This document shows positions 1 through 24,919 of a stretch of 24,919 nucleotides of DNA, in pieces. Numbering within the stretch: the first letter of the stretch is position 1; every line of letters starts with the position of its first letter. The notes under the pieces were generated by a model. That model saw nothing but the letters and a program-made list of their open reading frames with translations, did no database searches and was not told the DNA's origin. Source of the DNA: a virus; the IMG/VR virus record IMGVR_UViG_3300028025_003181, positions 1-24,919 of that record, one strand, 5' to 3'. Both the position numbers and the translations under genes were made by a program.

Positions 1-137
1 CTGCCCTTACCACCCCCCCAATTGGAATGCGCTCCACAAACTGTCTCGTCCTCGATGCCGCATAACTGGCAGGGAATGAGCCGAGCGTTTCTCATTAGGA
101 CTTCACTTCGGATGTATTTGTGCTTAGGGAATCTCAT
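1..137 (-). CDS. YbcO/DUF1364-like phage nuclease, N-terminal part (runs off the window)
   Basis: Only the first 45 codons are inside the window; the gene continues past base 1. The translation has CQLC (a CxxC pair, residues 23-26) followed by GAHSNWGGGKG. This matches the CxxC...HSN-W-G-GKG signature of the DUF1364/YbcO family, small zinc-containing HNH-fold nucleases found in lambdoid phage recombination regions near ninB and rusA. The neighbourhood fits, because NinB and RusA lie upstream in the same operon. The ATG at 137 overlaps the stop of the previous gene (ATGA), which supports the start and suggests translational coupling. Family assignment is from recognition of the motif; the downstream Cys/His ligands cannot be checked. 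Confidence 0.75.
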   Translation of the reverse strand, partial: MRFPKHKYIRSEVLMRNARLIPCQLCGIEDETVCGAHSNWGGGKG

Positions 138-595
138 GTAATCTCAACAACTCGGTCGCCATTGCCCTTGATGTAGTTTCTCGTTTTCTCAACAAACTGC
201 TCAAAAACGCTTCTGTGGATGCTTCCTTGCTGAAGGTCTGCATACTCGATCAAGTCTCTCAGGGCTTTGATTGTGACCCCATCCAGACCCATTGTGAGCG
301 TTTCCTGATAGCGAATGGCCGCTTTGTGTAAGCCTTCCTGAGCCTTCTCGCAGACTGGCAAGACCTCAGCACCCACCCCATTGCGACCCATCATCTCGCT
401 CAGGTTAAGCAGATCGACCAGAGTCCTCCAGTCTTGGACAGTGCCTTGACCCTTAGTCATTGACTCAAGAGCCGCCAACTCAGTGAGCCTCAGTTTGTCG
501 AGTAGATATCTGGGTGTGATGGATGCACCAACAATTGCATGAGTACACGGATCGACCAGATTCCACTTCTTGCGCTTGGTCATCTTCCTTGTCAT
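134..595 (-). CDS. Conserved phage protein of unknown function, 153 aa
   Basis: The protein begins MTRKMTKRKKW and then has a mostly helical, soluble-looking sequence; no catalytic motif is visible. The layout (basic KRKKW start, a region near residue 20-45 ending in LDKLRLTELAAL, then a helical remainder) resembles a protein I recall from phages of Burkholderiales in the nin-like region, with no known function. Start chosen at 595: GGAG lies six bases upstream, whereas the reading frame open further upstream (to 724) would run through two other genes, and the ATG at 583 has its purine stretch too close. It overlaps the preceding microprotein by ATGA and the following nuclease gene by ATGA. 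Confidence 0.7.
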   Translation of the reverse strand: MTRKMTKRKKWNLVDPCTHAIVGASITPRYLLDKLRLTELAALESMTKGQGTVQDWRTLVDLLNLSEMMGRNGVGAEVLPVCEKAQEGLHKAAIRYQETLTMGLDGVTIKALRDLIEYADLQQGSIHRSVFEQFVEKTRNYIKGNGDRVVEIT

Positions 596-681
596 GCGTG
601 ACTCCAGACAAGATAAAACACCCATGACCAGTAAACCAAAAGGAAAAGAAACATTGCTGAAAAGACAACTCGATTGCTCAT
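592..681 (-). CDS. Membrane microprotein, 29 aa
   Basis: A 29-residue reading frame starting MSNRVVFSAMF and dominated by one hydrophobic stretch, about residues 5-26 (Phe, Leu, Val, Trp and Tyr), flanked by Arg4 and His28. Evidence that it is real is positional. Its ATG overlaps the stop of the upstream gene (ATGA at 681) and its TGA overlaps the ATG of the downstream gene (595), so it fills exactly what would otherwise be an 82-bp gap in a tightly packed operon. I do not recognise a homologue. A single-pass inner-membrane peptide is the simplest reading; function unknown. Confidence 0.6.
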   Translation of the reverse strand: MSNRVVFSAMFLFLLVYWSWVFYLVWSHA

Positions 682-896
682 TGCATCCTCGCAGGGCAGT
701 CTCGGCCTTGGTTGCAATTACCATAACAAGGTGGGCAGGACTTCATCTTTCGGATGTGAACTGAGAAACTATCGAGCGTGTCTTTGCCAAAAACAGTCAA
801 CTTTTGAATTTCTTTGGCCACTTCCTCGATGACCTCATTGCGATCTGGTCGGTCAATAAAGTCGTGATCATTGAGCCAAGTTCTAATAATTCCCAT
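678..896 (-). CDS. Conserved small phage protein with Cys-rich tail, 72 aa
   Basis: The N-terminal part is helical and acidic/basic mixed (RPDRNEVIEEVAKEIQ), followed by DTLDSFSVHIRKMK and a Cys-rich end, CPPCYGNCNQGRDCPARMQ. The four cysteines in this pattern (CxxC...C...C) look like a small zinc-binding or redox motif. Similar GNCNQGRDCP-type tails are familiar from short hypothetical proteins of phages and prophages, but no function is known to me. An AAGGGG ribosome binding site lies five bases upstream of ATG 896. The stop overlaps the start of the membrane microprotein at 681. Confidence 0.75.
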   Translation of the reverse strand: MGIIRTWLNDHDFIDRPDRNEVIEEVAKEIQKLTVFGKDTLDSFSVHIRKMKSCPPCYGNCNQGRDCPARMQ

Positions 897-907
897 TTCA
901 GCCCCTT

Positions 908-1123
908 TTAATCTGTATTTGTTGCGTCTTTATTCAAAGCCATATCCTTAATTTCTTTGATGACTGAATCGCACATCACAGCAAGGATGTCAACGCCCTT
1001 GACTGTTGCGCTGACTAACTCCATTGAGTCGTCCATAAAGCCGTTTTCTGGGTCAGCAGGGTAATAATCCAATTCGCATTGGATAATCTTATTCACATCT
1101 TTATGTTGGTAATTGAATATCAT
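908..1123 (-). CDS. Conserved small phage protein, 71 aa
   Basis: A 71-residue acidic protein containing CELDYYPADPENGFMDD, then ELVSATVKGVDILAVM and a helical end. The arrangement (a charged strand with DPENG, then SATV.GVDI and a C-terminal helix) resembles short phage proteins I have seen described only as hypothetical. No catalytic residues, membrane segment or zinc motif are seen. Its start at 1123 lies inside the end of the upstream GGKREGAGRP gene (23-bp overlap), consistent with coupled translation. The 11-bp gap to the next gene carries that gene's ribosome binding site. Confidence 0.7.
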   Translation of the reverse strand: MIFNYQHKDVNKIIQCELDYYPADPENGFMDDSMELVSATVKGVDILAVMCDSVIKEIKDMALNKDATNTD

Positions 1124-1271
1124 TATGTTCCTCGATTTTGTTTCTCACCCATTTTGAACCGCCATATTCCTTGAGTTTCTTTTTTTGTGGTTTAGTAATC
1201 ACAATATTGACTCGGATTAACTCGTCTGGATGTTTTGGTCGCCCAGCACCTTCTCTTTTACCGCCCCTCAT
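1101..1271 (-). CDS. Small GGKREGAGRP-type putative DNA-binding protein, 56 aa
   Basis: The protein starts MRGGKREGAGRPKHP, a glycine/arginine motif common at the N-terminus of small phage and plasmid proteins. It is followed by RVNIVITKPQKKKLKEYGGSK and WVRNKIEEH, which read as a short beta strand and two helices in the order of a ribbon-helix-helix DNA-binding domain. The GAGRP head often resembles an AT-hook-like arm. Its ATG overlaps the stop of the 30-aa membrane protein upstream (ATGA), so translation is probably coupled, in line with the lack of a clear ribosome binding site of its own. Role (regulator or accessory DNA binder) is inference. Confidence 0.7.
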   Translation of the reverse strand: MRGGKREGAGRPKHPDELIRVNIVITKPQKKKLKEYGGSKWVRNKIEEHNDIQLPT

Positions 1272-1360
1272 TTAATCAGGACATCAAAATAATGTAAAAG
1301 CCCGACTGTCAATGCCAAACCGATCAGGGTTGCAGCTGCCACATCTTTTAAAGTTTCCAT
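1268..1360 (-). CDS. Membrane microprotein, 30 aa
   Basis: A 30-residue reading frame starting METLKDVAAATLIG, with one hydrophobic helix at about residues 7-24 and a short C-terminal tail ending in Lys. It has a textbook ribosome binding site (AGGAG six bases before ATG 1360) and its stop overlaps the ATG of the next gene, so both ends are well supported despite the length. It lies between NinB and the putative ribbon-helix-helix protein. No homologue is recognised; a single-pass inner-membrane peptide of unknown function. Confidence 0.7.
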   Translation of the reverse strand: METLKDVAAATLIGLALTVGLLHYFDVLIK

Positions 1361-1398
1361 GATGATCTCCTTTTGTTAATGTTTGAAATTCTACACCA

Positions 1399-1821
1399 TT
1401 ATTCATCACGCAAGTCATGTGTTGTATTTATGCCATTTTCAGCACACCAAGCCAAGAGCCATTCAGTGAACTCGCTGGCCTCGTCTTTGGTAAACTCTCG
1501 GGTTTGTCTGCCAAGTTGAACAACTCTCTCACCATCTAGGCTTGGAGCGACTCGGCCAGCCTTGCGACCAGTCTCATTAGCCCACTGGTCAACCAGAAAC
1601 CTTTTCCAAGACTCAGTGTCCCACCTTGCCCCTGCGTGTTGCGCTTGCTTGGCAATTTCCCCGATGATCGAGTGAAACATTGAGTTTTGTTGGCCAGACC
1701 GAGTTTGCTTTTTGACTGTCAAACTAATTTTGTGGCCAGCCATCAACTCAGCCTTGATCTGTATCCAAGCCTCAGCCAAGACTTTGTGAGCCTGTTGAGG
1801 GTTGAACAGAGTCACATTCAT
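1399..1821 (-). CDS. ninB: NinB-like recombination protein, 140 aa
   Basis: The sequence has the NinB family layout: an N-terminal stretch with LTVKKQTRSGQQNSMFHSII, then KQAQHAGARWDTESWKRFLVDQWANE and a C-terminal TREFTKDEASEFTEWLLAWCAENGI. NinB (lambda Orf) is a single-strand DNA-binding recombination mediator that interacts with SSB and can replace RecFOR functions in phage recombination. Length (140 aa) matches the family. Start at ATG 1821 overlaps the stop of rusA (ATGA). Gene order rusA-ninB plus a YbcO-like nuclease downstream is a classic lambdoid nin-type cluster; an SSB partner is encoded in the divergent operon. Confidence 0.88.
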   Translation of the reverse strand: MNVTLFNPQQAHKVLAEAWIQIKAELMAGHKISLTVKKQTRSGQQNSMFHSIIGEIAKQAQHAGARWDTESWKRFLVDQWANETGRKAGRVAPSLDGERVVQLGRQTREFTKDEASEFTEWLLAWCAENGINTTHDLRDE

Positions 1822-2240
1822 GCTTCCCTCACCAGAATTTCAGCCTTGGCAATCTCGCCATAAGCCTTGTGAACGTGCAAACTAACGATCTGCGAGTCGT
1901 TGACAAAAATGATCTGGCTCATGCCATCGATGATCGCCTTTGCAACATTATCTGCGTCTGGACGTTTCAAATGCCGTTCAAAGCCATTTAAACAAGCCTC
2001 AGCGCGTTTTTTTGAGTAGGACTGAGGTATTGGGAAGGTCAAGTGAATAAATGCCTCCAAAGCCGTTTGCAGTGGTCTTGACGCACCCATTGCAGCCTTA
2101 GCCATCATTGCAACCTCGGCCTCATAAGTTCTGGTCTTTTGAGGTGTGAATGTCTGAACAAACTTTCCCCGAGTCGAGAATCTTGGCCGACCTTTTGGTA
2201 CTGGCTCTCCATAGACTACAAAACAAACTTGAAATGTCAT
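1818..2240 (-). CDS. rusA: RusA-like Holliday junction resolvase, 140 aa
   Basis: RusA cuts four-way DNA junctions. The hallmark is present: an N-terminal GEPVPKGRPRF (residues 11-21) and the acidic cluster PDADNVAKAIIDGM around residues 94-107, then FVND at 112-115. Asp95, Asp97, Lys101 and Asp115 match the known RusA metal-binding and catalytic pattern (D70, D72, K76, D91). Length is normal for the family. AAGGA seven bases upstream of ATG 2240 provides a ribosome binding site, but this sits inside the end of the HNH element; the first codons (ATGACATTT) are repeated at 2830-2838, showing that the HNH element was inserted at the start of this gene and the start was regenerated. Confidence 0.93.
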   Translation of the reverse strand: MTFQVCFVVYGEPVPKGRPRFSTRGKFVQTFTPQKTRTYEAEVAMMAKAAMGASRPLQTALEAFIHLTFPIPQSYSKKRAEACLNGFERHLKRPDADNVAKAIIDGMSQIIFVNDSQIVSLHVHKAYGEIAKAEILVREA

Positions 2241-2242
2241 TT

Positions 2243-2722
2243 TTATATCCTTGCAAAACTACCAAAATGTAATTTGGCAGCACTGATATATGCCAAATGA
2301 GCATTCTCAATTTTTTCGTGATAACCCAAAAATTTAAGTTTGTTGTTTACAGTAATGTAAGCCATCCACTTGTTTTTTCTTTTATCCCAACAAACACCTT
2401 TGAATCCACTTGTATTGTGTGATGGTGTTTTGCAATTTCTTGCGTTTTCGTTATGAGTAGCAGGACGCAAATTTTCAATTTTATTGTTTGACCTATTGCC
2501 ATCAATATGATCGATAAATTCAGAGCAATAGCCATGATGTAAAAGAAAAATAATTCTATGTGCAGGATGCGTTTCACCATCGATGCCAACCATTACATAA
2601 CCTTTATTAAGCCAACCAGCTTTATTTCCTTTTAATTTTCTGCCTAAAGTTTTTTTCCAATATAAAAATCCATCCTTGTATTCAAGGTTGTCTTGAATTT
2701 TTGGAAGCAAATAAGAAATCAT
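2243..2722 (-). CDS. HNH homing endonuclease with AP2-like DNA-binding domain, 159 aa
   Basis: N-terminal EYKDGFLYWKK is typical of phage HNH endonucleases. The HNH core reads HPAHRIIFLLHHGYC, then IDHIDGNRSNNKIENLRPAT, with the paired His residues and the DHIDG/NN/NLR pattern that binds the catalytic metal. The C-terminal part, SGFKGVCWDKRKNKWMAYI, is an AP2/ERF-like DNA-binding domain. Start set at ATG 2722 because GAGG is correctly spaced; earlier ATG/GTG codons to 2752 are possible. Such proteins nick or cut specific DNA sites and spread their own genes. It interrupts the junction between the 68-aa gene and rusA. Confidence 0.9.
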   Translation of the reverse strand: MISYLLPKIQDNLEYKDGFLYWKKTLGRKLKGNKAGWLNKGYVMVGIDGETHPAHRIIFLLHHGYCSEFIDHIDGNRSNNKIENLRPATHNENARNCKTPSHNTSGFKGVCWDKRKNKWMAYITVNNKLKFLGYHEKIENAHLAYISAAKLHFGSFARI

Positions 2723-2760
2723 GTCGCACCTCATCATTGGTGGAAGCATCACTAAAGAAT

Positions 2761-2820
2761 AACAGCAGGGCGGTGATGAATCGCCTTTTCCCCCGCTAAA
2801 GGTAGCTGTTAATAAATTAT
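2761..2820 (-). promoter_or_regulatory. Hairpin structure upstream of the HNH gene
   Basis: Two nested inverted repeats lie in the noncoding part of the HNH element. AACAGC (2761-2766) pairs with GCTGTT (2815-2820), enclosing GGCGGT (2769-2774) paired with ATCGCC (2780-2785) around a 5-nt loop (one G-U pair). In the HNH transcript this would form a folded leader about 40 nt before the start codon. Read on the plus strand, the inner hairpin is followed by four T residues, so it could also act as a weak plus-strand terminator. Phage homing-endonuclease genes are known to carry leader hairpins that limit translation; that role here is inference. Confidence 0.4.
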
Positions 2821-2834
2821 ATTCTTTTTAAATG

Positions 2835-3041
2835 TCATTTGTCAGCCTTTCTGAGATTGTTCATGCGCTGTCTCAAATCCAAAGTGTCGGACTCGCCTCT
2901 GATTCGTTCCAAGTCCCTTAACACACCCTGCCACCAGAGCAATGCTCTCTTTGAGCCAATCGTCAATGTCTTGGCTTGGTAGCGTCTGAGCCACTCCTTT
3001 GCTTCGCAGTTTTTGAAGTGCTCCAATTCGCTTGGTGTCAT
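2835..3041 (-). CDS. Conserved small phage protein, 68 aa
   Basis: The frame reading MTPSELEHFKNCEAKEWLRRYQ, then SKRALLWWQGVLRDLERIRG and LDLRQRMNNLRKADK is helical and basic. It strongly resembles a family of about 70-residue phage proteins common in betaproteobacterial phages (a WW/R-rich middle and an ERIRG..DLR.RMN end). Function unknown. The start is uncertain: ATG 3041 is preferred, but TTG 3056 in the same frame is possible and neither has a strong ribosome binding site. A competing frame (2842-3063, starting at an ATGA overlap) was rejected because this frame carries the family-like sequence. Its stop is part of the direct repeat framing the HNH element. Confidence 0.7.
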   Translation of the reverse strand: MTPSELEHFKNCEAKEWLRRYQAKTLTIGSKRALLWWQGVLRDLERIRGESDTLDLRQRMNNLRKADK

Positions 3042-3059
3042 TTGTTGGCCAATCAAAAT

Positions 3060-3455
3060 TCATTTTCGGAGCATTGCCATCTTTGCTTTGATGTGTTCGG
3101 GAATCGGTGCAGCCTTTTTGCTGTCTTGCTCGATCTTGACAAGTGCAGGGTCTTTTAAGGTCTTTGGCTTGATCTCTGGAATCTCAGCCCCATCCCATCG
3201 CTGTTGATTCAAATAGACCTTGGGTGCGGGTATGAATGCCCCATTGTCCTGAAGCCACTGAGCAGTGGTGGCCATCCATTGAATGTGTTTGAGGATGATG
3301 TGCTTTTGACTGAAATAATAGGACTCGACCCATTTTTTCTTGCAAGCAGACTTTTCACCTTTTCGGACACATTTTGGATAAGCGATCCAGAATTCCTCAA
3401 AACCCTCGTCTGTCAGTGAAGTTGCTTTTGGTTGTTCATACCCAAATAAGTCCAT
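3060..3455 (-). CDS. Replication-protein-like phage protein (O/DnaT-like C-terminal region), 131 aa
   Basis: The protein contains FEEFWIAYPKCVRKGEKSACKKKW, then AQWLQDNGAFIPAPKVYLNQQRWDG. The pattern F..FW..YP...K..A...W followed by G.FIP.P..YLN...W is characteristic of the C-terminal part of many phage replication initiator or helicase-loader proteins (lambda O and related replisome organisers). The usual N-terminal winged-helix DNA-binding domain is missing, so this is a short, stand-alone version. The separate winged-helix-like protein at 3919-4278 might supply the DNA-binding part (inference). Start at ATG 3455 has AAGGA-type purines upstream. It is the first gene downstream of the structured 3456-3918 stretch. 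Confidence 0.7.
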   Translation of the reverse strand: MDLFGYEQPKATSLTDEGFEEFWIAYPKCVRKGEKSACKKKWVESYYFSQKHIILKHIQWMATTAQWLQDNGAFIPAPKVYLNQQRWDGAEIPEIKPKTLKDPALVKIEQDSKKAAPIPEHIKAKMAMLRK

Positions 3456-3718
3456 TCTCTTTTCCTTTAGCCATAGTTTCTCCAAGGGTGGATAGATGGC
3501 TGTTTCTATCCTGACCTCTCCAGACTTTTAATGATGTATTACCTAAAAAGTCCCAAGTGCGCTTGACGGGTTAATTCGCTTATACATTTGGCCTTGTTAC
3601 CACCGATGAACCAAATGCTTTACCAGTCGCTCAACCAACGCTGGTCGCCTTTTGCTCTGGGGTGTACAGAGTGCGGTGTTTTCTTCCAAGCCATCCATGC
3701 AAATGCGCTGCTATCGTG

Positions 3719-3734
3719 TGGAGTACGGACTCCA
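3719..3734. repeat. Perfect 6-bp hairpin with ACGG loop
   Basis: TGGAGT, a 4-base loop ACGG, then ACTCCA. It lies nine bases from the large inverted repeat and forms the left edge of the structured part of the gene-free region. No T-run follows on either strand, so it is not a simple terminator. Confidence 0.6.
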
Positions 3735-3742
3735 AAAGCAAA

Positions 3743-3858
3743 AACCCCTCAAATAACTCTGGTGGTCTTGGCTCTTGGCGAGAGCAACAGCAAACGAATG
3801 ACGCTAATCAAAAGTTCACTTGCCGTCTGACAAGACCGCCACAGGTATCTGAGGGGTT
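3743..3858. repeat. Imperfect 28-nt inverted repeat with structured 60-nt loop
   Basis: Arms 3743-3770 and 3831-3858 are complementary at 24 of 28 positions (ends AACCCCTCA and TGAGGGGTT; inner ends GGTCTTG and CAAGACC). The loop contains a 5-bp hairpin (3771-3785) and the TGACGCTAAT half of a further pairing with 3864-3873 outside the stem, which would make a pseudoknot or an alternative fold. On the minus strand the second arm ends in GAGGGGTTTTTGCTTTT, i.e. a GC stem followed by T residues, so one possible role is intrinsic termination or attenuation of the leftward operon. Confidence 0.6.
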
Positions 3859-3875
3859 CTTTAATTAGCGTCAAT

Positions 3876-3895
3876 CGTCTGATGCCACTCAGACG
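3876..3895. repeat. Perfect 7-bp hairpin (CGTCTGA/TCAGACG)
   Basis: CGTCTGA, loop TGCCAC, TCAGACG, starting 23 bases before the stop codon of the minus-strand gene at 3919. A second copy of CGTCTGA lies at 3824-3830 in the loop of the large inverted repeat, so TCAGACG could pair with either copy. AGCGTC (3867-3872) can also pair with GACGCT (3892-3897). This looks like a set of mutually exclusive folds. Confidence 0.55.
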
Positions 3896-3918
3896 CTTTG
3901 ATTATAAGCATACTTTTT

Positions 3919-4278
3919 TTATTCTTGCAAGAATTTGCGTTTGTCACCAAATCTTGATGGATATTTAAGGAAATCATAAGCCCCCCTCCTCGAAACCCGA
4001 GACTTAAGTTCATCGCCCTCATAGATGCCAACTCCCACCCATGATGGGGCTTTGACCTTTACCCTGCTGTCATGGATTGCCTCTCGGCCACTCTGGGTCA
4101 AGTGCCATTCCTCACCGATCTCGACCACCAGCCCGAGCCTCTGCATATCGTCCAAATATCGGACAAAGTGAACCGATAACTGAGAATTCACAGTGTCCAT
4201 GTTGGTGAATGATCTGCTTGTTCTACCGCCTCCAGCCAAGCGAACAAGAAGGGTTTTGTGGCCATGTGAGAGTTTCAT
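3919..4278 (-). CDS. Winged-helix-like conserved phage protein, 119 aa
   Basis: The first 70 residues read as a winged helix: LLVRLAGGGRTSRSF, HFVRYLDDMQRLGLVVEIGEEWHLTQSGREAI, i.e. a recognition-helix-like segment followed by a two-strand wing (LVVEIGEEWHLT). The C-terminal half carries VGIYEGDELK...RRGAYDFLKYPSRFGD, a motif I associate with phage hypothetical proteins of betaproteobacterial phages (GAYD..PSR.GD). DNA binding is inferred from the fold pattern; the operon position upstream of a replication-like protein lacking its own DNA-binding domain suggests a role in replication or regulation. ATGA overlap with the upstream gene supports the start at 4278. Confidence 0.7.
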   Translation of the reverse strand: MKLSHGHKTLLVRLAGGGRTSRSFTNMDTVNSQLSVHFVRYLDDMQRLGLVVEIGEEWHLTQSGREAIHDSRVKVKAPSWVGVGIYEGDELKSRVSRRGAYDFLKYPSRFGDKRKFLQE

Positions 4279-4472
4279 TTTTTGTTTGCGATAAAGGTTT
4301 TAGAGATAAATTCTTTTTGGCAGCGTGACTGGATCACCATTTGAGCCTCGTAAAGAGTAGAACAGTCAGAGCAGGGTGAGCAGACCTCTTTTGAGACTTT
4401 TGCCCAATATTGCCACTCCAGAAAGATTTTCCTATCTGGAAAGCAGTGAGGATAGAACTTTTCATGGAACAT
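4275..4472 (-). CDS. Cys-rich small phage protein, first gene of the leftward operon, 65 aa
   Basis: A 65-residue basic/aromatic protein with CSPCSDCSTLYEAQMVIQSRC (Cys31, 34 and 37 then Cys49), a likely zinc knuckle. PC.DC...YEA.M...RC is a pattern I recall from short phage proteins of unknown function, usually near replication or regulatory genes. The start at ATG 4472 has no good ribosome binding site, so a leader or leaderless start is possible. The stop overlaps the next gene by ATGA. It faces the divergent plus-strand operon across a 116-bp AT-rich region that must contain both promoters. Confidence 0.65.
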   Translation of the reverse strand: MFHEKFYPHCFPDRKIFLEWQYWAKVSKEVCSPCSDCSTLYEAQMVIQSRCQKEFISKTFIANKK

Positions 4473-4588
4473 TTGCCATTGTTGCTTTTTTTTAACAATT
4501 TTGCAGATATTTATCTAATTCTTTGAAAAAGTGTGTGTAAAATCATTTATGCGCTGAAATCACTCAGCCATAACAAGGAGAACTGCAA
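4473..4588. promoter_or_regulatory. Divergent promoter region between early operons
   Basis: This 116-bp AT-rich stretch separates the divergent starts 4472 (minus) and 4589 (plus), so promoters for both operons belong here. On the minus strand, TTTACA (4537-4542) is followed 17 bases later by the weak -10-like TTAGAT. On the plus strand, TTGAAA (4523-4528) precedes weak -10-like sequences (TAAAAT at 4538, TTTATG at 4546) at imperfect spacing. None is a strong sigma-70 match, so exact promoter positions are unsure. AAGGAG eight bases before ATG 4589 is a clear ribosome binding site. Confidence 0.5.
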
Positions 4589-4783
4589 ATGAGAGTAATG
4601 CACTTAAACAAAGGTGGCCAAGGATGGGCAACAAAAACAGCCTGTGGTCGCAATATGCTTAGAACCCCAATGTCAGTCAATTGGGATGACTTCAAAAAAG
4701 AACCCATCGAATACTGTTGCATCAAATGTTTGTCCAGCAAGCAATTTGAATTCAACACTCGAATGGATCAAAAAAAATCTTAA
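4589..4783 (+). CDS. Small Cys-containing phage protein, 64 aa
   Basis: The sequence has KTACGRNMLRTPMSVNWDDFKKEP, then CCIKCLSSKQFEF. The order ACGR...TPMS..W..FK..P...CC.KC..SKQ is a recognisable small phage protein of unknown function; Cys19, Cys43-Cys44 and Cys47 could form a zinc site. It is the first gene of the rightward recombination operon, with a strong ribosome binding site (AAGGAG, eight bases). A UUCG-loop hairpin follows its stop codon. Confidence 0.75.
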   Translation: MRVMHLNKGGQGWATKTACGRNMLRTPMSVNWDDFKKEPIEYCCIKCLSSKQFEFNTRMDQKKS

Positions 4784-4788
4784 CCAAC

Positions 4789-4802
4789 AGGGCTTCGGCC
4801 CT
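4789..4802 (+). terminator. UUCG tetraloop hairpin between 64-aa and 52-aa genes
   Basis: AGGGC-TTCG-GCCCT forms a 5-bp GC-rich stem with the very stable C(UUCG)G tetraloop, followed only by TTC. The T-run is short and the downstream genes have no other visible promoter, so it is more likely a weak, partial terminator or an mRNA-stabilising/processing element than a full stop. Confidence 0.5.
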
Positions 4803-4808
4803 TTCAAC

Positions 4809-4827
4809 TGGAGAACTACATGAAAAC
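4809..4827 (+). repeat. 19-bp repeated translation-start module, copy 1
   Basis: TGGAGAACTACATGAAAAC covers the ribosome binding site (GGAG), spacer and first codons (M-K-T) of the 52-aa gene. An identical 19-bp copy is at 7125-7143 over the start of the 96-aa gene, and a close relative (AGGAGAACTGCAAATG) starts the 64-aa gene at 4589. Confidence 0.7.
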
Positions 4828-4978
4828 TCGCTTCCTTCGCCATGTGCGAAAAATTTTTGCCACTTATGACGCACCACCAGAAACGATCAGGTCTTATCAA
4901 AGACAGTGGGTCAGATCAGTGCGTCAACTTGGAGACAAGTGGCTGGTGGCTAAACAAATCAAAAGGATTGAACAATGA
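4820..4978 (+). CDS. Small basic protein, 52 aa
   Basis: The reading frame starts MKTRFLRHVRKIFATYD and continues with PPETIRSYQRQWVRSVRQLG and VAKQIKRIEQ. It is strongly basic (many Arg/Lys) and aromatic, with predicted helices and no Cys or membrane segment. It resembles short basic phage proteins of unknown function placed before recombinases; nucleic-acid binding is plausible but not shown. GGAG with a seven-base spacer precedes ATG 4820. Its stop overlaps the ERF gene start (ATGA at 4975), which argues strongly that it is translated. Confidence 0.75.
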   Translation: MKTRFLRHVRKIFATYDAPPETIRSYQRQWVRSVRQLGDKWLVAKQIKRIEQ

Positions 4979-5580
4979 AAGTTTATCAAGCGATCAATTT
5001 GATCCAAGCCGACCTTGCGAAAACTGGCATCGAGAAAAATCGCAAAAATCATCAAGGCTCTGGATATAACTTCCGAGGCATCGATGATGTTTATAACGCA
5101 CTCGCTCCATTGCTGGCCACACACAATCTTTGTGTTTTGCCAAGAATGCTGACCAGAAACTGTGATGAAAGAATCTCCAAATCTGGTGGCAGTTTGTTTT
5201 ATGTGACCATCGAGGCTGAGTTTGACTTTGTGAGTTCTGAGGATGGATCAAAACACACTGTAAAGACTTATGGTGAAGCAATGGACTCTGGAGACAAAGC
5301 AACAAGCAAAGCAATGTCAGCCGCTTATAAATACGCTGCATTCATGGCATTTGCAATTCCAACTGAGGGAGACAATGATCCAGACGCTGAAAGCCATGAG
5401 GTTATTCCTGAAGGAAAAGAGCCTGTAAAAGAAAAAGTCGCACCACCAATCACAGACGCTCGATTGTTAAAAGCAATTGAAAAGATCAAGTCTGGTGAAT
5501 ACACCACAGACAAACTCAGGGCTTCATTCACTTTGACAGAAAAACAAAAAGCATCACTGTTGGAGGCATTGTCAGCATGA
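4975..5580 (+). CDS. erf: ERF-family single-strand DNA annealing protein, 201 aa
   Basis: The ERF superfamily signature is clear: GYNFRGIDDVYNALAPLLA (residues 30-48) and GEAMDSGDKATSKAMSAAY followed by KYA...F.IPTEGDND (about 101-135). ERF proteins are ring-forming recombinases that anneal complementary single strands in phage recombination, equivalent to lambda Bet. The C-terminal part (about 140-201) is a charged linker and a helical tail, as usual. AAAGGA supplies the ribosome binding site and the start overlaps the upstream gene. The exonuclease and SSB encoded downstream are its expected partners. Confidence 0.95.
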   Translation: MKVYQAINLIQADLAKTGIEKNRKNHQGSGYNFRGIDDVYNALAPLLATHNLCVLPRMLTRNCDERISKSGGSLFYVTIEAEFDFVSSEDGSKHTVKTYGEAMDSGDKATSKAMSAAYKYAAFMAFAIPTEGDNDPDAESHEVIPEGKEPVKEKVAPPITDARLLKAIEKIKSGEYTTDKLRASFTLTEKQKASLLEALSA

Positions 5581-6077
5581 GAAAGCATTACCAACTACCA
5601 CCTCAGCTTGGCTCATTTGCCGTGACAAAATTTAATCGAGCCAAAGAAGTCGCATTAAAAGCCAAAAAAGATTTTTTAGCTAAAGAAGGTGCAGTTGCCA
5701 TACTTCGACAAGAGTACAAAGGAATCGGGTTAATTTATGAGGAATATAGAGACAGATCAGGCTTTTGTTTGCCAGAAAAGTATGAACAATATTGGTTAAT
5801 AAAACCAAAAAAATCGACATTAGTTGGCAAACGAATACAAGGTGAAATGGATCATGTCTGCGAATTGCTTGAGGTCTGGCAGTGGTCACTTGAAAACGCT
5901 CTGAACCTTTATGAGTCGGTCTTTGCTAATCGTCAGTTTGAGTTAACTTTTTGTGTGCCAATGGCCGATGGAAGTGTTCTTATTAGTCAATCCAGAGAAG
6001 CCAAAAAACTGATTTCTGAGGACTACAAAATCACTGCATCAGAGTTTTTGCGTTTGAAAGGATTGGCCAATGATTAA
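5577..6077 (+). CDS. Unknown protein of the recombination operon, 166 aa
   Basis: I do not recognise this protein. It is soluble-looking with a basic N-terminal third (KAKKDFLAKEGAV), a middle with YEEYRDRSGFCLPEKYEQYW and a helical segment MDHVCELLEVWQWSLENALNLYE. No catalytic motif, membrane segment or clear zinc site is visible. It overlaps erf (ATGA at 5577, GGAGG upstream) and the exonuclease gene (8 bp), so it is co-translated with the recombination proteins. Possible roles are accessory DNA binding or nuclease modulation, but the sequence alone does not decide. Confidence 0.8.
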   Translation: MRKHYQLPPQLGSFAVTKFNRAKEVALKAKKDFLAKEGAVAILRQEYKGIGLIYEEYRDRSGFCLPEKYEQYWLIKPKKSTLVGKRIQGEMDHVCELLEVWQWSLENALNLYESVFANRQFELTFCVPMADGSVLISQSREAKKLISEDYKITASEFLRLKGLAND

Positions 6078-6705
6078 GATCAGAGCATCAAGCCTGTCTC
6101 AGATAATGACCGACCCAAAAGGCAAGGGTGAGGTCTTGTCTGTCGGTGCAAAGACCTATATAAGAAAACAAGCAATTGAATTTGTTTATGGCTTCGATGA
6201 AAAGATTTCCTCAAAGTACATGGACAAAGGAATCCAAGTCGAGGATCAGTCAATTGAACTTCTCAACTCGGTTTTGTTCACCAGTTACCAAAAGAACATC
6301 GAGCGAAAGGACAATGACTGGATCACTGGTGAGTGCGACATATTCACTGGAGACTCAATCATTGACATCAAGTCCTCATGGTCGCTGACCACCTTTCCAG
6401 CCTTGGCCGAGCAGGGTGAAGACAAAGATTATGAGTGGCAACTAAGGGCTTATATGTGGCTCTGGAATGTTGACAAAGCCTCGATTGCATATTGCCTTGT
6501 CTCGACCCCAGAGGACTTGATTAAGTATGAGGACGCAAGCCTTCACCAAGTCGATCACATCGCGCCTGAACTCAGAGTCACCCGAGTCTTTTATGAGAGG
6601 GATAAAACCCTTGAGGACAAGATCAAAGTGAAGGTGGAAGCCTCCCGAGAATATTACCAACAAATCATCAACCAAATCGCTAAAGAGCATCAAGGAGAAA
6701 ATTAA
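6070..6705 (+). CDS. PD-(D/E)XK exonuclease (YqaJ/lambda-Exo type), 211 aa
   Basis: The nuclease core is visible: RASSLSQIM at the N-terminus (typical of these exonucleases), KGIQVE (residues 53-58, helix with Glu58), TGECDIF with Asp90, IIDIKSSW with Asp99 and Lys101 as the D-x-K catalytic pair, and EWQLRAYMWLW (122-132) as the Q-x-x-x-Y motif. This is the two-metal exonuclease fold used to chew DNA 5' to 3' and supply single strands to the annealing protein, here ERF. Size is normal. AAAGGA upstream and an 8-bp overlap with the previous gene support the start. Confidence 0.87.
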   Translation: MIKIRASSLSQIMTDPKGKGEVLSVGAKTYIRKQAIEFVYGFDEKISSKYMDKGIQVEDQSIELLNSVLFTSYQKNIERKDNDWITGECDIFTGDSIIDIKSSWSLTTFPALAEQGEDKDYEWQLRAYMWLWNVDKASIAYCLVSTPEDLIKYEDASLHQVDHIAPELRVTRVFYERDKTLEDKIKVKVEASREYYQQIINQIAKEHQGEN

Positions 6706-7122
6706 ATGGCTTCAGTAAATAAAACAATTTTGATCGGTGCAGTTGGCCGTGACCCAGAGGTGCGATATTCGCAGTCTGGAAAAGCAATCGCAAACCTCAG
6801 CATTGCAACCAGTCAGAAACGCAAGGACAAGCAGACTGGTGAGTACATTGAAGACACTCAGTGGCATCGGCTCAAATTCTTTGACAAACTCGCTGAGATT
6901 GTTGGTGAGTATGTCAAGAAAGGCTCGACCATCTATGTAGAGGGTCAAATTAAATATGGCAAGTTCACAAACAAGGATGGGATGGAAATCTCAACTGTGG
7001 ATATTGTTTGCGATGAAATGACCATTCTGAGCAGACCAAAAGATCAAAAAGATCAAGCAGCAGAAAAGCCAAAGCCTCAAGGCTCTGGTTTTGACGATAT
7101 GGAAGACGACATCCCTTTTTAA
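6706..7122 (+). CDS. ssb: Single-stranded DNA-binding protein, 138 aa
   Basis: A complete SSB: VNKTILIGAVGRDPEVRYSQSGKAIANL, then QWHRLKFFDKLAEIVGEYVKKGSTIYVEGQIKY form the OB fold (about residues 1-105). A Lys/Gln/Pro linker follows, and then the acidic tip DDMEDDIPF that recruits partner proteins. It protects single strands made by the exonuclease and probably interacts with ERF and the NinB/Orf-like protein. AAGGAG eight bases before ATG 6706. Slightly shorter than host SSB (short linker), as usual for phage versions. Confidence 0.97.
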   Translation: MASVNKTILIGAVGRDPEVRYSQSGKAIANLSIATSQKRKDKQTGEYIEDTQWHRLKFFDKLAEIVGEYVKKGSTIYVEGQIKYGKFTNKDGMEISTVDIVCDEMTILSRPKDQKDQAAEKPKPQGSGFDDMEDDIPF

Positions 7123-7124
7123 CT

Positions 7125-7143
7125 TGGAGAACTACATGAAAAC
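7125..7143 (+). repeat. 19-bp repeated translation-start module, copy 2
   Basis: Identical to 4809-4827. It covers GGAG, spacer, ATG and the first codons of the 96-aa gene. The 19-base identity spans noncoding and coding bases, pointing to recent shared origin rather than chance. Confidence 0.7.
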
Positions 7144-7426
7144 AGCAGGAATCGAGAGAGTTTGGAAAAACGCTGGCACTTGGTCAGATCAAGCCATGAA
7201 TTTGCTTTTGAGTTTCTCAGCAAGGCAAAGAGAGGAATTCACAATGGAAGACTTCAGAAACTATGCTTCCATGCGTTATTTGCCAGAGCCACACCATGAC
7301 AACTGTTGGGGTGCGTTGTTCAATGTGGCAGCAAAGCAATTTGTCATCAAGCCAACTGGCAACATGGTTGTTGCTGGCCGAGCAAAGGCTCATGGTCGCA
7401 TGATTAGGACTTGGGTGAGGGCTTAA
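7136..7426 (+). CDS. Conserved small phage protein, 96 aa
   Basis: Key segments are FSARQREEFTMEDFRNYA, LPEPHHDNCWGALFNVAAKQFVI and AHGRMIRTWVRA. The pattern (A..FT.ED.R......LPEP....WGA.F..A....I...G......HGR....W) resembles a phage protein family with a small winged-helix-like fold and no assigned function, frequent near replication/recombination genes. ATG 7136 was chosen over an upstream in-frame ATG because of the GGAG site at 7126-7129. Last gene of the plus operon; its stop overlaps the stop of the convergent endolysin gene. Confidence 0.75.
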   Translation: MKTAGIERVWKNAGTWSDQAMNLLLSFSARQREEFTMEDFRNYASMRYLPEPHHDNCWGALFNVAAKQFVIKPTGNMVVAGRAKAHGRMIRTWVRA

Positions 7427-8019
7427 CGCTTCAGGATGGCCAAGGCTTCCTCAATGTGCTTAATTCGATCCTCAAGACCGATAAAGCCACCATTGATTTT
7501 CTTGGTCATTCCTTTGTAATCTCTGGCATCCGCAAACTGGTTGAGTTTGTGGGTGTCCCAAAACCATCCCGCAGTCAGGATCGCATATTGTGGAGTGGCC
7601 ACCAAGTCTGGCTCAAGCACAAAATCAACTCCCAAAGCCTGACCAGCGTGATAGTAGTTGGCATGGCCAGTCAACTGAATGCAACCTCTCCCGCGAAACC
7701 GCCAGCCATCGTCAGAAGCCTCGTCTCTGTTGCCCATCCTAGCACTGTAAACAACATTTGCGATCATCCGAGGATTGCGCTGACAGGCTTGAGCCTTGGC
7801 CGCATCAAATCGCTTTGGCCAAATCTTTTGAAGTGCCTCAGCCCGATAATTTAAATTCTCAACCAAGAACTTAAAACCACCACTCTCATGGGAGACTTGG
7901 CCAATGAAGCAAGCCTGTCTGATAGGGGTTGAAATATCAAATCTGTCAAAGGTGGCATTTAATGGATCGAGCCATTGCTCACCAATGTGCATTTGTCGGA
8001 GTTGTTCAGGACTTACCAT
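7423..8019 (-). CDS. GH19 (chitinase-like) endolysin, 198 aa
   Basis: This is a glycoside hydrolase family 19 lysin that cuts the peptidoglycan glycan chain. The family motifs are ACFIGQVSHESGGFKFLVENLNYRAEAL (first catalytic Glu at 45, second acidic residue Glu54), GWRFRGRGCIQLTGHANY (106-122) and AGWFWDTHKLN. Spacing of Glu45, Glu54 and Thr117 is close to that of the characterised phage SPN1S endolysin. No signal peptide is seen, so export depends on a holin. It overlaps the Rz gene by 14 bp and ends in overlap with the convergent 96-aa gene, without a visible terminator. Confidence 0.92.
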   Translation of the reverse strand: MVSPEQLRQMHIGEQWLDPLNATFDRFDISTPIRQACFIGQVSHESGGFKFLVENLNYRAEALQKIWPKRFDAAKAQACQRNPRMIANVVYSARMGNRDEASDDGWRFRGRGCIQLTGHANYYHAGQALGVDFVLEPDLVATPQYAILTAGWFWDTHKLNQFADARDYKGMTKKINGGFIGLEDRIKHIEEALAILKR

Positions 8020-8521
8020 TTATCAATTCTCTCATTTGTTGATACGAGTCCACGCAAGCATTAAGAGCCGCAGTGTTGCGATCACCCTGAGCCACTATTT
8101 CTGCAATGGCTGCAAGGGTTTCTCTGTCGGCTTCGCTTGGTCTGTCGGAATCAGAAGTTGAGTCAGCCTGTCTGTCAGGTTGACTGGTTGCTTTTGAATC
8201 TGCGCTGGCAATGGTGGGATTTGTGGTGGTTGATGGACAACTTGCGGAGGGGAAGCGCACCCGACCAGCGCGAATGGCACGATCCAGAGCAGTTTGTTTT
8301 TGATTGACAACATTTGTGGCCTCCAATAATTTGCTTGAGTTTTGATTAAGTTTCTCATTTAACAGTTGCTCAGTTTTCCGAGATTCCTCATTCTTTTTGG
8401 CAATTGCAATTTTCATGTCATCGTCACGCTCGATCCAGCCGTAATGGTGGCCAACTCGATAAGTCCCAAAAAGGGAAATTAGAACACCAACGATTAACCA
8501 AGGAAGTGGGATTGGTAGCAT
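8006..8521 (-). CDS. Rz: Rz-like inner-membrane spanin subunit, 171 aa
   Basis: One N-terminal membrane helix (LPWLIVGVLISLFGTY, about residues 7-21) is followed by a long helical, charged region (about 32-88, coiled-coil character) and a Ser/Asp-rich then helical C-terminus. This is the i-spanin layout: anchored in the inner membrane with a periplasmic coiled coil that joins the outer-membrane partner to fuse the two membranes at lysis. The decisive evidence is the lipoprotein gene embedded in another frame at 8095-8313. Start shares its A with the upstream stop (TAATG). It is slightly longer than lambda Rz (153 aa). Confidence 0.87.
   Translation of the reverse strand: MLPIPLPWLIVGVLISLFGTYRVGHHYGWIERDDDMKIAIAKKNEESRKTEQLLNEKLNQNSSKLLEATNVVNQKQTALDRAIRAGRVRFPSASCPSTTTNPTIASADSKATSQPDRQADSTSDSDRPSEADRETLAAIAEIVAQGDRNTAALNACVDSYQQMRELINGKS
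8095..8313 (-). CDS. Rz1: Rz1-like outer-membrane spanin lipoprotein, nested in Rz, 72 aa
   Basis: Lies wholly inside the Rz gene in a different frame. It starts MLSIKNKLLWIVPFALVGCASPP: a short signal peptide with lipobox LVGC (Cys19), then a proline-rich mature region (PPQIPPLPAQIQKQP). This is the classic Rz1 o-spanin, lipidated and sent to the outer membrane, where it binds the tip of Rz. Start chosen at 8313 because TTGGAGG sits six bases upstream; a frame open further upstream would bury the signal peptide. Mature length is about 54 aa. Confidence 0.9.
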   Translation of the reverse strand: MLSIKNKLLWIVPFALVGCASPPQVVHQPPQIPPLPAQIQKQPVNLTDRLTQLLIPTDQAKPTEKPLQPLQK

Positions 8522-9060
8522 TACTCAGCCTCTTTTCTTGCATTGGCCAAAAGTTCTCTCTCATCATCATCCTCAAGGTGGTCTGGAGGTGTGGTGGGTG
8601 GTGGTGGTGGAGTCCATGACTCATCCAGTTCTGGGTTTTTCCAGACAGGCATTGCACCGAAAGGTTGGCTTGGCAAACCATAAGCCGATTGAGGAGGTGC
8701 ATAGTTTGAGCCATATTGTTGGCCATAACCGCCTTGAAAGCCTCCTATCGGCTGACACATAGGTTGCATAGGTTGAGGTTGATTTGGAGTCCCAAAAGCC
8801 TTTGCAGCCGCACCAGCAGCCCTTTTGGTCATCACTCCACCAATACCGCCAACAATCAGCAAAACAATGTCGTTAAGCATCTTTGTGTAAGCCTGATCTA
8901 TTGGGGCCATGCTCTTGATTGGTTGAGTCACAAATGTCACCGAGTAAAGCAAAGCAATCACAATGAAACACAAAATGCAAGTGACAACAATAACAACAAA
9001 GCCCCAAACTCGGACTTCAAATTCTTCAGTTGTTAGGTTTGGCTTCTGGCTGTTGGACAT
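8521..9060 (-). CDS. Two-helix membrane protein of the lysis cassette, holin or antiholin candidate, 179 aa
   Basis: Residues 18-44 form a long hydrophobic helix (WGFVVIVVTCILCFIVIALL) and 63-77 a second, Gly-rich one (NDIVLLIVGGIGGVM), followed by a short basic/Ala stretch. The C-terminal 90 residues are Gln/Pro/Gly/Tyr-rich with PPPPPTTPP and an acidic end (DDDERELLANARKEAE). The paired helices beside the spanins fit a class II holin or a holin-like protein, but the long low-complexity tail is unusual. Start set at ATG 9060, inside the lipoprotein gene, with AAGG upstream; a frame open to 9189 would overlap almost all of that gene. Confidence 0.7.
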   Translation of the reverse strand: MSNSQKPNLTTEEFEVRVWGFVVIVVTCILCFIVIALLYSVTFVTQPIKSMAPIDQAYTKMLNDIVLLIVGGIGGVMTKRAAGAAAKAFGTPNQPQPMQPMCQPIGGFQGGYGQQYGSNYAPPQSAYGLPSQPFGAMPVWKNPELDESWTPPPPPTTPPDHLEDDDERELLANARKEAE

Positions 9061-9238
9061 CGTTAACCTTTTTTTCAAGAATTGGTGCGACCAAATACTC
9101 TGGACAAGTTTGGGTGAATAAGCATCGAGGCTTCTGACATTCTGGCTCAGTGAACTTGTCTGGGTCTTGGCATTTATACCGATAAACATCCTTGCAGCCA
9201 GTCAGCATCAAAAGAACAATTGCGATCAGATATTTCAT
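9026..9238 (-). CDS. Small Cys-rich lipoprotein, 70 aa
   Basis: MKYLIAIVLLMLTGCKDVYR is a lipoprotein signal with lipobox LTGC (Cys15). The mature part has YKCQDPDKFTEPECQKPRC and TQTCPEYL, with four cysteines that could form two disulfides. Short lipoproteins with a YPCQDP...PECxxPxC...TCPE pattern are familiar next to lysis genes in phages of aquatic bacteria; no role is established to my knowledge (lysis regulation or superinfection exclusion are options). The start overlaps the upstream 56-aa gene (ATGA) and the end overlaps the next gene by 35 bp. Confidence 0.85.
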   Translation of the reverse strand: MKYLIAIVLLMLTGCKDVYRYKCQDPDKFTEPECQKPRCLFTQTCPEYLVAPILEKKVNDVQQPEAKPNN

Positions 9239-9405
9239 ACTTTGATGTCCACCGCTTTAGCCCATTGAGTTTTGATCTCTTGAACTCTTTGTTGCTGTTC
9301 GGCCTGTCTGGTTAACTCTGCCAAACGCTTCATATTCTGTTGATGGATCACTCGGTGAGCCTCTGACAACATTTGAGCATTCTGTTGATAAGTGGTAATT
9401 CTCAT
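9235..9405 (-). CDS. Short helical protein of the lysis cassette, 56 aa
   Basis: The frame reads MRITTYQQNAQMLSEAHRV, then HQQNMKRLAELTRQAEQQQRVQ, ending in WAKAVDIKV. It is Gln- and charge-rich and almost entirely helical, with heptad-like spacing that suggests a coiled coil; no signal or membrane segment. Both ends overlap neighbours by ATGA (9402-9405 and 9235-9238), the best evidence that it is a gene. Similar short Gln-rich proteins occur in phage lysis or virion regions, but I cannot name a family. Confidence 0.7.
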   Translation of the reverse strand: MRITTYQQNAQMLSEAHRVIHQQNMKRLAELTRQAEQQQRVQEIKTQWAKAVDIKV

Positions 9406-9557
9406 TTTCCAAGACCAACCTTTCCAAGCAGTAAATTAACGATCCGATCCGAGAGATCATCGGGCAAAAAGCGGAGAAAACCAAGCACCCATAAAGCCAC
9501 ACACCCATAAACAAATATTTTTAGGCATAGGTCAAAGGTCTTTTGGTACTCATTCAC
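9402..9557 (-). CDS. Small membrane protein with GTG start, 51 aa
   Basis: Begins with GTG at 9557 (MNEYQKTFDLCLKIFVYG), overlapping the upstream stop as GTGA. It contains one membrane helix (about residues 12-31, FVYGCVALWVLGFLRF) and an amphipathic LPDDLSDRIVNLLLGK end. AAGG lies about nine bases before the GTG. Its TGA overlaps the next ATG. A competing frame in this interval has no such overlaps and breaks into other genes. Together with its position among holin-like genes this makes a small lysis-related membrane protein plausible; function unknown. Confidence 0.65.
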   Translation of the reverse strand: MNEYQKTFDLCLKIFVYGCVALWVLGFLRFLPDDLSDRIVNLLLGKVGLGK

Positions 9558-10051
9558 CGACCACACCTTTTGGTGGTTTCACAAAAATCCATCAATTCAT
9601 AGATTCCAATTGCAACCAAAAACAAAACAAAAGCCACGCCACCAATAATGATGGCCAACTCATTCATCTCTTGTTCTTTTTGTTTAGCCTTTTTCTCTGC
9701 CTTCTCTAAAGACCTCAGTTCCCTTGCGTCATCGATGTCCATCTGGTCTTGACGCGCTTTAATCTTGTTCCAGACATCAACCTTGCCAGTTGTCATAAAG
9801 AGCATCTTGAGTTCTTCCTCAAACGCTCTGGCTTGCTCTAAGGCCATCTCAATCTGGAGAGCAGTCCCCATGTTTGAGCCTTTGCCCTTCTTTGCCTCAA
9901 TCAGTGCTTTAGTAGCAGTTGACTTGGCATCGAACATCTTACCGATCATCGGTGCAAGCGAGCCAAGATCGTTGGCCACCTTGCTGGCCTTCTTGACCAT
10001 GCTAATCGCGGATTGGATACCCGCTAGGGCTGTTAGCGGATCCACCATCAT
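9554..10051 (-). CDS. Helical protein with C-terminal membrane anchor, 165 aa
   Basis: The N-terminus is VDPLTALAGIQSAISMVKKA, followed by a long helical region (about residues 60-130) with RAFEEELKMLFMTTGKVDVW and a run of Lys/Glu (KAEKKAKQKEQEMNE). A single membrane helix lies near 132-152 (IIIGGVAFVLFLVAIGIYELM) with a short Cys-containing tail. Phages of aquatic bacteria often carry a similar DPLTA...I-rich, coiled-coil protein with a C-terminal anchor beside lysis or internal virion genes; its role is not established. Preceded by AGAGG; the ATG doublet at 10051/10048 leaves the exact start open by one codon. It lies directly after the second HNH gene. Confidence 0.75.
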   Translation of the reverse strand: MMVDPLTALAGIQSAISMVKKASKVANDLGSLAPMIGKMFDAKSTATKALIEAKKGKGSNMGTALQIEMALEQARAFEEELKMLFMTTGKVDVWNKIKARQDQMDIDDARELRSLEKAEKKAKQKEQEMNELAIIIGGVAFVLFLVAIGIYELMDFCETTKRCGR

Positions 10052-10536
10052 GCAACCTCTGGTAGGTTGTAATACTGAGCTTCGCCAGCTTTTCTAGCCA
10101 CTACAGCATCATCTAAATTTTTGTAACACCCAAGCCATTTGTTTTTCTTATTAACTTTGACGTAAACTGTCCAAGATTTTTCCTTCTTAAACCATGAAAC
10201 ACCTATATGTCCACTTTTGTTGTGTCTAGGTAGTGAAATGTTTTGACAGTTGTCAGTTCGGCTAACAGCGCGTAGATTGCACAGCCTGTTGTCATTGCGA
10301 ATTCTGTTTTTATGGTCAATCTCTTGTGATGGAAAATTTCCATTGACATAAAGCCAAATTATTCTATGAACAGGATAACTTTTGTTTTGAATTTTTACTG
10401 TGAAGTATCCATTGCCATTTAATGCTTTTGCTTGTTGCCAAGGCTTAACATTTCGCCCATTGCCATTACGCCAAATAAGCATTCCGCTTGCAGCATCGTA
10501 GTAAAACAGCTTTTTGACTAATTCTTGATCAATCAT
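10048..10536 (-). CDS. Second HNH endonuclease with AP2-like domain, 162 aa
   Basis: FYYDAASGMLIWRNGNGRN at the N-terminus, then YPVHRIIWLYVNGNFPSQEIDHKNRIRND with NRLCNLRAVSRTDNCQN, give the HNH core (paired His with DH..N and NLR). The C-terminal SGHIGVSWFKKEKSWTVYVKV is an AP2-like DNA-binding domain. It has the same domain plan as the HNH at 2243-2722, but the two differ at most positions, so they are separate acquisitions rather than a recent duplicate. It sits exactly at an ATGA junction between two lysis-region genes, sharing overlaps on both sides, as expected of a freestanding homing-type gene. Confidence 0.9.
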   Translation of the reverse strand: MIDQELVKKLFYYDAASGMLIWRNGNGRNVKPWQQAKALNGNGYFTVKIQNKSYPVHRIIWLYVNGNFPSQEIDHKNRIRNDNRLCNLRAVSRTDNCQNISLPRHNKSGHIGVSWFKKEKSWTVYVKVNKKNKWLGCYKNLDDAVVARKAGEAQYYNLPEVA

Positions 10537-10661
10537 TTTCTCTCAACCTTTTGCCACTCAAGGCACACTACTTTTCGGTTATAGACATCACCTGTCCACG
10601 CCCATCTCACACATCTGTATTCAGCAGATAGTAGAAAAAAAGAAAACATAAACTCTGTCAT
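10533..10661 (-). CDS. Conserved small phage protein with RCVRWAWTGDVYNRKVVCLEW core, 42 aa
   Basis: A 42-residue frame starting MTEFMFSFFLLSAEYRCVR, followed by WAWTGDVYNRKVVCLEW and a basic end. The core (RC.RW.WTGDVYNRKV.C..W) is a motif I recognise from tiny conserved proteins in phages of aquatic bacteria, always near lysis or tail genes and without a known role. The first 12 residues are hydrophobic; the two cysteines may pair. ATGA overlaps on both sides (10661 and 10536) support it. It is missed by length filters of 60 codons. Confidence 0.8.
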   Translation of the reverse strand: MTEFMFSFFLLSAEYRCVRWAWTGDVYNRKVVCLEWQKVERK

Positions 10662-10750
10662 AAAAAATACCAAACAATGATGTAAAAACACCAAATGACA
10701 GTCAGGCAAAACAGGACTGCGCTAGTTAAAGCAACAGCCCAGTCTTTCAT
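10658..10750 (-). CDS. Membrane microprotein directly after the holin candidate, 30 aa
   Basis: MKDWAVALTSAVLFC, then a hydrophobic helix rich in Trp, Phe, Tyr, Val and Ile to the C-terminus (residues 5-30); almost no soluble part. ATG 10750 overlaps the stop of the holin candidate and the TGA overlaps the ATG of the 42-aa gene (both ATGA), so the frame is bounded at both ends by coupled genes. Its position suggests a holin partner (antiholin or pinholin-like peptide), but this is inference only. Confidence 0.65.
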   Translation of the reverse strand: MKDWAVALTSAVLFCLTVIWCFYIIVWYFL

Positions 10751-10932
10751 TTTTTTATGTCTTTGTAGATTGACCAGACTTTGTGGCCAATAAGCAAAAC
10801 TGTATAAATCAGAGTCGCCCAAAGCACCAACTCGCTCACTTGAATCCCCAAGACAGTCGCAAGTGAAACAGTCGCAGGAGGAGCAACCTTGGCCACAATT
10901 GCTGTGGTGGTTTCTGCATGAGTTTGAGTCAT
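10747..10932 (-). CDS. Putative holin, 61 aa
   Basis: The sequence has a soluble N-terminus (about 1-20), a moderately hydrophobic stretch PPATVSLATVLGIQVSE, then a strong membrane helix LVLWATLIYTVLLIGHKVW (about 35-53) and a basic tail YKDIKK. WATLIYTVLLIGHK is a signature of small phage holins, which form inner-membrane holes that release the endolysin at a set time. Size and the basic tail fit. ATGA overlap with the upstream structural gene. Together with the Rz/Rz1 pair and the GH19 lysin, it completes a full lysis set. Confidence 0.8.
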   Translation of the reverse strand: MTQTHAETTTAIVAKVAPPATVSLATVLGIQVSELVLWATLIYTVLLIGHKVWSIYKDIKK

Positions 10933-11204
10933 CGCTCTTGAACCTCAATTGTGAGAGTTCTGTCTTCAGTCCGAGTCGGATTGTTTGTGGTCACAATTCG
11001 GTTTGTCAGACGATAAGTCTTGCCAGCAGTGCCACCAGACACCCAGACCACACTCGATGTGGCTGTCTTTGCCGAAGTGTTGATTGTGATGCCATCGGGA
11101 TTGATCCAAGTCGATGTGTTAATTTCCTCAGACTCAGAAAGCCAGTCTGACCAATCAAAACTGTAATCCAAAACCGCATTGGGGTCTTTTATAAAATCAG
11201 CCAT
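10929..11204 (-). CDS. Conserved phage structural-type protein, 91 aa
   Basis: MADFIKDPNAVLDYSFDWSDWL then SEEINTSTWINPDGITI, VVWVSGGTAGKTYRLTNRIVT and DRTLTIEVQER. DP.AVLDY..DWS.WL.......S.W....G...........V.LSGGTAG..Y.LTN.I.T....R.....I.V is a widespread all-beta phage protein of the tail-fibre/late region, usually left without a name; the segment looks like an immunoglobulin-like beta domain. GGAG eight bases before ATG 11204 fixes the start; the in-frame ATG at 11228 is inside the previous gene and lacks a site. Confidence 0.8.
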   Translation of the reverse strand: MADFIKDPNAVLDYSFDWSDWLSESEEINTSTWINPDGITINTSAKTATSSVVWVSGGTAGKTYRLTNRIVTTNNPTRTEDRTLTIEVQER

Positions 11205-11973
11205 TTGAAACTCTCCAAATTTCGCCATCGTTGCCCATATATAACACCCGAGATTCTAAAGGAACATAGATTTCTCTGATTTCCTCATAGACATAAAGTC
11301 TTCGAGCCTCTGGTGCAGTTGATACCGCATAAGCCGAGACAGTTGGAACAACAGCAGTTGCAGTGGCAATCTGGACTTGAATCAGGGCTGTGGCTGTCAG
11401 GGAAACAGTAGGAACAACCGAGCCGACAGTGTTCACATTGGCATAAGCGTTGCCATTGCCATAAGCACTGGCCTGTGGAGCAGTTGTTGACTCAGTTGAG
11501 ATTCCAACTTGAATCAGAGCGTCAGCAGTGACCGAGAAAACTGGTGCATTTACTGCAACAGTTCCGATCAGGGCAGAAGCAACCGCAAAACCCACCGCAG
11601 ACGCACTAGGAGCCGTTGCAAGCACTGTTTCAATGCTTGCCTGAGCCGTAGCACCACCCGAGACAGAAAAGCCTAAAACGCTTGCTGTGACAGTTCCAAT
11701 TGCTGATTGAGCCGTTGCATCAGCAAGGACAGAAACAGCAGGGGCAGAAGTCGTGACAGTTGCAACAAGTGCTGTGGTATTTGCGTCACCACTTGCAGTG
11801 ACATTTGGTGCAGTTACAGCGTCAGTGGAAATTGCGACTTGGACTAATGCACCACCAGTGGCATTAGCCGAAATCGCAGAAACTGAAACCGATGGAATAG
11901 ACGCACTGGCAGTCGCATCAAGACCCGCAAAGGTACTGAATGGAAACTCTCCAAATGCGTGAATTCCGAACAT
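11197..11973 (-). CDS. Repeat-array structural protein with eight 22-residue repeats, 258 aa
   Basis: Short N-terminal head MFGIHAFGEFPFS (similar to G.FAFGE.P starts of phage virion proteins), then residues 34-209 made of eight tandem units of exactly 22 residues. The boundary residue is Pro at 56, 78, 122, 144, 166, 188 and 210 (Leu at 100). Each unit is Ala/Val/Thr/Ser-rich, with hydrophobic alternation typical of beta strands. A unique C-terminal domain (about 220-258, ARRLYVYEEIREIYVPLESRV...DGEIWRV) ends the protein. This suggests a fibrous or beta-solenoid shaft with a capping domain, possibly a secondary fibre. TAATG overlap at its start. Confidence 0.8.
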   Translation of the reverse strand: MFGIHAFGEFPFSTFAGLDATASASIPSVSVSAISANATGGALVQVAISTDAVTAPNVTASGDANTTALVATVTTSAPAVSVLADATAQSAIGTVTASVLGFSVSGGATAQASIETVLATAPSASAVGFAVASALIGTVAVNAPVFSVTADALIQVGISTESTTAPQASAYGNGNAYANVNTVGSVVPTVSLTATALIQVQIATATAVVPTVSAYAVSTAPEARRLYVYEEIREIYVPLESRVLYMGNDGEIWRVSNG

Positions 11974-12119
11974 TACTCAGCCTTTTGTTCTGGTTTTAAT
12001 TGAGAATCTGCTTGCTCTTTAATTTTAACGATTAAAGGCCAAACACCACTTGATGATGGGAGTTGACCAAGACTTTGCAAAATAAACTGGACTTCATTGA
12101 CTTCTAAATTTAAATTCAT
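11973..12119 (-). CDS. Small late-operon protein, 48 aa
   Basis: MNLNLEVNEVQFILQSLGQL, then PSSSGVWPLIVKIKEQADSQLK. A helical protein with a V.F.LQ.LG.LP...G..PL..KI..Q pattern that recurs in short phage proteins near tail genes; function unknown. Bounded by ATGA (12119) and TAATG (11973) overlaps, so it fills exactly the interval between two larger genes. Too short for ordinary length cut-offs. Confidence 0.8.
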   Translation of the reverse strand: MNLNLEVNEVQFILQSLGQLPSSSGVWPLIVKIKEQADSQLKPEQKAE

Positions 12120-12469
12120 GCTGCGCTCCAAGGTAAGGCTGGTTGAATGATTGGTGGATTGATTTGGTTGTCAATTTGACTTTGAATTGCTGTTTCAGTC
12201 GCAGTTTGGTCAAGACCATTTGCATAGCACCAGCCCAAAACTTGTGCTTCAGTTAATTGAGCAAATGGAGTGAATTGACCACCTTCCTCTGGCTGAGGAA
12301 ATGAGCAAGTCGAGTAGATAGTTGCGTTATAGGTTTTGGCAGTGTCTCCAGAGCCTTCTACCTGTACACCATTGCAACGCCATCCTGCAGTAACAACCAC
12401 ATCTGTGAGTGTTCCTTCAGTTGGTTTACAAGACATCCATTCAATAATCCAAGTTGTTGTTGCTGACAT
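12116..12469 (-). CDS. DUF7936-like conserved phage protein, 117 aa
   Basis: TTWIIEWMSCKPTEGTLTDVVVTAGWRCNGV, then FPQPEEGGQFTPFAQLTEAQVLGWCYANGL and QSQIDNQINPP. The plan (W.I..M......G..D.V....WRC.G....., a strand pair, F.....LT..QVLGW and a final helix with I..QI..Q..PP) matches a small phage family found next to tail fibres (I believe DUF7936; number from memory). Role not established; assembly or fibre attachment is possible. It lies directly after the S74 tail fibre with an 18-bp gap. Confidence 0.8.
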   Translation of the reverse strand: MSATTTWIIEWMSCKPTEGTLTDVVVTAGWRCNGVQVEGSGDTAKTYNATIYSTCSFPQPEEGGQFTPFAQLTEAQVLGWCYANGLDQTATETAIQSQIDNQINPPIIQPALPWSAA

Positions 12470-12487
12470 GATTTACCTTTCAGTTGA

Positions 12488-15409
12488 TTAGGGGTGTGAT
12501 GCTTTGTAAACATCAAATTCTGCTTTGAGTTCTTGTAACGCTTTCATCAAGGCATATTGCAAGTCGGTTTGATAGATTGACAGACGCATCTTGGGTTCTT
12601 CATCTTTGTTTGCCCAATTGCTTTCCATTACCAACTCAGGGGCAACAGCTTGAACGTCTTGAGCAACAACACCTAATGTCAAACCGCCATCTGTCTCCAT
12701 GTTTTGGTCAATGTAGTTAAATGTCTGAACAGGGATTGCACAAATCTTGTCAAGGTAGGACTTGGCTGGTGCAAAGTTTGTTTTCTCTCTGCGGTCAGAA
12801 AGATTTACATTGTTTGCCGAGTAGTTTGCAATGCCACCATTTGACCTAACACTCATTCTTAAAGTGCTTGCACCAGAGCAATACAACATTTCGGGAGAAG
12901 TTGTATTGGGGTCGCCTGTCAACTCAATTCTTAATCCATATTGAGCACTTGCAGTTGCACCTGCATGAGAAATAACTGTAACCCAATCGCCTGTATTTGC
13001 TGTTACACGCAACTCGTGATAACTTGCAGCACTATCAAAATAACTACCACCATTGCTTGCTTTAAAGTAACCGCCAGAGGTTATTCTGGCTCGTTCTGTT
13101 GAGCCAGTTTGAAAAGTAAGTACGTTGTTACCAGTAGCATCAATTGTGCTTACTTCAGAGCCGCCACCATTGGTTAAACGAAGAATAGAACCAAAAGATG
13201 ATTGAATCTTTAAAAGGCAATTGTCGGTAGTGTGTTTAAGGTGTAGCCGTGTGTCTGATGCAATAGAAGTCTCACCTATGCCCAATCCACCACCCGCTGT
13301 CAGAGTCATCGCCTGAGTAAAGGAGATAGTGTCTCCTGCTGTGCCTGATGCGGCTGTTTTCCATTGGTGCTGACCACTTACTTGAGCATATTCTGTTGCA
13401 AAATCAGTTACTAAATATTTACGAGTACCGGCTCCTACAAATTCTTCATTGTTTGCTAAAAACAAAGCACCACCACCACCACTATTTCCCCATAATGAAA
13501 TATGAGAAGCAATTTGCAATGCTTTATAACTTGAGTTCCAAGCACTCGGAGTAACTCCCAAGCCTAGATTGCCTGATGCGTCGAGGGTCAAGTCAATAGC
13601 GGCGCGGTTTAAATAGTTAGCACCAAACCGCATTGAGGCATTTGAATATTGAAGAAAATCAATTGAACCGCTATTTCCGTTCTTAGTAAGATAAAAATAA
13701 TCCCCACCACTTGCATTTGCACCATCCGCATCTAAAAGTAAACCAGCCGACCTACTTGTAGCAGTTGCACTTGAAGTATTTACAAATCCACCACCCGCAT
13801 TGTTTGCGGAAGTAGCATCACCTGACCTAAACCACGCAGTAATATTAGAACCAGCAGGGCTGACAGTTTCCAACTTATAAGCAGGATTGCTCAGTCCAAT
13901 ACCTACATTGATTCCACTAGCCGTATAAAGGCTTGAGGATGTGAGGCGCATTTGTTCTGAGCCACCAGTAATAAAACCCAAAAGCCCTACGCCTTCAACA
14001 TACACATCCGTAGAGCCGCTACCACTACCTGCCGCACCAGTGTAAATTCCACCAGCCGCTGTCCCTGCGCTGTTTCTAATCCCCAATCCACCGCTTCTGC
14101 TTGCGCTTGCATAAGATGTGATTGTTGCGCCGTAAACAGAAGTTCCACCCACCAGCAGATTTGCCCCATCAAAAGTCAGCGCAGACCCAGTAGCCAATGC
14201 ACTAGAACTAGATGCGTAAACCACACCGCCTGATGTGAATGATGTTAGGTTTGTACCGCCATTGGCAGTAGGAAGTGTTCCTGTCACTCCAGTTGTCAAA
14301 GGCAAACCAGTTGCATTGGTCAGAGTTGCACTTGTCGGAGTTCCTAGAATTGGAGTGACCAGTGTCGGAGTGTTTGCAAACACCAAAGCACCAGTGCCAG
14401 TTTCGTCAGTTACTGCTGCCAGCAAGTTGGCAGAACTAGGAGTTCCCAAAAAGGTTGCGACACCAGTTCCCAAGGATGTGATGCCAGTTCCACCATTAGC
14501 CACTGGCAGTGTGCCGTTGACACCCGCAGTCAGAGAAACTGTGTTCTTTTCCCATAGGCTTGTGCTTGCGTTATAGACAAGCGTTTGGCCAGTGGTGGGA
14601 GACTGCGCTGAAACATTGTGCAATTCATCCAACTCATAGCCGTTTTGCACTCTGACAAACAACTTTCCCAAAGTTGCATGAGCGTGTTGAACAATGGCCA
14701 CATAAACCAAATGATCTGGTGCATAAGGCTTTGTCGCAGTCAATGTGCCAGCCGTTGTTGGGCTTAAATATAACTGCGCTCCATCTGTATAAGCAGATGT
14801 GTTAATGTTGCTTACTAACCCAATGACAGTCACATAACCATTTGAGTTGTTTGCCAAGTCAGAGGTTATCAAGCCCAATGTTTGAGCAGAGGTTGCGTCA
14901 CCTGTGGCCAATGCTTTTGACACAGTTGCATTTTGACCACTAGCACCAGAGATATAAACAGCAGTCCCTTTGGTCAAAGTCGCACCAGTCGTGTTTCTGA
15001 CAGCAGTCAAAAGTGTCGATGCTGGTGAAGCCTCAGAAACCGCCAGATCAAAGATGCTTCCATTCCTAGAAACAACAATGCTTGCGTCAGTTGATGTGAT
15101 GTCAGAAACCGCTTTGTCAGCAGGGTAAGTGACAAAGACTTCTTTTGTGCCAGCCGCAAATAAAACTTTAGCGTCTGAATTGCTGGACTGTAAAACAGTT
15201 GTCCGAGCAAGCGTCAGACCATCATTCGACAATGTGCCAAGGCCGACCTCCCAATCAGCACCATCCGCGACTGAATAATAAGTGGTGTTGTTTGCACCGA
15301 CAGAAGCCGAAAAGGTCTGAAAACCAGTGATCGCCCCACCAAGGGCAAAATCACTCGTTCCAGTGGTGGTTGTTGATTCCTTAACGCGATCAGCAAGGAT
15401 TAAAGCCAT
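12488..15409 (-). CDS. Tail fibre with C-terminal S74 intramolecular chaperone, 973 aa
   Basis: N-terminal ~95 residues (ADRVKESTTTTGTSDFALGG ... WEVGLGTLSNDG...TTVLQSSNSDAKVLFAAGTKEVFVTYPADKAV) match the common attachment domain of siphovirus fibres. The middle carries NGGTGITSLG and PTLVTPILGTPTSATLTNATGLPLTTGVTGTLPTANGGTN-type shaft repeats and a long beta-rich receptor region. The last 103 residues form a peptidase S74 chaperone: SDRREK with Ser871 and Lys876 as the Ser-Lys self-cleavage dyad, then LGVVAQDVQAVAPELV and a terminal coiled coil. The chaperone trimerises the fibre and is cut off. Start at ATG 15409, with GGAGG six bases upstream; an in-frame start at 15427 lacks this. Confidence 0.93.
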   Translation of the reverse strand: MALILADRVKESTTTTGTSDFALGGAITGFQTFSASVGANNTTYYSVADGADWEVGLGTLSNDGLTLARTTVLQSSNSDAKVLFAAGTKEVFVTYPADKAVSDITSTDASIVVSRNGSIFDLAVSEASPASTLLTAVRNTTGATLTKGTAVYISGASGQNATVSKALATGDATSAQTLGLITSDLANNSNGYVTVIGLVSNINTSAYTDGAQLYLSPTTAGTLTATKPYAPDHLVYVAIVQHAHATLGKLFVRVQNGYELDELHNVSAQSPTTGQTLVYNASTSLWEKNTVSLTAGVNGTLPVANGGTGITSLGTGVATFLGTPSSANLLAAVTDETGTGALVFANTPTLVTPILGTPTSATLTNATGLPLTTGVTGTLPTANGGTNLTSFTSGGVVYASSSSALATGSALTFDGANLLVGGTSVYGATITSYASASRSGGLGIRNSAGTAAGGIYTGAAGSGSGSTDVYVEGVGLLGFITGGSEQMRLTSSSLYTASGINVGIGLSNPAYKLETVSPAGSNITAWFRSGDATSANNAGGGFVNTSSATATSRSAGLLLDADGANASGGDYFYLTKNGNSGSIDFLQYSNASMRFGANYLNRAAIDLTLDASGNLGLGVTPSAWNSSYKALQIASHISLWGNSGGGGALFLANNEEFVGAGTRKYLVTDFATEYAQVSGQHQWKTAASGTAGDTISFTQAMTLTAGGGLGIGETSIASDTRLHLKHTTDNCLLKIQSSFGSILRLTNGGGSEVSTIDATGNNVLTFQTGSTERARITSGGYFKASNGGSYFDSAASYHELRVTANTGDWVTVISHAGATASAQYGLRIELTGDPNTTSPEMLYCSGASTLRMSVRSNGGIANYSANNVNLSDRREKTNFAPAKSYLDKICAIPVQTFNYIDQNMETDGGLTLGVVAQDVQAVAPELVMESNWANKDEEPKMRLSIYQTDLQYALMKALQELKAEFDVYKASHP

Positions 15410-15421
15410 AGATAACCTCCG

Positions 15422-15441
15422 AGCCACCCTCGGTGGTGGCT
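15422..15441 (-). promoter_or_regulatory. Hairpin just upstream of the tail-fibre ribosome binding site
   Basis: AGCCACC (15422-15428) pairs with GGTGGCT (15435-15441) around a 6-base loop. It lies between the stop of the 138-aa gene (15449) and the GGAGG site of the tail fibre (15416-15420). On the minus strand the T-run (TTTTTT) comes before rather than after the stem, so it is not a regular terminator for the late transcript. It could slow ribosomes, shape mRNA processing or keep the fibre's ribosome binding site accessible. Confidence 0.5.
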
Positions 15442-15448
15442 AAAAAAC

Positions 15449-15865
15449 TCAGTTTTGAATGCGCAGTGGGGATGTGATGTCCACTGTAAATGTGCCGTTT
15501 GTAGAGATCACATTGCCAGCGAAATCAAGGTAAGCAACCAAATTGTCGGTTGAAGCAGTGCCAGTGGTCTTATAGATCACAGCAGCAGCCGCAGTCAAAG
15601 TTGCTGAAGCCCAAGAGACATCCGCAAAGTTGATGTCAATTCGGTCATTGGCTGTGTCGTTGGTCACAGTCACAGCAGTGGAAACACCGCCCGATGTGTA
15701 GCCAGTGCCACTGATCTCGTTGGTAACGTCAGAACGCTTTGTGTGCGTATCTTTGTTTGGTGTGTAACTGGATGTGACCAGAATGATCTTAAATGAGTTG
15801 GTGTCAAAATCAATCGCACCAGTTGCCATGTCATTCAAGGCTGAATTGTAGATTAGAGAGGCCAT
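15449..15865 (-). CDS. Tail-fibre-associated conserved beta protein, 138 aa
   Basis: YNSALNDMATGAIDFDTNSFKIILVTSSYTPNKDTH, then DVTNEISGTGYTSGGV, DFADVSWASATLTAAAAVIYK and DNLVAYLDFAGNVISTNGTFTVDI. This is the well-spread phage family with AIDLDTD..K.MLVTSSYTP...H...DVTNEVSGTGYT, usually placed beside tail fibres or host-specificity proteins and thought to be a virion structural protein. AAGGA seven bases before ATG 15865. The 46 bp upstream (15866-15911) contain nothing else I can name. Confidence 0.85.
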   Translation of the reverse strand: MASLIYNSALNDMATGAIDFDTNSFKIILVTSSYTPNKDTHTKRSDVTNEISGTGYTSGGVSTAVTVTNDTANDRIDINFADVSWASATLTAAAAVIYKTTGTASTDNLVAYLDFAGNVISTNGTFTVDITSPLRIQN

Positions 15866-15911
15866 TGTTGATTCCTTTCAGGATGGATTTTAGTGGAAAC
15901 TAGAAACTTAA

Positions 15912-16178
15912 TCAATTTCGCAAAATGTCAATGAAATGCCACAAATCCGAGTTTCGGTAAGTTCCAGTCGGTTTGTCAGTTGCCCAAGCCTGTGGTGGGC
16001 CATTTAATTCTGTGTAGTTGTCGCCCTCAATCATATAAATTTCAAAGGCTTGAGGAACAATAAACTCCCCATTTTCATTGGTTTTTCCAACCATGACCAT
16101 GACAGAGTGTGGAGGAATCTCCTCAATTGATTTGATTTCCTCAAAAACTTGCTGTGCAGGAATGTTGATTTCTCTCAT
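15912..16178 (-). CDS. Unknown small late protein, 88 aa
   Basis: The protein starts MREINIPAQQVFEEIKSIEE and continues VMVMVGKTNENGEFIVPQAFEIYMI with a WATDKPTGTYRNSDLWHFID end. A mixed beta/alpha soluble protein; I do not recognise a family. It directly follows the J-like hub gene (3-bp spacer) and precedes the tail fibre genes, so a tail-tip accessory or fibre-attachment role is plausible. Its own ribosome binding site is weak, in line with coupled translation from the upstream gene. Confidence 0.7.
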   Translation of the reverse strand: MREINIPAQQVFEEIKSIEEIPPHSVMVMVGKTNENGEFIVPQAFEIYMIEGDNYTELNGPPQAWATDKPTGTYRNSDLWHFIDILRN

Positions 16179-16181
16179 AAA

Positions 16182-19100
16182 TTAAGTCCAAGCAGGAATG
16201 TAAAGGGTTGTTGAATCAATTGTAATTTTTATCCAAGAATTTGTGGAGTTACTTGCTGGTTTGTTTGCACCATTAAAAGTGGCAGTTGAAGTCCCTGTGA
16301 CAACGCCTTCCACAAATCTCAGAGTGTTAGTGCCAGCCGAGCCAATGATTTTATTTGCAAACTCAGCATTTAAATTTGTCACCTGAGTGCTGTCACTTAT
16401 TCCCATTCTGCCAAAAGAATAAAGACCAAACTCAGTCCCTCCAGACCCTGAAGACGATGATCCAAAAACACCAGCCGCCTGTGAGCCTGTACCCGCGCTA
16501 ATACCTAAGACACCATTGCGAGTTGTTCCTGTAGCGTTTGTGACCCCTAGAACACCATGCCCTGTACCATTGTTTGTTCCAGTTATTGCAGTGCCGTTAT
16601 AGCCTGAAGCGTTTGTGACATTCAATGCACTGATTGAAGACGCACCATTTAGAGTGCAGTTTGTATATAAACCAGCAACACCCAAAAGGCTGAAAATCGT
16701 TCCTCCACCTGAGTCATAAACTTTCAAATAAGAAGATGATGATTCATTAAGGATGACTCTATTTCCAGAAGCAGCAGACTCAACAGTTCCTCTAAAAAGA
16801 CCATTGTTGAAAAAAGCATCACCAGTGTTTCTTTTTATGTAATAACCGACAGTCCCATAAGTTCCAGAACTTCCAAAAGTCGGAGGGTTTGATCCATCCC
16901 AATTGTCTGACTTGATGTCTTGGAAAATATTTGCAGCAACAGGGCCAGTCCATGCAGTCGTGTTTGCTGCAATTCCATCAACAGTCACAGCATTGCTGTT
17001 ATATCGTCCCTGTATGTACCAAATGACTTGACCAACAACAGCAGTTGGTGAAGTTAAAGACCAACCACTTGGAGCCGCAGAACCGCTTGTGGGTGTCGTG
17101 AATGTTGGTGTTGGATCGGATTGAAGTTGTTGCTTATAAGCCGTAATTGCGTTTATTCCATCGGTTCCAGCAGCCGCAGCCGCATCCGTTGTCGCATTAG
17201 CACCAGTTGAGAATCCTGAAACATTGCGAGAGAAATCAACAGCCTTGAGCCAATAATATCTTGTCGCAGAAGCTGGCAAACCAGATCGAGCAAATGTCGA
17301 ACTTGAAACTTCACCAATCTTTGTGGCAGTTGATGAATTGTTTGTGGTGTTTTCCCAAATCTCGTTATAAAACCAATCAGGCGCAGTTGGATTAGTCCAA
17401 GACAATTGAATTGTTTTTGCAGAGCCAACAGCACTCAAACTTGTTGGGGCTGAAGGTGCAGTGGTGTCACCAGATAAGGTGTGATTGATCGTTGTCGAGA
17501 ATGGGCCTTCTTTGTCAGAGAAAATTGCCCTGACTCGGATGTTATATTGCAGTGCAACTTGTTGCTGGCCAGCAATGTCATAAACAGTTTGAGATGTAAA
17601 AACAGACTGCCAAATAGTGTCAGTGCTGAGTTTAAATTGCAACTCATAGCCTGTCACATAAGCCGATGAAACAGCAGTCCATGTGATCCTGACTCCAGGC
17701 AATATTGTCCCATCTGGAAGGCTTAGATTTTGATTTGTAGCAGTCAATCCACTTGGTGCAGCTTGTGGTTGAATGAGCGTCAGACTGGTGTTTGGAGCAT
17801 TGTCCTGAGCGTCTGAGGTTGACCAGTCATAAGCAGTCGAGTCTTCCTCTTTAAGAACTAGATCAACTCCAATGTCCTCATTCAGTTTCCACTCCATGAC
17901 CCTGAAATATTTGCCAGACCATCCCAGTTGAGCAATGGTCAAAGCCACCACATCGCCAGCAGTAATATTAAGACAAGTTGGCTTGCATGAAATGCTGACA
18001 ACAATTCCTTGACGCGACTTCAAGAGGTTAATCTTTGCAAGCCTTTGAGCCTCAAGATAATTAGTCGTGAAATTCAGATCGAGTTGAGCAGACAATTCCT
18101 CGTTGCCATCTTGGGTCTTGAAAGTAGATGAAGCAATCGCAGGATATTCAGTCGCTGAATAAAGTTTGTCAGCATCCGCAAACACACCAGCCACTCGATT
18201 AAATAGATTGGCTTTTTCATTAGCGCAAGAGAGTTGAACATCGCCTCTCAAATCATCCACTGTGATTGTCTGAACAGGACTTGAGAACGCACCAACAATC
18301 AACTTATATTTGCCAGAGGAATAGATCAACATTCCAGCGCAAGTGGAAAGCATATCTTGCAAGATTTCCCGAGGACTCTTTGAGGTGTCAACCACGCCAT
18401 TTAAGGTGTAGCGTTTCTGAGTGACAGCAGTTTTTACAGTGACAGTCTCATCACAGATATTTGCCGCAGCAATAAATGACGCAGAGTCGATCTCATCGGA
18501 TGTGACCCGCATCCCATATTCGCTCATTATGTAATCGCGGATACAAAGGGCAGGGTTATCAGACCAAGCCGTTGTTGTCGATCTAGGGTCATAGACTAAT
18601 TTGCCCTTGACCAAAGCCCTGACTGTTGGAATGCTGGTAAAGATGGATGTGTCGTATTGCATCCTCACATAAACCGAGGAAATGCCAGTCAACTTGTGGC
18701 TCGATGTCCATTTGTTTGTCAGAGCCGCAGTCTCAGTCACCAGATCAGCATAAGCAGTGCCACCAGTCAATGAGTTTTGAATTCTTGCTTTGCCAGAATA
18801 GCGACCACTTGAGACACTTCCAGAAACAATGCCAACATCCTCGTCACCAAAATAAACCTTCTCAACCGATTGAATCTGGTGGTCTGCCAATCCAAAGACT
18901 GTGTGCAGATATTCGTTTGTTGAGCCTGTGGTGGCCGCATAGAACATCACACCACCGACTAGGCTTTGGCCATAAATCAGTTGCCTTGGGGCTGTGGATG
19001 ACCTGACATTGATTGTCTGACCCTTGAGTTCATTGGCAGTGCTTCCACCAATCAGACCCATGCTCTGAGCCGCCTTTGTGGTCAGAACAAAAGAGCCAGC

Positions 19101-19205
19101 CCGAATAGCCGCCCTTAAAAAGATGGCTTCTTTGCCGATTGCAAAATAAGCAATTGCCTGTTCTGCAAGAAACTCACCAGCCAAATAGACTACCAGTTCA
19201 GCCAT
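16182..19205 (-). CDS. J-like tail tip/central hub protein with FN3 domains, 1007 aa
   Basis: N-terminal helical segment (1-48), then a region with GQTINVRSSTAPRQLIYGQSLVGGVMFYA (62-90). The ~100-460 segment (VYFGDEDVG, RSPREILQDMLSTCAGMLIYS-type hub motifs, KYKLIVGAF) matches the central fold of lambda J-type host-specificity proteins. Two fibronectin type III domains follow (about 482-578 and 583-672). The C-terminal ~300 residues are Gly/Ser/Asn-rich beta repeats (NGTAITGTNNGTGHGVLGV) typical of the receptor-binding end. It forms the tip of the tail, contacts the fibres and helps inject DNA. GGAG seven bases before ATG 19205. Motif positions read from translation; the J assignment is family-level. 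Confidence 0.9.
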   Translation of the reverse strand: MAELVVYLAGEFLAEQAIAYFAIGKEAIFLRAAIRAGSFVLTTKAAQSMGLIGGSTANELKGQTINVRSSTAPRQLIYGQSLVGGVMFYAATTGSTNEYLHTVFGLADHQIQSVEKVYFGDEDVGIVSGSVSSGRYSGKARIQNSLTGGTAYADLVTETAALTNKWTSSHKLTGISSVYVRMQYDTSIFTSIPTVRALVKGKLVYDPRSTTTAWSDNPALCIRDYIMSEYGMRVTSDEIDSASFIAAANICDETVTVKTAVTQKRYTLNGVVDTSKSPREILQDMLSTCAGMLIYSSGKYKLIVGAFSSPVQTITVDDLRGDVQLSCANEKANLFNRVAGVFADADKLYSATEYPAIASSTFKTQDGNEELSAQLDLNFTTNYLEAQRLAKINLLKSRQGIVVSISCKPTCLNITAGDVVALTIAQLGWSGKYFRVMEWKLNEDIGVDLVLKEEDSTAYDWSTSDAQDNAPNTSLTLIQPQAAPSGLTATNQNLSLPDGTILPGVRITWTAVSSAYVTGYELQFKLSTDTIWQSVFTSQTVYDIAGQQQVALQYNIRVRAIFSDKEGPFSTTINHTLSGDTTAPSAPTSLSAVGSAKTIQLSWTNPTAPDWFYNEIWENTTNNSSTATKIGEVSSSTFARSGLPASATRYYWLKAVDFSRNVSGFSTGANATTDAAAAAGTDGINAITAYKQQLQSDPTPTFTTPTSGSAAPSGWSLTSPTAVVGQVIWYIQGRYNSNAVTVDGIAANTTAWTGPVAANIFQDIKSDNWDGSNPPTFGSSGTYGTVGYYIKRNTGDAFFNNGLFRGTVESAASGNRVILNESSSSYLKVYDSGGGTIFSLLGVAGLYTNCTLNGASSISALNVTNASGYNGTAITGTNNGTGHGVLGVTNATGTTRNGVLGISAGTGSQAAGVFGSSSSGSGGTEFGLYSFGRMGISDSTQVTNLNAEFANKIIGSAGTNTLRFVEGVVTGTSTATFNGANKPASNSTNSWIKITIDSTTLYIPAWT

Positions 19206-19598
19206 TTATATGCTCCAAGCCTTTTCACAATTGAGAGTCGGTTGCATGATGATGCCAGACTCGGCCACAAAAGCCGACAATTCGCCAACACAAACACCAA
19301 GCAATTCTCGCCCCTCATTCATTAAACAGACCACATCGCCCCTTTGAGCCAGCAGAACTGACTTGGATTGACCAAAGTATTTGTCAGCCGCGCTTATCAT
19401 TCCACCATGCTCACTCATTAACTCAGCAGCCCTTCTGGGTGTCTCATATTCAAAAAGACTGGTCAAGTCTTTGTCTGAAATCTCTTTGACTGCCTTAATC
19501 GAAAACTGCCAACAGTCGTTTGTTCCCCATTCAAAAGGCAAATCCTTCTTTTGAACAATGTAGTCCTCAAGCAATCTAGGCCAGTTGTCTTTTCTCAT
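19206..19598 (-). CDS. Tail-associated NlpC/P60-like protein (DUF6950 type), 130 aa
   Basis: PRLLEDYIVQKKDLPFEWGTNDCWQF has the start of NlpC/P60-like phage tail proteins (W..NDC..F, Cys29 in the place of the catalytic Cys). LLAQRGDVVCLMNEGRELLGVCVGELSAFVAESGI follows the R.GDVV motif. It lies directly upstream (transcriptionally) of the J-like gene, where lambda has K. No clear catalytic His is seen (the usual A..H/W is replaced), so it may be structural rather than an active peptidase, as for many DUF6950-like members. ATGA overlap supports the start. Confidence 0.78.
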   Translation of the reverse strand: MRKDNWPRLLEDYIVQKKDLPFEWGTNDCWQFSIKAVKEISDKDLTSLFEYETPRRAAELMSEHGGMISAADKYFGQSKSVLLAQRGDVVCLMNEGRELLGVCVGELSAFVAESGIIMQPTLNCEKAWSI

Positions 19599-20218
19599 GG
19601 AACTTCTGTAATAAATCCACCAGAATTGGGGTTTCCACCACCACCAGCATTTGCACCAGTTGGATCAGTGCGACCCCAATTTATATCGAGATTCTCGATG
19701 GCCACCACATATTGCAGACCCTCGTCTGTGGCATCCCTGACTTGTTGCTCCTCATAAGTGAAGCGTTTGATCTTTGGCCTGTTGGCATCAATCATTTGAT
19801 GCTCGATAGAAAGTGAGATGGTGGCTGTCTGGCCAAGACTGATTGACATCACATCCATGCGACCAGTAAACATTAAAGCCGCAGCGACCAGATCGTGATT
19901 GGCATCGAGCAAAGCAAAATAAATCTTTGCCGCCCTTCCCTGATAATTCTCGCCCAAAGCAATTGCAATGTGGTTTGAGTCAATTCCAGAGAGTGTCAGG
20001 GTTAACCCTTTAGCCTCAAGATTGGATGTTTCAGAGATTGTGTCGATTCCACCAAGCCCACCGACCGCCAAATAAGTGTTGCCACCATAGACAATCGACT
20101 TGCCACCATTTGTGTAGTAAATATGGCCAGATGAAAAGTCAAGATCGACTAAAAAGCAAACTGTCAGATTGTCGTCTGTCAGAGCCGATGTGATGGCACT
20201 GGCAAGGCTTCGGGTCAT
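19595..20218 (-). CDS. Distal tail/baseplate-hub-like protein, 207 aa
   Basis: MTRSLASAITSALTDDNLTVCFLVDLDFSSGHIYYTNG...IVYGGNTYLAVGGLGGIDTISETS is a beta-rich module of the DUF2163/baseplate-hub type, followed by IALGENYQGRAAKIYFALLDANHD and a C-terminal Gly-rich tail (GANAGGGGNPNSGGF). The order tape measure - distal tail protein - this protein - NlpC-like - hub is the standard layout of siphovirus tail tips. Exact family name is from recognition of the layout and of the N-terminal strand pattern. ATGA overlaps on both sides. Confidence 0.75.
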   Translation of the reverse strand: MTRSLASAITSALTDDNLTVCFLVDLDFSSGHIYYTNGGKSIVYGGNTYLAVGGLGGIDTISETSNLEAKGLTLTLSGIDSNHIAIALGENYQGRAAKIYFALLDANHDLVAAALMFTGRMDVMSISLGQTATISLSIEHQMIDANRPKIKRFTYEEQQVRDATDEGLQYVVAIENLDINWGRTDPTGANAGGGGNPNSGGFITEVP

Positions 20219-20775
20219 ATCGCCTCCAAAAAGCCAGCAGAGACCGAATAAACGCCTTCCAGAGACTTGTTGATTGCAACCGATGTGCCATCAAGTCGCA
20301 TGATTGCTGAAGGGTTGTTGTAAGTCACAGAAGTCGATGCAGTTGGCTGAGTTCTGAAAGGTGGCTCGATTGTGTAAACACTTGAAGCCTTGCCAACAAT
20401 CATCTTGACCTCGTAATTGGCAAACTGAATAAAGTCCCCAATTGAAAGGCTCGATGATGACAAAGTTACAGTTGAGCCAGTTGAACTTGAAACTGTGATC
20501 GAGCCAGTCACAGTGCCGATTGGAGCAGTCTCACCGAATCTTGGCAAATAGACTGTGTTTGCCATACCGCGCATTTTGTAAAACAAAGCCTGAATCGGTG
20601 CGACCTCAGCCCTTGAAAGGTTGTTCCAAGCGACTGAGCAATACCATTTCGCACCAGCCAACTCGACTGTTTGAGACTGCTGGCTCAGAGGTGAGGTGAA
20701 AATCTGTGTGTTTGACCTCAACTCCCAAAGAGCAGATTGAGGTGTTTTGACACTAGGCCAAGCAAAGGTTGTCAT
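20215..20775 (-). CDS. Distal tail-like protein, 186 aa
   Basis: WPSVKTPQSALWELRSNTQIFTSPLSQQSQTVELAGAKWYCSVAWNNL is typical of the first tail-tip protein after the tape measure (WP....P....W.L..N...F.S...G..QT.E..G..W...). The C-terminal part, beginning GTVTGSITVSSSTGSTVTLSSSSLSIGD, is a beta domain. Such proteins link the tube to the hub. Sequence motifs are seen; the role is from position and family habit. Start at 20775 overlaps the tape measure stop. Confidence 0.78.
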   Translation of the reverse strand: MTTFAWPSVKTPQSALWELRSNTQIFTSPLSQQSQTVELAGAKWYCSVAWNNLSRAEVAPIQALFYKMRGMANTVYLPRFGETAPIGTVTGSITVSSSTGSTVTLSSSSLSIGDFIQFANYEVKMIVGKASSVYTIEPPFRTQPTASTSVTYNNPSAIMRLDGTSVAINKSLEGVYSVSAGFLEAI

Positions 20776-22739
20776 GCAAACGCTCCACCAGATTTCATTG
20801 ATCTGTAAATTTCCGCTTTGGCTTGTTCTTTAGCCTGATTCATTGCAGCCATGATCGATGATCTATCAGTCCGAGAGTCAATGTTGATGTTTTGAACAAC
20901 AGTCACGCCACCGCCACCAAGTTTGTTGTTTGGCACGATATTCCCAGAGCCATTAGGCACAAAGAGTTCAGGGCCACGCTCACCGACCATGTAAGGTGTA
21001 TTGGATGAAACAGGGCCACCCAATGCCCTTGCACCAAAGCCTTTGAAAAAATCACCCAAGAAACTAACAGCAGGGTCGCTGATATTCTTTTTAATCAGCA
21101 TCCTGAGAATGTCGCGCTGGATCGAGTTCACCATGTCAGTGAAGTTTAATTTGCCAGTCATAAAGGCTTCAGTCAAAGTGCTGGTGAACTCGTTGCCAAA
21201 GCCATTGATGGCTTCAATCAAAAGATCAATATCTGATTTGCCTTTTTCTGTGAATTTTTTTAATTCCTCACTTGCCAAACCAACAGAACGACTAAAAGTG
21301 TCAGGATCAATTAAGCCTTTACCAAGAACCATTTGCAGATTTTGGATTCTCTCGATGTAGTTTTCAAGAGGTGTTCGAGTGTCCTCAAAGATTTTCCTGA
21401 CAGCATCCGCTTGATCTTTAGCATCCTTGGTTATTTGCTCATCATATTTTTGTTGCTTTAGATCATTGTCGAGTTTTTCTTTATCGGCCTCGGTGATGTT
21501 TCTAATCAAAGCAAGATAAGTCTCATAAGCCTTAATTTGCTCGTCAGTTGCACCCAATCTAGCAAACTGAGCAACCTTGAGAGCGTCCTCGCCATCGGTG
21601 AGTTTTGTGACCTGATCGATGACAGACAGATAAGAATCTCGAATCTTTAAAAGAGACTTTTCTAATTCGTTGTCCTCTTTCTTTGCGTCTGCTGTAATCA
21701 GTGGCTGCAATGCTTTTTTACCAGCAGGACTTTTTAGGCCAAGCAATCGCCTGTCCATCCCACTAATATCTTCTGGCTTTGCAACACCGACACCCTCAGC
21801 CTTTTGGATGTCTTGCAGATATTTAAGCCGAGCCTCTAGTCTCTTATTTGTCTGATCCAGAGCAAATGTGTCTGCATTTTTCTTTTTGTAAATCTCAATG
21901 AGATTGTTGTTGGCCTCAAGTTGCTCTCTGACCGACTTTAAATTTTCAGCAGTGGTGTTAAATGGATTGATTGTGCCAAGATTGACAATCGCCTCCATGA
22001 AACTGCCTGAATGCTTAGTGCCTGATTGAAACTCAATAATTAGTTTGGACATTCCCTCAAGCATCGGGTTAATGCCATCAACTAAAACAGCCTTAAATTG
22101 CTGATTGAGTTTTGTAATGTTATCGTTAAACTTCTCAGCATTCTGAGCAAACTCATCACCAAAACTTGCACCAAACTCTTTGATTCCCTGTTTTCCAGTA
22201 TTCAGAAAAGGAATCAGATCAGCACCAGCCTTGCCAAACAAAGCCATTGCATATTGGGTCTTTGTAGCCCCATCAGCCGCGCCCTCAAATGCTCCCGCCA
22301 CATCGCCAAGAATGTCAGCAGTTGGCCTAATATTGCCATTCGCATCCTTGACGTTGATGCCTAGATTCTTAAATGCTTGAGATTGTTCTTTAGTGCCAGA
22401 GGCCGCCTCTGCAATGCTCTTGTTTAGTTTGATAAGAGCCGAGCCAAGTTGCTCGTTTGATACACCAGCAAGATCAGCCGTGTTTGAGAGTGACGATAAC
22501 TCGCTGACTGCAATGCCTGTCTTTTGAGACAGTTTATTCATGTTGTCAGCACTGTCGATCAAGCCCTTGATCTGAGCCGCGCTTCCAATGGCCGCCAAGA
22601 CAGCAGTCAGACCAGCGATCTTGCCTGTCACCGCACCAACACTGGTGCTTAGATCAGTAAGACCGCCTTTGACTGATTTGAAAGCCGCGCCAGTCCTGTC
22701 CTGAGCAACAATGTCAATGCTTACATCTTTACTTGCCAT
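20772..22739 (-). CDS. Tape measure protein, 655 aa
   Basis: N-terminal SKDVSIDIVAQDRTGAAFKSVKGGLTDLSTSVGA and a hydrophobic segment IAGLTAVLAAIGSAAQIKGL (about 39-58), then LSQKTGIAVSELSSLSNTADLAGVSNEQLGSALIKLN, the hallmark of phage tail tape measure proteins. Long helical coiled-coil middle (260-500) and the typical end FGARALGGPVSSNTPYMVGERGPELFVPNGSG. It sets tail length; by the usual ~1.5 A per residue rule this would give a tail of roughly 100 nm (inference). Start ATG 22739 lies 11 bases inside the frameshift extension of the upstream chaperone gene. Confidence 0.95.
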   Translation of the reverse strand: MASKDVSIDIVAQDRTGAAFKSVKGGLTDLSTSVGAVTGKIAGLTAVLAAIGSAAQIKGLIDSADNMNKLSQKTGIAVSELSSLSNTADLAGVSNEQLGSALIKLNKSIAEAASGTKEQSQAFKNLGINVKDANGNIRPTADILGDVAGAFEGAADGATKTQYAMALFGKAGADLIPFLNTGKQGIKEFGASFGDEFAQNAEKFNDNITKLNQQFKAVLVDGINPMLEGMSKLIIEFQSGTKHSGSFMEAIVNLGTINPFNTTAENLKSVREQLEANNNLIEIYKKKNADTFALDQTNKRLEARLKYLQDIQKAEGVGVAKPEDISGMDRRLLGLKSPAGKKALQPLITADAKKEDNELEKSLLKIRDSYLSVIDQVTKLTDGEDALKVAQFARLGATDEQIKAYETYLALIRNITEADKEKLDNDLKQQKYDEQITKDAKDQADAVRKIFEDTRTPLENYIERIQNLQMVLGKGLIDPDTFSRSVGLASEELKKFTEKGKSDIDLLIEAINGFGNEFTSTLTEAFMTGKLNFTDMVNSIQRDILRMLIKKNISDPAVSFLGDFFKGFGARALGGPVSSNTPYMVGERGPELFVPNGSGNIVPNNKLGGGGVTVVQNINIDSRTDRSSIMAAMNQAKEQAKAEIYRSMKSGGAFA

Positions 22740-23213
22740 TGCTTCTCTCCGACTGAAACTTAATCCAAACTTGCCATTCTAGGAACTCCTCAACAGACAT
22801 TTCCTCGATCTCGCCAACTGTTTTGTGTAACTTCTCAGCAAGATAAAACATGAACTGTCGCTCAGGAGTCTCCCTTAGTTTTTTTCGAGTTCCTTGAAAT
22901 CAACTCGCATGATTTCTGTTGAAACTCTTTCCAAAATTGAGGCATCGACCATGTTTCGCAAAACTGGCTTGTCCTCGATGGTGAAAATCTTTCCACCCTC
23001 TTTATCAAGGCACTTCATCACCAACAACTCAACCAGAGTGTCAGCCTCAGAATTGCCCAATCGAGTCACCGCCTGAAGTCTTGCTTTGTCTTTCAGTGTG
23101 AAAGGCTCAACATAAACGATCAGAGGGCCATTCTCGTCACCCCATTCAGGCACTTCAATTGCCTTGATCTGGAGTGACTTGAAATGGGCTTTTGCCCGAT
23201 CAATCGCGCTCAT
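22729..23213 (-). CDS. Frameshifted tail assembly chaperone (gpGT-like), 161 aa by -1 shift
   Basis: The 0-frame gene ends at TAA 22877-22875. The heptamer A AAA AAC at 22884-22878 is in the exact X XXY YYZ phase directly before this stop. A -1 slip continues as LRETPERQFMFYLAEKLHKT then VGEIEEMSVEEFLEWQVW to TAA 22731-22729, adding 49 residues. The extension is helical and resembles the T part of lambda GT (ends WQ.W..F). It overlaps the tape measure start by 11 bases. AAGGA (22895-22891) lies six bases before the heptamer and may stimulate slipping, as internal ribosome binding sites do in dnaX. Fusion chaperones bind the tape measure and recruit tail tube subunits. Confidence 0.88.
22875..23213 (-). 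CDS. Tail assembly chaperone (gpG-like), 112 aa
   Basis: Position between tail tube and tape measure plus the slippery end identify this as the short chaperone. The sequence MSAIDRAKAHFKSLQIKAIEV, then LIVYVEPFTLKDKARLQAVT, LVELLVMKCLDKEGGKIFTIED and RNMVDASILERVSTEIM fits the tail assembly chaperone fold of lambda-like phages (V.P.T...K..L..., L.......D..G...F...D...L). ATG 23213 shares a base with the upstream stop (TGATG); the TTG at 23216 is less likely. See the frameshift entry for the long form. Confidence 0.85.
   Translation of the reverse strand: MSAIDRAKAHFKSLQIKAIEVPEWGDENGPLIVYVEPFTLKDKARLQAVTRLGNSEADTLVELLVMKCLDKEGGKIFTIEDKPVLRNMVDASILERVSTEIMRVDFKELEKN
22878..22884 (-). promoter_or_regulatory. 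Programmed -1 frameshift slippery heptamer A AAA AAC
   Basis: In the gene frame the codons are GAA-AAA-AAC-TAA, so the heptamer is A AAA AAC followed immediately by the 0-frame stop. This is one of the best-known bacterial -1 slippery sequences, used in many siphovirus tail chaperone genes. The -1 frame stays open for 49 codons and ends inside the tape measure start. Confidence 0.88.
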
Positions 23214-23602
23214 CAAGCTGCTGTGCTGAGAGTCAATGCACCAGTGCCTTGCAATGTGATTGAAGCCTCAACCATGCCATCAAAAGATGAATTGATTGTC
23301 AGACCAGTCACGATTGCCGAGCCTGTGTAATATTTATCGCCAGCCGTTGCACCTTCGGGATAAGCCGAGAATGTAACGCTTGCACCGACAGTCATGGCCA
23401 TTTGGCCAGCGTCAGCCTCATCCCAGAAAACGTCAACTGAACCAGTAAAGGTTGTCAGTGAGGATTTGTAGGTGCGAGCCGCATCGCCCATCGATGTGTC
23501 CTCTAATGTGTCAGCAGACTCGGAAATCGAGAAACTGCGAATCTCGCCAATGGTGTTTGCACCAACTTTGAGTGTACCTTCTGAACCAGTATGAGTAGCC
23601 AT
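23213..23602 (-). CDS. Major tail tube protein, 129 aa
   Basis: GSEGTLKVGANTIGEIRSFSISESADTLEDTSMGDAARTYKSSLTTFTGSVDVFWDEAD is the standard start of small siphovirus tail tube proteins. Strands TVGASVTFSAYPEG..AGDKYYTGSAIVTGLTINSSFDGMVEASITLQGTGAL complete the single beta-sandwich domain with a loop. Many copies stack as hexamers to make the tail tube. AAGGGG seven bases before ATG 23602. Length fits the short tube proteins (without the extra C-terminal Ig domain of lambda V). Confidence 0.92.
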   Translation of the reverse strand: MATHTGSEGTLKVGANTIGEIRSFSISESADTLEDTSMGDAARTYKSSLTTFTGSVDVFWDEADAGQMAMTVGASVTFSAYPEGATAGDKYYTGSAIVTGLTINSSFDGMVEASITLQGTGALTLSTAA

Positions 23603-23638
23603 AATTAAGCCCCTTTCAAGTTTTACAATTTTGCCACA

Positions 23639-24082
23639 TTAAGCAGCAGATTCAACATCATTTTCTCTTGTCGAGTAAGTTACCTCAACAGTGAAACGCC
23701 CAACACCCACCACTTGTTCTCCATCCCCTGAATAATCAGATTCAAAAGCGACTGTGTTGATGTCCTTTGCTTTGCCACCAAGCGTGATATTCTGATAGAG
23801 GGCTTCCTCTACCTCAACCGCAATGGTGTCAATCGTATTGTCAAAATTAGTGTTTGCCATGACATAACACTCAACCATCACCTCTAAAACTCTCAACTGA
23901 GTTCTGGGTCTGGTCATTGTTTCATTTGTCGATGTCTCTGACTTTGTATAAACAATGAGTGCTGGCAGTTTGCCAGACTCAAATGGATAAACCCGAGACT
24001 TGAAAACCCGAGTGCCAGTCGTTGTCAGACCAGTCAAAGCAGTGACTACCGCATCCCTGATTTGCTGCCGAACATGGCTCAT
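23639..24082 (-). CDS. Tail terminator-like protein (gpU-like), 147 aa
   Basis: HVRQQIRDAVVTALTGLTTTGTRVFKSRVYPFESGKLPALIVYTKSE, followed by RVLEVMVECYVMANTNFDNTIDTIAVEVEEALY and GVGRFTVEVTYSTRE. This follows the tail terminator plan (N-terminal helix, V...R..P......PA..V......E, then strands and a helix with D.D.......VE.A). It caps the tube and joins it to the head. Located directly before the tail tube gene in the transcript, as in lambda-like phages; start by TAATG overlap with the joining protein. Confidence 0.85.
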   Translation of the reverse strand: MSHVRQQIRDAVVTALTGLTTTGTRVFKSRVYPFESGKLPALIVYTKSETSTNETMTRPRTQLRVLEVMVECYVMANTNFDNTIDTIAVEVEEALYQNITLGGKAKDINTVAFESDYSGDGEQVVGVGRFTVEVTYSTRENDVESAA

Positions 24083-24384
24083 TATTGTTTCTCCAAAACT
24101 ATCATTGTCATGCCAGTCCCATCGTCCTGAACAATTCTGGACTTATAACTAACTCTGGCAATCAGGAAGGCATCACCCTCAGTGCATGACTCCACATCCG
24201 AGGTGCGAACCATGAGTCTGGGTTGCTGAATAGCAAAGCCCACATCCCCACCAGTCTCGACATCGATGAACTGATTGTCAAAGATTCCTCGAATAGTCTT
24301 TGGGACTCCATTCTGGATTGTGTATTTCACATCAATCCCAAAGTCTTTCAAGTACATCAAGCGATCAGCAGCAGACTCAAACAT
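24082..24384 (-). CDS. Head-tail joining protein (gpFII-like), 100 aa
   Basis: MFESAADRLMYLKDFGIDVKYT, then IRGIFDNQFIDVETGGDVGFAIQQPRLMVRTSDVESCTEGDAFLIARVSYKSRIVQDDGTGMTMIVLEKQ. The order of strands with FD..F..V..G...V....P.L..R..D.......D......Y.V...Q.DG.G...L.L is typical of lambda FII-like head-tail attachment proteins. Start ATG 24384 is preferred (GGAAGG upstream, matches the family length); a GTG at 24402 in the same frame is possible. Overlaps the upstream gene by 8 bp. Confidence 0.85.
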   Translation of the reverse strand: MFESAADRLMYLKDFGIDVKYTIQNGVPKTIRGIFDNQFIDVETGGDVGFAIQQPRLMVRTSDVESCTEGDAFLIARVSYKSRIVQDDGTGMTMIVLEKQ

Positions 24385-24595
24385 TCTTTTTTGGCCTTCC
24401 ACGCTTAATTATTGGCATGGCATCCGATATTTCTAAACCAAGACTCTTATTCACCAGTGGAGTTTCAAAAGTATGCAAAACGCATCTCTCCATTTGAATA
24501 AGACTCTTGCCTTCTAAATCAGGCAATTCCAAGACATCGCCCATTCGGGCTTTGCCTTGGGTTGTCATCGTATTACGAATGAAAAATAAATTCAT
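24377..24595 (-). CDS. Small protein between head and joining genes, 72 aa
   Basis: MNLFFIRNTMTTQGKARMGD, then VLELPDLEGKSLIQMERCVLHTF and a basic end IIKRGRPKKNV resembling an AT-hook (GRPKK). I do not recognise the family. Context: head decoration-like gene upstream, joining protein downstream; short proteins of this kind in phages can be head completion or capsid accessory factors. Start could also be ATG 24568, since neither ATG has a clear ribosome binding site. Confidence 0.65.
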   Translation of the reverse strand: MNLFFIRNTMTTQGKARMGDVLELPDLEGKSLIQMERCVLHTFETPLVNKSLGLEISDAMPIIKRGRPKKNV

Positions 24596-24597
24596 GT

Positions 24598-24919
24598 TTA
24601 GCTGACGTATTGATACTCACCAATCAACTCGACACCAATTTTGTAAGACGCTGTGCCAGCAACAGTGCAAACTGCTTTGACAAAACGCTTCATTTCATTT
24701 TTATTAACGCTCAATTTCTGAACGCTGGCTGTGTTTCCAACTTCAGTAAATGTTGCACCAGTTACATCTGTGTAAGAACCACCAGAGGTGTCGCTGTGAG
24801 TCAACTTGACATTGCAAGTTGCACCAGCACCGCCAGCAGAACAATTAAGAATAACTGCCACTTCGTTTGTGTATTGAAGCAAATCAACAGCAGAACCAGT
24901 AGTTGTCGCAGTGATTGTG
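24598..24919 (-). CDS. Partial head decoration/minor capsid-like protein (runs off the window)
   Basis: The open frame continues upstream through the right edge; visible residues begin TITATTTGSAVDLLQYTNEV and continue LTHSDTSGGSYTDVTGATFTEVG, then KLSVNKNEMKRFVKAVCTVAG and KIGVELIGEYQYV. The pattern (G.AVDLLQY...V.VIL..........V.L..S...GG.YTDV.GATFT.V...G.....K....KRFVKAV.T..G) is common in short phage head/capsid-associated proteins placed between capsid and head-tail joining genes. N-terminus and true start lie beyond base 24919, so family and length cannot be finished. Confidence 0.75.
   Translation of the reverse strand, partial: TITATTTGSAVDLLQYTNEVAVILNCSAGGAGATCNVKLTHSDTSGGSYTDVTGATFTEVGNTASVQKLSVNKNEMKRFVKAVCTVAGTASYKIGVELIGEYQYVS

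Follow-up and report, generated by a model that had tools for sequence, protein, structure and literature searches.

The window analysed here, a freshwater phage record of 24,919 bases, carries a gap of 463 nt, given a rep start at the ATG at 3455. The gap lies between rep and a gene encoding a 119-aa protein. Comparison with related viral loci indicates that M1 is a real minus-strand phage RNA of about 156 nt, running from about 3895 to 3740. M1 looks like a unit with start and stop signals of its own, a promoter and a terminator predicted from sequence. Three features go beyond the first-pass annotation of this DNA: the promoter, a second conserved RNA (3729-3461) and a Rep protein without an N-terminal domain (Table 1).

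Table 1. Features in and around the gap, with the evidence or observations that bear on each.
Feature	Position	Strand	Evidence
M1, pseudoknotted RNA of ~156 nt ending in an intrinsic-terminator-like stem and U-tract	3740..3895	-	relatives in at least 187 viral loci
5' hairpin CGTCT-GAGTGGCATC-AGACG, loop GTGGCA invariant	3876..3895	-	99.1% of cells paired, double changes at 3/5 pairs
Pseudoknot helix (variable), 5' strand (TGACGCTAAT)	3864..3873	-	partner-swap test, covariation
Pseudoknot helix, 3' strand (ATTAGCGTCA), within the loop of inner hairpin P3	3799..3808	-	same tests as 5' strand
Closing stem P1 (terminator stem), 5' arm	3831..3858	-	folding energy, covariation
Closing stem P1, 3' arm; U-tract 3744-3740 after GGGG	3743..3770	-	folding energy, covariation
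Inner hairpin P3 (ACGGCAAG / TTTGCTGT)	3787..3826	-	double changes at 6/8 pairs, 94.8% paired
Inner hairpin P2 (GCTCT-CGCCA-AGAGC)	3771..3785	-	98.2% of cells paired, mostly invariant
Predicted sigma70-type promoter, TTGCAA - 18 nt - TATAAT; expected transcription start ~3895	3901..3930	-	promoter scan
M2a, second structured RNA	3461..3729	-	at least 192 loci, covarying helices
rep, 131 aa, C-terminal part only of phage replication initiation / primosomal proteins	3060..3455	-	phrog profiles
119-aa neighbour gene, weak winged-helix match	3919..4278	-	present with and without the RNA

The first-pass annotation had listed a set of pairings in this region, and each was found where it had been placed. 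Of the 28 positions in the arms at 3743-3770 and 3831-3858, 24 are complementary, and a repeat finder lengthened the arms to 31 nt at 84%. The GCTCTTGGCGAGAGC hairpin lies at 3771-3785, TGACGCTAAT (3799-3808) and ATTAGCGTCA (3864-3873) are perfect complements, and CGTCTGA occurs at 3824-3830 and 3876-3882, with TCAGACG at 3889-3895. Folding of both strands, a check that the annotation had called for, gave z -5.5 for the minus and z -4.6 for the plus strand over 3690-3920; the inverted-repeat arms account for the good fold of the plus strand as well. For 3735-3865 on the minus strand the folding energy is -60.6 kcal/mol, against -32.1 +/- 3.7 in 200 shuffles (z -7.6, none equally good).

Relatives were gathered from IMG/VR with the two flanking proteins as baits, which gave 121 loci. 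DNA similarity showed that the gap is kept in most of these, as two separable pieces, and two pattern scans for the pieces reached at least 345 loci in total. In 67 aligned M1 sequences a 51-pair structure has 96.5% of its cells paired and double-sided changes at 29 pairs, compared with 17.8 in shuffles (reached by 0/500), and this support collapses once partners are slid. Support from the relatives extends to the long stem, to both the 5' and the inner hairpins, and to the TGACGCTAAT pairing. Compensatory changes, whose absence would have spoken against a functional structure, are plentiful, and no relative has a decayed gene or insertion remnant at that place. The structured RNA first suspected here is thus borne out, both by a fold far beyond chance and by covariation.

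The variable helix is especially informative. Among 78 unique cases it averages 9.6 bp when both strands come from the same phage versus 4.9 bp when partners are swapped across phages; it takes 59 distinct sequences, and double changes occur at 8/10 pairs. From this comparative evidence we conclude that TGACGCTAAT and ATTAGCGTCA form a true pseudoknot, the strongest part of the M1 structure. The 10-bp helix crosses the long stem, as the suggestion of a pseudoknot implied, and the two are not the mutually exclusive alternatives that had also been proposed. The idea of a switch between competing folds did not hold up. For the second CGTCTGA / TCAGACG pairing, the percentage of paired cells was reached by 74/500 shuffles and the number of double changes by 310/500; because this alternative is not conserved, we see no two-state switch in M1, and the pseudoknot and the terminator stem have no base in common. 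No conserved antiterminator competing with the M1 terminator was found, the proposed CGTCTGA alternative having been tested and others searched less than exhaustively. Copies of the pseudoknot strands elsewhere in the same contigs are in no clear excess (67 vs 55 +/- 7). We do not claim that the pseudoknot evolves faster than synonymous sites, since M1 and rep appear to recombine.

Wobble pairs and the promoter settle the direction. On the minus strand, G-U outnumbers A-C by 63:2 in the 5' hairpin, 121:1 in P1 and 94:14 in P3, as expected of an RNA of that strand; the pseudoknot helix (8:14) is uninformative in this respect. An exact TATAAT precedes M1 in 86 of 119 unique M1a contexts, compared with 1.4 in shuffles, and in 100 contexts the -10 element starts 12 nt ahead of the 5' hairpin. 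A -35 element with at least 5/6 matches occurs in 25 contexts vs 2.2 in shuffles; that of the window is a weak match. A general promoter scan of 2700-5000 reported no plus-strand promoter-like site. At the other end, aligned M1 relatives have GGG and then a T-run where the closing stem finishes. The terminator-like end suggested for the minus strand is supported, with the closing stem running into the U-tract.

None of the 4227 Rfam models matched the region or 18 related loci at gathering score, in agreement with the first reading that no named family fits, and at permissive thresholds the best matches fell far under the families' gathering scores. A search for the 22-nt M1 core in 84,980 species genomes, aimed at prophages and hosts, gave nine matches, none of them a true M1 by profile. 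Among GenBank phages only MW202484 matched, and it carries M2a; plasmids gave no match. No description of an M1 RNA was found in the open-access literature.

The gene adjoining the unit is indeed a replication gene, as had been proposed. The window's Rep matches residues 168-252 of 383 in phrog_270, 171-251 of 288 in phrog_9474 and 168-247 of 276 in phrog_9327, and has no Pfam match. It consists of the C-terminal domain only; the N-terminal DUF1376-type or other DNA-binding domain is missing, and no DUF1376 was found in the other early window ORFs tested. Among 282 ORFs with the rep C domain from RNA-, rep- and neighbour-baited loci, none has 70 or more extra N-terminal residues. The phrog_9327 profile spans both halves: its N-terminal half matches the full-length proteins of three loci (L007, L011, L021) and its C-terminal half the window's rep. 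DUF1376, which is formally of unknown function in Pfam, is the N-terminal domain in five of seven full-length proteins tested. One ORF (L396) joins DUF1376 to the rep C-domain profile, in a locus without the RNA. Some C-domains of sister phages are too diverged for pairwise BLASTP. The C-terminal tail of rep (~3060-3155, minus strand) has a motif like DPALxKIExDSKKAxPMPxxIR, common to short and full-length initiators that are otherwise unlike, and is perhaps a contact to a helicase or loader.

Other elements occur nearby. Downstream of rep, an Rfam int-alpA RNA match (RF02996, 40.1 bits; 2746-2812, minus strand) lies directly upstream of an HNH/AP2-domain ORF (2243-2752), and a second HNH_3 endonuclease ORF (10048-10536, minus strand) sits amid late genes. 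After the 119-aa gene in L011, L024, L037 and L041, and after M1 in L198, sequence around ACACGGCTAG is conserved over a short stretch that includes a hairpin and GAAAAG. The stretch, which lies upstream of full-length initiators in sister phages, is possibly a further structured leader RNA.

Behind M1 comes a second RNA, belonging to one of at least three unrelated families. The M2a profile begins 17-24 nt past the end of the M1 profile. After M1a, M2a stands at this fixed distance in at least 70 loci, and in other phages M2b (at least 82 loci) or M2c (at least 28) takes its place, with other sequences in the remainder. Helices in both M2a and M2b covary, and on the M1 strand their G-U pairs far outnumber A-C (e.g. 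96:0 in M2a, and 76:0). The space before M2 is too short for a promoter of its own, so that M2 is presumably transcribed by read-through of M1 or from an upstream promoter. The families have no recognisable sequence in common, so that a common mechanism across them is assumed. M2c (L118 3456-3800, L083, L075) is a third conserved element of ~300 nt behind M1a, without an Rfam match.

In M2b an 8-nt word is repeated ~72 nt on, right after the last conserved CACCA. The word is variable: in L068, L048, L065 and other M2b loci it follows GGCTCCG and returns as an exact direct repeat after CACCA. The two copies covary, with a mean common prefix of 7.7 vs 3.3 when swapped (48 unique pairs). A search for a complementary partner gave none that convinced (5-mers 343 vs 310 +/- 15, no covarying site). 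M1a, M2a and M2c showed no covarying direct repeats like those of M2b, the M2c set of 13 being too small to judge. In ColE1, according to Masukata and Tomizawa, an RNA segment reportedly must match a template-DNA segment near the origin; we treat the likeness of the M2b repeat to this matching as a lead. HNH-type ORFs are inserted between M2b and rep and start shortly after the repeated word (L035 ~4810-5145, L065 ~1080-1425).

Most loci in which M2a stands without M1a ahead of it carry a promoter-RNA-terminator element of another type (M1b/c). Its layout is the same: a 5' hairpin whose loop pairs with one strand in the terminator hairpin. The resulting helix measures 7 bp in 26 of 27 unique cases and has 10 different sequences; with partners swapped the mean is 5.3, a smaller contrast than in M1a. 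MW202484, a 41.8-kb podovirus from Manatee Spring, has the order rep, promoter with an M1b/c-type RNA, M2a. In that genome (L002), 5864-6223 (MW202484.1 33533-33892) is annotated in GenBank as a hypothetical protein, UOF77725.1, which overlaps M2a and is probably not a gene.

In two samples drawn with neighbouring genes as baits, phages that carry the RNA encode a short Rep, and phages with a longer initiator lack the RNA. The 119-aa neighbour served as a bait independent of the RNA and yielded 41 loci, 35 of them usable; the others are cut short or continue with a different gene. M1/M2 with a short rep was found in 11 of the 35, the protein being 104-133 aa where it is the next gene and lying behind an HNH ORF in L035. 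The other 24 have an N-domain initiator without the RNA, and there is no room for an RNA unit in them because the initiator starts 59-362 nt after the neighbour gene. In these sister phages the slot is taken by an initiator of 245-270 aa with DUF1376 or another N-domain, one of them cut by the contig end. A second sample of 80 loci, fetched with an ERF recombination protein, contained 8 with short rep and RNA, 45 with a full-length or DUF1376-type initiator and no RNA, and none with a full-length initiator and RNA. Over both samples, RNA loci have only a short rep (19/19 where a rep was found) and N-domain initiator loci lack the RNA (69/69); these counts are not independent events, as the loci are related and some contigs are in both samples. 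Two ERF loci gave a C-domain match and no detected RNA: in L406 only ~30 nt of contig follow rep, and a unit located downstream would have escaped notice; in L418 the match is weak. One locus (L378) has the RNA and no rep was found. Inheritance as a single gene block could account for part of the exclusion.

The unit stands ahead of rep in most loci and behind it in a few. A rep lies within 700 nt downstream in at least 155 M1a and at least 167 M2a loci. The unit is directly downstream of rep in at least seven M2a and at least two M1a cases (L094 in both), and rep is still C-terminal-only there. That a short rep accompanies the unit in either order speaks against a rep leader and for a self-contained element that goes with such a rep.

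The RNA fold, the promoter and terminator signals, the M1-M2 linkage, the C-terminal-only Rep and its mutual exclusion with full-length initiators in our samples, established by sequence comparison, frame our proposal. We infer from genome organisation a role in replication: the M1/M2 cassette may be an RNA-based replication element that replaces the N-terminal domain of the initiator, with the C-terminal Rep recruiting the helicase machinery. We consider this an even call. M1 would start at its own promoter near 3895, fold into the 5' hairpin and a closed pseudoknotted domain, and end near 3740. Together with the structured M2 just behind, it would stand in place of the N-terminal domain, which, from its position in the initiators, would be the origin-binding part (DUF1376 type). 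Transcription of M1/M2 would mark and open the origin and, as a further guess, perhaps supply a primer through an R-loop as with ColE1 RNA II, and the remaining C-terminal Rep domain would recruit host helicase machinery. Transcription of M2 would continue past the M1 terminator. This last step counts against the proposal, since the terminator-like stem of M1 means that M2 needs read-through or another transcript. More tentatively, and with less than even confidence, we suggest that a transcribed pseudoknotted cassette now does the work of the origin-binding domain, and that these are phages with RNA-defined origins built from interchangeable families (M1a, M1b/c; M2a, M2b, M2c).

Several other functions could be served by the same elements. 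M1 may be a stand-alone trans-acting small RNA, for instance one that binds a protein or acts as an antisense regulator, carried along with the replication module while M2 is a separate leader. This is possible but doubtful. M1 is a complete unit with promoter and terminator signals, families of M1 and of M2 are swapped independently of one another, and L137 has a small ORF between M1 and M2, all of which would suit such an RNA; it would leave unexplained why phages with C-terminal-only initiators alone carry M1 and why a structured M2 almost always accompanies M1, and the pseudoknot strands have no clear excess of copies elsewhere in the contigs. We regard it as unlikely that M1-M2 is a cis-acting attenuator and leader controlling transcription or translation of the operon behind it. 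The terminator-like end, with too little room for an M2 promoter in the 17-24 nt gap, means that downstream expression must pass a terminator, and rep is often close behind; yet the unit follows rep in several loci, the next gene varies (rep, HNH or another small ORF), a non-exhaustive search found no conserved antiterminator, and the missing initiator domain is not explained. That the element works through a fold in the DNA itself, as a hairpin origin or a site of packaging or recombination, is very unlikely: the hairpins adjoin a replication gene and the exact M2b repeat covaries between phages, but the promoter is conserved at a fixed spacing and the excess of G-U over A-C in P1, the 5' hairpin and M2a is strong on one strand. 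A decayed gene or insertion remnant without function can be dismissed almost entirely, as nothing was found in its favour beyond chance ORFs of 68-80 aa crossing the region, and compensatory change keeps the structure in 67 aligned relatives amid high nucleotide conservation across many phages.

The cassette proposal can be tested directly, since sister phages carry a protein version in the same slot. If the replacement is true, this would be a natural case in which the initiation of viral DNA replication relies on an RNA in place of a protein domain. The window leads to at least two undescribed structured RNA families, which are frequent among environmental viral contigs and not represented in Rfam.

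M1 and M2 have the ordinary attributes of structured bacterial RNAs in common with Rfam families, but match none at gathering score. ColE1 has no plasmid-encoded initiator, and its RNA II opens the origin and primes replication; the phage unit would resemble it in having a structured non-coding RNA and a predicted promoter that precedes the putative origin by a few hundred bases (PMC5043065). The window likewise has no recognised origin-binding initiator domain, an unrecognised initiator being possible. There are differences: M1 has a terminator-like stem after 156 nt and no Rfam match, no sign of an antisense RNA I was seen in a general promoter scan, the unit is found in phages, and a short initiator C-domain protein is still encoded. 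We know of no internal terminator like that of M1 in ColE1 RNA II. Lambda OOP, a short self-terminating phage RNA of 77 nt, lies beside replication genes and has a link to replication control (PMC3349717). It is antisense to cII, on the strand opposite cII-O, whereas M1 is on the same strand as rep, is twice as long and is pseudoknotted, and lambda keeps a complete O protein. We do not claim membership of M1/M2 in either class. The full-length DUF1376 initiators (PF07120; phrog_9327, phrog_270) occupy the same genomic slot, with the same neighbours, in sister phages and have a related C-terminal domain; in the window, Rep is without the N-terminal domain, and M1-M2 stands in the place before it.
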